Source of the DNA: a virus
Length of the DNA: 42,023 nt
Virus record (IMG/VR): IMGVR_UViG_3300010885_018066
Location: 1-42,023 of that record
Direction: 5' to 3' (one strand)
Below the pieces are notes generated by a model. It worked only from the letters and a program-made list of their open reading frames with translations. It was not told the DNA's origin and ran no database searches. Shown here in pieces: positions 1 through 42,023 of the stretch. A program made the translations under genes and the position numbers. Positions within the stretch are counted from its first letter, which is position 1. The number at the start of each line of letters is the position of its first letter.

Positions 1-482
1 ATTACATTTAAGTAAGAAGCCGCTGCCGCCAATACCGGTGCATTCAAAGAAACCAAAGGCGAACCGGTTGCGCACTTCACGGTAACATTGTTTGCGTAGT
101 CACTTGTTACGCTACACGCTATAATCGGGCAAAGCGAAGTATTAACTACCGGATATTGCGGTATCGTATCAATCAACTGTACCACCTGCGGGTCTGTGGC
201 ATCATATTGAAACTGAAACATTTTAGCCTGAATCCATAATGTGGAAGCCGCTGCGGAACGTGCAACTATCGCCTCAATATTGGTTGTGTAAACGTCCATG
301 AGTTGCTCTAAAACAACTATTGCCGCTGCCATTATCCACGTCCATAAATACCACAAAGAAAGTTTCGAGGTGTTGTATGTGATATTTCTCACCACATTAT
401 TTTCATCGGTATAAACCATATCTGGGTTAGCCGCTATGTTTGCGATGATACTTGTCTGTACTTGTTGTAACGTTCTACTCAT
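1..482 (-). CDS. Baseplate J/gp47-like structural protein, C-terminus cut off by window edge
   Basis: The reading frame opens at ATG 482-480 and runs off the left edge without a stop, giving about 160 residues. It starts MSRTLQQVQTSIIANIAANP, followed by a hydrophobic helix-like stretch (WYLWTWIMAAAIVVLEQLMD, residues about 45-64). N-terminal helices of this kind, then a beta-rich part, are typical of baseplate wedge proteins of Bacteroidota phages. It is the last gene of the head/packaging run in transcription order, and its start overlaps the stop of the 55-aa gene (ATGAGTAG). The family call is from memory of the pattern, not from a search; another tail or baseplate role is possible. Confidence 0.5.
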   Translation of the reverse strand, partial: MSRTLQQVQTSIIANIAANPDMVYTDENNVVRNITYNTSKLSLWYLWTWIMAAAIVVLEQLMDVYTTNIEAIVARSAAASTLWIQAKMFQFQYDATDPQVVQLIDTIPQYPVVNTSLCPIIACSVTSDYANNVTVKCATGSPLVSLNAPVLAAAASYLNV

Positions 483-642
483 TTATTTGGTGAGGTATTT
501 TATCTTCATCATTTTGCCTTTTGTGCGGAGGCTCAAATTCAATTCTTTCTGTTTTATATACATTATCAAAAACTTTTTCAGTCACAAATATTATCGGTTT
601 ACCGGATAAATCAAACCCGCAAAACTGATAAATAGGCTCCAT
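475..642 (-). CDS. Small hypothetical protein (55 aa)
   Basis: Short gene starting MEPIYQFCGFDLSGKPIIFV and ending KIPHQINE; hydrophilic second half. Its stop overlaps the start of the next gene by 8 nt (ATGAGTAG), the tight coupling seen throughout this transcription unit. It fills an otherwise empty 200-nt gap. No family recognised. A 13-codon frame just upstream (689-648) is probably not a gene. Confidence 0.5.
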   Translation of the reverse strand: MEPIYQFCGFDLSGKPIIFVTEKVFDNVYKTERIEFEPPHKRQNDEDKIPHQINE

Positions 643-691
643 TTCATTTAGCTTACTGAATCAATTAAATCTATTTCGTCCGGTTCCATAA

Positions 692-1240
692 TTATCTTAT
701 TGCAGGTGCTAAAGTAACATCAATTTCCAAATCTATTGGAGGTTGAATTTCAATTTGCGTTTTATCCTGGTATCCCTTATCATCTACAAAGGTAGTATTA
801 AACTCAATTATGTAGTGGTAAAAGTTTGTGTGTGAATAATCCTGTGTTTCGCTTGACCGCTGTAACATACTACACGCTGTCGGTTCGAAATCAGTAAGCC
901 ATGCCACCACCTTATCGCGCAAATCATACACCGTTATATTCTGCTCCTGCGTGCCGTCCATCGCGTCTATTTCCTCCATGCCTATGTGAACTCTGAAAGT
1001 AATATCGGTGGCGGTAATGCCACGGCCAATATCTCCGTAAGGTTGCGGTGTAACTATTTCAACCAATGCACACGGGAGCGGTATGTTGTACTGCTTATTT
1101 CCGTTTTGGTCTGTCATGGAATCAAACTGATTATTCCAAATAGCGGAATAAAGCCCGACTGTTTGCCCCGACTGATTCGCGTATTGCAGCGTTTTAATCT
1201 TTGCGATTAGGTTAAGAAGTGGTGCGGATATTCCAGCCAT
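692..1240 (-). CDS. Tail terminator/tail-completion-like protein (182 aa)
   Basis: Starts MAGISAPLLNLIAKIKTLQY and has the make-up of a tail terminator or gpU/gp37-like neck protein: an N-terminal helix, then alternating strands (ALVEIVTPQPYGDIG; ITFRVHIG; HYIIEFNTTFVDD). Residues about 100-115 (ITVYDLRDKVVAWL) match the common 'lrdkV...L' helix of that group. It follows the gpG-like gene, the usual place for the tail terminator in Mu-like gene orders. 84 nt without a gene separate it from that gene. Role inferred from position and general pattern; no catalytic motif expected or seen. Confidence 0.5.
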   Translation of the reverse strand: MAGISAPLLNLIAKIKTLQYANQSGQTVGLYSAIWNNQFDSMTDQNGNKQYNIPLPCALVEIVTPQPYGDIGRGITATDITFRVHIGMEEIDAMDGTQEQNITVYDLRDKVVAWLTDFEPTACSMLQRSSETQDYSHTNFYHYIIEFNTTFVDDKGYQDKTQIEIQPPIDLEIDVTLAPAIR

Positions 1241-1324
1241 GCCGTTTTATAATGAATAAACAAAAGCCTACCGATTTCATAAATGAAGCGTTTTTTTCCC
1301 GAGCGTAAATGTAAGCACCGATAA

Positions 1325-1765
1325 TTATTTCCATACTTTATCTACAAATTCTGAAATGACTTTCCTCTGTAACTTTCGCAAGGGTTCGCTATCTCCTATA
1401 AATTGCCGTTTAGGCATAATGAAACCAGCGCCACGTCCTGCTTTCAGCCCGTCATTGTGAACCTTACCATAAGGCACGTCCTTAACCTGTAGTACAATAC
1501 TTTCGAATGTAGCGGTTTGGATGCTATTGTTTACCGCCCTTCGAAGTTTGCCCGATTGAACTAATGTAGCCGACTGGTTACGGCTTGAACCGCCTTTTTT
1601 AGATTGACGTTTTACCGGTGCCCACTTCGCCCCTTCAAATTCCTGTTTGTTGAAATTGTCATTCAAGAAATGGTTCTTCGTTTCGAGCGCCAACACTTTA
1701 GGCAACTTTACTTTGAGCCGCTTAATGTTTTGAATAACCCTGTCGAAATTGAATTTACTTGCCAC
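1325..1765 (-). CDS. Phage virion morphogenesis protein, Mu gpG/P2 gpS-like (146 aa)
   Basis: Head-tail completion protein. The C-terminal signature HNDGLKAGRGAGFIMPKRQFIG (residues about 104-125, shown here by its key blocks HNDG and MPKRQFIG) followed by a helix is characteristic of the gpG-like 'phage virion morphogenesis' family. The N-terminus is basic. The start codon is GTG at 1765-1763; no ATG fits in frame. A TAAATTTGC box (1777-1769) ends only 3 nt before this GTG. It lies between the gpF-like minor head protein and the tail terminator candidate, the classical Mu-like order. Confidence 0.75.
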   Translation of the reverse strand: MASKFNFDRVIQNIKRLKVKLPKVLALETKNHFLNDNFNKQEFEGAKWAPVKRQSKKGGSSRNQSATLVQSGKLRRAVNNSIQTATFESIVLQVKDVPYGKVHNDGLKAGRGAGFIMPKRQFIGDSEPLRKLQRKVISEFVDKVWK

Positions 1766-1768
1766 GGT

Positions 1769-1777
1769 GCAAATTTA
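1769..1777 (-). promoter_or_regulatory. TAAATTTGC box, 3 nt before GTG start
   Basis: Matches the Bacteroidota -7 element TAnnTTTG on the minus strand. No TTTG -33 element is visible at 19-21 nt, so promoter strength is doubtful; the very short distance to the start codon would give a nearly leaderless mRNA. Confidence 0.4.
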
Positions 1778-1785
1778 ATTATTTT

Positions 1786-2616
1786 CTACTCATCCGTTTC
1801 AGGTATCGGCATTCCAAAATTATCACGCGCCTCCTTCTCAAATTGTTTAGGCACCGAAAAATAAGGGTGTTCCGGTGAAAAGATTTCTTTCTGCTTGTAG
1901 GCGTTGAACTTAAACATATCGTCCATCAAATCATTCTGCGATTTCTGCAATGATTCGACTTCCTTTTTATCGTAGCCCAAATATCCTTTTTCTTCGGTTA
2001 CTTGCTCCTCAAAACATCTGCACGAAAAATGGAGCGAACCGGCCAGTGTATCCCACACAGGGTCGTCCACCGGTGCAATCATGCCATCTAATGGTGCGCA
2101 GATTTCACAAGTGTTATTATCTTCTACAACATTTTTTCGGAGATATGGAAACAATTCTTTTTCGCTTTCAATCTTCTCCCAATTCACCACGTTTTGCGCT
2201 TGTGCAAATGCTGTATCGTATTCGGTTTGCAGATAACCCGCCTTTTCATCGTCCTGCAAATAAGCGCCTCCGTTATACTTTGCGTAAATATCCGCTGCGG
2301 CTTGTTTGAACTTTGAGAAAGGAAGAATTTCACCGTCTGCGTTAGTGATTGCCTCGGACATTTCGAGGGTTTGCTGAAAGGTTTTCGCGGCTGAGAAAAA
2401 ATAAATATTGCTTCGTAATTCAGTCAGCAACTCCAAAGGCGTACCTTCAAAATCTGCCAACGTGCCACCGAAACCTTTATAGAGCGACTGTTTGAGATAG
2501 TCACCAATGGCCAAATAAAGCGATTCGGGTATTTCAAAAGGCGTTACCGTCCCCTCGTAAACCGATTCAATCAAAGCGGCTATTTCCTTATCGCTGTAAT
2601 TTAGTTTGTCAGCCAC
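1786..2616 (-). CDS. Mu F-like minor head protein (276 aa)
   Basis: Minor head protein of the SPP1 gp7/Mu gpF family, which sits near the portal and acts in head morphogenesis. The diagnostic C-terminal domain is seen at residues about 165-205: VVEDNNTCEICAPLDGMI, then an HFSCRC block (Cys/His pattern C-x2-C ... H-x2-C-x-C) typical of the family. The gene directly follows two small ORFs downstream of the portal. Start at ATG 2616 is directly abutted by the previous stop (2617). Confidence 0.85.
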   Translation of the reverse strand: MADKLNYSDKEIAALIESVYEGTVTPFEIPESLYLAIGDYLKQSLYKGFGGTLADFEGTPLELLTELRSNIYFFSAAKTFQQTLEMSEAITNADGEILPFSKFKQAAADIYAKYNGGAYLQDDEKAGYLQTEYDTAFAQAQNVVNWEKIESEKELFPYLRKNVVEDNNTCEICAPLDGMIAPVDDPVWDTLAGSLHFSCRCFEEQVTEEKGYLGYDKKEVESLQKSQNDLMDDMFKFNAYKQKEIFSPEHPYFSVPKQFEKEARDNFGMPIPETDE

Positions 2617-2772
2617 CTACTGCTTTTTTATTTGTTCGTGAACCGCCTTAAATCTTTCCCACAATTCAGCCTCGGTAATTAACCCATGCGCAAATAAATC
2701 ACACGAATTATTCAGAAACAATTCGTAGTCATCATCGCTATGTAATAGGGACACTAACAGGGCTATGCACAT
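2617..2772 (-). CDS. Small hypothetical protein between portal and gpF-like gene (51 aa)
   Basis: Frame ends DLFAHGLITEAELWERFKAVHEQIKKQ-like (acidic/basic amphipathic helix). I chose ATG 2772 (MCIALLVSLL) over the longer in-frame start at 2868 because the longer form would fully overlap the preceding 69-aa gene; a GTG a few codons later is also possible. Overlaps that gene by 35 nt and abuts the gpF-like start. No family recognised. Confidence 0.5.
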   Translation of the reverse strand: MCIALLVSLLHSDDDYELFLNNSCDLFAHGLITEAELWERFKAVHEQIKKQ

Positions 2773-2947
2773 TCCATTCGGCTTCTGTGATTGACTTAAT
2801 CTGATTGATGTTTTCATCCATGTACTGCTGATTCTTTTGTTCGTCCTTATCCTTTCTGAACGCGGCACCTACACAAGCGCCTTTATTAAATGTGAGATGA
2901 AAATTTCTTTTCAGTAGCCGTTGAATCAAAGTGTTGTTGTTAGCCAT
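2738..2947 (-). CDS. Small hypothetical protein (69 aa)
   Basis: Starts MANNNTLIQRLLKRNFHLTF and is basic in its first half. I placed the start at ATG 2947, which overlaps the end of the portal gene by 8 nt, rather than at 3025, where the frame would run inside the portal. No recognised domain. Its position between portal and minor head protein suggests a small virion or assembly role, but this is only inferred. Confidence 0.55.
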   Translation of the reverse strand: MANNNTLIQRLLKRNFHLTFNKGACVGAAFRKDKDEQKNQQYMDENINQIKSITEAEWNVHSPVSVPIT

Positions 2948-4277
2948 GATTGTGTTTATTGTAAATCTTCGCCAATTTGTTTTTAACCGGCTCCGAAAGT
3001 TTTTGAAGCGGCAAAGGTGTAACAATTTCGGTTACAGGAATGCCCGTTCTTTCGGTAATGTATTTATCTTCCACCTTCCACCCCGATTGATACAGCTTGT
3101 AAATAATATCTGCGGTCTTGTCGTTTGCCTCGTCCTCGTATTTGCGCTTCTGAATTAATTCTTGGTTGTTGGAAAACTTAAACTTAAATTTTGTGTCGAT
3201 AATAAAACCGAGAGCAATCATTTTAGGGACTAATTCACCATTCACAACCTCCTCTAAAAAAGCACCGTCCACAGCTTGCTTGTCCATCATCGCTAAGTAA
3301 GCTGGTGACTGCTCGCCATCTCCACTACCTAACTTGCCGGGTGTTGAATCAAGCGCGTCCGCGTGGCCTAAAAATATCTTTGTAATCTTAGCCTCCAATC
3401 TCTTTTCAAAGTCGGGGTAAATTTTAAACCCTTGCCCCGCACCACTGCTTTCAACTAATTCTAATTCATCAAAAGCGTCCAACAGGATAGCTCCCGCACT
3501 ACCCATTTTTAACATGGCGTTCATAAATTCCTGTCGCTCACCTTCGTCTGTTTTCTGCGTTTTCCCCTTACGAATAGGCATCCCGAATAATTCAGCAGCG
3601 TCCGCATTATTGCCGAGCAAGTTGCGCGAAAGTATATCATAAATAGCCACATTGTAAAGCAATCCATATCCGCAATCACTCGCACCAACATCGCTATCAG
3701 TTTTTACATACACGTGCCAATTCTTAAACGGCTCTTCCATAAACTGCGCACCTGATAACGAGTAAACAAACTGCGTTACGTTCAAGCGGTCGGGGCTTAC
3801 GTTCCACCTCCGAACTATCTTTATTGACTTGAACTCGTCATTTTGGATTTCATTCAAAGCAATAAGTGAGTAGCCAAAAAACTTTGCCTGTAAAGCATAT
3901 TTCAGAAAGGTGCCGAACCATTTTTTGTTGAACAGCTTCTTTAAATCTTCGTTCTCATTTCCTTTTTCATCTACAAAACTCCATTCTCGCAACAGCGATA
4001 AGTCCAAACGCTTCTCCATACAAGCGTAAGTTTGCCCGCCTAAAATAGTATCGTTGTAAATTCTTTGCGCCTTAACTCGGTGTGGGTACCATGCCGATTC
4101 CATTTCTGTCATGGAATCTTTGAGCGTTTGCATATCCGAACGGACGCGCAATAGTTGAACCGGTGAAATGTAGGTGCCGAGGTTCTTCGGGTTTTCATTT
4201 AGATTAACCGGTGCGGCATAGGTGGGTTGCATTGCATTTTTTACAGCCGATAAACCACGTTCAAATATGTTTGCCAT
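2940..4277 (-). CDS. Portal protein, Mu gp29-like (DUF935) (445 aa)
   Basis: Dodecameric portal at the DNA-entry vertex. The length and order fit the Mu gp29/DUF935 family: an N-terminal stem-like part with SAWYPHRVKAQRIYNDTI (about residue 62), a conserved wing RLDLSLLREWSF, the FFGYSLIALNEI block, then the 'LLYNVAIYDILSRNLLGNNADAAELFGMPIRKGK' region (about residues 205-240, quoted by name) and DALDSTPGKLGSGDGEQSPAY. It lies immediately downstream of the connector and terminase genes and 2 nt after the connector gene's stop. Confidence 0.9.
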   Translation of the reverse strand: MANIFERGLSAVKNAMQPTYAAPVNLNENPKNLGTYISPVQLLRVRSDMQTLKDSMTEMESAWYPHRVKAQRIYNDTILGGQTYACMEKRLDLSLLREWSFVDEKGNENEDLKKLFNKKWFGTFLKYALQAKFFGYSLIALNEIQNDEFKSIKIVRRWNVSPDRLNVTQFVYSLSGAQFMEEPFKNWHVYVKTDSDVGASDCGYGLLYNVAIYDILSRNLLGNNADAAELFGMPIRKGKTQKTDEGERQEFMNAMLKMGSAGAILLDAFDELELVESSGAGQGFKIYPDFEKRLEAKITKIFLGHADALDSTPGKLGSGDGEQSPAYLAMMDKQAVDGAFLEEVVNGELVPKMIALGFIIDTKFKFKFSNNQELIQKRKYEDEANDKTADIIYKLYQSGWKVEDKYITERTGIPVTEIVTPLPLQKLSEPVKNKLAKIYNKHNHG

Positions 4278-4279
4278 TT

Positions 4280-5218
4280 TTAATAACCGTTAAATGTTTT
4301 TGCATTGCCTCCAAATCTAATTCTTGCACCACTCGGAGGTTGTAATAATGGAAGTGCCGGAGTTACACCACCACGCGCACACGCCTGTAACCATCCTAAA
4401 GCGGAGTATATCGGGTAAATTGTTTCACCATTCGCGTTGATAACCGCTTCTTTCGGGTCTCCCTTGTAATTCAAACTCCATTGTATTGGTCTGTTCTGTG
4501 GCGCTGTTGAACATAAATGAAAAATAGTCATGCTACACAACTTATCTACCATTTGCAAGTCGCGGTTATCGCCTAAAGTCCAGTAATCCGTTGTGAGAAT
4601 ATCCGTGTTTGCAGGAACGTAGTAATCAACTCCAGCACCCCAATTTTGTAAACCGTTTGCGGGATCATCAGGGAAAATATTTCCGTAAGGAATATCCTGT
4701 GTGTTGCCAATATTTAAAAGCGTTTGATGGTCGGGAAATTTAGTAGGCACTATGTTTGTGTAAACTTTGCCCTTCCAAAACACTTCATCCCCCTTTTTAT
4801 AAATGCCGTTCGCTAAATCGAAAACGGGTTTAGGATATTGAGCGTAAAATAATTTATACTGTACTCCGAGTAAATCCCATTTGCCTACCGTGAAAGAAGC
4901 GTCTGAATTATTTGTATTGCACTCATAAATATTCCCCGCCTCTAAAACTAAATCGCCAATGATATAAGCGGTTAGTGTTACCCATGCCGAGGCATCTAAA
5001 TAAACGCGGTCGTAAGCGTTGTATGCGTTGGCCTTATTCCAGACAGTTGTGTCGGTAAATTCTTTTGTAGTGTCGTATTTTTGCCGAAGCATACTCACCG
5101 CCTCCGCTTGTGCGCGTTGCTCCGCTTGTGCGCGAATAGCAGGTGTATTTACCTGTAATTGTGTGAGGTTTACAGACTGAATCAAGTTTAGATAGTCGTT
5201 AGCAATTAAATATGGCAT
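4280..5218 (-). CDS. Head-tail connector-like protein with carbohydrate-binding-like modules (312 aa)
   Basis: Residues 1-50 (MPYLIANDYLNLIQSVNLTQ..., then an Ala/Gln-rich helix) and the C-terminal part (about 215-312, LTTDYWTLGDNRDLQMVDKL onward) resemble the Mu gp36/DUF1320-type connector fold. Between them are two or three short repeats of the form W..AY..GD.V...G..Y.. : about 68-100 (ITLTAYIIGDLVLEAGNIYE in similar words) and about 136-160 (NGIYKKGDEVFWKGKVYTNI). This pattern is that of small chitin/cellulose-binding-type modules (CBM5/12-like). Placed between TerL and portal. The connector call is from position; the module call from the repeated motif. Confidence 0.5.
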   Translation of the reverse strand: MPYLIANDYLNLIQSVNLTQLQVNTPAIRAQAEQRAQAEAVSMLRQKYDTTKEFTDTTVWNKANAYNAYDRVYLDASAWVTLTAYIIGDLVLEAGNIYECNTNNSDASFTVGKWDLLGVQYKLFYAQYPKPVFDLANGIYKKGDEVFWKGKVYTNIVPTKFPDHQTLLNIGNTQDIPYGNIFPDDPANGLQNWGAGVDYYVPANTDILTTDYWTLGDNRDLQMVDKLCSMTIFHLCSTAPQNRPIQWSLNYKGDPKEAVINANGETIYPIYSALGWLQACARGGVTPALPLLQPPSGARIRFGGNAKTFNGY

Positions 5219-5221
5219 GTT

Positions 5222-5230
5222 GCAAATTTA
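5222..5230 (-). promoter_or_regulatory. TAAATTTGC box, 3 nt before ATG 5218
   Basis: Same 9-mer and same spacing as at 1769-1777 and 30939-30947. It lies in the 21-nt gap after the terminase gene. No clear -33 TTTG. Confidence 0.4.
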
Positions 5231-5239
5231 GTAAAAAAA

Positions 5240-6634
5240 TTAGTAGCTGTTTTTTGAAGCGTAATTTTTAGAGTATGTAATGTTGCTCACCACGTCCCCC
5301 GCTTGCCACTTTGCAAATTCACCTGTAAAAGCCGAACACATTATATACTCAAATAAATCGCTATAATGCCCGACCTTTTGATACCTTATTTTTGTTTTCG
5401 CGTCCGTTTCCATTTCTTTCAGTTTGGTTCCGTCCTCCGCTTCTTTGAGTGCGATTAAATCATTAATCATTTTCTTGCAGTTATCCCCGATAATAATTTT
5501 TACACCACCGATTTCTTTTTCAAGTACCGTATTAATCCAGTTTCCGCGCATCACCACGGACGGGTTGTGTGTTAGCACCCTATTATATGGCTTGTATTGC
5601 TTCAAGTAATCGAGTATCAAGCGGAAAAAATTATATCCCTTCTCCATTTTTGTGTCCTCTTTATTAGCGGTGGCATCACCGTAAACAAACATTCCAGCCA
5701 CGTGCGCTGGATAGCGCCTGATAATTTCCTTACAAACTGCATTTACCGTGTTGTTGGGTGACACCCCGGCAATTTCATCTATCATCCGAATCTCTTTGCG
5801 CTCAATCTGAAATATTCCTACCGGTAAATAAGGGTTTACGTTATCATCCCAACTGATATGCAGCGGCAAATCTTTGTTGTAAAAAGTCGGTGCCACGTGC
5901 TTATCTAATTCAAAGCACTTGTAAAATTCACCGCCCGTTTTCATTTGCAAATCCCAATTGCCCTCAACGAAGACTTCGTATTGATAGCGAGGCATATTTT
6001 GGAGCGATGCTATATATTCCTTATCGGCCATGATGTAAGGGTTATCAGTTATCAGCGCATGGATAAACTCGAAGTCCTCCGGCAAGCTGCCATCTTTCCA
6101 CCGGTCATAAAATAAAGTCTTTACGAAATTATTGGCGGGGTTGCATGTGCCTAAAACCAACGGCATCGGCTTAATATTCGGCTTCGGTGGAATCCAACTG
6201 CCCGCCCGCTCAATCGCTTTGTAAAACGATAGTTCCTGCGCTTCGTTCATTTCTTCAAACAGAAAACCGTTTACCTCTAATCCCTTCCAACGGTTCAACT
6301 CTTTATCATCAGCATAGTTCTCGCTAAAAAAAAGTATTTGCGAATTATTTGTGAACGTAACTGTCTGCGTGTCCTGGTTATAATTCTTGATGAAATTCGG
6401 GGGGCAAATTTTATTGAATGACGGAATCGTATTGCGCTTTAAAGTTTGCAATGTATCGCGCACAATAGCCCACCGTGAATGAGGGTATGCCTTGCACAGC
6501 AATATCAGCGCACCAAGCCCCGCGTAGGTTTTGCCCGACCTGATACCACCACCGTAAAGTATGTATTTCTTTTCGCCCGAAAACACACAGTCAATAAACT
6601 GCATCTGCTTCGGTGCAGGTTCGAATAAAACCAT
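5240..6634 (-). CDS. terL: Terminase large subunit (464 aa)
   Basis: DNA-packaging motor ATPase/nuclease. Walker A GGGIRSGKT at residues 28-36, Walker B-like VNGFLFEE at 121-128, coupling-type motif LVLGTCNPAN at about 167-176. The C-terminal nuclease half shows acidic blocks SWDDNVNPYLPVGIF (about 269) and MFVYGDATANKED (about 320), in agreement with the RNase H-like fold. Length is normal for the family. The start directly follows the small subunit's stop (6635), and the connector and portal follow. Confidence 0.93.
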   Translation of the reverse strand: MVLFEPAPKQMQFIDCVFSGEKKYILYGGGIRSGKTYAGLGALILLCKAYPHSRWAIVRDTLQTLKRNTIPSFNKICPPNFIKNYNQDTQTVTFTNNSQILFFSENYADDKELNRWKGLEVNGFLFEEMNEAQELSFYKAIERAGSWIPPKPNIKPMPLVLGTCNPANNFVKTLFYDRWKDGSLPEDFEFIHALITDNPYIMADKEYIASLQNMPRYQYEVFVEGNWDLQMKTGGEFYKCFELDKHVAPTFYNKDLPLHISWDDNVNPYLPVGIFQIERKEIRMIDEIAGVSPNNTVNAVCKEIIRRYPAHVAGMFVYGDATANKEDTKMEKGYNFFRLILDYLKQYKPYNRVLTHNPSVVMRGNWINTVLEKEIGGVKIIIGDNCKKMINDLIALKEAEDGTKLKEMETDAKTKIRYQKVGHYSDLFEYIMCSAFTGEFAKWQAGDVVSNITYSKNYASKNSY

Positions 6635-6958
6635 TTAGAAAATTATTTCTTTGCCACCGATTTTGAATACCTGCGGCTCGGTAACGGATATTGTTGTGTC
6701 TATTGTTTGTTTAGCCTTCCCCCATCCCCTATCTAAAAGCACCTCTGCCGCCCTTATATCACCTTTGGTAGCTTTCGCCCGTAATGCCTTTAGAATCGCC
6801 TCAGCAGCTGTAATCCCGTCCTTCTCCTCCCCCAAAACATCGGCAAGGAGTTTATCGAGTTCGGGCAGTTTTTTAGGGCGACCTTCTAAATTACGTCTTG
6901 AATCATCGCCTTTAGTAAATGGTTTTAGATTTTCCTTAACACCTCCCTTTCTTGGCAT
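6635..6958 (-). CDS. terS: Terminase small subunit-like protein (107 aa)
   Basis: Starts MPRKGGVKENLKPFTKGDDS with the KPFTKG...R.NLEGRPKK block seen in DUF5681-type small terminase proteins of Bacteroidota phages, followed by a helical part (EAILKALRAKATKGDIRAAE, residues about 53-72) that would carry oligomerisation. It is directly joined to TerL. Function (recognition of packaging site) is inferred from family and position. Confidence 0.75.
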   Translation of the reverse strand: MPRKGGVKENLKPFTKGDDSRRNLEGRPKKLPELDKLLADVLGEEKDGITAAEAILKALRAKATKGDIRAAEVLLDRGWGKAKQTIDTTISVTEPQVFKIGGKEIIF

Positions 6959-7055
6959 TTTTCACAGATTTTTCACAGATTTGAGCGGTTGGGTGGTATT
7001 GCACCCCTTCTTTTACTTGGAAAGTAAACGCATTACTTTTATGCTTCAACCGCAT
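6936..7055 (-). CDS. Possible 39-aa ORF upstream of TerS
   Basis: Starts MRLKHKSNAFTFQVKEGVQY and ends KSVKNAKKGRC; basic. ATG 7055 lies 18 nt after a TATCTTTGC box (7082-7074), matching TAnnTTTG. It overlaps TerS by 23 nt and its end is encoded by an 11-bp tandem repeat, so it may instead be an untranslated leader containing the TerS control or packaging site. Confidence 0.3.
   Translation of the reverse strand: MRLKHKSNAFTFQVKEGVQYHPTAQICEKSVKNAKKGRC
6958..6979. repeat. Tandem 11-bp repeat (TTTTTCACAGA x2) at the TerS start
   Basis: Two perfect copies end to end, directly touching the TerS start codon. Such direct repeats near terS are often terminase-binding (pac/cos) or regulatory sites; this role is inferred only. 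Confidence 0.45.
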
Positions 7056-7725
7056 GTTTTTGTTTTCTACTTTGCAAAGATACTTTTTCTCCCTTATACA
7101 TTCCTGCTCCAATTTCATCTATTTTGCTAAATGGTAGTATTGGAACTGTTATTTTGCAGGTTTTATCTATTAAATAGATGTATCGTAATTGAAAACCTTC
7201 GACAATTTTTGAACCATCAAATAGATTTATTCCTTTTGACTTATCATAGTATTTTTTATTAGTATAATTTTTCGCTACTAATTTACCATTTATCTCTCTT
7301 AATGATTGGTTTTTAAGAATATTTGTCAAACAAAATCCACTGGCTCTATAAATTGTACCATCTCCACAAACGCAAGAATTTGAATAAGATAAAATCCATT
7401 TTATGTGTGGTGCATTTTTTTTAATTAATTTTATTGATATTGCAATACATCTACTTTCTGAATATTTAGGTAAATAATCATCAAAAGCCATTCTGTTAAG
7501 TTCTAACATTTCATTCCAAAGGCAAGGATTTACTAAATTAATAACCTTTCTTTTATCCTGTGGACTTCCATAACTTAAAACACCGTGTAATTTATTATCT
7601 AAAAAACATCCAAAATGGATTATTGAAGATACAACAACAGCTTTAGAATAATGATGCTTTTTTACAAACTCATTAGCGATATTTGAAGGAATTACTTTGA
7701 GTATTATTTCCTTTGCCCTGCCCAT
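7039..7725 (-). CDS. Mom-like DNA modification protein (GNAT fold) (228 aa)
   Basis: Relative of phage Mu Mom, which converts adenine in DNA to a carbamoylmethyl derivative and so blocks many restriction enzymes. Seen: VKKHHYSK (residues 19-26), HFGCFLDNKLHGVLSYGSP (about 37-55), the E-x2-ELNRMAF block (about 74), the YSESRCIAISIKLIKK block (about 88), and a SYSN...GDGTIYRASGF segment (about 114-131) matching the SYAD...GxIYQAxN region of the family. The His usual before 'xGxIY' is replaced here (CGDGTIY). It overlaps the ParB-like frame by 22 nt and sits just upstream of the terminase genes. Substrate not deducible. Confidence 0.75.
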   Translation of the reverse strand: MGRAKEIILKVIPSNIANEFVKKHHYSKAVVVSSIIHFGCFLDNKLHGVLSYGSPQDKRKVINLVNPCLWNEMLELNRMAFDDYLPKYSESRCIAISIKLIKKNAPHIKWILSYSNSCVCGDGTIYRASGFCLTNILKNQSLREINGKLVAKNYTNKKYYDKSKGINLFDGSKIVEGFQLRYIYLIDKTCKITVPILPFSKIDEIGAGMYKGEKVSLQSRKQKHAVEA

Positions 7726-8303
7726 GATGCTACAATTAAATAAAGCGCGTTACCATTGCTATTTTCGTTGCCCATTGTTTCGGCATATTTGTATTCGTCC
7801 GTTTGCTTTATTTCGGAAATTGCGTTCTGAATTATAACCGCCTGTTCATCTGCCAAGGTAAACGTAATTTGCTGAAATGGTGCTTTATCGCCATCCTTTA
7901 AACTAAAATCTTCGCCAAAAGTATCTGAATCTAAATCAAAGCCCGGAATATCCAAGCCCCAGTCTGTTACCTGCCCTGCATCCCATTAATTCGCAATAAT
8001 ATTCCAGTCCCATTCTCCACCGCTCACATTATCCTTTATCAGAAATTCGCGCTGTTGCTCTTCAGTTAAGTCATCCGCCACTATAATCGAAACCTATTTT
8101 AACCCTGCCTCCTTGCAAGCCTTCAGCCGCATATTTCCACCAAGTACCACCATGTCCGCGTTTACGACAATCGGGCGAATCTTTAGCATTTCGGGAAAGT
8201 CCTTGATAGACTTAACCAGCTTTGCAAACTTATCGTCCTTGATTAATCGCGGGTTATTCGGGTTTACCTTGACCGCTGAAATAGCAACTGTCTTACTTTT
8301 CAT
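7704..8303 (-). pseudogene. ParB-like nuclease-domain protein broken by two in-frame stops
   Basis: One continuous frame of 200 codons from ATG 8303 to the stop at 7704, interrupted by TAG (8096-8094, codon 70) and TAA (7988-7986, codon 106). It reads through as AISAVKVNPNNPRLIKDDKF ... VVLGGNMRLKACKEAGLK[*]VSIIVADDLTEEQQ...GGEWDWNIIAN[*]WDAGQVTDW, i.e. the N-terminal ParB/Srx-like domain with GGNMR motif and the usual C-terminal tail. Family members usually have Glu at both stop positions (KE-V, NE-W), so each stop is one base away (GAG to TAG, GAA to TAA). There is no frameshift. Either recently inactivated, read through, or a sequencing artefact. Confidence 0.8.
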
Positions 8304-8306
8304 AAT

Positions 8307-8315
8307 TCAAAGATA
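8307..8315 (-). promoter_or_regulatory. TATCTTTG(A) box, 3 nt before ATG 8303
   Basis: TAnnTTTG match directly after the rusA-like stop, at the same short distance to the start codon as other boxes here. Confidence 0.35.
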
Positions 8316-8633
8316 CGAATAAATTCCGAATGAGATAAACTCCTCGCCTTTAGGAACTATTTGTTTGTGTAGAACCATTCTAAAAATATCCCTGTCATTA
8401 AACCCGTATTTTTTGCAAAGAATATCAGTTACTAACTTTTCGGGGTTTGCAAGGTCTGAAAGTTTGGAGCTGAATCCAAAGCAGTATTCTACACGATACG
8501 GAGGTTTAGGTATTGGCATCGGTTTAAGCATTAGCAATAATTCTTTCTCAAATGCTTTGTATTCGTTTGTTTTAAATCTTTTACCCTGCCATGCTTGGTT
8601 TACCGAAAGAGGCTTAATATTTATTCGTTGCAT
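8307..8633 (-). CDS. RusA-like Holliday junction resolvase (108 aa)
   Basis: Endodeoxyribonuclease that resolves branched DNA before packaging. Starts MQRINIKPLSVNQAWQGKRF, the typical 'sxNxxW.Gr..k' opening, and has the SDLANPEKLVTDILCKKYGFNDRDI region (residues about 57-81, with acidic D58, D67 and the NDRD cluster) that carries the metal-binding aspartates in RusA. Lies 2 nt after the helicase gene. Confidence 0.85.
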   Translation of the reverse strand: MQRINIKPLSVNQAWQGKRFKTNEYKAFEKELLLMLKPMPIPKPPYRVEYCFGFSSKLSDLANPEKLVTDILCKKYGFNDRDIFRMVLHKQIVPKGEEFISFGIYSYL

Positions 8634-8635
8634 TT

Positions 8636-9997
8636 TTAAAATGGAGTTGTTGAATTTTCGGCATCTTTAAAAATATTGCAACTAATATCGCAAAACACTT
8701 CATCATCACCCGTTGCCCCGTGTCTGTTTTTGGCTGTTATAAGTGTTGCCTGTGTTTCGAGTATTTCAGTTCCGTTTTCATCTTTGTCCATTCCTGCGTA
8801 TTTAGGGCGAAAAATAAATGTAACAGAATCGCTATCCATTTCAAGGCTTCCCGAATCTCTTAAATCTGAAAGCATTGGTTTCTTTGTTGCTCTCTTTTCA
8901 ACTTCTCGGTTTAATTGAGCCAAAGCGATAATAGGAATTTTAAGTTCTTTTGCGAGTGCTTTTGTAGTTCTTGAAATGTGGCCTACTTCTTCTTCACGAT
9001 TTCCTTTGCTTCTAATATCCGGGGCGCGAATAAGTTGAACGTAATCAAAAATTGCCATTTCGATATTATCGCGTTCTTTGCGTATTCTCAAGTCTGCTGC
9101 TATTTGGCGAAGGTCGTTCATGTTATCAACTATGTGTAGGTTTGACTTTTTTATGTGGTTAATAACCCCGCTAAAATGATTGTGCATTGATTCTGGTATG
9201 TCTCCCTTGCTCAACTTCTCATAAGGGTATTTCAACAACCCACTAACAAGCCTGTTAATCAATTCCTCCCCACTCATTTCCATGCTATAAACCACTATTG
9301 GCTTTTGTTCTTTGCGTTTGTCTAAGCAGATATTATTTACCAATTGAATTATAAAAGCAGTTTTCCCGCTTCCAGGTCTTCCAGCTATGGTTATCATTCT
9401 ACCTTTGCAAAGCCCCCCCAAACGGTAATCTAAATCTTTTATGTGTGTACGTATGCCTCGAATGCCATTACCGTTAATTATCAAATCTGTTGTTTCGGTG
9501 TAGTAAGATTCTGCATAATCTTCTATTGACTTTTTAACAGCTCCCGAAAGAAAGTTGTGAATGTTTCCGGTTGCTTGAATCATTTCGTCCATCAACTGAA
9601 ATTCGTCCTTCGTTTCATCATGCGCGTTATTTAGAACTACGTGCGCGGTTCTTATTGCTTCTCTGCGGATATACTTTTGAAAAATTACTGCGGCATTGTA
9701 GGCGGGATTTATGACCGGTAGTTGTGCGAATCTGATTTCGTTGATGCCCTGAATGCCACCCGCTTTACTTAGCTTTCCTGATTCACGTAGTGATTCAATT
9801 ATTGCGTCCGGTGTTGCTGGTAGTTTAGTTAGGTAGTTGTTTTTAGCTGCATCGAATATTACACCGTGAGTGGGTAAATAAAAAGCATCGCTTGAAACAA
9901 GTTTAAACACCTCGCCTATTGTGTTTGTATCCGTTAAAATCGAATGTATTAATTCGATTTCGAGTTGTTCGGAGTATGGCGGTTTTTTATCTTCCAT
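8636..9997 (-). CDS. dnaB: DnaB-like replicative helicase (453 aa)
   Basis: Replication fork helicase. N-terminal DnaB domain (residues about 8-110, SEQLEIELIHSILTDTN) and RecA-like ATPase domain with Walker A GRPGSGKT at 206-213, a helicase motif ending IFDYVQLIRAP (about 303-313), and ALAQLNREVEKR (about 349-360), followed by the LRDSGSLEMDSD motif. Full length. Its start overlaps the 64-aa gene by 11 nt, within the replication operon. Confidence 0.93.
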   Translation of the reverse strand: MEDKKPPYSEQLEIELIHSILTDTNTIGEVFKLVSSDAFYLPTHGVIFDAAKNNYLTKLPATPDAIIESLRESGKLSKAGGIQGINEIRFAQLPVINPAYNAAVIFQKYIRREAIRTAHVVLNNAHDETKDEFQLMDEMIQATGNIHNFLSGAVKKSIEDYAESYYTETTDLIINGNGIRGIRTHIKDLDYRLGGLCKGRMITIAGRPGSGKTAFIIQLVNNICLDKRKEQKPIVVYSMEMSGEELINRLVSGLLKYPYEKLSKGDIPESMHNHFSGVINHIKKSNLHIVDNMNDLRQIAADLRIRKERDNIEMAIFDYVQLIRAPDIRSKGNREEEVGHISRTTKALAKELKIPIIALAQLNREVEKRATKKPMLSDLRDSGSLEMDSDSVTFIFRPKYAGMDKDENGTEILETQATLITAKNRHGATGDDEVFCDISCNIFKDAENSTTPF

Positions 9998-10181
9998 TGT
10001 GTTTTCTTTGTTGGTTAAGTATTTCCGGCTCTCCGTATTCGGGAAATGTGGTTAATATACAAAATGCTTTTTTCTTCTTTTCGAGTACTGAATCTTTATT
10101 GCTGAATATCCAGTCAATTACTTTGTCGCTATCGAATTTAGTTTCTTCAAACTTTGCTCTTATTTGTTCTGTTAAAGTCAT
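9987..10181 (-). CDS. Small hypothetical protein in replication operon (64 aa)
   Basis: Starts MTLTEQIRAKFEETKFDSDK, Lys-rich centre (LEKKKKAFCI). It overlaps both neighbours by 4 and 11 nt, so it is translated together with the initiator and helicase. Could be a loader or adaptor for DnaB by position, but no motif supports this. Confidence 0.6.
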   Translation of the reverse strand: MTLTEQIRAKFEETKFDSDKVIDWIFSNKDSVLEKKKKAFCILTTFPEYGEPEILNQQRKHNGR

Positions 10182-10972
10182 GTCATTAAAACTTTTTCAT
10201 CGAATAGGCCGTTGGTGAATGTTTTAATTCGGAGTCCCATTTGGTTTCTGTTACCTTCTTTGGCGGCTATTGCCTTTTCAAGTGCCGGTTTGATAACCAT
10301 GTACCCTTTGCCTTTTAGAACTTTCTTCCAGTCGCCTATTCCTATGCACCTATCCCATTGCGAAGATAGTTGCTCGATAGTGAAGTCGCGAAAAATAGCA
10401 TTTAGGAAGTTTTGGAATTGGGTGTATTCTTTTTCGGTGTGTTCTGTTTGGAAGTGTTCCGTGTGAGTTGAATATGGTTGTGAGAAAATTTCTTTAGCTG
10501 AAATGAAATTGTGATGTATTGTTTCTGTATTGTTAATGGTTACTGTATTGTTCTGTATTTGTTTATCTATACCTACACTGCCAATGCGTTGCTTTTGACT
10601 GTGCTTTTGTATTGCTTTGTCAAGTGCTTTTGTAGGTGCTATTGTATTTGCCTTTGCATTTGCCTGTGTATTTTTTGCAAGGGCAATTATATTTGCCGAC
10701 CATTGATTTTGACTTTTTTGATGAATAATAAAGAAGCCCCATTCAATTAAATCGTTAAAAGTATTTGCATAGGTTCGATAGTTTTTTATGCCTATCGCAT
10801 TCTTAGCCATTTCCATAGGGAATCCGAATTTTTCCTTCCACCCTAATCGGTTACAATGTTCGATGGCAAAGAAAAATAAAGCTGTGTGGTTTGGCGTAAT
10901 CTTTTCCGGATTCTCAAAAGCGAAGTCAAACCATGCCCTTGAAAGTTCATACCCTGTATAGTTTTTAGCCAT
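10178..10972 (-). CDS. Replication initiator / DnaD-like primosomal protein (264 aa)
   Basis: Starts MAKNYTGYELSRAWFDFAFE with a winged-helix-like N-terminal part (HTALFFFAIEHCNRLGWKEK; about residues 27-46; TYANTFNDLIEWGFFIIHQK, about 63-82), typical of phage replisome organisers. A Thr/Asn/Gln-rich linker (about 105-175) joins a C-terminal domain (about 180-264, FLNAIFRDFTIEQLSSQWDR). I preferred ATG 10972 to the longer start at 11020, because the region upstream forms a hairpin and carries a separate leader ORF. The start codon directly follows a run of nine T. Confidence 0.65.
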   Translation of the reverse strand: MAKNYTGYELSRAWFDFAFENPEKITPNHTALFFFAIEHCNRLGWKEKFGFPMEMAKNAIGIKNYRTYANTFNDLIEWGFFIIHQKSQNQWSANIIALAKNTQANAKANTIAPTKALDKAIQKHSQKQRIGSVGIDKQIQNNTVTINNTETIHHNFISAKEIFSQPYSTHTEHFQTEHTEKEYTQFQNFLNAIFRDFTIEQLSSQWDRCIGIGDWKKVLKGKGYMVIKPALEKAIAAKEGNRNQMGLRIKTFTNGLFDEKVLMT

Positions 10973-11060
10973 AAAAAAAAACAGCCCCAACCTCATCGCG
11001 CAAGAGCAAGTTGCGGTCAAAGAATTGGGGCGTAAAAGTTAGGAATGTTATCTTGCTCAT
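10965..11060 (-). CDS. 31-codon leader ORF overlapping the initiator start
   Basis: Starts MSKITFLTFTPQFFDRNLLL, ends AVFFYG. It lies 7 nt after a good promoter-like element, its coding sequence spans the hairpin at 10984-11031, and its stop (TAA 10967-10965) lies just inside the start of the initiator gene. Leader peptide of an attenuator or a translational coupler; inferred. Confidence 0.5.
   Translation of the reverse strand: MSKITFLTFTPQFFDRNLLLRDEVGAVFFYG
10973..11031 (-). terminator. Attenuator-like hairpin with T9 tract directly before ATG 10972
   Basis: Outer stem GCCCCAA/TTGGGGC (11031-11025 with 10990-10984) encloses an inner stem CGCAA/TTGCG (11015-11011 with 11003-10999), followed by T9 (10981-10973) and at once by the initiator ATG. 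No promoter can fit between the T-tract and the gene, so initiator transcription must read through it. Confidence 0.65.
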
Positions 11061-11067
11061 AACGGTT

Positions 11068-11100
11068 GCAAATATAATTAAAACAAACTGATTCTACAAA
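11068..11100 (-). promoter_or_regulatory. Bacteroidota-type promoter for leader/initiator
   Basis: TTTG at 11100-11097, 20-nt spacer, TATATTTGC at 11076-11068: both the -33 and -7 elements at the normal spacing. The best promoter match in the window. Confidence 0.65.
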
Positions 11101-11402
11101 CTTTTATCGAATTTACTCGCCCGTTTGCGAAAGAAATCTTTGTGCTGCGGGTACTCATTTGCAAACATTCGAGCGTAATAGGCTGTGAAGGAATTATTCA
11201 CCTTAAAAATATCATCCTTAGCACTTACATTAGTCTGCCACCGAATCACTTCAAAAACGCCCTTTGCGCCCCAATGCGAGTATCCTTTATCTATTGCCTG
11301 TAATGCCACACGTTTGAACGCCTCATAAATTTGAGGGTTATCCGTGTGGTACTTTGGGAACTGTTTATTTTCAATTCCGCTGAATAGGTTTAGTTGGTTC
11401 AT
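11094..11402 (-). CDS. Conserved phage hypothetical protein (102 aa)
   Basis: Starts MNQLNLFSGIENKQFPKYHT. The block DKGYSHWGAKGVFEVIRWQT (residues about 40-59) and the ending FRKRASKFDK are familiar from phage replication regions, but the function is unknown. I chose ATG 11402, one nt after the stop of the SSB-like gene, over the longer frame at 11432. The last codons overlap the upstream part of the initiator promoter. Confidence 0.65.
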   Translation of the reverse strand: MNQLNLFSGIENKQFPKYHTDNPQIYEAFKRVALQAIDKGYSHWGAKGVFEVIRWQTNVSAKDDIFKVNNSFTAYYARMFANEYPQHKDFFRKRASKFDKSL

Positions 11403-11403
11403 A

Positions 11404-11748
11404 TCAGAATGGTAAATTTCCATCTCCATCATCTTCCTTCACCGGCACTTCACTCGCAGGATTAGACGCAGATTTTGTAGGCTCGGTGGAAGAAGCCGCG
11501 CCCGACATCCAAACACGTTTACCATTACCAAGATACTTTTTCTTTTCCTTTGCTTCGCGTTGCTCTTTAGTTTGCGTATCGCAAACGCCTACATTATTTC
11601 CATACTGGTCAATATCATCATTGACAAAGATTTGAAGGTTGTAGTATTTGGCTCCGCTCTTAAAAGGATTGCCATTTTTATCTACTGTTTGGATTTTCGT
11701 TTTGTCGATTTTTGTGAGGTCAATGCTCACGCTTAAAATTTCTGCCAT
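11404..11748 (-). CDS. Putative single-stranded DNA-binding protein (114 aa)
   Basis: A beta-rich N-terminal part (SVSIDLTKIDKTKIQTVDKN; YYNLQIFVNDDIDQYGNNVG, about residues 36-55), a Lys/Glu stretch, then a disordered Ser/Thr/Pro linker ending in an acidic tip KEDDGDGNLPF. That tip copies the DDDIPF-type tail used by SSB proteins to recruit partners. Together with its place in the replication operon, this supports an SSB role; the OB fold itself cannot be confirmed by eye. Confidence 0.55.
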   Translation of the reverse strand: MAEILSVSIDLTKIDKTKIQTVDKNGNPFKSGAKYYNLQIFVNDDIDQYGNNVGVCDTQTKEQREAKEKKKYLGNGKRVWMSGAASSTEPTKSASNPASEVPVKEDDGDGNLPF

Positions 11749-11753
11749 GTTGT

Positions 11754-11912
11754 TTACTTGTTTTTATTTTGTTTTTTACGTTCCTCAATAAGTTGTTTAT
11801 ACAGTTCACTTGCCTCGAAGTTATTACGTTGGTCAAGTGCTTTCTGATAGGCGCGTTGAATCCGGTCAATGTAGGCCGTTTGCGATTCGTTGGGTAGTTT
11901 AGGTAGTTGCAT
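11754..11912 (-). CDS. Small charged helical protein (52 aa)
   Basis: Starts MQLPKLPNESQTAYIDRIQR and continues as one long charged helix to the end (ELYKQLIEERKKQNKNK). It lies 6 nt upstream of the SSB-like gene in a row of tightly packed short genes. No family recognised. Confidence 0.5.
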   Translation of the reverse strand: MQLPKLPNESQTAYIDRIQRAYQKALDQRNNFEASELYKQLIEERKKQNKNK

Positions 11913-11914
11913 GG

Positions 11915-12031
11915 TTATTTAATTAATAGCATTAATCCGATAAGCCACATAGGGGAGGTTATAAAAGCCGCAACCAATATAGCAAGAATAAAAATACAAA
12001 CGTCTGATAGATAAATTACTTTCTTTTTCAT
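11915..12031 (-). CDS. Small membrane protein (38 aa)
   Basis: Starts MKKKVIYLSDVCIFILAILV and is almost wholly hydrophobic to residue 36, so one or two membrane spans. Start overlaps the preceding 25-aa gene by ATGA, and its stop lies 2 nt before the next start. Function unknown. Confidence 0.45.
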   Translation of the reverse strand: MKKKVIYLSDVCIFILAILVAAFITSPMWLIGLMLLIK

Positions 12032-12105
12032 ATCTCATTTTTTATTTCCTCAAATTCCACGTCCTCGCATGGACAGGTGATGCCGTAGATTGTGCAGGTG
12101 GTCAT
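12028..12105 (-). CDS. 25-codon Cys-rich micro-ORF
   Basis: Starts MTTCTIYGITCPCEDVEFEE; three Cys in the first 13 residues, acidic C-terminal half. It has ATGA overlaps with both neighbours (12105-12102 and 12031-12028), which supports true translation despite its size. Function unknown. Confidence 0.4.
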   Translation of the reverse strand: MTTCTIYGITCPCEDVEFEEIKNEI

Positions 12106-12542
12106 TTCTTGGCGTAATTTATTGCAAGGTTCTGAATTACTTCCTTTGCAGTTTGGATAGGTATTTGTTTGGCTCCCAATATAGTAAGCAAACGGATTAC
12201 TTCGCTATCTAAATGTATAATCTTAGATTGCAGCTCTTCATTCTTTGCCGGCTTTGTTACAGAAACACTTTTTCTTGTATTCAGTAAATAACCTCCATGA
12301 TTATCAATCCAATAATTTTCTCTTCCATTTAAAAGTTGAATTGGTATATTATTTTCTATAACAACAATTTTTATATTACTCGATTCATTCCCAAGCGAAC
12401 CAATCCATTCCATTATAGATTTAACCGAACTTCTTTTGTGCTCATTTAATCTTGCATTCAAATTCGATTTTGTTGTCTTTCCAATATAAACAACCCTATT
12501 TTCTATCGGGCAAACAAGCCCATATATGGTTCCTGTTTTCAT
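12102..12542 (-). CDS. GIY-YIG nuclease-domain protein (146 aa)
   Basis: Seen: TIY at residues 5-7, VYIG at 18-21, the catalytic-type Arg in LNARLNEHKR (R31), and Glu75 in NGRENYWID, in the order expected of the GIY-YIG fold. Residues about 100-146 form a separate helical tail (SKIIHLDSEVIRLLTILGAK). Small free-standing members in phages act as homing-type or repair nucleases; which applies is unclear. ATGA overlap with the upstream 52-aa gene. Confidence 0.75.
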   Translation of the reverse strand: MKTGTIYGLVCPIENRVVYIGKTTKSNLNARLNEHKRSSVKSIMEWIGSLGNESSNIKIVVIENNIPIQLLNGRENYWIDNHGGYLLNTRKSVSVTKPAKNEELQSKIIHLDSEVIRLLTILGAKQIPIQTAKEVIQNLAINYAKK

Positions 12543-12697
12543 AGGTTATCAGTTTTCCATTGCTCAACAAGGGCTTCAACAAAGTTCTTGAAATTGCCGC
12601 CATTCATTTTTATTTTCTTCTCTACAAATAATATTGTAGATTTTGGAAAGTCCATTAGTTTCCGAACCCTTTTTTGTTTTACCATTTTCTTAGCCAT
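12539..12697 (-). CDS. Small basic protein, possibly ribbon-helix-helix (52 aa)
   Basis: Starts MAKKMVKQKRVRKLMDFPKS, then STILFVEKKIKMNGGNF and a helix NFVEALVEQW. A basic arm, a strand and two helices would suit an Arc/CopG-type DNA-binding protein. As first gene of the minus operon next to a divergent control region, an autoregulator is plausible, but the motif is short. Confidence 0.45.
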   Translation of the reverse strand: MAKKMVKQKRVRKLMDFPKSTILFVEKKIKMNGGNFKNFVEALVEQWKTDNL

Positions 12698-12713
12698 TGT
12701 TTTTATTTGTGCC

Positions 12714-12722
12714 GCAAATTTA
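12714..12722 (-). promoter_or_regulatory. TAAATTTGC box upstream of minus early operon
   Basis: TAnnTTTG match 16 nt before ATG 12697. No clear -33 TTTG at the right distance. Confidence 0.45.
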
Positions 12723-12863
12723 GCATTTCAATATATATAGCCATATATACTTATCAACATGGTGCTGTTTATATCTTTAATGAACTTTAGTTTGGTAATG
12801 TCGTATATACCGCTACTATTGCACGTCATTAGCAATGAAGCTAACGGCAAAAACAAAAACAAA
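12723..12863. promoter_or_regulatory. Divergent control region with AT palindrome
   Basis: Between the minus and plus early operons. It holds the inverted repeat TATATAT-AGCC-ATATATA (12732-12749), a possible operator, and a second short one (ATTGC/GCAAT near 12818-12836). A frame opening at ATG 12759 runs through here into the 48-aa gene but begins with an unlikely hydrophobic stretch, so I treat it as non-coding. Confidence 0.4.
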
Positions 12864-13010
12864 ATGACTAAGCTAACCAAAGAACAAGTAGAGAACATTG
12901 CAAACGGATATTTGACACAATGCTTTAATGAAGGAGTTTATGGAGTATATCCATCTTATCTATTCCAACAATATTGCATGGCCATTAATTACATTGAATC
13001 ACATTTTTAA
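12864..13010 (+). CDS. Small hypothetical protein, first gene of plus operon (48 aa)
   Basis: Starts MTKLTKEQVENIANGYLTQC. ATG 12864 follows an A-rich stretch (aaaacaaaaacaaa) typical of Bacteroidota translation starts; the in-frame ATG at 12759 is less likely. Helical, no known family. Confidence 0.5.
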   Translation: MTKLTKEQVENIANGYLTQCFNEGVYGVYPSYLFQQYCMAINYIESHF

Positions 13011-13020
13011 ACGAATCGAA

Positions 13021-13242
13021 ATGACATCAACAATCAAAACAATGTCCAACACTCGCCTATTCCGGGAATGGCTAACACAGTGCGCGAAATTACGCAACCA
13101 CAACAAAGGATACCTAACTATTTTAACCGAATGCACCAAGCTAATTAAAACGGCTATTGAGCGCGAAATGGATGCAAGACAAATGAACTGGCGAATACTT
13201 AACTCGCAGAAAACAATTTTAATAACCTTTTCAGAAAATTAA
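13021..13242 (+). CDS. Small hypothetical protein (73 aa)
   Basis: Starts MTSTIKTMSNTRLFREWLTQ, helical and basic. ATG 13021 lies 10 nt after the previous stop; the longer frame from 12928 would overlap that gene. No family recognised. Confidence 0.5.
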   Translation: MTSTIKTMSNTRLFREWLTQCAKLRNHNKGYLTILTECTKLIKTAIEREMDARQMNWRILNSQKTILITFSEN

Positions 13243-13244
13243 CC

Positions 13245-13352
13245 ATGAGAACCGACAGCCTACTAACAACGGAACAGATAGCGGATATTGTACTTGTTGC
13301 AATATCGCTCGGAGTATTCGACCTTATTTTTTATGTAACTAAAATCAATTAA
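13245..13352 (+). CDS. Small single-span membrane protein (35 aa)
   Basis: Starts MRTDSLLTTEQIADIVLVAI; residues about 14-31 form one hydrophobic span. Its start lies 2 nt after the previous stop and its stop 5 nt before the next start. Function unknown. Confidence 0.45.
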   Translation: MRTDSLLTTEQIADIVLVAISLGVFDLIFYVTKIN

Positions 13353-13357
13353 ACAAA

Positions 13358-13642
13358 ATGAAAATCAAACTAAAAGTAGAAACAGAAATCGAAAAGGAAA
13401 TTGCTTTTCCTTACTTCCTCAAAATGGATTCAGGAACTTATGTAGCCTATCTTAATGAAGACAAAACATTAATAGTTAGGGATAGCTCAGTAGATTGGTA
13501 TAGCCAGTTTATGGAAACCTATATTTGCGATGCTGAGCACATAGAAATTACAGCGGAGGAGTTCACTCGAAGATACGACCGCATTATTGAACATTTGCAG
13601 TCTTTTAAATCACAATTCTTTTTAATCAACAAACCAAAATAA
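13358..13642 (+). CDS. Hypothetical protein (94 aa)
   Basis: Starts MKIKLKVETEIEKEIAFPYF; strands then helices (EFTRRYDRIIEHLQSFKSQF). Two nt before the ATPase gene, so probably part of the recombination module. No family recognised. Confidence 0.6.
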   Translation: MKIKLKVETEIEKEIAFPYFLKMDSGTYVAYLNEDKTLIVRDSSVDWYSQFMETYICDAEHIEITAEEFTRRYDRIIEHLQSFKSQFFLINKPK

Positions 13643-13644
13643 AA

Positions 13645-14490
13645 ATGGAACTTAGAAAAGCAACAAGACAGAAAGCCAAAATTAGATTAGGACTTTCAGC
13701 GGTAAGTGGAGGCGGTAAAACATACTCCGCACTATTATTAGCAAATGGACTTTGTGGAGATTGGGGCAAAGTAGCCCTAATTGATACGGAAAATGGAAGC
13801 GGTGATTTATACGCTCACTTAGGAGAGTATATGGTTCTGCCATTACAAGCCCCATATTCACCCGAAAGATACATTCAAGCGATAAAAGCCTGTGAAGATG
13901 CCGGAGCCGCTGTAATTATCATTGATTCAATTACTCACGAATGGGACGGCAAAGGTGGAATTTTGGAAATAAGCAACTCCATGACAGGAAATAGCTACAC
14001 AAATTGGGCGAAACTAACACCGCGCCATCAATCATTTATAGATGCTATCCTTCAAAGCAAGTGCCACGTCATTACAACTGTAAGAAGAAAGCAGGACTAT
14101 GAAATGACTACTAACTCAGCCGGTAAACTTACACCGCAAAAAATAGGCTTGAAAGAAGTAACCCGCGAAGGTTTTGAGTATGAATTAACTTTGAACCTTG
14201 AAATTGATACTAACCACATGGCTACTTGCTCAAAGGATAGAACAGGATTGTTTGCCGGTAAACCCGAATTTGTCCCTTCCATTGAAACTGGTAAATTGAT
14301 AGCGGAGTGGTGCGAAACAGGCGTTGATACTGAAAGCGCGGTAAGTGATGCTGTTGCTAAGTTAGCGAAGTGTGAAAATGTGGATGATTTAAAAGACTTG
14401 AAAAACCTTTTGCCGAAATACGTAACTGATGATAAGCGATTTAAGGATGCAGGAAACAAAAAATATCTTGAACTAAGTAAAAAAGCATAA
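13645..14490 (+). CDS. Sak4/RecA-like ATPase (single-strand annealing/recombination) (281 aa)
   Basis: AAA_24-type RecA-like ATPase, as in phage Sak4 recombinases. Walker A SAVSGGGKT at residues 18-26, Walker B AAVIIIDS at 88-95, followed by SITHEWDG. A VITTVRRKQDYEM segment (about 139-151) and a KIGLKEVTREGFEYE block are typical of the phage group. Immediately followed by the exonuclease gene, the common pairing of annealase and exonuclease in phage recombination operons. Confidence 0.85.
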   Translation: MELRKATRQKAKIRLGLSAVSGGGKTYSALLLANGLCGDWGKVALIDTENGSGDLYAHLGEYMVLPLQAPYSPERYIQAIKACEDAGAAVIIIDSITHEWDGKGGILEISNSMTGNSYTNWAKLTPRHQSFIDAILQSKCHVITTVRRKQDYEMTTNSAGKLTPQKIGLKEVTREGFEYELTLNLEIDTNHMATCSKDRTGLFAGKPEFVPSIETGKLIAEWCETGVDTESAVSDAVAKLAKCENVDDLKDLKNLLPKYVTDDKRFKDAGNKKYLELSKKA

Positions 14491-14492
14491 CC

Positions 14493-15167
14493 ATGAAAGA
14501 GTTTAAAATAAGAGCGAGTGCAGGAAGTAAAATCTGCACCGCTAAATCAAAACCGAACATCCTTCCTGTTGGCGCAAAAACGTATTGCGAACAATGGGTT
14601 AAGCAACAGATTTACCAACGCAGAAAGGAGTTTACAAGTAAGTTTACGGCAAAGGGCGAAATGGTTGAACTTGAATCTTTCAAAACTATTGGGAAACACT
14701 TAAAAATTGAATTACTTGTTAAGAATGACGAGTATTTTGAAAATGATTTTGCGAGTGGTTCTCCAGATTGCTTACCTGGTGAAATAGTTATTGATGCAAA
14801 AAATAGTTGGGATTGCTTTTCCTTCCCCCTATTTGATGATGAAATACCAAACGATGACAATTATTATCAAGGTCAGATTTATATGTGGCTAACGGGGCTT
14901 AAAATGGCTAAGTTCGTTTATGTTCTTTCTGATACACCCGAAAAACTTATTCAGCAGGAAGCAAAGTCTTACTGTTACAAAGCGGGCTACGATTTAACGC
15001 CCGAAATAGTTGATGAAATGCGCGAAAGAATGACTTATGCAAACATTCCCGATGAATACAAAATAAAGGTGTTTGATGTTGTGCGGAATGATGATGATAT
15101 TGAGTTTATTAAGCAGCGGGTTATTCTTTGCCGGGAGTACATAAAAACGCTTGTAAAAATCAATTAG
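14493..15167 (+). CDS. YqaJ/RecB-like PD-(D/E)XK exonuclease (224 aa)
   Basis: Seen: GEMVE (residues 55-59), GSPD with D92, IVIDAKNSW with D101 and K103, and YYQGQIYMW at about 127, i.e. the E...D...(D)xK...Q pattern of viral recombinase nucleases. It would resect double-strand ends for the ATPase encoded 2 nt upstream. Full-length, normal start. Confidence 0.8.
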   Translation: MKEFKIRASAGSKICTAKSKPNILPVGAKTYCEQWVKQQIYQRRKEFTSKFTAKGEMVELESFKTIGKHLKIELLVKNDEYFENDFASGSPDCLPGEIVIDAKNSWDCFSFPLFDDEIPNDDNYYQGQIYMWLTGLKMAKFVYVLSDTPEKLIQQEAKSYCYKAGYDLTPEIVDEMRERMTYANIPDEYKIKVFDVVRNDDDIEFIKQRVILCREYIKTLVKIN

Positions 15168-15193
15168 AATTAATTCACAGTTAAAGAAACGAA

Positions 15194-15340
15194 ATGACAC
15201 GCTTCCATTTCTACCCTATCCTATATTCATCCTACGTATTCCGGCTATTATACCTACACACAGGATATGATGACCGTAGCCTAATATGGATAGTGAACGG
15301 AAAGATACATGATTTTTTATTCATCAAAATTAAAGCATAA
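15194..15340 (+). CDS. Small hypothetical protein (48 aa), stop codon inside attC-like site
   Basis: Starts MTRFHFYPILYSSYVFRLLY, rich in aromatics. Its stop TAA (15338-15340) is part of the GCATAAC half-site that opens the first cassette-like array, as also seen for two other genes here. No matching GTT end was found upstream, so it may be phage-borne rather than a cassette. No family recognised. Confidence 0.45.
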   Translation: MTRFHFYPILYSSYVFRLLYLHTGYDDRSLIWIVNGKIHDFLFIKIKA

Positions 15341-15473
15341 CGTATCGAGGCTTGTTTTAGTGCCGATTATTAACAATAAATTAAATTAGAATGACACAGA
15401 TAAAATCAAAGGCAAAAGTTTCTACGAAGCCAAAAATTAAGGCATTGAAACAAGGTGCTGTTAGCAGCAGTGC
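15335..15473 (+). repeat. attC-like site S1
   Basis: GCATAAC (15335-15341), then CTTGTTTTAGTGCC (15351-15364), which pairs at all 14 positions (two as G-T) with GGCATTGAAACAAG (15441-15454), then GTTAGCAGCAGTGC (15460-15473). Outer ends are not complementary to each other, while the inner pair is, as expected for a junction of two different integron cassettes. Confidence 0.55.
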
Positions 15474-15621
15474 TAATGGTAAAATTGAAGGTGAAAAGTA
15501 TTACTATATGCACTCAGGCGATTGCTATGTATATGTTACATATTGCGAAAACTGTAAAAAAGAAGTAGGTAGTTGGACACCTGATGAAGCTGCTAATAAG
15601 TGGTTGGAGCATTGCTGCTAA
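15391..15621 (+). CDS. Cassette 1: small Cys-containing protein (up to 76 aa)
   Basis: The frame ends in YVTYCENCKKEVGSWTPDEA...WLEHCC, with C-x2-C and a CC end; this faintly resembles the zinc-ribbon half of Lar-type restriction-alleviation proteins, but I would not assign it. The first 23 codons (from ATG 15391) are encoded by the loop and arm of attC-like site S1, so the native protein may begin later (Met 15508) or be a fusion made on insertion. The stop lies within the GCTAAC half-site. Cassette ends GTTAGCAGCAGTGC (15460) and GCATTGCTGCTAAC (15609-15622) are complementary at 13 of 14. Confidence 0.5.
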   Translation: MTQIKSKAKVSTKPKIKALKQGAVSSSANGKIEGEKYYYMHSGDCYVYVTYCENCKKEVGSWTPDEAANKWLEHCC

Positions 15622-15705
15622 CGCTGACGGGTATGGGAAGTAATTTTTAACAATAAAAGTCAAATGAAAAGGAAAAAATTATTTACTATACCCGATGTTA
15701 TGCCC
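15609..15705 (+). repeat. attC-like site S2
   Basis: GCATTGCTGCTAAC (15609-15622), inner stem CGGGTAT (15628-15634) with ATACCCG (15688-15694), a second paired block 15638-15648 with 15674-15684, then GTTATGCCC (15697-15705). Confidence 0.6.
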
Positions 15706-15864
15706 GCCCTGCGAAAGTTTGGTTTTCTCAAAAGGGGGTGGCTGTTTGTATGGGATTCTTTTGCATCTGATGGAGCATCATTTAGAAGTGCAATGGAATA
15801 TTGCGATGAACAATATTGGTATAATGTAGGAAAAACAATACGAGAAAATGAAAAGCGTAAATAG
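15664..15864 (+). CDS. Uncertain ORF spanning site S2 (66 aa)
   Basis: Starts MKRKKLFTIPDVMPALRKFG. The first dozen codons lie in the arm of site S2, and the middle is encoded by one copy of the 22-bp inverted repeat. An in-frame ATG at 15700 lies just after the half-site. It overlaps the PP-loop gene by 17 nt. The C-terminal half (SAMEYCDEQYWYNVGKTIRE) looks protein-like, so a small gene carried in the cassette is possible. Confidence 0.35.
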   Translation: MKRKKLFTIPDVMPALRKFGFLKRGWLFVWDSFASDGASFRSAMEYCDEQYWYNVGKTIRENEKRK

Positions 15865-16709
15865 TATATCAGGAGGAAAAACAAGTGCGTATATGGCTAC
15901 GCATTATCCAGCAGACTACGAAGTATTCGCATTGGTTACTATTGAAGATAAGAACTGCTCACCAAAGGATGAAGCACTTATCAAAATAGTATCAGATAAG
16001 ATAGGTAAGGAGTTTATTGCGACAGCCGAAAGCGATTTGACATTGAAGGTAGTTATTGATTTAGAGCAGAAGATAGGCAAGGAAATTATTTGGGTTACAG
16101 GAAATACTTTTGAGAAGGTGAACAGAAAAGCAACGGGAGGTAAAGGATTGCCGAACCAACAATGGAGATTTTGCACTACTGAAATGAAGATGCGACCTAT
16201 ATGGGATTGGTGGTTTAAGAATATAGGCGAGAAGATTAAAATGGGTATCGGTTTCCGATACGATGAAATGGAACGAGCCGAAAGATTATCAACTTCATTT
16301 AAGGGAATTGTAGGAAAATCAGCAATGGGAACGAGAAACAAATGGGAAGAAATAGAATGGCGTGAAGGTTGTTTTCCATTGATTGAAAATAAGATAGTTC
16401 ACTATCAGGTAAAACAATGGGCAGATAAAAGTGGTATTATATTTCCATCCGATAGTAACTGCGTAGGTTGTTTTCATAAATCTATTCAGCAACTACGAAA
16501 GAACTTTGAAGATAATCCAGAGAAGATGCAATGGTTTGCAGACCAAGAAACAAATGCAAGATGGAAAAAGGAAATGAAGTACGAACAAATTAAAGCAGTT
16601 GGACTGCAACAAGATTTTAATTTCGGAGAAGGTAGCGGATGTAATGGTGGATTCTGTACGGACTAAATCGTATGGTGGTTGGCTGTTACCCCCTTTTGAG
16701 AAAACCAAA
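15718..16709. repeat. 22-bp perfect inverted repeat flanking the PP-loop gene
   Basis: 15718-15739 (begins TTTGGTTTTC, ends GGGGGT) is repeated exactly in inverse orientation at 16688-16709. Just outside them lie the 9-bp ends GTTATGCCC (15697-15705) and GGGCATAAC (16712-16720), also exact inverse copies. Confidence 0.85.
15848..16666 (+). CDS. Cassette 2: PP-loop (PAPS reductase-like) protein (272 aa)
   Basis: Adenine nucleotide alpha-hydrolase superfamily. PP-loop SISGGKTS at residues 6-13. Further Cys motifs WRFCTTEMKMRPI (about 107-119) and SNCVGCFHK (about 204-212), plus a Cys-rich end GSGCNGGFCTD. These could bind a metal or Fe-S cluster, as in sulfur-transfer members. Such genes are common in phages, but reaction and substrate cannot be deduced; sulfur modification of a nucleotide or DNA (DndC-like) is one option. 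The gene lies between inverse-repeated ends and overlaps the previous ORF by 17 nt. Confidence 0.75.
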   Translation: MKSVNSISGGKTSAYMATHYPADYEVFALVTIEDKNCSPKDEALIKIVSDKIGKEFIATAESDLTLKVVIDLEQKIGKEIIWVTGNTFEKVNRKATGGKGLPNQQWRFCTTEMKMRPIWDWWFKNIGEKIKMGIGFRYDEMERAERLSTSFKGIVGKSAMGTRNKWEEIEWREGCFPLIENKIVHYQVKQWADKSGIIFPSDSNCVGCFHKSIQQLRKNFEDNPEKMQWFADQETNARWKKEMKYEQIKAVGLQQDFNFGEGSGCNGGFCTD

Positions 16710-16711
16710 TT

Positions 16712-16738
16712 GGGCATAACTGGCGAATTGGCGAATGT
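16712..16738 (+). repeat. Terminal half-site S3 after cassette 2
   Basis: GGGCATAAC (16712-16720), exact inverse copy of the cassette's 5' end, followed by an 8-bp direct repeat (TGGCGAAT twice) and GTTAC. No inner stem is visible, so the site looks degenerate; the array ends here. Confidence 0.45.
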
Positions 16739-16761
16739 TACTTACACATAAAATATTGAAA

Positions 16762-16977
16762 ATGAAAGAATATAGTGTAATTCTTATTCGTGTGGTAAAT
16801 GGCATCGGAATAGACAAAAAGGCTAATGGATATTTATTAGACGGAACTCCCGTAAAAAGAAAAGTTTACAACGGAAGACTATGTTATCAGAACGGAAAAA
16901 CAAGAGTAGGATACAAGACACTTTCTGAATCAATACCTGTTAAAATAGAATTGAATAATTTTGAATATCCTTTTTAA
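16762..16977 (+). CDS. Small hypothetical protein (71 aa)
   Basis: Starts MKEYSVILIRVVNGIGIDKK and looks like a small beta-rich fold (YLLDGTPVKRKVYNGRLCYQ). ATG 16762 chosen over 16735, which lies in the array boundary. No family recognised. Confidence 0.5.
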   Translation: MKEYSVILIRVVNGIGIDKKANGYLLDGTPVKRKVYNGRLCYQNGKTRVGYKTLSESIPVKIELNNFEYPF

Positions 16978-16987
16978 AATAAAAATA

Positions 16988-17323
16988 ATGACACAAGAAC
17001 AAGTTAAACGAATTATGGAAGTTATGGAATCAGGAATGACGCAACGCGAAGCGGAGGGAAAGTTAGGAATCAGCGCCCGAACAATAGGCAAGGTTGCAAA
17101 GGAAAATGGATTTATACCGAACCGAATAGAGCAGAATCGCAAAGGACAATTAAAGTCCGAAAAGAACCTCGATAGGTGGGCAGAAATGACACAACTAAGC
17201 CTATGGAATAGAAAGCCACGAGCGGGTAATACTAAAGCGGTTCAGCGCGTTACTACATCGCACGTTCGATTACCAGCGCCTGAGAAATGGAGTGGTGATT
17301 CTTTCATATTAAATTGCTTTTGA
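16988..17323 (+). CDS. Helix-turn-helix protein (111 aa)
   Basis: Starts MTQEQVKRIMEVMESGMTQR; residues about 15-41 (GMTQREAEGKLGISARTIGK) form a Hin/resolvase-type helix-turn-helix. Basic tail. Start ATG 16988, not 16961 which would overlap the previous gene. Probably a DNA-binding regulator of the phage; target unknown. Confidence 0.6.
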   Translation: MTQEQVKRIMEVMESGMTQREAEGKLGISARTIGKVAKENGFIPNRIEQNRKGQLKSEKNLDRWAEMTQLSLWNRKPRAGNTKAVQRVTTSHVRLPAPEKWSGDSFILNCF

Positions 17324-17324
17324 T

Positions 17325-17510
17325 ATGAAACCAATACCCGAAACAATACAAGCATCATTCGATGAAGTTCAACGGTTCGCTCAAATTGCGCCACGATTCA
17401 AGTGGGCAGAAATTGAGGACGTTGAAATAGAAAAGATTTACCCTGCACCGATTACACCAGACCCTATGCCGGATGATGGAATAGAAACAATCGGCTCAAA
17501 TCGTATTTAA
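17325..17510 (+). CDS. Small hypothetical protein (61 aa)
   Basis: Starts MKPIPETIQASFDEVQRFAQ; acidic, Pro-rich end. Last gene of the plus operon, 1 nt after the HTH gene. The C-terminal codons lie in a 12-bp direct repeat that recurs just past the stop. No family recognised. Confidence 0.5.
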   Translation: MKPIPETIQASFDEVQRFAQIAPRFKWAEIEDVEIEKIYPAPITPDPMPDDGIETIGSNRI

Positions 17511-17520
17511 TCGGCTCAAA
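17489..17520. repeat. Direct repeat AATCGGCTCAAA x2
   Basis: Perfect 12-mers at 17489-17500 and 17509-17520, 20 nt apart, across the stop of the 61-aa gene. May be a small duplication. Confidence 0.7.
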
Positions 17521-17534
17521 AAAGTAAAATGCAG

Positions 17535-17658
17535 TTGTAACAAATTTAACCTATTTTTGTTACAAAATAACCTTCGCCACACCAAACGAAATCGAGTTGT
17601 TTTGTTTGGTGTAATAAATACTAAGCACTAATAGCTTGATAACATCGTAAATGTTATC
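17535..17658. terminator. Three stacked hairpins between convergent genes
   Basis: Perfect stems TTGTAACAAA (17535-17544 with 17556-17565), ACACCAAAC (17579-17587 with 17604-17612) and GATAACAT (17638-17645 with 17651-17658). They separate the plus operon from a minus gene. None has a long T-tract, so termination may be factor-dependent, or they could be protein-binding sites. Confidence 0.6.
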
Positions 17659-17681
17659 GTGCCAATATAGTGTTATTATAA

Positions 17682-17906
17682 TTATGCCGTTACAGTAGGG
17701 TCAGCTTCTTCAAAGTCATGCTCCTCTTGCGTTGATACCCATTTCAAATCGCTTTCTTCGTTTATGTTCGGTAGCTTCATGGCAAGAACTTTCTTTACCG
17801 CCTGTGGATATTTGGTAGCATAAACAGAAACAAACGATTCGCTATTTTCCGTATCGCTGTCTATTCGTACTGTGTAGGATGGCTCGAATGTGAATAGGTA
17901 TTTCAT
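17682..17906 (-). CDS. Small hypothetical protein (74 aa)
   Basis: Starts MKYLFTFEPSYTVRIDSDTE; strand-helix pattern with an acidic C-terminus (EEHDFEEADPTVTA). Stands alone between the hairpin region and the HNH leader. No family recognised. Confidence 0.5.
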   Translation of the reverse strand: MKYLFTFEPSYTVRIDSDTENSESFVSVYATKYPQAVKKVLAMKLPNINEESDLKWVSTQEEHDFEEADPTVTA

Positions 17907-17965
17907 TTAGTGAATTTTGCCGTTAATAATCTGCTTGTTATGCACGAATATACGGTTTAAATTAT

Positions 17966-18072
17966 TATATTTGTCCCATGATGTCCGCAAGCATCCAAAA
18001 ATATTACTCAAACTTTTATATCCGTTATCGAACGGTGTCTTGCGGCACTTATTAGGTAGCGGATATTTTTTT
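17966..18072 (+). promoter_or_regulatory. Structured leader of the HNH gene
   Basis: TATATTTG box (17966-17973), then CCGCAAG (17985-17991) paired with CTTGCGG (18039-18045), an inner hairpin CCGTT-ATCG-AACGG (18022-18035), and ATATCCG (18018-18024) paired with CGGATAT (18060-18066) followed by a T-run (18066-18072) and the start codon. The last pairing crosses the first and shares bases with the inner hairpin, so they are either alternatives or a pseudoknot. Confidence 0.5.
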
Positions 18073-18075
18073 ATT

Positions 18076-18534
18076 ATGGGAGCAAAGTCTAAAATTATTA
18101 CATGGAGCGTAGATGAAAATGGCTGTCATAACTGCACATCGCACCAAAAAGACAAAAATGGATATACTGTATTGTGTTTTAATGGGAAACGAATAAAGCA
18201 CCATAGGCATGTTTATTCAGTGCATTATCTTAGTGGTGGTGAAATACCAAATGGAATGGTAGTAAGGCATAAATGCGATAATCCTAATTGCATAAACCCG
18301 CAACATCTTGATATTGGAACACCATACGATAATTCAAGAGATAGAGTTGAAAGAAAAAGACAGCCATATGGAACGAATAATGGCAGGGCAAAGTTATCAG
18401 ATAGCGATGTTCTTGAAATATATAATTCGCCTATATCTAAAGTAGAATTGGCTAATAATTTTGGAATATCGTTATGCCAAATTTACAAGATTAAAAGAAA
18501 GGCTATTTGGAAACATGTAACGGAAAACTGTTAA
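18076..18534 (+). CDS. HNH homing-type endonuclease (152 aa)
   Basis: HNH_3-type domain: KHHRHVYSVHYL (residues 41-52, H42/H43), then MVVRHKCDNPNCINPQHL (61-78; H65, C67, C72, N74, H77). C-terminal region (KLSDSDVLEIYNSPISKVEL...NNFGISLCQIYKIKR) is a helix-turn-helix that could give site specificity. Start at ATG 18076 rather than 17917, since the upstream frame covers the structured leader. It is not inside any visible interrupted gene, so it looks free-standing. Its stop overlaps the stop of the convergent phosphoesterase gene. Confidence 0.85.
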   Translation: MGAKSKIITWSVDENGCHNCTSHQKDKNGYTVLCFNGKRIKHHRHVYSVHYLSGGEIPNGMVVRHKCDNPNCINPQHLDIGTPYDNSRDRVERKRQPYGTNNGRAKLSDSDVLEIYNSPISKVELANNFGISLCQIYKIKRKAIWKHVTENC

Positions 18535-19535
18535 ACTACTTTTCCTTTTACTATTCTTTTATTTTGAACCTCAAAACTTCCATCGCTTGAAATCATAATT
18601 ATTGCAAATCCATGATTCCATCTATTGTATGGAAGATAGTCAGGGTTTAACTCGCATAAGCAACCAACACTCCATGCACCGTGTGAATTGTTTTGAATAT
18701 CTGTTTCAATCATATCTTGTGTCTTATGCTTATCACCTGCAATGATATTTGTAGATGCTCTTAGCCATAAAGTTCTTGCCACATTAATACCCCCACCGCC
18801 CTTCATTTCGTTACCATGAACTATTGAAAGTTTCCCGGCTATTGTCAAAGTTTTGTTTTCAATCCAAGTTACGCCCTTTTCACCAAGTTTCAAAAGGATA
18901 GGAAGCCTGAACTCTTCCATACCAAGACATATAGGAGCTTTCACTCTTAAAAACCTTTCCCATCTTAATTCGTGATTCCCACATTTATAGTATATTTTAG
19001 CTTTCGGAAACTCCCTTTTTAGCAAATCAATAAATTGCCTACCCTGTTCCAACTCATAACTCATATCACGATTGCGCGGGTCTTGTTCGTGAAAAGATGC
19101 CTTGTAACAATCTAAAATATCGCCATTAAGATAGATAGTATTTACATCGCGCTCCTTGCCGTATTTTAAAGCCAATGTAAGCGCGTTTATATCGTGGTAA
19201 GGCAAATGTATATCCGTAAGGAAAAGAATGTTATTTGATGCCTTTGGTAAGATATATGGCTCAAATGCTTTTGCCTCCGTTGGTGGAAGTCCAAACGGGT
19301 TATCGTGTGAAAAGTTGGCTTTATGCTCAATAAGATTTTCGCCTATCTTTTTCTTATTTACCATACCATTCGCTCCGGTATGATAGCGAATAGCAGAACG
19401 CGCAGATTCATAAGATACAAATAGCAACGGGTTTTCATCGAATAGCTTTTCGGCTAACGTATGTTTAGAAGTGTTTGGAAATTCCTGTAAATACTGCCTA
19501 ACTACTCTTCCCACTTCGGTTGTTTTAGAGGCCAT
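18531..19535 (-). CDS. Calcineurin-like metallophosphoesterase (334 aa)
   Basis: Metal-binding motifs in order: DIHLPYHD (D108, H110), YLNGDILD (N137-D139), GNHE (186-189), and IVHGNE at about 235. An N-terminal region (residues 1-55, ...TSKHTLAEKLFDENPLLFVS) resembles a DNA-binding helix-turn-helix, an arrangement seen in other phage members. Substrate unknown (nucleic acid or nucleotide). Confidence 0.8.
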   Translation of the reverse strand: MASKTTEVGRVVRQYLQEFPNTSKHTLAEKLFDENPLLFVSYESARSAIRYHTGANGMVNKKKIGENLIEHKANFSHDNPFGLPPTEAKAFEPYILPKASNNILFLTDIHLPYHDINALTLALKYGKERDVNTIYLNGDILDCYKASFHEQDPRNRDMSYELEQGRQFIDLLKREFPKAKIYYKCGNHELRWERFLRVKAPICLGMEEFRLPILLKLGEKGVTWIENKTLTIAGKLSIVHGNEMKGGGGINVARTLWLRASTNIIAGDKHKTQDMIETDIQNNSHGAWSVGCLCELNPDYLPYNRWNHGFAIIMISSDGSFEVQNKRIVKGKVV

Positions 19536-19550
19536 ATTGGTTGTTGTTGG

Positions 19551-19976
19551 TTACGCCGCTAAATCGGCTTTGACGTATTTACGCCAATCTTTCAGTTGAT
19601 AATGTGGTGCATCGGGAATAGATTTAAAACTACCGCCCCACTCCACCAAAGGCTGTATTCTCACAATTATATCTGCAAAGTTTTTAAAGTTCTTTGCGCT
19701 CCAGTCTAATTTCTTTGCTACTGTAATGAAAGCAATATCGAAAGCAGCGGAGGGGTTGTAATTATGTGGAGATTCGCCCGCTCGCGCATTGGTTATTATT
19801 TTACCCTTCAAGCCGCGCCCCTGTTGGTATAGAGTATCTTGCTCATCGTTACTGCGAAAGGTACAAGTGATAAAAGGTTGCGAATCGTTTGGATATTGTT
19901 TGAGATATTCAGCGCAAGCCTTTGAATAAGCGTCTGAAAGTATCTCGTTTAAATCGGAGGTGGAACGTGAAGCCAT
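19551..19976 (-). CDS. M15-family peptidoglycan peptidase, endolysin (141 aa)
   Basis: Zinc peptidase cutting cell-wall peptide bonds. From Met 19976: FITCTFRSNDEQDTLYQQGR (about 35-54), the SPHNYNPSAAFDIAF block (H71, D80) and EWGGSF...DAPHYQL (E112/W113, H125), i.e. the HxxxxxxxxD...ExxH-type zinc site of M15 endolysins. No signal peptide, so it needs a holin. I chose 19976 over the longer start at 20033, because the longer form would cross an intrinsic terminator; the TATATTCGC box then lies 3 nt upstream of ATG. Confidence 0.85.
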   Translation of the reverse strand: MASRSTSDLNEILSDAYSKACAEYLKQYPNDSQPFITCTFRSNDEQDTLYQQGRGLKGKIITNARAGESPHNYNPSAAFDIAFITVAKKLDWSAKNFKNFADIIVRIQPLVEWGGSFKSIPDAPHYQLKDWRKYVKADLAA

Positions 19977-19979
19977 TGG

Positions 19980-19988
19980 GCGAATATA
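19980..19988 (-). promoter_or_regulatory. TATATTCGC box, 3 nt before endolysin ATG
   Basis: Variant of TAnnTTTG, directly after the terminator at 19992-20018. Confidence 0.4.
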
Positions 19989-19991
19989 AAT

Positions 19992-20018
19992 AAAAAAGGC
20001 GACCGTTAAGCCGCCTTT
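19992..20018 (-). terminator. Intrinsic terminator after helicase-methyltransferase gene
   Basis: AAAGGCG/CGCCTTT stem (20018-20012 with 20001-19995), 10-nt loop, then T-run on the minus strand. Confidence 0.75.
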
Positions 20019-20022
20019 AGTT

Positions 20023-22515
20023 TTACAGGTCAAATAGTGTGGGGACGTTTAGATTATAATTCTTGGCGTTCACATAGAAACATCCATCTTGAAAGTATTC
20101 TGTGTTTAGCTCTACACTTATCGCTTTTCGCTGCATCTCAATAGCCTTGTAAGCAGTTGAAAAAAGACCTCCAAAAGGGTCGTAAACAGTATCTCCTTTC
20201 ATACTGTAACGGTTTATTAAACGCTCTATAATATCTAACTGAAGCGGGCAAATGTGTTTCTCTTTTTTTGAGTTAGCTTGGTTTGTATTTAGAGTATCCA
20301 TTCTGTTAATATCTGTCCAAACCATATCAGTATTTGAGTGAACCGGCAAAGTCATGAATAGACTACTTAGCTTTCCAAATTCCTCTAAATACTCGCACGT
20401 TTCCAAATGTTCTTTGTAAGAATAAATATCTTCTTTATTATGCTTTTCCCAAGCCTTGCAAATTTTACCCAAATCGAATTTCTTTAACTCCTCCAAACTC
20501 ATAAATCTATTTCCATCGCTACGCTGGAAAGCATGAGCATCTAACTGCCATGTAGCGCGGGTGTAATCGCTTTTTTCTTTGTGGCAAGGTTCGTCAGCAT
20601 AAGCATTATTCATTTCAGTAGGTGCCTTTCTGAATAGCAGAATATACTCCGGCAATCCTACGCCCATCTTTGTAGAATCTTTACATTGTTCGCTCCATCC
20701 TAATCTGTATGTTTGGTTATTTTCGCGCACAACGTCCGTTACTACTGTAATTTTACCCATTAAGTAAAAACCATTATCTATAAAATGCTGAACCGTTTGA
20801 CCGCTAAAATCGGAAATAGTTGTAAATGAAGTTCCGTTTTGGTAACTATAACGAATACGGTCTTTTACATGGATAGCTGCCACATGACCCGGCTTTAATA
20901 CTCTTAAAAGATTTGGAGTTAGAAAATCCATTTGTTTGAAGAAATTGCCATTACCATGATTATGTCCGAAATCATTGTAGTTATCGGAGTATTCGTAATG
21001 GTCACCGAAAGGAATAGAGGTTACAATTAAATCAATACTGTTTTCAGGTAGCTCAGCTGAAATTACAACTGTATCGTTGTTGTATAAAGTAGCCGCACCG
21101 ATAACATTCTTTTTGCCGTTTTTAAAGATTTGTCTTTCCATTTGTTGTTTTATTATTTGTTTGTTTAAACCATATTCTTTTACTAATTCAATCATGTTTT
21201 GTTGTAGCTTTTTATGATTCTCCCACTTCTCATAAAGTGCTTTCAATACTTCATATTCGTTATCGGTATAAATGATGTGAACCGTTACCTGCTTAGTTTG
21301 CCCGAAGCGATAAATACGGTGAATGGCTTGGATGAAATCATTAAACTTGTAATCAATTCCAACGAAGATAGCTGATGCGCAATACTCTTGGAAGTTACAG
21401 CCGCTACCTGCTATCTTTGGTTTGGTTAAAAGATAATCATATTTGTTTTCTGAAAAGTCAATTAGTAGCTTTTCTTTCTCAATATTCTTTTGACCTCCAT
21501 AAACTGATTCGTATTTAGTTTCATCGAATAGCTTTTCAAGATAGCCTCGCTCCGCTTCTAAATGATGCCAAATAATTGAGCTGTCATAATGCTTTGAAAG
21601 CTCGAATGCTTTTTCGCAACGTGTCGCAATGCTTTCTCTTTTTTCGCGCGAAACTTCGATGAGTGAATTTGCCATGTTTCTAAACATTACAGTATCTCCC
21701 CACTTATCTACATAGCTTTCTTTCGATTCTGCTTTTACCATGTGTTCAACTACTTCTATTTCCGGCAAATCGTATCCTGTATTGTCATATCCTAAATCGC
21801 TCGGCATGTTTACGAATACTGCCCACGTTGAAACCCACATCCAAAACTCTTTTTCTTTGTTTGGATATAAAGTGAGGTGCCCTGCTTTTGTAGAATCTCT
21901 TTGAAAGAATCTTGTAAGCAAATGCCCGCGCGAAGCAACGCCCAAATAAACGGCATAGTTTAATATTTCTATGTAGTCATTTGGCGTAGGTGTAGCAGTT
22001 GCAACAAAGCGATATGGAACCTGTGAGAATCGCTTTAAAATGTAGTTAGTTGTTTCTGTTTTCAGGTTTCTTAAAATTGAAGCCTCATCGAAAGAAACAC
22101 CGCAAAATTTAGATGGGTCAATATCACCCATTCGCACCCTTTCATAATTAGTTATATAGATTTGTGGCTCGTAATTCTGAATAGTATCGGTATCGGTTAT
22201 GTATGTTATCTCATATCCAGTGCCTAGCTTTTTATTGTCACGTTTAAATTCACCTGCTACTGCTAAAGGACAGCATATTAAAAAAGGTTTGTTTTCCTTA
22301 TCAATACACTGTTTAGCAATTTCAAGTTGCATAAATGTTTTGCCTAAACCAAATGATGCAAAGATAGCCCTTCGCCCTCCTTTCAAACTCCAAAGGCAAA
22401 TGTCCTTTTGGTGAGGTTTGAGAATTGGTGTCATTGCACTTTCCGGCAAATCAAAACCGAAGTCCTCGCTTATAATTACTTTCGACTCTAAGAACTTTTC
22501 GTATTCACTTTTCAT
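20023..22515 (-). CDS. SNF2-type helicase fused to DNA methyltransferase (830 aa)
   Basis: N-terminal helicase: Walker A ASFGLGKT (53-60), DEAS box (143-146), VATATPTPND (171-180), motif VI QAIHRIYRFGQ (396-406). C-terminal beta-class amino-methyltransferase: catalytic-loop motif TSIPFGD (499-505) and SAM-binding DPFGG (779-783), in the order typical of the class. The usual SPP(Y/F) is SIPF here. Such fusions occur in temperate phages and may modify DNA while translocating; activity here is not certain. The minus-strand gene overlaps the 60-aa gene by 11 nt and ends at an intrinsic terminator. Confidence 0.85.
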   Translation of the reverse strand: MKSEYEKFLESKVIISEDFGFDLPESAMTPILKPHQKDICLWSLKGGRRAIFASFGLGKTFMQLEIAKQCIDKENKPFLICCPLAVAGEFKRDNKKLGTGYEITYITDTDTIQNYEPQIYITNYERVRMGDIDPSKFCGVSFDEASILRNLKTETTNYILKRFSQVPYRFVATATPTPNDYIEILNYAVYLGVASRGHLLTRFFQRDSTKAGHLTLYPNKEKEFWMWVSTWAVFVNMPSDLGYDNTGYDLPEIEVVEHMVKAESKESYVDKWGDTVMFRNMANSLIEVSREKRESIATRCEKAFELSKHYDSSIIWHHLEAERGYLEKLFDETKYESVYGGQKNIEKEKLLIDFSENKYDYLLTKPKIAGSGCNFQEYCASAIFVGIDYKFNDFIQAIHRIYRFGQTKQVTVHIIYTDNEYEVLKALYEKWENHKKLQQNMIELVKEYGLNKQIIKQQMERQIFKNGKKNVIGAATLYNNDTVVISAELPENSIDLIVTSIPFGDHYEYSDNYNDFGHNHGNGNFFKQMDFLTPNLLRVLKPGHVAAIHVKDRIRYSYQNGTSFTTISDFSGQTVQHFIDNGFYLMGKITVVTDVVRENNQTYRLGWSEQCKDSTKMGVGLPEYILLFRKAPTEMNNAYADEPCHKEKSDYTRATWQLDAHAFQRSDGNRFMSLEELKKFDLGKICKAWEKHNKEDIYSYKEHLETCEYLEEFGKLSSLFMTLPVHSNTDMVWTDINRMDTLNTNQANSKKEKHICPLQLDIIERLINRYSMKGDTVYDPFGGLFSTAYKAIEMQRKAISVELNTEYFQDGCFYVNAKNYNLNVPTLFDL

Positions 22516-22687
22516 CTTGTAAAAATTTATCTATATTTTGTAAATCTTCTAATACGGAGCCTAAATCTCCATACCATTTGCCCTTATTCCTAGCTGCAAA
22601 TGCTTTTGATTTCTTGCTAATTTTTTTTAACAGCAATTGAATTTCTTTATCGTGGTTAGCGATGAAATTATCTTTTGTAATATTCAT
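22505..22687 (-). CDS. Small hypothetical protein (60 aa)
   Basis: Starts MNITKDNFIANHDKEIQLLL; Lys-rich helical. First full gene after a 31-codon leader ORF whose stop overlaps this start (TTATGA). Overlaps the helicase-methyltransferase start by 11 nt. No family recognised. Confidence 0.5.
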   Translation of the reverse strand: MNITKDNFIANHDKEIQLLLKKISKKSKAFAARNKGKWYGDLGSVLEDLQNIDKFLQDEK

Positions 22688-22779
22688 AAAATAAAGAAGC
22701 CCGAAGCACTTTCGCGGGTAGAAGCCGACAAAAGCACAACGGGCAAAAAGGTTTGTATTTGATTACTTCTACTAATCAT
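22684..22779 (-). CDS. Second 31-codon leader ORF
   Basis: Starts MISRSNQIQTFLPVVLLSAS, ends SGFFIL. It lies 4 nt after a TACATTTGC box (22792-22784), spans a GCCCG/CGGGC hairpin (22744-22740 with 22703-22699) followed by a T-rich stretch, and its stop TGA overlaps the next start codon. Same length and plan as the leader at 10965-11060. Confidence 0.45.
   Translation of the reverse strand: MISRSNQIQTFLPVVLLSASTRESASGFFIL
22699..22744 (-). terminator. Weak attenuator-like hairpin before ATG 22687
   Basis: Five-bp GC stem with 36-nt loop, then CTTCTTTATTTT up to the start codon. Weaker than the one at 10973-11031. Confidence 0.4.
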
Positions 22780-22783
22780 GGCG

Positions 22784-22792
22784 GCAAATGTA
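22784..22792 (-). promoter_or_regulatory. TACATTTGC box, 4 nt before leader ORF
   Basis: TAnnTTTG match on the minus strand. Confidence 0.4.
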
Positions 22793-22821
22793 AAAACAGT
22801 TTTGAACTTTCCAAATGTTTT

Positions 22822-22857
22822 GTAAAAATAAATGCCGCCCGAATAATCGAACGGCAT
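22822..22857 (-). terminator. Intrinsic terminator after lipoprotein gene
   Basis: ATGCCG/CGGCAT stem (22857-22852 with 22837-22832) followed by TTTATTTTTA on the minus strand. Confidence 0.6.
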
Positions 22858-22885
22858 CAGCTAAAGGATACTATCCTAAATGGGG

Positions 22886-23206
22886 CTATTTCTTCACTCC
22901 CGAAATTATAGCTTTCAATATTGCCATTATATCCGGAACACTTTGTTTCGATACACCAGTTACCAATAGTTCCGCATTCGCCACATCGTAAGTGATACGG
23001 CCACTTACGATATACTTTTGAAGTTGCTCGGTGTTATAAAGATTCTCACAACTAATTGAAACCGTAAACGTTCCATCATCATTAGCCTTAATAGACGAAT
23101 CAGGACAATGCTTGTGAACGAAGTCGGTTGCTTTTTTTGTAGCGTTACAAGATGGCAAAGAAGCGATGATAAATAGGCTTAGGACTGCGATTAATAGTTT
23201 TTTCAT
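22886..23206 (-). CDS. Lipoprotein (106 aa)
   Basis: Signal peptide MKKLLIAVLSLFIIASLPSC with lipobox SLPSC (Cys20) and a small soluble domain of about 85 residues containing two more Cys (C34, C53). Exported to the host envelope. Phage lipoproteins often block superinfection or act in lysis; neither can be shown. A TACATTCGC box (23229-23221) lies 14 nt upstream, and a terminator follows, so it is probably its own transcription unit. Confidence 0.65.
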   Translation of the reverse strand: MKKLLIAVLSLFIIASLPSCNATKKATDFVHKHCPDSSIKANDDGTFTVSISCENLYNTEQLQKYIVSGRITYDVANAELLVTGVSKQSVPDIMAILKAIISGVKK

Positions 23207-23220
23207 GTTTATTGTTTTGT

Positions 23221-23229
23221 GCGAATGTA
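23221..23229 (-). promoter_or_regulatory. TACATTCGC box upstream of lipoprotein gene
   Basis: Variant -7 element, 14 nt before ATG 23206. Next to it (23239-23261) is a 10-bp direct repeat GTTGTAGTTT x2, too short for a CRISPR. Confidence 0.35.
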
Positions 23230-23280
23230 AAAAATAAATTGTTGTAGTTTGTTGTAGTTTCGGTTTTTAGTTTTAATATT

Positions 23281-23382
23281 GCACCGATAACGGTTTGCAT
23301 ATAAGAGATGTGGCACTTATACGAATGTTTAAATCAAGGTACAAAGCCAAATGTGCCATATCTTTTATACGCTGTTATGTGC
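23281..23382 (+). repeat. attC-like site S4
   Basis: GCACCGATAAC (23281-23291), a 16-bp inner stem (23301-23316 with 23353-23368, two G-T pairs), then GTTATGTGC (23374-23382). Left boundary of the second array. Confidence 0.6.
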
Positions 23383-23418
23383 TGGGCGGATTATCATCAC
23401 TAAATTTAATTTAAAAAA

Positions 23419-23694
23419 ATGGATTTTAACAAAATAGAAATTATATTAAACGGAGAAATTGTCAATCCTGAAATTATTTCTTTCAATTTAGAACAAGACG
23501 AAAAATCAATAACTCAAAATATCAAATTTAATAGTAGAGAGGATATGATTTTAGCAATACAAAGAGTTGGAATAAAAATACATTACGGAGTAGGTGATTT
23601 TCCTGTCAGCTATTCTTTGCCTGATGATATAGGCTTAAATAATGATTCTTTGAAATTTTTAACTACAATTAAACGTTCTGAGTGGTTGCCGTAG
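23419..23694 (+). CDS. Cassette 3: hypothetical protein (91 aa)
   Basis: Starts MDFNKIEIILNGEIVNPEII; a beta-rich small protein that resembles immunity-type or contact-system accessory folds only in general shape. Complete gene between GTTATGTGC (23374) and GCACCAATAAC (23699-23709); these ends are complementary apart from a 2-nt bulge. A-rich start region is typical of Bacteroidota. No family recognised. Confidence 0.55.
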   Translation: MDFNKIEIILNGEIVNPEIISFNLEQDEKSITQNIKFNSREDMILAIQRVGIKIHYGVGDFPVSYSLPDDIGLNNDSLKFLTTIKRSEWLP

Positions 23695-23698
23695 ACTT

Positions 23699-23843
23699 GC
23701 ACCAATAACGGTTCTCGGCTTTGCGATGGTGGTGGACTTTGAAATACAAAAGTTGAAAATATGCAGTACAGTTTATTTGAAAATATAGTGCCCAATGACT
23801 TCCGTCAGCCCCCATTGCAGCAATGCAGTGTTGGCAGTAGTGC
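23699..23843 (+). repeat. attC-like site S5
   Basis: GCACCAATAAC (23699-23709), a short inner pairing GCGATGG (23723-23729) with CCATTGC (23812-23818), then GTTGGCAGTAGTGC (23830-23843). The inner stem is weaker than in S4 and S6. Confidence 0.45.
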
Positions 23844-23868
23844 GGTCAATTCAAGTGGGCATTATGTG

Positions 23869-24165
23869 ATGCTTACTGGAATAAGGGAACGAAACTTTTT
23901 AGCTTACAATGTTGGTGCTTTTGAAATGTCAAATGAAGATGTGTCGGACGAAGATATTTTGCACTTGAAATACAAAGAATTAACTCCAACAATCCAAAAG
24001 TTGAAATCTGAAACTTGGTCTTGTGATTGCGAATACTTCTTTGTCTTACAGGCAGAAGGAATTTATTTAATGAGTGTTTCAACAGATACTTTTTTTCTGT
24101 GCAAAAAACATAGTATGAAATTTATTAAACACTTTATAAATGCTCCTTTGAAATTGAAGAAGTAG
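23869..24165 (+). CDS. Cassette 4: hypothetical protein (98 aa; frame open from 23761)
   Basis: Starts MLTGIRERNFLAYNVGAFEM in the short form. The frame reaches back to ATG 23761 (134 aa), but that part is encoded by site S5, so the native start is probably ATG 23869 or GTG 23866. Acidic N-terminal half, CDCEYFFVLQ in the middle. Cassette ends GTTGGCAGTAGTGC and GCATTACTGCCAAC are complementary at 13 of 14. No family recognised. Confidence 0.5.
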   Translation: MLTGIRERNFLAYNVGAFEMSNEDVSDEDILHLKYKELTPTIQKLKSETWSCDCEYFFVLQAEGIYLMSVSTDTFFLCKKHSMKFIKHFINAPLKLKK

Positions 24166-24309
24166 CATTACTGCCAACGTTTGCGGCTTGGCGAAGGGGG
24201 GGAATTTAACCCACAAAAGCCGATTAGAATTACTAATGTTCAATAACAGATAAATGATGATAGAAGGACTAAAGCCCCCATTTTGCCAAGCCGATGTTAG
24301 CGGAAGGCA
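24165..24309 (+). repeat. attC-like site S6 (best formed)
   Basis: GCATTACTGCCAAC (24165-24178), perfect 9-bp inner stem CGGCTTGGC (24184-24192) with GCCAAGCCG (24285-24293), extended by GGGGG (24196-24200) with CCCCC (24275-24279), then GTTAGCGGAAGGCA (24296-24309). The two outer parts do not pair with each other but pair with the far ends of the two neighbouring cassettes. Confidence 0.7.
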
Positions 24310-25009
24310 TGGGTTAATTCAAGGGAACGCAATGGATTTAATTTGCGATTTAGACGACCATAGTATTGACTTAACAATATTAGACCCCGATTATCAGGAT
24401 TGGGATAAACTTTGCGAAGAAGGTTTAATTTGTCAAGCAGTAAGGGTTACAAAACTAACAGGAAACATTATTTGCTTTACTAAGCAGCCATTTGATTTTG
24501 AATTAAGAAACGAAGTAAATCACATATTTAGGCGTGAAATTATTTGGAGTTTTTCAAATGGCGGTGCTTGGGTAAGTAAGCGAATGCCACTTGTATCCTT
24601 CCAAAAAATATTCTGGCTTACATTGAGTAAAGACTTTTATGTAGATGTAAGAACTGGATTAGATTACAATGAAGGCACAAAATCAATGAAGCGAAGTAGT
24701 AAGGTATTTGGGGACTACAAAGCGGAAGGAAGGCAATTTGATAAATCAGATGAAGGAACCTGGATAAGAGATCACTATCATTTTAATAAGCCACATACGG
24801 GAAAAATACCTGCAAAGCCAAAAGATTTAATACAGATACTTATTAAATGCTTTTGCCCTGAAAATGGGATAGTTTTAGACCCGTTTTTTGGGAGTGGAAT
24901 AGTTGGCGAAGTTTGTCAAGAATTAAATAGGAATTTTATAGCATACGAAATTGATGAACAAAGGGTAAAAATGTTCAATGATAAGCAGGGTGCTAATGCT
25001 TTCCGCTAA
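24254..25009 (+). CDS. Cassette 5: DNA amino-methyltransferase (251 aa)
   Basis: Beta-class N4-cytosine/N6-adenine methyltransferase: LIQGNAMDLI opening (about 21-30), catalytic motif LDPDY (42-46, DPDY instead of DPPY), then FTKQPFDF, and C-terminal SAM motif VLDPFFGSGIVGEV (about 214-227). The first 14 codons from ATG 24254 lie in site S6, upstream of the cassette's GTT end; the next ATG (24332) would cut the conserved LIQG strand, so the working start may be borrowed from the previous cassette. The stop TAA lies in the CGCTAAC half-site at the other end. No restriction partner nearby. Confidence 0.8.
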   Translation: MMIEGLKPPFCQADVSGRHGLIQGNAMDLICDLDDHSIDLTILDPDYQDWDKLCEEGLICQAVRVTKLTGNIICFTKQPFDFELRNEVNHIFRREIIWSFSNGGAWVSKRMPLVSFQKIFWLTLSKDFYVDVRTGLDYNEGTKSMKRSSKVFGDYKAEGRQFDKSDEGTWIRDHYHFNKPHTGKIPAKPKDLIQILIKCFCPENGIVLDPFFGSGIVGEVCQELNRNFIAYEIDEQRVKMFNDKQGANAFR

Positions 25010-25010
25010 C
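24997..25010 (+). repeat. Terminal half-site S7
   Basis: TGCTTTCCGCTAAC, complementary at 13 of 14 to the cassette's 5' end (24296-24309). No inner arm follows, so the array ends in a truncated site. Confidence 0.6.
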
Positions 25011-25053
25011 TCCGATATTTACGCAACTAAATTTTACAACTAACTAAAAATCA

Positions 25054-25326
25054 ATGACAAGTAGTTTTACTTTGGTAGGTGGAGAATCTTATCGAATAGT
25101 CGGGAAACGCCCGAACCATAAGATATACCGGCTACCGTACATAGACAAAGCAGGAAGGCAGCAACCGTTGAAACTTATCTCTAAAACAAAATGCGGTGGG
25201 TCTATCGGGTGGAATTTGGAAATAGACGGGCGAATGGCTTTTAAAAGTGAAACAGCGGTTAAATCGCTTCTAATTAAGTGCGACAAAATGGAGTTGAATT
25301 TTAGGGAAAAAGGTATGCCGTTTTAA
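25054..25326 (+). CDS. Hypothetical protein (90 aa)
   Basis: Starts MTSSFTLVGGESYRIVGKRP; basic, beta-rich (YRLPYIDKAGRQQPLKLI). It follows the second array but has no cassette-type ends. Its stop overlaps the stop of the convergent gene. No family recognised. Confidence 0.55.
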   Translation: MTSSFTLVGGESYRIVGKRPNHKIYRLPYIDKAGRQQPLKLISKTKCGGSIGWNLEIDGRMAFKSETAVKSLLIKCDKMELNFREKGMPF

Positions 25327-25649
25327 AGTCGGTATTTTGATTTCTTTGACTTCGCCCTATTATAAATATCATCAGCGTTCAATCTTGCCGTTAATTGGCT
25401 AACCAATTCCGCTCTATCTTCCGCGTTTAAATCGTTGCAAATCATACTTACATTGGTGGTGATGTCTAATTCGGGATGGTGGCGTAAATCATGGAAACGC
25501 TTATCGAATATTCGCGTCATTTCCTGCCCTGATATACGCGGTTTCTTTATCTCGAATCTTTCTTCTTGAATCTTTTCACTCGGTGTTACTTTCGTACTGA
25601 ATACGAATGCGGCTTTAATAGCCTCAAATAGTGCGGTTAGCCATGTCAT
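25323..25649 (-). CDS. Hypothetical protein, possible membrane anchor (108 aa)
   Basis: Starts MTWLTALFEAIKAAFVFSTK, a short hydrophobic/amphipathic N-terminus, then a charged helical part (EMTRIFDKRFHDLRHHPELD). ATG 25649 preferred to 25667 because the latter lies inside the TATATTCGC box. Last gene of the lysis-side unit, after a terminator. Function unknown. Confidence 0.5.
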   Translation of the reverse strand: MTWLTALFEAIKAAFVFSTKVTPSEKIQEERFEIKKPRISGQEMTRIFDKRFHDLRHHPELDITTNVSMICNDLNAEDRAELVSQLTARLNADDIYNRAKSKKSKYRL

Positions 25650-25653
25650 AGGT

Positions 25654-25662
25654 GCGAATATA
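25654..25662 (-). promoter_or_regulatory. TATATTCGC box, 4 nt before ATG 25649
   Basis: Identical to the box before the endolysin gene and, like it, placed just after an intrinsic terminator. Confidence 0.4.
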
Positions 25663-25665
25663 AAC

Positions 25666-25692
25666 AAAAAAAGCCCCGCAAATGCAAGGCTT
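25666..25692 (-). terminator. Intrinsic terminator of the lysis cluster
   Basis: AAGCCTTGC/GCGGGGCTT stem (25692-25684 with 25679-25671, two G-T pairs), ATTT loop, T7. Confidence 0.8.
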
Positions 25693-25714
25693 CTTTTGTT
25701 TCGTTCGATACGGG

Positions 25715-26008
25715 TTAAACCGTAGGCGCATCCGGTATAAGCGAATCTACTGATTCAACCGATGCTTTCAACGCATCAAAAGCCGTTTGCACTTCGGGCG
25801 ACACGGTTCCGCTGTTTGCCAATGATGTTTCAAGCGCTGTTACATGTTCCAAAGTAGTTGTTACTTCGGTTTTGATTTTACCAACTGTTGCGGTAACATC
25901 TGCTAATCCTGCTACGAGTTCTTCGTTTGTCATGATGATTGTTTTTTGTTGTTTAATAATGGAAAGTAAAAGTAAAAAAATAATTGTGAATAGTACCGCG
26001 TTTGTCAT
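25715..26008 (-). CDS. Membrane-anchored coiled-coil protein (97 aa)
   Basis: N-terminal span NAVLFTIIFLLLLSII (residues 3-18), then a coiled-coil region (GKIKTEVTTTLEHVTALETS) ending LIPDAPTV. The start ATG 26008 overlaps the previous stop (TAATG), which supports the long form; the inner ATG 25933 (MTNEELVAGL) would give a soluble protein and has the look of a known phage coiled-coil family. Possibly part of the lysis machinery. Confidence 0.55.
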   Translation of the reverse strand: MTNAVLFTIIFLLLLSIIKQQKTIIMTNEELVAGLADVTATVGKIKTEVTTTLEHVTALETSLANSGTVSPEVQTAFDALKASVESVDSLIPDAPTV

Positions 26009-26256
26009 TAAGACTTATTTTGTTCAATCAATAATCGCAAACCGTGAATATCATCTTTAAGTTCACCAAGCAATTTAGCAATATTACCATCCTGTTGCTC
26101 GACCTTATTCGATAGGTGTTCACATTGCTTTTCTAGTGTTGAAATTCGGAACTTTGCGAGTGCCATATCGTTATTGAATTTCACATAAATGGCAATAGTT
26201 GAACCTGCACCCGTTAGAAATATAGCGAGTATCGCAATGATAGAACTGTAATCCAT
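26008..26256 (-). CDS. Inner-membrane coiled-coil protein, i-spanin-like (82 aa)
   Basis: One N-terminal span (SIIAILAIFLTGAGSTIAIY, residues 5-24) followed by a charged coiled coil (KFRISTLEKQCEHLSNKVEQ). This is the topology of an Rz-type inner spanin, and a small lipoprotein and a holin-like protein are encoded just upstream. Assignment rests on topology and neighbours only. Confidence 0.45.
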   Translation of the reverse strand: MDYSSIIAILAIFLTGAGSTIAIYVKFNNDMALAKFRISTLEKQCEHLSNKVEQQDGNIAKLLGELKDDIHGLRLLIEQNKS

Positions 26257-26263
26257 TTCGTGC

Positions 26264-26497
26264 TTAGTTTTTAGGCGTTAATGGAGTAGTTACCGCCTCG
26301 CTTGTTATTGCGCGAAGAATGATATTCCCTACCACGTTAAAACCGCCTATTGTTACAAGCGCGATATTTTGCGCGTGGTCAGATAATCCTAATTGCGTAA
26401 GCTGTGGTGCGCCTATTGTGGCAGTAACACCAAGCAATCCGGTTAAAATGTTGAACCAAAATGTTCTACTTTGAAAAATGCTTTTTACTTGTTCCAT
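26264..26497 (-). CDS. Holin-like small membrane protein (77 aa)
   Basis: Starts MEQVKSIFQSRTFWFNILTG with SRTFWFN at the membrane edge and two hydrophobic spans (about 15-31 and 44-65, IALVTIGGFNVVGNIILRAI). Short, polar C-terminus. The SKTFWFN...NIILR pattern is common in holin-like proteins of Bacteroidota phages. Start 26497 chosen over 26632: the longer part overlaps the lipoprotein gene, and a TAAATTTGC box lies 19 nt upstream of this ATG. Confidence 0.6.
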   Translation of the reverse strand: MEQVKSIFQSRTFWFNILTGLLGVTATIGAPQLTQLGLSDHAQNIALVTIGGFNVVGNIILRAITSEAVTTPLTPKN

Positions 26498-26516
26498 GTG
26501 TGTGTGAGTTATTTGT

Positions 26517-26525
26517 GCAAATTTA
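26517..26525 (-). promoter_or_regulatory. TAAATTTGC box upstream of holin-like gene
   Basis: TAnnTTTG match, 19 nt before ATG 26497. Confidence 0.45.
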
Positions 26526-26702
26526 ATATTTTTCCCAATTACAAACGTCCGTACATCTCCACCGCCTAATCTCCGTTCTACTCGCACTATCAACGTGCAT
26601 ATTCCACCCGTCCACCTTAGTATATTTCGCATGGTTATTATAGTTAGTTTCCTTACATCCGCTAAAGAATATAACCGATAGAATGAATAGTAGTTTTTTC
26701 AT
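26523..26702 (-). CDS. Small lipoprotein, o-spanin-like (59 aa)
   Basis: Signal peptide MKKLLFILSVIFFSGC with lipobox FSGC (Cys16) and a short polar mature part with two more Cys (RRWRCTDVCNWEKY end). Size and position before the holin-like and coiled-coil membrane genes fit an Rz1-type outer spanin. Its start overlaps the previous gene's stop (ATGA). Confidence 0.5.
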   Translation of the reverse strand: MKKLLFILSVIFFSGCKETNYNNHAKYTKVDGWNMHVDSASRTEIRRWRCTDVCNWEKY

Positions 26703-26977
26703 AATGAAGGAGGGGCTATTGAATCAATATAAATTTGTGGGTCTAATGCTGTTGGGTAGGTATTGCCTGAAATATGTGTCTTAGCTGCAAACCATACATC
26801 ATTATGATATTTTACAGCCGCCTTTGCCTTAATTACGGTAGTATTTGCCGAGCGAGTATCGAGCGCAAAGAATTGAATTTGGTCAACTGAATCGAAACCG
26901 CTATCGGCTAATTTTTGCTCTAAAAATACCTTTAGCCTTGCAACAATCTCGTTTGTATATGTGTCTTTTGATAGCAT
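26699..26977 (-). CDS. Hypothetical protein (92 aa)
   Basis: Starts MLSKDTYTNEIVARLKVFLE; helix then strands (AAVKYHNDVWFAAKTHISGN). Lies between the collagen-like fibre and the lysis genes, with an ATGA overlap downstream. Could be a fibre chaperone by position; no motif. Confidence 0.5.
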   Translation of the reverse strand: MLSKDTYTNEIVARLKVFLEQKLADSGFDSVDQIQFFALDTRSANTTVIKAKAAVKYHNDVWFAAKTHISGNTYPTALDPQIYIDSIAPPSL

Positions 26978-26978
26978 A

Positions 26979-28907
26979 TTATTGATAGGGGAAAAACATG
27001 ATTAATTGATTCGTTCCTGTAAGCCCTGAAAATGCTTGAGTACCGCCTACTATAATATTCGTAACACTCGCTTTTGTACCCACCAACTTTACGGAGTTAG
27101 CGAAGTCGGCAGTTTGAGCCGCTGAAACAGAGGTTGCTGATGCTCCATAAACAGTTGGATTAGTGGGTGAGCCAGAAGAAGTACAATAAAGCGCACCAAT
27201 AACATAAGTACCTGCGGAAACGGTATAAGGTGTAGTAAATGCTTTTGACTGCCATGTGTTAGCCGTACCCTTCCAAATATTACCGTCATTTGCGGAAGTA
27301 TCTACAATAGTGACCGTACCACCACTAAGCGAACCAATAAAAATACCGTTATAGTTATTTGCGGTATAGGCGCCTTGCGTACCTTGAAACCACTTTACCC
27401 CTTGTATGGTGTATGATTGCTTAAACCTTACAAGGCAATAAATGGCATTTTGATTAGTAAGAAGCGCAGTTGTGGCCGTTAATCTATCAATCCCAATACC
27501 ATAAGTCCCTGTTACTATTGCTGAACCTACATCTCGGTACATTTGAAACCAATCATCGCCATCGGTTCCGTTAGTTCCTGTACTCCCTGTTATTCCCGTA
27601 CTACCTGTAGCACCTGCGCTACCATTCGAGCCGTTACTACCCGTTGCACCAGTAAAGCCAGTTGTACCCGTTGCTCCTGTCGTTCCATTACTTCCGTTCG
27701 AACCGTTTGTTCCTGTTGCGCCTGTACTGCCCGTTATTCCTGTTGTTCCATTTGTTCCGTTAGTTCCATTTGAGCCGTTTGCCCCTGTTGCGCCCGTTGC
27801 GCCCGTCTGCCCCGAACTTGTTATAGCTATAAATACCGTTGCACCCGAACCAAAATTAGTTGTGCCTGTACCTCCCGAACTTACTAAAGAAACAGGATAT
27901 TGCCAATATGAAGTCGATGTACCTGCATTGAAATTAGTTGGCGTTCCTGTAACTACCCACGTCTGATAATTATTTGAAACATTTCTATCTTGAATAGTAA
28001 TGTTTTGACCAACTGAAAGCAATGCTAAGAAAATATCAATATCTAAATTGTCATCCGTAAGGTGGGATATGTCTAATACGGTTGCGGATATTTGTGTTGC
28101 ATTATTCCATTGCACCCTTCCATTTGAAGGATAGCCCGATGTGGTAGTTGTTTTGGCAAGATATTTCCAAATAGATATAGATGCACCATCCGAACCCGTT
28201 GCGCCCGTTGCCCCAGTACTACCTGGCGCACCCGTAACACCGTTTGTGCCATTTGTTCCATTGCTCCCAGCGCTCCCTGTTGCCCCAGTAGCTCCGTTGC
28301 TGCCCGTAGCGCCCGTTGAACCCGTTACGCCTGTAACTCCATTAGTTCCATTTGTGCCTGCGGCTCCTGTTGCCCCGTTGCTGCCATTCGTTCCGTTGCT
28401 ACCCGTAGCGCCAACTACGCCCGTTACTCCGTTACTGCCAGTAGCGCCAGTTGAACCCATTCCACCAGCGGGACCAGTTGGACCAGTTCCACCTCTACCC
28501 GTTCCGCCTACCGCCCAATGACCTAAACCGCCACCATTTGAACACGTCCAAACATAACCTGTATTTGCCCCTTTAGGCAATGTTAATGTTGAATCTAATT
28601 TCCACGCCCCGAAATATTCTTTACTGCCCCGAAATAAATCTACCATCGAATAAACGTAATCGAACAAAAGCGAATCGGTAGGAAAAAATGTTTGCGTGTG
28701 GTTAATCATTACCGTGTCGCCAATATCATCCTTAACGTAAACGCCACTTGATGAAAGCGAGGCCGTTACTAAATGGACGTTGAAAGGGATAGTAATTTTA
28801 GTTGAAGTTTTAATTATGGCAGTGCCTTTATTATCGAAAACAACCGTCCTCGAAAAAGAATTTACAGATACAAAAAGAAGTATTAGCGTAAGTGTTTTCA
28901 ATACCAT
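26979..28907 (-). CDS. Collagen-like fibre protein with signal-type N-terminus (642 aa)
   Basis: N-terminus [20 protein letters not shown] resembles a Sec signal peptide. Two Gly-X-Y blocks, about residues 130-245 and 365-455, made mainly of G-x-T and G-x-N ([22 protein letters not shown]), are separated by a globular domain (about 247-362) and followed by a C-terminal domain of about 185 residues (begins [20 protein letters not shown]) that ends in FPYQ. Collagen-like rods with a C-terminal head are common in phage fibres. A signal peptide on a virion protein is unexpected, so it may instead be exported. Overlaps the next fibre gene by 10 nt. Confidence 0.7.
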
Positions 28908-30124
28908 TCGCCCCCGATATTCACATAAATTTTACTTGTTCCCAACAATGGCGCGACCAATCCAACCGTTCCAGCGCCCGTTCCGCTATTCGTTAAGGTT
29001 GCTATTGCTTTGTTGAAAATTACGATAATCCAATTGCCCGTTGCGCCCGATGGAAAAGAAAGTGTTGCCGATGTAATTGCGCCCGATGAAGTGATTACAT
29101 GGGTAGTATTTATTGCAGGGGATATAGTTGCACCCGTTGCCGCGATTGTATCTTTTATTGGTGTACCTACGAAAGACTGCCACGATGCCACACCATTCGC
29201 ATCGCTTGTAAGAACCTTTCGAAGCCCTTGTGAGCCGTCTTTATATTGAATCTTATTATTTAAAGCATCAATCCTAAATATTGTATCTACAGTTTGTGTA
29301 AATAAAATTCCGGTTGTATCTATATATTCAACTGCAAAATGGGAGGCTCCGGCAACAGATAGCCCCATCTGCCTTTGTTGCCCTAAAAGGTAAAACCATG
29401 CGGCACCATAAGACGAATTGTTTACGAGCATATCAACTACTAAGCTATCGTTATGGTCTGCAATATTTGCATGAGTTCCTATGTAGGCGTAACCGTTTAA
29501 ATCATTTTTGTCTTTGAAGTATCGAGCCGAAAACCCAACGCTACCATTAGCGGGATTAATTGAGCCGTAGTTACCCCTTTCTGTTGCGGTTGATAACTCC
29601 ACCGAATCACCGAATAAAGATACGTGCTTACCGCCATGCTGATACCCCCCCCTGAATATATTGTTAGTTACAAACCTCAAATCCTTATTGTCAGTTGTGC
29701 CGAGGAAATTTCCTCCTGTTGTTCCCGTGTTTCCCGTTACGCCCCAAGCAGTACCCCCATATCCCAATCCCGTTGCGCCCATAGTTCCCTTAGACCCTGT
29801 TGCCCCCGTAACGCCCTTTATACCTTGTGCGCCTGTCGCTCCAGTTCCACCCGCCACACCTGTTGCGCCCGTTACTCCAATTTGACCGCCTCCGATACTC
29901 TGCCATGAAGTGCCGTTATAAAAACGGAAACGTAAAGAATCGGTATTGAAAATAGTTACACCCTGCGGGGGTGAAACAATCGCGTTTTGCTGCGAAGTGT
30001 TTATAATTGGCGGTGTATATCCATTCACAAAATGCTTATACCCGTAAATGTTCGGTGAAGGGAATTGAGCAAATGAAATTAGCCCCGCGCAAATCAGAAT
30101 GAAAATAGAAAATAGTTTTTTCAC
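28898..30124 (-). CDS. Collagen-like protein with Sec signal peptide (408 aa)
   Basis: Clear signal peptide [20 protein letters not shown] (cleavage after SFA likely), a short N-terminal domain with [20 protein letters not shown] (about 60-78, a motif common in phage/Bacteroidota surface proteins), a Gly-X-Y block at about 85-120 ([16 protein letters not shown]), and a beta-rich C-terminal part. Either a tail fibre or a secreted adhesin. ATGA overlap with the LysM-like gene upstream. Confidence 0.7.
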
Positions 30125-30615
30125 GTTATTGTTTTTTTGTAAATGATAAATAATGTTTCACCCGCAACAAGACTTAGCCCGCCCAATAGCGTAACCTGCC
30201 CTGTTATCGAATTAAAGTTGAACGCGGCATTTTTGAGCGGTTGTACTTCCTTTGTTACTTGAACAATTTCGCATCCTTGCAACTCGGTAATTGTAACCGT
30301 TGTTTCACCGTTTGCCGAAGCGGTGTATTGAGCCTCCCTTGTGTCTTTATACATTTCTAAAATTGGGTTTATTTGTTCGGGAATCCCGAAGCCTAATAAT
30401 GTTGCGTATTTAATACCGTTATTTGAAATCTGTGTTTTTACTGTCGTGTCGAAAACTAAACTTTCATCCCACAAAACTTTTTGACCGCTCAAAGGTAATG
30501 AATCTGGCGTTAAATTATTGTCGTTTAGAAACTTCACATACATATCCATTGTCTGATAGGTATTCAGAACCACATCGCTCCAACTTTGACCGGAAACACA
30601 AGCGTAGGTAGTCAT
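30121..30615 (-). CDS. LysM/tail protein X-like baseplate protein (164 aa)
   Basis: The N-terminal 60 residues ([20 protein letters not shown]...[17 protein letters not shown]) follow the LysM-like pattern 'v..G.s.wdvv...yg....l...N.l....l..Gq.l' of P2 gpX-type proteins. C-terminal part is beta-rich. Its start abuts the small baseplate gene's stop. Confidence 0.55.
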
Positions 30616-30935
30616 TATAGTGTTACATTTGGATTTGGGTAAAGAATACCGTCAGTTCCTAATACCGGCAATGGGTTCGCAATGTATAAATCGGATTGTA
30701 ATTGCAGCCTTAAATTTTTTCCCAGCTCCTGTAAATCAGTATTTCCGCCTAAATACTTTTTGATATTCACGCCCGATGTTGGCGTTGGCTTCCATGTACA
30801 TGGAGCCGCGTTAATCATATCCTTTATGTGCTGCTCATCGCTCGGCTTAATTATAAAGTCGCCCGCAACCGAAAACAGCAATCCGTTGTCGCCATCTAAC
30901 TGTACATCGTAACGTTGTTTATCAATTTCATCCAT
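30615..30935 (-). CDS. Putative baseplate protein, gp46/gp25-like (106 aa)
   Basis: Starts MDEIDKQRYDVQLDGDNGLL; contains DEQHIKDMINAAPCTWKPTP (about 33-52) and a helix LQELGKNLRLQLQSDLYIAN. The small size and position after the gpV-like spike suggest a Mu gp46 or T4 gp25-type wedge component. A TAAATTTGC box lies 3 nt before ATG. Confidence 0.5.
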   Translation of the reverse strand: MDEIDKQRYDVQLDGDNGLLFSVAGDFIIKPSDEQHIKDMINAAPCTWKPTPTSGVNIKKYLGGNTDLQELGKNLRLQLQSDLYIANPLPVLGTDGILYPNPNVTL

Positions 30936-30938
30936 GCC

Positions 30939-30947
30939 GCAAATTTA
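30939..30947 (-). promoter_or_regulatory. TAAATTTGC box, 3 nt before ATG 30935
   Basis: Same 9-mer and spacing as before the gpG-like and connector genes. Confidence 0.4.
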
Positions 30948-30952
30948 AGAAA

Positions 30953-31564
30953 TTATTGCCCATGCGTTATGAGCTTATTTTGAAGGTCGTCCACGGTTGT
31001 GTCGGTAAACTTTTTACCGTAGTAAGTAGCCAACGCGCTATTCATCGCAACTTGAAAAGCGGAGGGCGCACCGTTTCCGGGTTCGTTTACGGTTGTAGTT
31101 AATAGCGTTTTCAGAAAGTCTTTCAGGTTGTTCAAATCATCCTCTAAATTATTGAGCTTAGTAACTAAATCTTCAACCTTCACCAAGCCCTTATAACTTC
31201 CATCATTAAACTGAATTTCCTGATTCCCATTTTGCGCAGCGTTCCAAACCGTTATTGAGCTTTCGCCAACCTGCAAAAGCAATTTATCAATATCGGAAAA
31301 TAAAACGATAAACCGCTGCGGAGAATAAGTGGAATGTCCGACTACAACGGTTGAGCCAACAACCGGAAGTATTATAAGCCCGTCACACACGCCCGCGCTA
31401 AGAGCAACGTCTGGTATCTTCACTCCGTTTTCACCAATAACTACACACGTTTGTTTTTTTTCATCGTAAGAATCAACTTCGCCCCAAACGTAAAATGGTC
31501 GGTCTTTTTTAAAGTTTCCCGAAAGTTTTTGAACTGCGAACTGTATGCCTCTATCGTTACTCAT
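30953..31564 (-). CDS. Baseplate spike protein, gpV-like (203 aa)
   Basis: OB-fold-like N-terminal half: FYVWGEVDSYDEKKQTCVVI (about 24-43), VCDGLIILPVVGSTVVVGHS (about 57-76), then FSDIDKLLLQVGESSITVWN, as in P2 gpV/Mu gp45 spikes. The C-terminal half (about 125-203) is helical, NNLEDDLNNLKDFLKTLLTT. ATGA overlap with the micro-ORF upstream. Confidence 0.65.
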   Translation of the reverse strand: MSNDRGIQFAVQKLSGNFKKDRPFYVWGEVDSYDEKKQTCVVIGENGVKIPDVALSAGVCDGLIILPVVGSTVVVGHSTYSPQRFIVLFSDIDKLLLQVGESSITVWNAAQNGNQEIQFNDGSYKGLVKVEDLVTKLNNLEDDLNNLKDFLKTLLTTTVNEPGNGAPSAFQVAMNSALATYYGKKFTDTTVDDLQNKLITHGQ

Positions 31565-31674
31565 AAAAGGAATTTACAAGCGATTACAAACACTCCAGCG
31601 AATACTATAAACACAGTAATGCAAAGAAAGAAACCCGCTGCAATTGTTGCTATTACTTCAAATAATTTTCTCAC
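31561..31674 (-). CDS. Small membrane protein with GTG start (37 aa)
   Basis: Starts (GTG) MRKLFEVIATIAAGFFLCIT and is hydrophobic to the end. It is linked by GTGA and ATGA overlaps to the hub gene before it and the spike gene after it. A membrane protein inside the baseplate cluster is unusual; function unknown. Confidence 0.4.
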   Translation of the reverse strand: MRKLFEVIATIAAGFFLCITVFIVFAGVFVIACKFLL

Positions 31675-32951
31675 GATACGCTAACTTTCTTTTGTGATTG
31701 AACTTGCTTATTCGTTACTACTAATTTATAGTCAAGCGTTATTTTTTGTCTGTGTCCATTCACCCCTCCGCTATAATCAACCGCCTTAACTACATAATAA
31801 CCGTTTCTATCGGGCAAAACAGTATCTTCCAAATAAATATAGTCACCCAATTTTACACGCGGTATAGCAAACGTAACAAATGAGCCTTTGAAACCTGTGT
31901 AGTAGTATTTATTTAATTCATCTAAGCCAGCTTGTGCTAAAGTTGCCGCGCTATTTATGTTTGGATAAAAAAGTTTTCTTCTTTCCCCTTCTAAATTAGC
32001 CGGTAAATCAACATTCTTTTCTTTCTTCTTGTACCGTGGTATTCCGTTTTCATCCCAATAAACAAGAACCGTTAGCCTTTCCTGCTTCGTTTTATCTTCT
32101 CCCTGTTTATTTTGTTTCCCTGTGAAAACAGTATTGATACTTTCGCAAATCGCACTTAGTTTTATATCATCTTTTCGCGTGAAAATTAAATCGTTCGAAA
32201 TGATGTTGCGTTGGAACGTGAATTTATTCACAGGATTGCCCGACTTATCTTCTACGTAAACAAATGAGCCTATCCTCAATTCGTTACCCTTGAAATATGC
32301 CTCTAAGTGAAAGTCTTTTCGGAGGCGTTCAATTAACTGCGCGACACTTTCATTTTGTATCTGCAAATCGCCAACGTAAGATTCGGTTAGCGCGTTTATT
32401 GTAATAGGATAACTAACAATAGCACCGTCTTTAATTGTAGGAACCTGCACCGAGGACGTTAGTAATTTCATCAACTGCTCAACCGTTTTAGTTTTATCCC
32501 AAACCATATTCGGGCAAGGCGTTTGTTTTAAAATCCACATTGTATCTTCGAGCGCCAACGTGATAGGGATACCGCTTTCCACCGCGGAAACGAAGCCAAA
32601 AAAAACATTTTCAGAATCCATGTCTAAAAACTCATTCCCGCTTTCATCGTAAGTGTAATAGCCGTAATTGATAGTGACCGCGTCACCTTTGCGAAATAAA
32701 TTTTCTATCCACTTGTCTTTTTCGGCACCTTGCAAGCCGATAGCCTGCCCAGTTTTTGAATCAGTAAAATAAAGATTTTTGGGAACGGTTATTTTGCCGC
32801 TGTTGGTTAGCGAAGTCCAACTATCATTCGCCTCAAATTCATGCACGAAATCAAATGACAAGCCTAAATTTCTTTGAGTGCCATTATCATCTATCCCTAT
32901 TTGAACAAAGGATATTTTTGTAACACATCGAGGCATGAATGTTTTCGACAT
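31671..32951 (-). CDS. Baseplate hub protein, gpD-like (426 aa)
   Basis: Late-control-protein-D/T4 gp27-like. Seen: FEFDV-type opening (GLSFDFVHEFEANDSWTSLT, about 29-48), FRKGDAVTINYGYY (about 86-99), FFGFVSAVESGIPITLALED (about 116-135) and the SVAQLIERLRKDFHLEAYFK block (about 202-221), ending with VKLGDYIYLEDTVLPDRNGY..VKAVDYSGG. Lies between the DUF6046-like gene and the spike. Confidence 0.7.
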   Translation of the reverse strand: MSKTFMPRCVTKISFVQIGIDDNGTQRNLGLSFDFVHEFEANDSWTSLTNSGKITVPKNLYFTDSKTGQAIGLQGAEKDKWIENLFRKGDAVTINYGYYTYDESGNEFLDMDSENVFFGFVSAVESGIPITLALEDTMWILKQTPCPNMVWDKTKTVEQLMKLLTSSVQVPTIKDGAIVSYPITINALTESYVGDLQIQNESVAQLIERLRKDFHLEAYFKGNELRIGSFVYVEDKSGNPVNKFTFQRNIISNDLIFTRKDDIKLSAICESINTVFTGKQNKQGEDKTKQERLTVLVYWDENGIPRYKKKEKNVDLPANLEGERRKLFYPNINSAATLAQAGLDELNKYYYTGFKGSFVTFAIPRVKLGDYIYLEDTVLPDRNGYYVVKAVDYSGGVNGHRQKITLDYKLVVTNKQVQSQKKVSVS

Positions 32952-32957
32952 GGCACG

Positions 32958-33605
32958 TTAGTTTAGCGGTTGAACTACCTTTAACTCCACCGGGTAATCT
33001 GCTTTAGCATCTATCCTAAACATTTGCTGAGAATATTCGCCCTCATTTTGTGGTATCTCAAAACCTAACACAATTATGTTGCTGATACCCAAATTATCGA
33101 ACCACCATGAAACTATTGATTTCGATACAGGCGCAATTAACCATTCATGTAATCTCTTAGCCTCTCCACGCGGGTAAACCCCATTTGCGGACGTTATAAT
33201 TCCGTTGATATTTACCGTGGCATTCATCGCGCCTATGTATTCGGTAACTTCACCCGCGCCTGCCGGTGCGCCCTGAATAACCGTAGTCACCACGTTTATG
33301 TTTTGCACAATTCGGCTAATAACTGTTAGTAACTTTATATCGTTTCCATCGCTCGGATAGTTCACGCTTTTGTTTTGGCCTATATCAAAATATTTGCCCG
33401 CTTTTAAAGTTAGGTCACTCATTACAGGTGTACCTAAATCGGAAATGTAAAGCGGTTTATCCTTTGGCTGTGTAATATTGAAAGCAGGATTCAGTATGTA
33501 CGGATTCGGAACCGCTGCATTTAGTATCGTGTTTACGTTTGTCAAGTTTGAGAACTTAACTAAATCGGCTACCGGCCCCGTCTTTGGTACGATTAATTTT
33601 TCCAT
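32958..33605 (-). CDS. Tail/baseplate protein, DUF6046-like (215 aa)
   Basis: Starts MEKLIVPKTGPVADLVKFSN. The blocks GEVTEYIGAMNATVNINGII (about 117-136) and GVYPRGEAKRLHEWLIAP (about 141-158) recall the 'yIg..dy.v.i.G.l......YP......L.......' pattern of LysM-less tail adaptors (gpU/gp53-like) of Bacteroidota phages. Position after the tape measure supports a tail-tip role. Family name tentative. TAATG overlap with the tape-measure stop. Confidence 0.55.
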   Translation of the reverse strand: MEKLIVPKTGPVADLVKFSNLTNVNTILNAAVPNPYILNPAFNITQPKDKPLYISDLGTPVMSDLTLKAGKYFDIGQNKSVNYPSDGNDIKLLTVISRIVQNINVVTTVIQGAPAGAGEVTEYIGAMNATVNINGIITSANGVYPRGEAKRLHEWLIAPVSKSIVSWWFDNLGISNIIVLGFEIPQNEGEYSQQMFRIDAKADYPVELKVVQPLN

Positions 33606-35194
33606 TATAAATCAACGTATAAACTCGCATCATTTGCAGCACGTAATAAAGCATTCGCCACAGCTTGCTCAATCTTGCCCGCGCTATCCATGATGTTCGT
33701 GGTTTTAATTTCAAACTTCTCAATCAGTTTTCCGATGTTGATAGTAACATTCACAGCTTTTGTGCCGGTTGCTTTTGATGGAGTTAATGCACTCGCTTTT
33801 GTTGCTTCGGGAGCGCCCGAATCTTTTCCTTTGTTTCGCGCACTCATTAAAACAAGCGGTGAGTTATTGGCTTTTTTCGGCCCCGCGCCTTTATAATCTT
33901 CTTCTACTGCCTCATTATATGCTTTTGTATAAGCTTTTGCGGCTGACGTTCCCGCGTTACCAGCAGCGTTTGCGAGTTCCGAAAAGTCTTGCCCTAATCG
34001 CCACGGACGAATCAAAGCATCAACTACTATTTTACCAACGGCTAAAAATATTTCACCAACACTTACTGCAAAAGATTTCACATAAGCCCACACGCCCTTT
34101 ATTGTTTCTCTGAATTTATCGAAGTGGTTGTAACAATAAACAACCGCCCCAGCAACAACCGCAAGACCCGCAACCAATAAACCAAGCCCACTTACACCTG
34201 CAAAAAAAGTTGTAGCCGCATTTAATAACCACACCGCGCCTGTCATTGATTGCACCGCGATATAACCTGCCGCCCATAAACCTTCTTCAATAATTAAACC
34301 AGCGTTTAATGCCACAACTCCCGCGCCAACTACCACCAATGCCGCGCCTAAACCTTTGAACACGTCCGTGTTTTCTTTTACCCAATGCGCCATAGACTTT
34401 ATACCCGATACAATATTGCCTACACCCGTAACTATTCCCTCGAATACGGGCAGTAAACTTGTACCCAATGCGACTACCATACCGCCAATTTCTTCGCGCA
34501 CGTTCTGAAACTGGTGTTGTAAAATGGTAAATGAGCCTGTTCCTGCCAACGCAGCCGCAGCCGCACTACCTCCAAATTCCGTATTTAATTCTTGTAGAAT
34601 CAATTTTTGCGCCTCCGCTGCGTGTCCCGTATTTACAAGCGATTCAATTACTTTCTTTTGTGCTTCACTAAACGAAACCCCCACACGATGTAAGGCCGCT
34701 ATTCCCGTAATTGGGTCGTTCAATGCCTTACCAACTTGTATAGTCGCACCTTGTAAATCACCGCCCATTTTAGCCGCCAAATCAGTAATGGCGGGGATAG
34801 CCTCCATGTAGATACTATCTTTTACGTTGGTAAATGTTGCAAGTAACGCCTGTGAGGACGTAACCGCATCATCATCGAACAAAGTAATTTTCATTAACGC
34901 GGCTGCTTGTGCATCTAACGCCTCTCTGTTTAAGTTTGCCGCGTTTGCAGTGGATAGTAACGATGCCGTTAATTGTGCGCTCGCCTGTTCGCTTTCGTTA
35001 AATGCCTCAACGCTTCCTTTCAGAAATTCGGCACCTGCGAAAACACCCATCGCAATACCCAAAGAACCGAGAATAGCCTCAACGCCACCCATCGTAGCCT
35101 CCAAACCTTTGGCCGCAACGTTTGCGCCCTCCAGCTTGCTTGTGAGCATATCCGAAAGTCCCAGCCTATAAAGAATATCCTCTACAATTGCCAT
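33605..35194 (-). CDS. Tail tape measure protein (529 aa)
   Basis: Ala/Gly-rich with many helices. The region about 110-230 (LATFTNVKDSIYMEAIPAIT; QVGKALNDPITGIAALHRVG) is the TMP repeat-type domain, followed by long hydrophobic segments (about 283-380, GLGAALVVVGAGVVALNAGL and GLGLLVAGLAVVAGAVVYCY). 529 residues would suit a short contractile tail. Directly follows the frameshifted chaperone genes. Confidence 0.85.
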   Translation of the reverse strand: MAIVEDILYRLGLSDMLTSKLEGANVAAKGLEATMGGVEAILGSLGIAMGVFAGAEFLKGSVEAFNESEQASAQLTASLLSTANAANLNREALDAQAAALMKITLFDDDAVTSSQALLATFTNVKDSIYMEAIPAITDLAAKMGGDLQGATIQVGKALNDPITGIAALHRVGVSFSEAQKKVIESLVNTGHAAEAQKLILQELNTEFGGSAAAAALAGTGSFTILQHQFQNVREEIGGMVVALGTSLLPVFEGIVTGVGNIVSGIKSMAHWVKENTDVFKGLGAALVVVGAGVVALNAGLIIEEGLWAAGYIAVQSMTGAVWLLNAATTFFAGVSGLGLLVAGLAVVAGAVVYCYNHFDKFRETIKGVWAYVKSFAVSVGEIFLAVGKIVVDALIRPWRLGQDFSELANAAGNAGTSAAKAYTKAYNEAVEEDYKGAGPKKANNSPLVLMSARNKGKDSGAPEATKASALTPSKATGTKAVNVTINIGKLIEKFEIKTTNIMDSAGKIEQAVANALLRAANDASLYVDL

Positions 35195-35199
35195 TTACT

Positions 35200-35744
35200 T
35201 TATTCCTTCCATTTGCTATCGTGCTTCAAAGCATAGATTAACCACCCTACATATTTTGCAAATTCATCTTCACTAACTTTATCTACATCAATTTTAAAGT
35301 GGTACATTATTAGAGCGGCAAACTGGCTCTCCATGCTACTTTCGTCATCAATTAGTTTGATTTTTTTTTAAACTGATTTGAGTACATCTGAACTATATCG
35401 CTCGCAACTTTCAATCCGCCTAAATAAAAAGCATCGTTCTCCGGTTGTTTATTCCACAAACGCGGGTCACTTTCTTCTTTAATCACATAAGCATCATAAA
35501 CACTTTCAGCGCACGAAAACGGAGCCTGTAAAGCCATATCAAGCATCGCCATTTTAGCCTGTAACGGAGGTTCTTTTACATATCCCACCGCATCAATCTC
35601 TTTTGTTACCGGTGAAATAAAAATAATCGGGTGAACTTTAAAGCAGCCGTTTTTAGCTGCCAATTCTACACACTTCGCCTCTATTTCAGCAAGTTTAATT
35701 TCCTGTGGCGTTTGTTCTTTCACTTCTTTTTTTTCTTTGCTCAT
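35200..35744 (-). CDS. Tail assembly chaperone, -1 frameshift product (about 181 aa)
   Basis: Made by reading 35744-35361 in the first frame, slipping back one base on nine A (35369-35361), and continuing in the -1 frame as IKLIDDESSMESQFAALIMY to stop 35202-35200. The extension of 53 codons fills the gap up to the tape measure gene. G/GT-type fusion by slippage at this exact place is conserved in many tailed phages. Confidence 0.7.
35352..35744 (-). CDS. Tail assembly chaperone, unshifted form (130 aa)
   Basis: Starts MSKEKKEVKEQTPQEIKLAE and ends QMYSNQFKKKSN. Contains GYVKEPPLQAKMAMLDMALQ (about 54-73), close to the 'y.r.P.....k......' segment of gpG-like chaperones, and a C-terminal GGLKVASDIVQMYS helix. 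Located between tube and tape measure genes as expected. The tail FKKK is encoded by the slippery A-run. Confidence 0.7.
   Translation of the reverse strand: MSKEKKEVKEQTPQEIKLAEIEAKCVELAAKNGCFKVHPIIFISPVTKEIDAVGYVKEPPLQAKMAMLDMALQAPFSCAESVYDAYVIKEESDPRLWNKQPENDAFYLGGLKVASDIVQMYSNQFKKKSN
35359..35372 (-). other. Slippery site for -1 frameshift (TTT AAA AAA AAA TC)
   Basis: A9 run read as AAA AAA AAA in the first frame, with the first-frame stop four codons later. A_AAA_AAA is an efficient -1 heptamer. Confidence 0.7.
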
Positions 35745-36139
35745 ATTGTTTTTTTTATCTTTCTTAAATACATAATAACCTCTAAAATTTCTTTTTCTGT
35801 TTTTAATGTTGCATCATCAGAACCTACAACAACAGACCTCAATTTATTTATTTCCAGCTCAAGTTGCGTTGTGTATTCGCGCAATTCTACAATTTCCTTA
35901 CTTTGTTTTTCCCTAACAATAACAAGCCCCTCAACAATCTCCCTTTGCTTACCGTATTGAGCCTTTAAAGAATCAATTTCGGATATGTGCTTTTTTATTG
36001 ACCGCAACTTATCAAAATTTGCGCGTTCAAGTTTTTCATTCTTTCTTCCCAATAAGAAAAACTCCTTTTGTAGCCTCAATAAATCTGCTTCAATTTCATG
36101 TTTTAATTTCTTTTTTACTTGTTTCGGTTTCTTTTTCAT
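35741..36139 (-). CDS. Coiled-coil protein (132 aa)
   Basis: Starts MKKKPKQVKKKLKHEIEADL; almost entirely charged heptad-like helix through residue 105, then ILEVIMYLRKIKKTI. Lies between tube and chaperone genes, after its own terminator/promoter pair, and overlaps the chaperone start by 4 nt. Could be a tail assembly factor; no family recognised. Confidence 0.55.
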   Translation of the reverse strand: MKKKPKQVKKKLKHEIEADLLRLQKEFFLLGRKNEKLERANFDKLRSIKKHISEIDSLKAQYGKQREIVEGLVIVREKQSKEIVELREYTTQLELEINKLRSVVVGSDDATLKTEKEILEVIMYLRKIKKTI

Positions 36140-36157
36140 ATCTCTTTTTTGGTTCCC

Positions 36158-36166
36158 GCAAATTTA
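36158..36166 (-). promoter_or_regulatory. TAAATTTGC box after tail-tube terminator
   Basis: TAnnTTTG match 18 nt before ATG 36139, touching the T-tract of the terminator. Confidence 0.5.
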
Positions 36167-36199
36167 ATAAAAATTGCCGATACATAAATGCACCGGCAA
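36166..36199 (-). terminator. Intrinsic terminator after tail tube gene
   Basis: Stem TTGCCGGTGCAT/ATGTATCGGCAA (36199-36188 with 36185-36174), two G-T pairs, then TTTTTATT. Explains how tube and sheath can be made in excess over downstream tail genes. Confidence 0.8.
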
Positions 36200-36226
36200 C
36201 CCAAACCAATGATGAAAAAAAGAATC

Positions 36227-36649
36227 TTAATATTTGTGTTGAATACCGGCAATTACTAAAGGAATTTTTATCATCACTTTAGTATCTCCCTGCTTCGTAC
36301 TCAACGCGTCCGCTGTAAATACCGCGCTCAATAAAACGTCAAGCGATGCCGTAACCCGTGAACTGCCATAAACAATCTGAATATCAAATGGCGGTATCTG
36401 TGTAGGGTCACGATTCGGAGCCGCTGCAATAACCGACATCCACCAGTCTTTGTAAACTGTAATAGATGCTTTATAAGTATTATTTCCATAGCCGTAACTA
36501 ATAGGCTCTTGACCCATTCCGTAGTTTGAATCAACTTTCAAATCTTTGCCGTATTCAATTTCAGTAATCCCTACAACGGGAACTCCGAACACGACAAATT
36601 TAATATCTGCCCATGAATAGTTGATGTTGTTTATTAATCCACTTGCCAT
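36227..36649 (-). CDS. Major tail tube protein (140 aa)
   Basis: Starts MASGLINNINYSWADIKFVV; contains GITEIEYGKDLKVDSNYGMG (about 27-46) and IPPFDIQIVYG, ending in MIKIPLVIAGIQHKY. This is the pattern of tube proteins of Bacteroidota myoviruses ('...f.i.y.......G.g..p.g...G....s.s...' ). Directly after the sheath gene and before a strong terminator, the usual place. Confidence 0.75.
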   Translation of the reverse strand: MASGLINNINYSWADIKFVVFGVPVVGITEIEYGKDLKVDSNYGMGQEPISYGYGNNTYKASITVYKDWWMSVIAAAPNRDPTQIPPFDIQIVYGSSRVTASLDVLLSAVFTADALSTKQGDTKVMIKIPLVIAGIQHKY

Positions 36650-36650
36650 G

Positions 36651-38255
36651 TTATGATGTTTTTGTTATAGCTGCTGTGAAACCAATATTTACGCGAATCT
36701 GACGCGCTACTCCGATAGGAATAAGCAACACCGAAATGATAATTAGCGAAGTAGCTAAAACATTTTGCGCGGGGTCAATCGTCACCGTTCCATTTGGCAA
36801 AGCTCCCGTAGTTGCGTCACCCACTAAATCACCATCGCGCACCATTTGCGTCAAGTTGATTTCCGCAAGCCCTGTGAGATAAGCAATAGTTGTGTCCGCT
36901 AAAGTACCATCTGCATTGCCTACTACCGGTCCGCCTAAAGCAGGAAGCACGCTCGAATAAATACCGCGACACGCCTTGTCAATCGTCCGGTTGTTTTCGA
37001 TGTAGGCGTAATCAGAAGTTATCAGAATAGCCGTGTGTGAATCGTTAAAGTATGAACCAGCATTATCAATATACTTCATCAAGAAGATATACCGTAACGA
37101 ATCAATAGCCGTTATATAGTTCACCGATAGCGCGTTCAATTGCTGTCCGTTTCCGAATGCAGGTTGGTCTAACTCGCTACCGTTCGACATATTGAATTTA
37201 GCAATCCATGAAATGCTATTCGATACATTCGAGAAAGAAACCGCACCGAGAGCGGCACCGATGCAGGAAATTGAATAGCCCGCAGTAAGGTAAAGGAAGT
37301 TCCCAAATGCGGCACCGTCCTGACCTATCACCGCGCTTACTTTATTCGCGCTCAAAGTATTTAGGTCTGTAAGCGTTGATAAATCAGAAGTAGCTTTTAT
37401 GTTTGCCGCATACAGAGCCGATAAAGGTCTGTGGTTGGCATCATCATTCGCCACTATTTCATTGTGAATTGTAGTTAAGTCGCCACTCGCATAAGCGTGA
37501 GCATCACCGCCCAAATAACATCCTATCTGGCGAACCTTGCCTTGTGCAAAATTCTGTGTAGTTGTAATATCGGTAAACGTGTAAGCGATAGGGTTAAACG
37601 CTGTGAATAGTTGCCCTTTTGGCTGTATTCTGAAATACTCGCTGATATGGTAAAACCAAATTGCCTGTAAAGATTGAACGCCCGTAACTCCCAATGCTGG
37701 AGTTGCGCCAACAATTGTACCGGTAACAGTAATAACTACTGGCGTTCCAGTATTTGGGTAAGTGCCTTGTGATTTCGGGAAGATAATTGTAAGAGTAGCT
37801 GTTGCGAATGATGCGGAATAGCCATGTGTAACGGTTCCTGAATTTATAAATGCCGCAATTGAAGCACCTAATAAAGCAAGAGTTGAATCGCCTGAAAGCT
37901 GTGTATATGTTCCTAAATTAACCGCAACAACCCCTCCTAATGTAAGTGTATTGCACTTAATGTTTATTGTGTCGCCCGTTGCCCCCCGTGTAATTACACT
38001 CGTATATGTAGCCGCTGTTGCATCTGCAAAATTAGTACCCGCGTAGATATTATTTTTGTTGTAGTTTGGCAATATACCAGCCGAGTTTGCGTCCGAAGGG
38101 CTAAACAATGCTTTTACACGAGCCGAAGTAGTCCATCCCGAAGGTAGATTTGCGTTAGCTGTGTAAAAGTTTAAGGCAGAAATATAATCGCTGCCTGGAA
38201 GCGGACGGCCTAAACCGTTTTGCCCCTTTATGAAAGTAATATCGTGTAATGACAT
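36651..38255 (-). CDS. Tail sheath protein (DUF2586-like) (534 aa)
   Basis: Contractile sheath subunit. Starts MSLHDITFIKGQNGLGRPLP, has GVQSLQAIWFYHISEYFRIQ (about 193-212), the central block ALYAANIKATSDL (about 282) and ISCIGAALGAVSFSNVSNSI (about 330), a conserved RYIFLMKYIDNAGSYFNDSH (about 389-408), and an ending VARQIRVNIGFT. These mark the sheath family of Mu-like Bacteroidota phages. An inserted beta-rich domain occupies about 75-190. Makes the phage a myovirus. Confidence 0.85.
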   Translation of the reverse strand: MSLHDITFIKGQNGLGRPLPGSDYISALNFYTANANLPSGWTTSARVKALFSPSDANSAGILPNYNKNNIYAGTNFADATAATYTSVITRGATGDTINIKCNTLTLGGVVAVNLGTYTQLSGDSTLALLGASIAAFINSGTVTHGYSASFATATLTIIFPKSQGTYPNTGTPVVITVTGTIVGATPALGVTGVQSLQAIWFYHISEYFRIQPKGQLFTAFNPIAYTFTDITTTQNFAQGKVRQIGCYLGGDAHAYASGDLTTIHNEIVANDDANHRPLSALYAANIKATSDLSTLTDLNTLSANKVSAVIGQDGAAFGNFLYLTAGYSISCIGAALGAVSFSNVSNSISWIAKFNMSNGSELDQPAFGNGQQLNALSVNYITAIDSLRYIFLMKYIDNAGSYFNDSHTAILITSDYAYIENNRTIDKACRGIYSSVLPALGGPVVGNADGTLADTTIAYLTGLAEINLTQMVRDGDLVGDATTGALPNGTVTIDPAQNVLATSLIIISVLLIPIGVARQIRVNIGFTAAITKTS

Positions 38256-38258
38256 TGA

Positions 38259-38483
38259 TTATTTTTTTCTTGTAAACTTCGTGTGTCCTTTACCTAAATC
38301 GTGCAAATGATATTTACCCTTTTCAACATCAACATAGCAGGTTTGAATATGCGCCATGCCATTAAAACAAACGTCTGCTATTTCTTGCCCGATTGCCTCG
38401 GTTACGTCCTGCTCTTCCTGTTTAGGTTTATCAGATAACTCAGGGGCGGGATTTTGAAATGGTTTGTTTCTATCCTTCGCCAT
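38259..38483 (-). CDS. Small hypothetical protein (74 aa)
   Basis: Starts MAKDRNKPFQNPAPELSDKP (disordered, charged) and ends in a small folded part (CYVDVEKGKYHLHDLGKGHT). Lies between the signal-peptide protein and the sheath; stop/start contact on both sides. No family recognised. Confidence 0.55.
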   Translation of the reverse strand: MAKDRNKPFQNPAPELSDKPKQEEQDVTEAIGQEIADVCFNGMAHIQTCYVDVEKGKYHLHDLGKGHTKFTRKK

Positions 38484-38959
38484 TAGTTTTCCGCTTTAAC
38501 CCTGCAAGCCTCCACCCACACAGCACCGTTAAAAACAAATTTTATGTATGCAGGTTTACTTGCCGTCAAATACATGACAGTATTCGTAAGTCCTCCGTTG
38601 GTTACATTCTGATTTGCTATTAATGCACCCGCAAAACGGACACAAACACCGGTGGAACTATTCAGAATATGAAATTCTAATTCGTCACCTACAAAGCAAC
38701 TCGAAACTGAAGATATTTTAATAGCGAAACTATCCAACACCGAAGTGATTCTAACGGTTGTATGGAAAGCTCTCGGAGTATAGCTAATCGTATCTAAACC
38801 AGCGGCATCTGCGCCACGAGTTAGGAAATGACATGCTAAATTCTCATAGGTATTGCTTGTTGCCGTGTAAGGGCTAACACCAGTTCTCGGTGTAATGCTT
38901 TGAGCGAAAGAAATGGCAGTTAAAAAAACCGCGAAAATTATTGATACAAACTTTTTCAT
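38483..38959 (-). CDS. Exported protein with signal peptide in structural cluster (158 aa)
   Basis: Signal peptide MKKFVSIIFAVFLTAISFAQ with the same SFAQ cleavage region as the collagen-like protein at 28898, then a beta-rich domain (VRITSVLDSFAIKISSVSSC; AYIKFVFNGAVWVEACRVKA). Encoded between capsid and sheath. A virion decoration protein would not need export, so a surface or periplasmic role in the infected cell is likely. Function unknown. Confidence 0.55.
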   Translation of the reverse strand: MKKFVSIIFAVFLTAISFAQSITPRTGVSPYTATSNTYENLACHFLTRGADAAGLDTISYTPRAFHTTVRITSVLDSFAIKISSVSSCFVGDELEFHILNSSTGVCVRFAGALIANQNVTNGGLTNTVMYLTASKPAYIKFVFNGAVWVEACRVKAEN

Positions 38960-38979
38960 GTTTACTTTTTTGTTTTTGA

Positions 38980-40023
38980 TTAAGCGTTGAAAGACGCTGT
39001 TGTTAGTAATGTGTACAAAAATACTTCTTCGCTAAATCCGTATTGAACATCGAATTTTAAGAGTCCTTTCAAGAAGAACAATTCAGAGTTCGCTTGTTTC
39101 TTTTGAAGTTGCAAAGCCTCATCTTCTACGGAGTTCATTCCGATATAAAGATTCGATGTCGGGTCGGCCAATGCCTCGCAGAAAACAATTGTATCATCAG
39201 GGCAACCGGCACAAGCCACAACTTGGAAACCTTTCCACGGTTGTGTTTCACCACTTTGAGTTTGCTGACCTTTGAATGTCAATCCTGTTGTAGTGGCAGT
39301 TTGGTAAATCTGCTCGGTGGTTACTGAACAGATAAATTTCATTCTCTTGAAACGGTTCGAACGAGCCATCAAAGCTTTCTTATTTACAGAAGCCAAATTT
39401 ATTAGAGCGTTCATCGCGTCAAGTACGTTAGTAACGCTACCAGAAGTTGCCGCTGCGGTCAATGTTCCTACTACAGTCGTTTGACCGCTTCCAGAACCAG
39501 CCGTTACTTGCAACACCGCTGCATCTGCAACCATCTTTTTGATGAAACCATCGAAGAAAACTAATTGTCCGTTGCCGGTTGAACCCGGAGTTGCTGTATA
39601 GGTTGTTGAACCCATCCAAATTCCATTTTCAATCTGCTCAAAAGCGCGATTCAAACCGATTTGAAGAATATAGTTTTCCGGCATTGGCGGAACGCGTCTA
39701 TCTAACAACGTTTTGCTCAATGATTCAGCGATATAGGTCGCTTCCAAATCACGCGGGTTAAACTCGCTGTAAATCATCACGTCCGCAGGTGTAAGTGCGC
39801 GACCGTCAATAGTTACATTCGATGCACCACCTGTAGGAGTTGCTACACGTGGTTGTAAAGGGTTTGAGTAATCAATACGACCGATTGTGTGGGTCTTTTT
39901 GATACCGTCCTGTACGTAAACAACACCCTTATCCACGGTGTCCATGCCAAACGTGGCGGGCAACCAAAAGTAAGAGGCGTATGTTCCTGAGTATGTGGTT
40001 AGAACTGATAAATTAAATGCCAT
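38980..40023 (-). CDS. Major capsid protein (347 aa)
   Basis: Starts MAFNLSVLTTYSGTYASYFW. Contains FNPRDLEATYIAESLSKTLL (about 88-107), PENYILQIGLNRAFEQIENG (about 115-134), FICSVTTEQIYQTA (about 229), TQPWKGFQVVACAGCPDDTI (about 260) and a final FDVQYGFSEEVFLYT. These long-helix and strand features and the location right after protease/scaffold fit the HK97-fold capsid of Bacteroidota phages. Confidence 0.85.
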   Translation of the reverse strand: MAFNLSVLTTYSGTYASYFWLPATFGMDTVDKGVVYVQDGIKKTHTIGRIDYSNPLQPRVATPTGGASNVTIDGRALTPADVMIYSEFNPRDLEATYIAESLSKTLLDRRVPPMPENYILQIGLNRAFEQIENGIWMGSTTYTATPGSTGNGQLVFFDGFIKKMVADAAVLQVTAGSGSGQTTVVGTLTAAATSGSVTNVLDAMNALINLASVNKKALMARSNRFKRMKFICSVTTEQIYQTATTTGLTFKGQQTQSGETQPWKGFQVVACAGCPDDTIVFCEALADPTSNLYIGMNSVEDEALQLQKKQANSELFFLKGLLKFDVQYGFSEEVFLYTLLTTASFNA

Positions 40024-40054
40024 GTTGTTGTTGTTTTAGTTTTTGTGTTTTGAA

Positions 40055-40612
40055 TTACTTTCTTTCAGTTCTGTTTTTGATTGCAGCCATGCGTTGCATA
40101 GCATCCTGTGGAACCTCATCTTTTTCAAGAGTTTGTTCAATTGGCGCTGCCGGCATTTCCTTATTCAAAGGCAATGCCTCAATAAGCGTTTTGCATTGTG
40201 CTTTACCAATTGCTTTAGCCGTGTTTACCCATTGAGTAATTACTGCTTCATCGTTTTTGATACGGCCTACTTTTGCAAAGTCAGTAACCATGTTTTTACA
40301 ATCTTCTTCTTCCAAAGCCGCCTTTGCCTTAGCGTCCTCGGCTGCTTTATTTTCAACTTCCGATTTCAAAGCATCGTACTTAGCTTTTAGCTTCGCCTTG
40401 TCCTCTTCCATTTCCTTTAGCTTGTCTTCCATTTCTGCGAGTGCTTCTTTAGCCGTTTTAGCCTCGGCCTTTGCTTTGTTCGCAACTTCATTGAACTCAT
40501 CGGACTTTGATTCAGCGTCTTTAAGCACCTTATCAATAGCGTTAAGGATGTTATCCTCTTTCGCATCTTCGTTTAGCCCCAAACGGTTTGTAATCAATTT
40601 AAGAGTAACCAT
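40055..40612 (-). CDS. Possible nested scaffold protein (185 aa, in frame)
   Basis: ATG 40612-40610 (MVTLKLITNRLGLNEDAKED) follows an A-rich stretch (AACAACAATAAAAACAGAAA), the kind of start context used in this host group. It would give the scaffold alone, as in other phages with in-frame protease/scaffold pairs. Inferred. Confidence 0.4.
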   Translation of the reverse strand: MVTLKLITNRLGLNEDAKEDNILNAIDKVLKDAESKSDEFNEVANKAKAEAKTAKEALAEMEDKLKEMEEDKAKLKAKYDALKSEVENKAAEDAKAKAALEEEDCKNMVTDFAKVGRIKNDEAVITQWVNTAKAIGKAQCKTLIEALPLNKEMPAAPIEQTLEKDEVPQDAMQRMAAIKNRTERK

Positions 40613-41251
40613 GTTTCTGTTTTTATTGTTGTTTAAATCTTTGTTGTCTAAATTTTTTAAGCTGTTCATTACTTCACTCCCCGCCTCCCACTTTGCTTTT
40701 ACTGTTGTCGCACCGGCTAATCTCTTTACGTTGAAGTCCTCGGTTGCTTCCACCTCATCGCAGAAACCAATTTCTAAAGCCTCTTTTGCGTCTATGTAGG
40801 TTTCTCTTTTCAAAGTAGTTTTTACAAACTCTTCGTTTTGCCCTGTTCTTTGCGAAACCATCTTTATAAGACTTCCTGCAATTGTGTCAAGCGATTTGTC
40901 GCTACCTCCGAACGGCATGTGATACATTAACCACGAATAATCTGCCATGTAACGCTTACGTCCCATTTGAAAGATTACACCCGCAATAGAAGCAGCACAA
41001 CCGATACAGTAAGTATCTACTTTCGTTTTTGATTTTAGAATAGCGTTACAGATATTGTAACCGTCCATTACGATTCCACCGGGTGAGTTAATCCATACTT
41101 GGATTCGCTTCTTACCCATAGAATCTAATTGCAAAAGTTCAGTTTGGAAAAGAGCGCCATTGATTCCCATGCCGTCCTCCTTGTCATAGCCAATATGCGT
41201 ATCAATAAGCATGATTGGTTCTTCAACCGAAGGGTCAATACAGTAAGTCAT
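40055..41251 (-). CDS. ClpP-type prohead protease fused to scaffold (398 aa)
   Basis: N-terminal ClpP-like domain: VWINSPGG (52-59), catalytic Ser88 in CAASIAG, His111 in LMYHMPFGG, then KRETYIDAKEALEIGFCDEV. From about 195 a low-complexity Asn/Lys linker, then a coiled-coil scaffold (about 235-330, EAKTAKEALAEMEDKLKEME). It would cleave scaffold and capsid during maturation. An internal ATG at 40612 could make a separate scaffold (see next entry). Confidence 0.85.
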   Translation of the reverse strand: MTYCIDPSVEEPIMLIDTHIGYDKEDGMGINGALFQTELLQLDSMGKKRIQVWINSPGGIVMDGYNICNAILKSKTKVDTYCIGCAASIAGVIFQMGRKRYMADYSWLMYHMPFGGSDKSLDTIAGSLIKMVSQRTGQNEEFVKTTLKRETYIDAKEALEIGFCDEVEATEDFNVKRLAGATTVKAKWEAGSEVMNSLKNLDNKDLNNNKNRNMVTLKLITNRLGLNEDAKEDNILNAIDKVLKDAESKSDEFNEVANKAKAEAKTAKEALAEMEDKLKEMEEDKAKLKAKYDALKSEVENKAAEDAKAKAALEEEDCKNMVTDFAKVGRIKNDEAVITQWVNTAKAIGKAQCKTLIEALPLNKEMPAAPIEQTLEKDEVPQDAMQRMAAIKNRTERK

Positions 41252-41257
41252 TGTGGG

Positions 41258-41270
41258 CGCTAAATTAGCG
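41258..41270. promoter_or_regulatory. Palindrome CGCTAAATTAGCG just upstream of protease start
   Basis: Perfect 13-bp palindrome with one central base, 6 nt before ATG 41251. Could be an operator or a short hairpin covering the translation start. Confidence 0.45.
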
Positions 41271-41307
41271 GAACAAGCGCGGAGGGTATTAAATGTAGTT
41301 TACAATT

Positions 41308-41565
41308 CTAAACAGGCCATGTAGCCCCGCCCTTAGAAAGTTGGGCGTTTTCAGATTGGAATTTCTGAAATTCTTTGAGATATTTTTTGAGTTTTTCTTC
41401 TGGCATACGTTGGAAGAAATCGCGGAGAATTACATTAAGCGCCTCGCTTTTACCGAGGTCTTCGCTTATCTTATAGCCAATGAAAAGGGCGAATGTTTTC
41501 GGGTTAGCGTAACCGATTATTTGCCGCTCTAAAGCGATACTCTTTTTTGGTGGGGTTTCCGCCAT
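41308..41565 (-). CDS. Small hypothetical protein (85 aa)
   Basis: Starts MAETPPKKSIALERQIIGYA; helical, with LGKSEALNVILRDFFQRMPE resembling the RHH-type 'S.s.al...l...f' helix pair and a charged C-terminal helix. First base of its start overlaps the last base of the fibre gene's stop. DNA-binding or assembly role cannot be told apart. Confidence 0.5.
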   Translation of the reverse strand: MAETPPKKSIALERQIIGYANPKTFALFIGYKISEDLGKSEALNVILRDFFQRMPEEKLKKYLKEFQKFQSENAQLSKGGATWPV

Positions 41566-42023
41566 TAGTTTATAAAGAAGTTTATGCCATCTAAGTGACC
41601 GTCAGCATTGCTTCCTGTAAATACTGTTGAATATAGCATAACCCTGCCGTCACCAAATATTTCAACTTCACAATTTCTATGGTCACCGTCCCCTATGATA
41701 GTTGCGAACGATCGCCTTTCATTGTTTGGTGGCAAATAGCCAGCGGGCAAAGTAAAGACCAAAGCACCGTCTGTATCATAGGTTGAAGTGCCGACACGCC
41801 CCTTTAAAAATACTTGACCCTGTGACGTTTTTCTAAACCCAAGCGCATTTAAACCAGAACCACCACCCTCTGCATAATTAGACCACCCTGCACCAAATGG
41901 AACTTCTCCTGGTGCGCTTACATAGTGCCACCCCTCAATATTTATCTGCCCCTGCAAAACAATATCAGCGGCATTTCTAACACCCTGCTCAATCGACATA
42001 ATGTAGTTAGCATACCCAAACGA
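41565..42023 (-). CDS. Tail fibre/receptor-binding C-terminal domain, N-terminus beyond window
   Basis: The frame stays open to the right edge (SFGYANYIMSIEQGVRNAAD before and around Met 41999), so the true start is outside or at 41999 (144 aa). The pattern WHYVSAPGEVPFGAGWSNYA, GFRKTSQGQVFLKGRVG, FTLPAGYLPPNNE and a C-terminal VEIFGDGRVMLYS is that of receptor-binding tips of phage fibres. Lies upstream of protease and capsid genes. Confidence 0.6.
   Translation of the reverse strand, partial: SFGYANYIMSIEQGVRNAADIVLQGQINIEGWHYVSAPGEVPFGAGWSNYAEGGGSGLNALGFRKTSQGQVFLKGRVGTSTYDTDGALVFTLPAGYLPPNNERRSFATIIGDGDHRNCEVEIFGDGRVMLYSTVFTGSNADGHLDGINFFIN

Follow-up and report, generated by a model that had tools for sequence, protein, structure and literature searches.

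Array 1, the insert described here, is likely to consist of two integron-type gene cassettes introduced by site-specific recombination at the TAAC which ends a 48-aa phage gene, a reading to which we give a probability of about 0.8. The window, that is, the whole stretch of DNA analysed (42,023 nucleotides), is a 42-kb virus record, and the virus is presented here as one of Bacteroidota-type bacteria. The insert is 1,379 bp long (15342-16720) and includes two cassettes, each headed by a hairpin site. That its units and those of a second array, array 2, are mobile, integron-type cassettes is shown by the family to which their sites belong, by their boundaries, by exchange at this very base among related phages and by the recurrence of one of them in unrelated phages; recombination itself was not observed.

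Cassette boundaries and exchange between phages

The insert is located after the 48-aa gene, behind the exonuclease gene (Table 1). The original prediction, made without database searches, had the array splitting the recombination operon. This requires refinement: the operon is enlarged and no gene is broken. The four repeats which it had proposed were all confirmed where it had placed them. These are the ends of cassette 1 (15460-15473/15609-15622, 13 of 14 as claimed), those of cassette 2 (15697-15705/16712-16720, 9 of 9 as claimed), the inner stem 15351-15364/15441-15454 (12 of 14 Watson-Crick pairs, 14 of 14 counting G.T) and the inner stem 15628-15634/15688-15694, which forms part of a 21-nt arm pairing at 18 of 21 positions. 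When its own ends are considered, cassette 1 is complementary at 14 of 15 positions. The presence of a lookalike array 8 kb away was also confirmed (23289-25010). GC content shows no foreign signal (37.1% for array 1 against 38.4-38.8% for the flanks).

Table 1. Coordinates of array 1, its flanking genes, array 2 and the matches to covariance model R2.
Feature	Position	Strand	Remarks
Exonuclease gene, upstream of the 48-aa gene and array 1	14493-15167		phrog_5715
48-aa phage gene	15194-15340	+	TAA stop 15338-15340 opens the TAAC docking site
R2 match, array 1 site 1	15331-15470		51.7 bits, E 9.5e-11
Left direct repeat GCATAAC, left border of the insert	15335-15341	+	identity with L274/L297 ends here
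attC-like site 1 (AAC ... GTT), cassette 1	15339-15462	+	stem 15351-15364/15441-15454
Cassette 1 (hairpin site + 76-aa gene)	15342-15622	+	boundaries inferred by analogy with other cassette blocks
76-aa ORF	15391-15621	+	CxxC-containing, no known family; ATG in site loop
R2 match, array 1 site 2	15612-15707		28.3 bits, E 6.7e-5
attC-like site 2, cassette 2	15620-15699	+	stem 15628-15648/15674-15694; DNA fold z -2.3 on this strand
Cassette 2 (hairpin site + 66-aa ORF + 272-aa gene)	15623-16720	+	own ends GTTATGCCC/GGGCATAAC
66-aa ORF	15664-15864	+	starts in site loop, reads through the left end of cassette 2
22-nt perfect inverted repeat, left arm	15718-15739	+	just inside cassette 2 end
TGGCTGTT copy 1	15739-15746	+	inner edge of constant left end 15696-15746
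272-aa PAPS-reductase-like protein	15848-16666	+	phrog_424, E 1.3e-26
TGGCTGTT copy 2	16680-16687	+	inner edge of constant right end 16680-16720
22-nt perfect inverted repeat, right arm	16688-16709	+	just inside cassette 2 end
Right direct repeat GCATAAC, right border of the insert	16714-16720	+	
71-aa phage gene, right flank	16762-16977	+	93-94% identical in L297 and L298/L274
HTH protein, right flank	16988-17323	+	weak HTH matches; homologous region in L274, L297
Array 2	23289-25010	+	sites 23289-23376, 23707-23832, 24176-24298
R2 match, array 2	23279-23384		E 5.3e-7
R2 match, array 2	23697-23840		E 9.9e-10
R2 match, array 2	24168-24306		E 1e-17

Two related phage contigs, L274 and L297, share both flanks of array 1 with the window (left 86-87%, right 80-81% DNA identity) and keep the 48-aa gene at the equivalent place (242-388 and 3546-3692, respectively). 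In L274, where the left flank is 86% identical up to AAAGCATAAC and the right flank 81%, the slot is occupied by a DNA methyltransferase cassette 93.5% identical to that of array 2. In L297 it is occupied by a 73-aa cassette with its own site. The three related phages therefore carry three different cassette sets between identical bounding bases, and the locus is one which receives cassettes. This alignment supports the cassette insertion previously proposed. The precise absence expected in relatives held only in part: the borders in L274 and L297 are exact to the base, yet the slot has alternative occupants, and a strictly empty site (AAAGCATAAC joined to TTTGGATTTGCGAATGTT) was not found among the related phage contigs compared. 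The arrangement that would have refuted the insertion, in which relatives have both genes at this place but lack the repeats, was not seen. L274 and L297 come from one shared metagenome, and all comparisons rest on metagenome assemblies.

Array 2 includes cassettes for proteins of 91 aa and 134 aa and for an N6/N4 DNA methyltransferase (24254-25009). The methyltransferase block (24176-25010) is found with 91-95% DNA identity in other contigs (L274, L275, L276, L277 and L278; L275 is the same contig as L214, and L277 is an overlapping relative of L276). The identity blocks stop within 1 base of the AAC cores and the flanks differ between contigs. Since the block extends from the hairpin upstream of the gene to the AAC after its stop codon, a phage cassette is composed of a site and the gene downstream. 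This refines the earlier view of site ownership: the hairpin site moves with the downstream gene and not with the upstream one. The methyltransferase is predicted to start MMIEGLKPPFCQAD-V..., with its start codon within the site loop. The possibility that each gene takes its start codon from the site of the previous cassette was rejected, as the methyltransferase blocks show that the site moves with the downstream gene. It was also observed that phage cassette proteins in L177, L207, L214, L143 and L275 and at 24254-24298 of the window begin with PPFCQAD or FAKPML, which the 3' arm of the site encodes; the N-terminal peptide is site-encoded, so that unrelated cassette proteins share an N-terminus.

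Ordinary phage mosaicism, in which modules are swapped by homologous or illegitimate recombination, with the hairpins serving as operon terminators or regulatory stems, could account for conserved flanks and for a locus beside phage recombination genes. Phages do swap modules by such recombination. However, the identity blocks are bounded at AAC cores within a base, in several contexts and in the absence of flanking homology, and the sites fit a covarying family found in chromosomal arrays (see below). We consider this explanation very unlikely and largely refuted. Also very unlikely is a static relic, a host integron block captured once and now immobile. In its favour, the phage has no integrase, and attC clusters that lack one are commonly interpreted as degraded integrons (PMC9024848). 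Against it, the locus has three alleles made up of different cassettes, which contradicts a relic unless the L274 and L297 assemblies are artefacts; the 91-95% identical methyltransferase cassette occurs at different loci; and host arrays have the opposite gene orientation. A transposon or insertion sequence was rejected, there being no transposase among the array 1 genes.

In the 76-aa ORF, the core GTT is read in frame as Val and the stop TAA belongs to the next TAAC core; a viral scan for relatives of the protein gave none. Only the 16 end-encoded residues of the 66-aa ORF have a viral relative, owing to a cassette end shared with contig L328, and for this reason the ORF is possibly not a real gene. 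The family of the 272-aa protein is represented by 80 viral loci at 61-83% identity and was not found in the genome collection searched (genome_contigs); as a side observation, this PAPS-reductase-like protein belongs to a phage-restricted family. No terminal repeats like those of cassette 2 surround the gene in the 79 viral relatives checked, and it is therefore not tied to the cassette ends. The first 51 and last 41 bases of cassette 2 are 100% identical in the phage contig L328 (2997-3047 and 3660-3700), where they lie within another array and around a different gene, while a 42-nt cassette 2 end was found in none of 395 Bacteroidota genomes. As both ends carry TGGCTGTT at their inner edge, joining them would give a long hairpin whose loop is TGGCTGTT. 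It is possible that the cargo of cassette 2 was inserted into the loop of a perfect hairpin, and the arrangement might represent a gene-capture intermediate, but it remains unexplained.

A site family shared with Bacteroidota chromosomes

The whole window was scanned without bias for the pattern AAC-spacer-stem-loop-stem-spacer-GTT, with 100 shuffles as a control. The repeats go beyond what chance would give: the four best matches on the plus strand are the two sites of array 1 and two of those of array 2. The score of site 15620-15699 corresponds to 0.04 shuffle matches per strand and that of site 15339-15462 to 1.18, which is weak by the shuffle test alone. An early pattern scan of viral contigs (TTTTGCCAAGCCN{1,4}GTTA) was set aside: it gave about as many loci as chance would, and the structural scan retained only some of them.

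The window was then searched with a covariance model, R2, trained on 25 aligned sites from L266, L267 and L272 and on none from the window, with the inner stem written by hand as explicit structure. L272, which supplies four of the 25 sites, has the phage-type gene orientation and is possibly phage DNA binned into a MAG. R2 replaced a first model, R1, discarded because its automatic consensus yielded no base pair. The paired positions of the training sites covary (0.313 against 0.098 +/- 0.013 in shuffles), with lower values when the arms are slid. Exactly five R2 matches below E 1e-4 occur in the window and these are the five array sites (Table 1), site 2 of array 1 being the weakest; the best match outside the arrays in the whole window reaches 13.1 bits (E 0.44). 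Rfam includes no relevant family for the sites. A separate Rfam tRNA match was noted at 6984-7053 on the minus strand (43.9 bits, above the gathering score) and is not reported by ARAGORN. Two long genes at 26979-30124, also on the minus strand, have collagen-like G-x-T repeats and probably encode tail fibre proteins.

A fragment of an array 2 site matched Bacteroidota chromosomes, including those of a Bacteroidia MAG (L266) and of Kaistella antarctica (L267), both of which carry long arrays. R2 matches are present in 78 of 148 Bacteroidota genomes and in none of 150 Pseudomonadota genomes (a set taken from the phylum of a Hyphomicrobiales MAG). Within the family of Kaistella, 46 of 60 genomes have R2 matches and 35 of 60 have the recombinase described below. 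Long chromosomal arrays were observed in L266, L267 and L314-L327, many of them near an IntI-like recombinase without the IntI insertion. Such Bacteroidota arrays appear to have been missed by published integron surveys.

Gene orientation, stop codons and the recombinase

Orientation was measured as the strand, relative to the site, of the longest ORF after it. Of the 159 chromosomal sites, 144 have this ORF on the opposite strand and one has it on the strand of the site; of the 86 sites of viral contigs, 61 have it on the strand of the site and nine on the opposite strand. Sites within one array are not independent, and site-level p-values are too small. Counted by locus, all 16 chromosomal loci (16/16) are opposite and most resolved viral loci are same-strand. 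Chromosomal and phage sites agree in which of their strands folds better (135:19 and 79:7, respectively), so that the polarity of the site is kept and the genes are flipped.

The phage site is found at the 5' end of its gene, often with a start codon in its loop. Frames that start at a loop ATG and continue for 35 codons or more beyond the core were counted for 37 of 86 viral sites (only frames avoiding the TGTTAG stop) against 17 of 159 chromosomal sites. On the left, the preceding gene has the TAA of the TAAC as its stop codon in the window and in L274, L275, L276, L278 and L297. More generally, the first TAAC is a stop codon in 16 of 30 viral arrays, compared to 101 of 1465 for all TAAC at these loci (ORFs of 40 codons or more, in a set which includes related loci; Fisher p 4e-11). 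Phage arrays show a tendency to begin at the TAA/C of a preceding stop codon.

The search for tyrosine recombinases gave none for the window and none for the records of L275, L276, L278, L290, L295 and L297, but such enzymes are present in the records of L279 and of two arrayed contigs, L211 and L189. One recombinase family is often found close to the chromosomal arrays. From a reading of two match lists, it lies approximately 4 kb or less from a site in at least 13 genomes of the Kaistella family (G006, G027, G031, G033, G043, G045, G048, G049, G053, G057, G066, G069 and G074); in several others it is far from the sites or missing from the listed matches. The chromosomal recombinase has an IntI-like end (SPLDHL, SPFDDL) and scores below the NCBI cut-off for integron integrases. 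It has 26 residues where IntI4 (2A3V) has 69, about 43 fewer, and thus lacks the IntI-specific insertion. The simplest reading is that the host supplies the recombinase in trans, which is inferred and not shown.

These observations bear on a further alternative, in which the sites are moved by another enzyme (a phage or satellite recombinase or a single-strand transposase) and merely resemble those of integrons. It is favoured by the window lacking a tyrosine recombinase, by the reversed gene orientation compared to chromosomal arrays, by the missing IntI insertion in the nearby chromosomal recombinases and by the tyrosine recombinases carried by some arrayed contigs (L211, L189). Against it, phage and chromosomal sites form a single sequence and structure family with the same better-folding strand, and the chromosomal sites often adjoin one recombinase family. 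We consider it unlikely and retain the integron-type reading.

Relation to known integrons and proposed mechanism

Several features of integron cassettes are met: a palindromic AAC/GTT core with covarying, paired inner arms, strand asymmetry of folding (checked for the two array 1 sites as well), boundaries at the core and exchange of cassettes as units. Of the strict R boxes (RYYYAAC/GTTRRRY), nothing beyond AAC and GTT is invariant; GTTAGCA and GTTATGC deviate, as do chromosomal sites of the family. The R-box consensus is known to be loose. The canonical orientation, with the gene opposite to the folding strand and the site 3' to it, is not met by the phage sites (61:9) but is met by the chromosomal arrays (144:1). 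The criteria for a complete integron are also unmet, as there is no tyrosine integrase in the window and the recombinases of the chromosomal arrays lack the IntI insertion. Those for a CALIN are met, with two sites in array 1, three in array 2 and no integrase, although this was not determined with IntegronFinder or HattCI. Because the recombinase and orientation features came out unmet, strict membership of the IntI/attC family is not claimed; we regard the phage units as a variant of integron-type gene cassettes.

CALINs have been described in phages, including Polaribacter phage P12002L (Qi et al. 2023, PMC9892861), where IntI1 recombined five of the six phage attC sites tested and where attC sites "with divergent directions" were put down to possible mosaicism. 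Like the arrays described here, these include cassettes with palindromic sites, lack an integrase and often carry DNA methyltransferases. In contrast, the present family is Bacteroidota-wide, with a longer stem, genes on the folding strand, a 5' site and often a start codon in the loop, and stop-codon docking and exchange between related phages are shown here. R2 gives two weak matches in P12002L (E 0.0045 and 0.017) with the gene orientation seen in the window; these have not been established as the sites tested in PMC9892861. They are located on the minus strand of NC_028924 (L313) at 31110-31321 and 32216-32288, and the annotated start of gp37 lies inside one of them.

Sedentary chromosomal integrons resemble the system in their AAC/GTT core, arrayed hairpins, single gene per site and one better-folding strand, and the Bacteroidota arrays often adjoin a tyrosine recombinase with an IntI-like C-terminus. 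They differ in the spacers, which here are 4-5 nt and 1-2 nt; central spacers of canonical attC sites are approximately 5-6 nt on both sides. They also differ in that the array recombinase here lacks about 43 residues of IntI4 and that the phage gene orientation is reversed. Short ORFs in attI1 and attC aid translation of integron cassettes (PMC8876359) and likewise place translation signals inside a recombination site, but there they aid the following cassette, whereas here the gene starts in its own site and reads through. In known integrons, the choice of the bottom strand sets cassette orientation (PMC8946536). As regards expression, which is itself inferred, the phage arrays break this rule.

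Complete integrons are reported to be nearly absent from Bacteroidetes; a 2022 survey of complete RefSeq genomes names a single one, in Salinibacter ruber (PMC9024848), and the phylum Bacteroidota is not mentioned among the taxon-specific attC models of PMC8352920. Our search of the open-access literature, which did not extend to subscription papers, found nothing equivalent on Bacteroidota integrons or reversed cassettes, and neither cassette start codons inside their own attC nor stop-codon docking.

In the mechanism we propose, a cassette would include an attC-like hairpin site of the Bacteroidota type at its 5' end, followed by the gene; the 76-aa gene and the methyltransferase would have their start codon in the site loop. 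The folded single strand may be acted on by a tyrosine recombinase of the chromosomal-array type; it would be supplied by the host in trans, as the phage has none. Insertion would place the new gene behind an intact stop codon and regenerate the TAAC core, so that more cassettes could be added. Expression would depend on transcription of the phage operon. Cassettes reading away from the TAA/C may be those which phages retain because they would add genes without harm, the upstream gene remaining whole and one gene in the same direction being gained. A point against this mechanism is that no hairpin follows the last cassette of each array; none would be expected with a site at the 5' end, but that position is inferred.

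We also lean, with less assurance, towards a bolder reading in which Bacteroidota phages have their own cassette pool, a mirror image of the known one: recombination would use the coding strand, each gene would have an attC at its 5' end which often gives the start codon, arrays would start at the TAA/C of phage operons and a phylum-wide host recombinase without the IntI insertion would act on them. If true, this would be a phage-adapted branch of integrons which turns stop codons into docking sites.

The cassettes provide a concrete, base-exact route for phages to trade accessory genes such as DNA methyltransferases while leaving their operons undisrupted, and R2 is a tool for finding more such sites. 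The orientation swap between host and phage makes selection of cassette orientation testable. The results link phage cassettes to a large and apparently under-recognised integron-like system in Bacteroidota.

Follow-up and report, generated by a model that had tools for sequence, protein, structure and literature searches.

Integron-like gene cassettes in a tailed phage genome and a XerA-like recombinase associated with related arrays

Gene cassette arrays in the phage genome

The window, which is the whole stretch of 42,023 nucleotides that was analysed (IMG/VR record IMGVR_UViG_3300010885_018066), comes from a tailed phage that encodes sheath, tape measure, portal and terminase proteins; the sheath gene marks it as a myovirus, and its relatives suggest that its host is a Bacteroidota bacterium. 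Three plus-strand genes, encoding proteins of 91 aa and 134 aa and an N6/N4 DNA methyltransferase, are flanked by a 106-aa gene on the minus strand and by a 90-aa gene. On the gene strand the mobile units run from the G that follows one AAC up to and including the next AAC, and this defines cassettes A, B and C of array 2 (Table 1). The inverted ends and inner stems that a first-pass annotation of this DNA had described are present where it placed them; its gene of about 98 aa comprises 134 aa if read from the ATG in the hairpin loop. The absence of an integrase that it noted was borne out, as neither an integrase nor another recombinase was detected in the window (no PF00589 match).

Each cassette carries its own hairpin. 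For cassette A, sequence and predicted fold show the inner stem (about 23299-23318 with 23354-23372) and the 2-nt bulge of the unit; in cassette C the start codon lies inside the hairpin loop and the stop codon inside the terminal TAAC. The genes of cassettes A (91 aa) and B (134 aa) gave no Pfam match, the Rfam search returned nothing, and scans for promoters and terminators stayed at chance level. The right junction of the array is tentatively regarded as attI-like on the basis of its resemblance to such sites elsewhere, and the next ORF past it, at 25054, does not encode a recombinase. Upstream of the array, an 830-aa protein (20023-22515) has matches to families of phage DNA helicases and, over its second half, to families of DNA methyltransferases.

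Table 1. Coordinates of the cassettes and their sequence elements in the window.
Feature	Position	Strand	Description
AAC at left edge of array 2	23289-23291	+	Preceded by backbone common to sibling phage L080 up to 23282
Cassette A	23292-23709	+	Hairpin, R' GTTATGTGC at 23374, 91-aa ORF 23419-23694, R'' ending in GCACCAATAAC
Cassette B	23710-24178	+	Hairpin, ATG in loop (23761), 134-aa ORF 23761-24165, R' GTTGGCAGTAGTGC (23830-23843) pairing with R'' GCATTACTGCCAAC (24165-24178)
Cassette C	24179-25010	+	N6/N4 DNA methyltransferase, 251 aa, ORF 24254-25009; PF01555, E 1.6e-23
Cassette C inner stem	24184-24192 / 24285-24293	+	CGGCTTGGC / GCCAAGCCG, perfect 9-bp
Cassette C R' arm	24296-24309	+	GTTAGCGGAAGGCA, pairs with the R'' arm; has the G of the G:T mismatch, position 11
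Cassette C R'' arm	24997-25010	+	TGCTTTCCGCTAAC; has the T of the G:T mismatch
Right junction	25011-25025	+	TCCGATATTTACGC, resembles attI-like site, e.g. TCCCATATGTATTC in L149
Array 1 cassette D	15342-15622	+	76-aa ORF 15391-15621, R' at 15460, R'' ending 15622, G:T signature
Array 1 cassette E	15623-16720	+	ORFs 15664-15864 and 15848-16666; ends GTTATGCCC (15697) / GGGCATAAC (ends 16720)

Array 1 (15342-16720) consists of two further cassettes of the same kind, one of which has the G:T signature described below. The second ORF of cassette E contains the PP-loop motif SxGGKTS; PAPS-reductase-like or PP-loop genes also recur as cargo in other contigs (3 of 74 representatives), possibly in connection with DNA modification or counter-defence.

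When the ends of cassette C are joined as in a circle, a long imperfect hairpin is predicted on the top strand (-33.2 kcal/mol, z -4.3) and on the bottom strand (-26.4 kcal/mol, z -2.6). The ends of the array 1 cassette, joined in the same way, also fold into a long imperfect hairpin, and the folding energies of cassette A, a weak case, are near those of shuffled sequences. The bottom strand has a C.A mismatch in place of the G:T pair, and we speculate that this mismatch could mark one strand in the way the unpaired bases of attC sites do.

Pairing signature, unit boundaries and alternative occupancy

Arm pairing was searched directly against shuffled sequence, the hairpin loops being too divergent for a covariance model. 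A plain search for ends pairing at 12 of 13 bases gave four matches in the window versus 1.9 per shuffle, and end pairing combined with an inner stem gave two versus 1.05; with counts so near the shuffle level, the structure by itself does not reach significance in a window of 42 kb. The discriminating feature is a fixed mismatch, noticed first in 130 units from other contigs, in which pairing drops at position 11; 125 of these units have G opposite T there. The three pairs of the window that match at 13 of 14 bases (15460/15622 in array 1, 23830/24178 and 24296/25010) all have the G opposite T at position 11 as their sole mismatch. This G:T signature (14 pairs with one G:T mismatch at position 11) occurs three times in the window, on the gene strand only, versus a mean of 0.005 in 400 shuffles, and 186 times in 2.2 Mb of fetched loci, chosen for their related content, versus none in one full shuffle.

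The units have the paired outer arms (AAC end and GTT start) and the paired inner arms of attC sites, although the common cores GTTATAA, GTTAGCA, GTTATGT and GTTAGCG fit the RYYYAAC/GTTRRRY consensus only partly. With sites defined by the G:T signature, the window holds at least two attC-like sites and no integrase nearby, as in a CALIN.

The limits of the methyltransferase unit were located by comparison with five IMG/VR contigs (L002-L006), in which it is 91-95% identical and has unrelated flanks on both sides. Homology starts at the AAC at 24176-24178 and stops at 25010 or 25011, and the unit therefore extends from G(24179) to the AAC ending at 25010, with the hairpin 5' of its own gene. 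Read on the opposite strand, the same unit follows the integron rule (G^TT...G), with the gene then running backwards.

Alternative occupancy was observed at both arrays. The related phage L002 carries the methyltransferase cassette at the backbone site of array 1, where 15192-15342 and 16727-17208 of the window align on either side. In the closer sibling L080, the sequences bordering array 2 (22887-23282 and 25022-25400 of the window) align at 86-88%, and the 3.1 kb between them consists of other cassettes, including three other methyltransferases recognised by sequence motif. Comparisons of this kind are what the first-pass annotation had asked for; junctions vary at GTT/AAC points in relatives, and the invariant junctions that it named as evidence against its reading were not encountered. 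Its proposal of mobile attC-like cassettes holds for the ends and for the mobility, and had to be revised for the crossover point and the gene orientation: the crossover point is the AAC that follows a gene (G^TT on the opposite strand) and not the GTT that precedes it. A hairpin therefore belongs to the downstream gene, and the gene orientation is the reverse of that in classical cassettes.

This polarity is general among the strict units from other contigs. An ORF is present in 129 of 130, on the strand that places the hairpin 5' in 126 of the 129, and the attC-like site therefore does not lie 3' of the cassette gene as in canonical integrons. The first ATG of the longest ORF falls within the hairpin loop in 55 of the 126 units, and stop codons are found preferentially 1 or 13 nt ahead of the AAC end. 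The cassette genes seem to be positioned for expression from the upstream phage operon. Their 126 proteins form 93 families; the recognised cargo comprises DNA methyltransferases, Mom, Dam, PAPS-reductase-like, GNAT and PARP proteins.

Two observations are left unexplained by the cassette model. The 4-5 nt between the AAC/G boundary and the inner stem are hypervariable across the methyltransferase copies (gtttg, gtttt, ggcta, gccta and ggtcg, at 24179-24183 and in L002-L006), and 83% of the columns of this spacer vary between copies of one cassette, compared with 15% elsewhere. The model does not predict this variability, which counts against it. The other is a leader swap at L080:6054-6180, where the leader and hairpin of the methyltransferase cassette stand before a C5-methyltransferase-like gene, the joint being at the GTT of the R' arm.

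A search of genome contigs with the methyltransferase returned only distant matches in Spirochaetota, and no close isolate was found in phage or plasmid collections.

A recombinase linked to related arrays and natural cassette deletions in phage isolates

Two contigs related to the window via the phage helicase (L038 and L046) contain arrays directly followed by a gene for a tyrosine recombinase, which a scan located in 54 loci, these two included. In these loci, some of which nearly duplicate others, 110 units were detected upstream of the recombinase and 11 downstream; 14.2 would be expected from shuffles. A test that was not selected on pairing identified, in 20 of 36 loci, an AAC within 140 nt before the recombinase with an upstream GTT partner (one mismatch or none), compared with 2.5% in shuffled upstream DNA. 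An attI-like sequence, TATTATATGTA or a variant of it, is conserved after the AAC, mostly 52-53 nt before the recombinase gene, in the place of the attI site of integrons. The contigs with this recombinase appear to be viral: checked for a chromosomal origin of the large ones, they showed no rpoB in 26 contigs and terminase matches in 11. Recombinase and arrays also occur together in contigs of 195-362 kb with terminase matches (L178, L187, L190, L191 and L193), apparently jumbo phages.

The array-linked recombinase is closest to XerA (PDB 5HXY, E 5e-33). It scores 182-188 bits on NF040815 (cut-off 220) and 139-161 bits on the integron integrase model TIGR02249 (cut-off 265). About 43 IntI residues, within 178-241 and before the HxxR motif, have no counterpart in the array-linked enzymes, and the alignment with 2A3V skips residues 181-244; the additional domain that characterises IntI, near patch III, is thus absent. 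An AlphaFold2 model (pLDDT 91, pTM 0.71) retrieves XerA as first match and IntI4 as second, and in a tree with few references and long branches the lone IntI falls outside the group of array-linked enzymes, which includes plasmid XerA-like proteins. The integron-like reading of the first-pass annotation needs a further revision here: the likely recombinase is not IntI, as the enzymes associated with such arrays are XerA-like and have no IntI insertion. As a small negative control, Xer-like relatives of Spirochaetota showed no arrays in eight loci.

The cassettes of the window are connected to this recombinase by homology. Hairpins that precede the recombinase gene in L172, L184 and L190 share homology with the leader of cassette A (23287-23409; E 9e-19 to 4e-10). 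The leader of the methyltransferase cassette has a homologous hairpin within the array of contig G038 (L065/L216), where a recombinase 55% identical to that of L038 is encoded as well. A close homologue was found in one of 45 records of the window's kind, most of which carry arrays only, and movement in trans is therefore proposed, probably by the recombinase of relatives. That neither the window nor most such contigs encode the enzyme counts against its presumed activity on these cassettes, the link being indirect.

Precise deletions of cassettes were found in Polaribacter phage Freya, of which 10 isolates were obtained on one host strain (PMC8776804) and which encodes a related recombinase, with 34% identity to the query, behind an array in which some arms are shorter. 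The array region was compared between isolates 1, 2, 5, 6, 8 and 10, whose aligned sequences beyond the array show 99.7-100% identity. Freya 1, 2, 5 and 8 correspond to isolate 10 minus whole cassettes, and the 400-nt junction predicted for exchange at AAC was found exactly in each; in Freya 6 this point is occupied by another cassette. The deletions in Freya 1, 2 and 5 end at the point equivalent to the attI-like site. The joints share 3 to about 20 nt, which is too short to make assembly collapse likely, and the spacer stays with the downstream element. In Freya 6 (L207 and L209), one cassette ORF apparently lies inside a large hairpin loop, with another ORF past the R' arm. The authors of the Freya study interpreted the integrase as indicating a temperate lifestyle; the words cassette and integron do not occur in the text of their paper (PMC8776804). 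A similar array with recombinase is present in Polaribacter phage Leef_1.

Proposed mechanism, alternatives and relation to known systems

We are confident, short of certainty, that 23292-25010 represents three integron-type gene cassettes at a phage gene-exchange hotspot, moved by a tyrosine recombinase at the end of AAC. Each unit would follow the plan G, spacer of 4-5 nt, stem, loop, complementary stem, 2 nt, GTT arm, gene and AAC arm. In a circularised unit the two arms would pair around the inner stem to form an attC-like hairpin, presumably the folded single-stranded substrate of a recombinase that would exchange units at AAC (G^TT on the other strand), with one strand preferred. The gene would point away from its own hairpin, opposite to classical cassettes, and with the ATG often in the loop and the stop in the terminal TAAC, units could be chained head to tail behind a phage operon. 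The catalyst would be the XerA-like recombinase without IntI insertion, encoded in relatives directly behind the array and its attI-like site and supplied here in trans; a methyltransferase gained in this way may benefit the phage against restriction. The weak fold of cassette A, the low identity of the Freya recombinase to the query and the shorter arms of some Freya units count against this reading.

An Xer-type exchange of modules on double-stranded sites, as for Acinetobacter p-dif, would treat the AAC flanks and the spacer as a duplex core and the hairpins as incidental. It agrees with the XerA-like nature of the enzyme and with the hypervariable spacer beside AAC, which resembles an overlap region. 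We nevertheless consider it unlikely: arms and inner stems keep their pairing, with one fixed mismatch, although their sequences change from unit to unit, which indicates a folded strand, and in the Freya deletions the spacer does not separate from the downstream element.

Even less probable is an ordinary CALIN, whose classical attC cassettes would stem from an integron of the host and be mobilised by a canonical IntI acting in trans. CALINs do occur in phages, and the site P12002L_attC2, from a Polaribacter phage array of the same architecture (L052), recombined with attI1 under IntI1 (PMC9892861), which supports the view that the cassette ends function as attC. Against this origin stand the array-attached recombinase without IntI insertion, from whose group the tested IntI branches apart, the reversal of the genes relative to the crossover side, and the very few complete integrons reported for Bacteroidetes with IntegronFinder 2 (PMC9024848). 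Ordinary 5'-UTR structures or terminators, with swaps by general homologous recombination over short leaders, would account for the methyltransferase leader joined at GTT to another gene in L080, yet this explanation is hardly credible given the exact boundaries in Freya with so little shared sequence, the arms that pair across the gene, the adjacency of arrays to one recombinase family, and the ordinary Xer-like genes of the eight Spirochaetota loci, which have no such units.

On the integron-type reading, the system works like an integron yet departs from it in the recombinase and in gene polarity. With integron arrays and CALINs it shares tandem single-gene units, imperfect hairpins with outer and inner arms, a G^TT/AAC crossover, an insertion site beside the recombinase, and diverse cargo rich in DNA methyltransferases and genes of no assigned function (PMC9892861). 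Unlike in integrons, the recombinase has no IntI-specific domain, the hairpin is located 5' of the gene with the start codon often in its loop, the cassettes have the fixed G:T mismatch at position 11, and the recombinase gene follows the array and is oriented like the cassette genes. The IntI-specific domain has been held necessary for integron activity (Messier and Roy 2001, as cited in PMC9668308). The XerA-like recombinases (NF040815, PDB 5HXY) are nearest by sequence and fold, whereas the phage enzyme remains below the family cut-off and goes with cassette arrays, not with chromosome dimer resolution. Acinetobacter p-dif modules (PMC7399989) likewise move genes by Xer-type recombination, but with host XerC/XerD and Xer sites, while the phage system has a dedicated enzyme and hairpin-forming ends. 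The reverse integrons of Spirochaetota also have an integrase gene oddly oriented relative to the array; mentioned in PMC9668308, they use IntI, unlike the phage system, in which the site polarity is inverted relative to the gene.

That attC sites and CALINs occur in virulent phages, including a Polaribacter phage with methyltransferases, was already published in 2023 (PMC9892861); the first-pass annotation had expected such an array to be unusual in a phage. Our literature search, with preprints and most subscription papers outside its scope, found no paper on arrays with a non-IntI recombinase, on reversed polarity or on natural excisions, and the novelty of these features is provisional. 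We lean, by a small measure, towards a second integron-type system, based on a separately evolved phage XerA-like lineage without IntI domain and forming a network through which Bacteroidota phages, many of which would carry arrays only, exchange anti-restriction and other accessory genes. A recombinase family without IntI domain beside hairpin-ended cassettes, apparently acting in cultured phages, would show another route of cassette capture and would account for the exchange of individual anti-defence genes, methyltransferases for example, between phages; Freya and Leef provide cultured model phages for the cassette system.

A relative of the phage cassette recombinase is also found on plasmids: TnpF of plasmid pHH1107 (L215:2486-3151), whose gene adjoins tet(X3), is 49% identical to it (77% coverage), and close copies of TnpF are present on many Acinetobacter plasmids.
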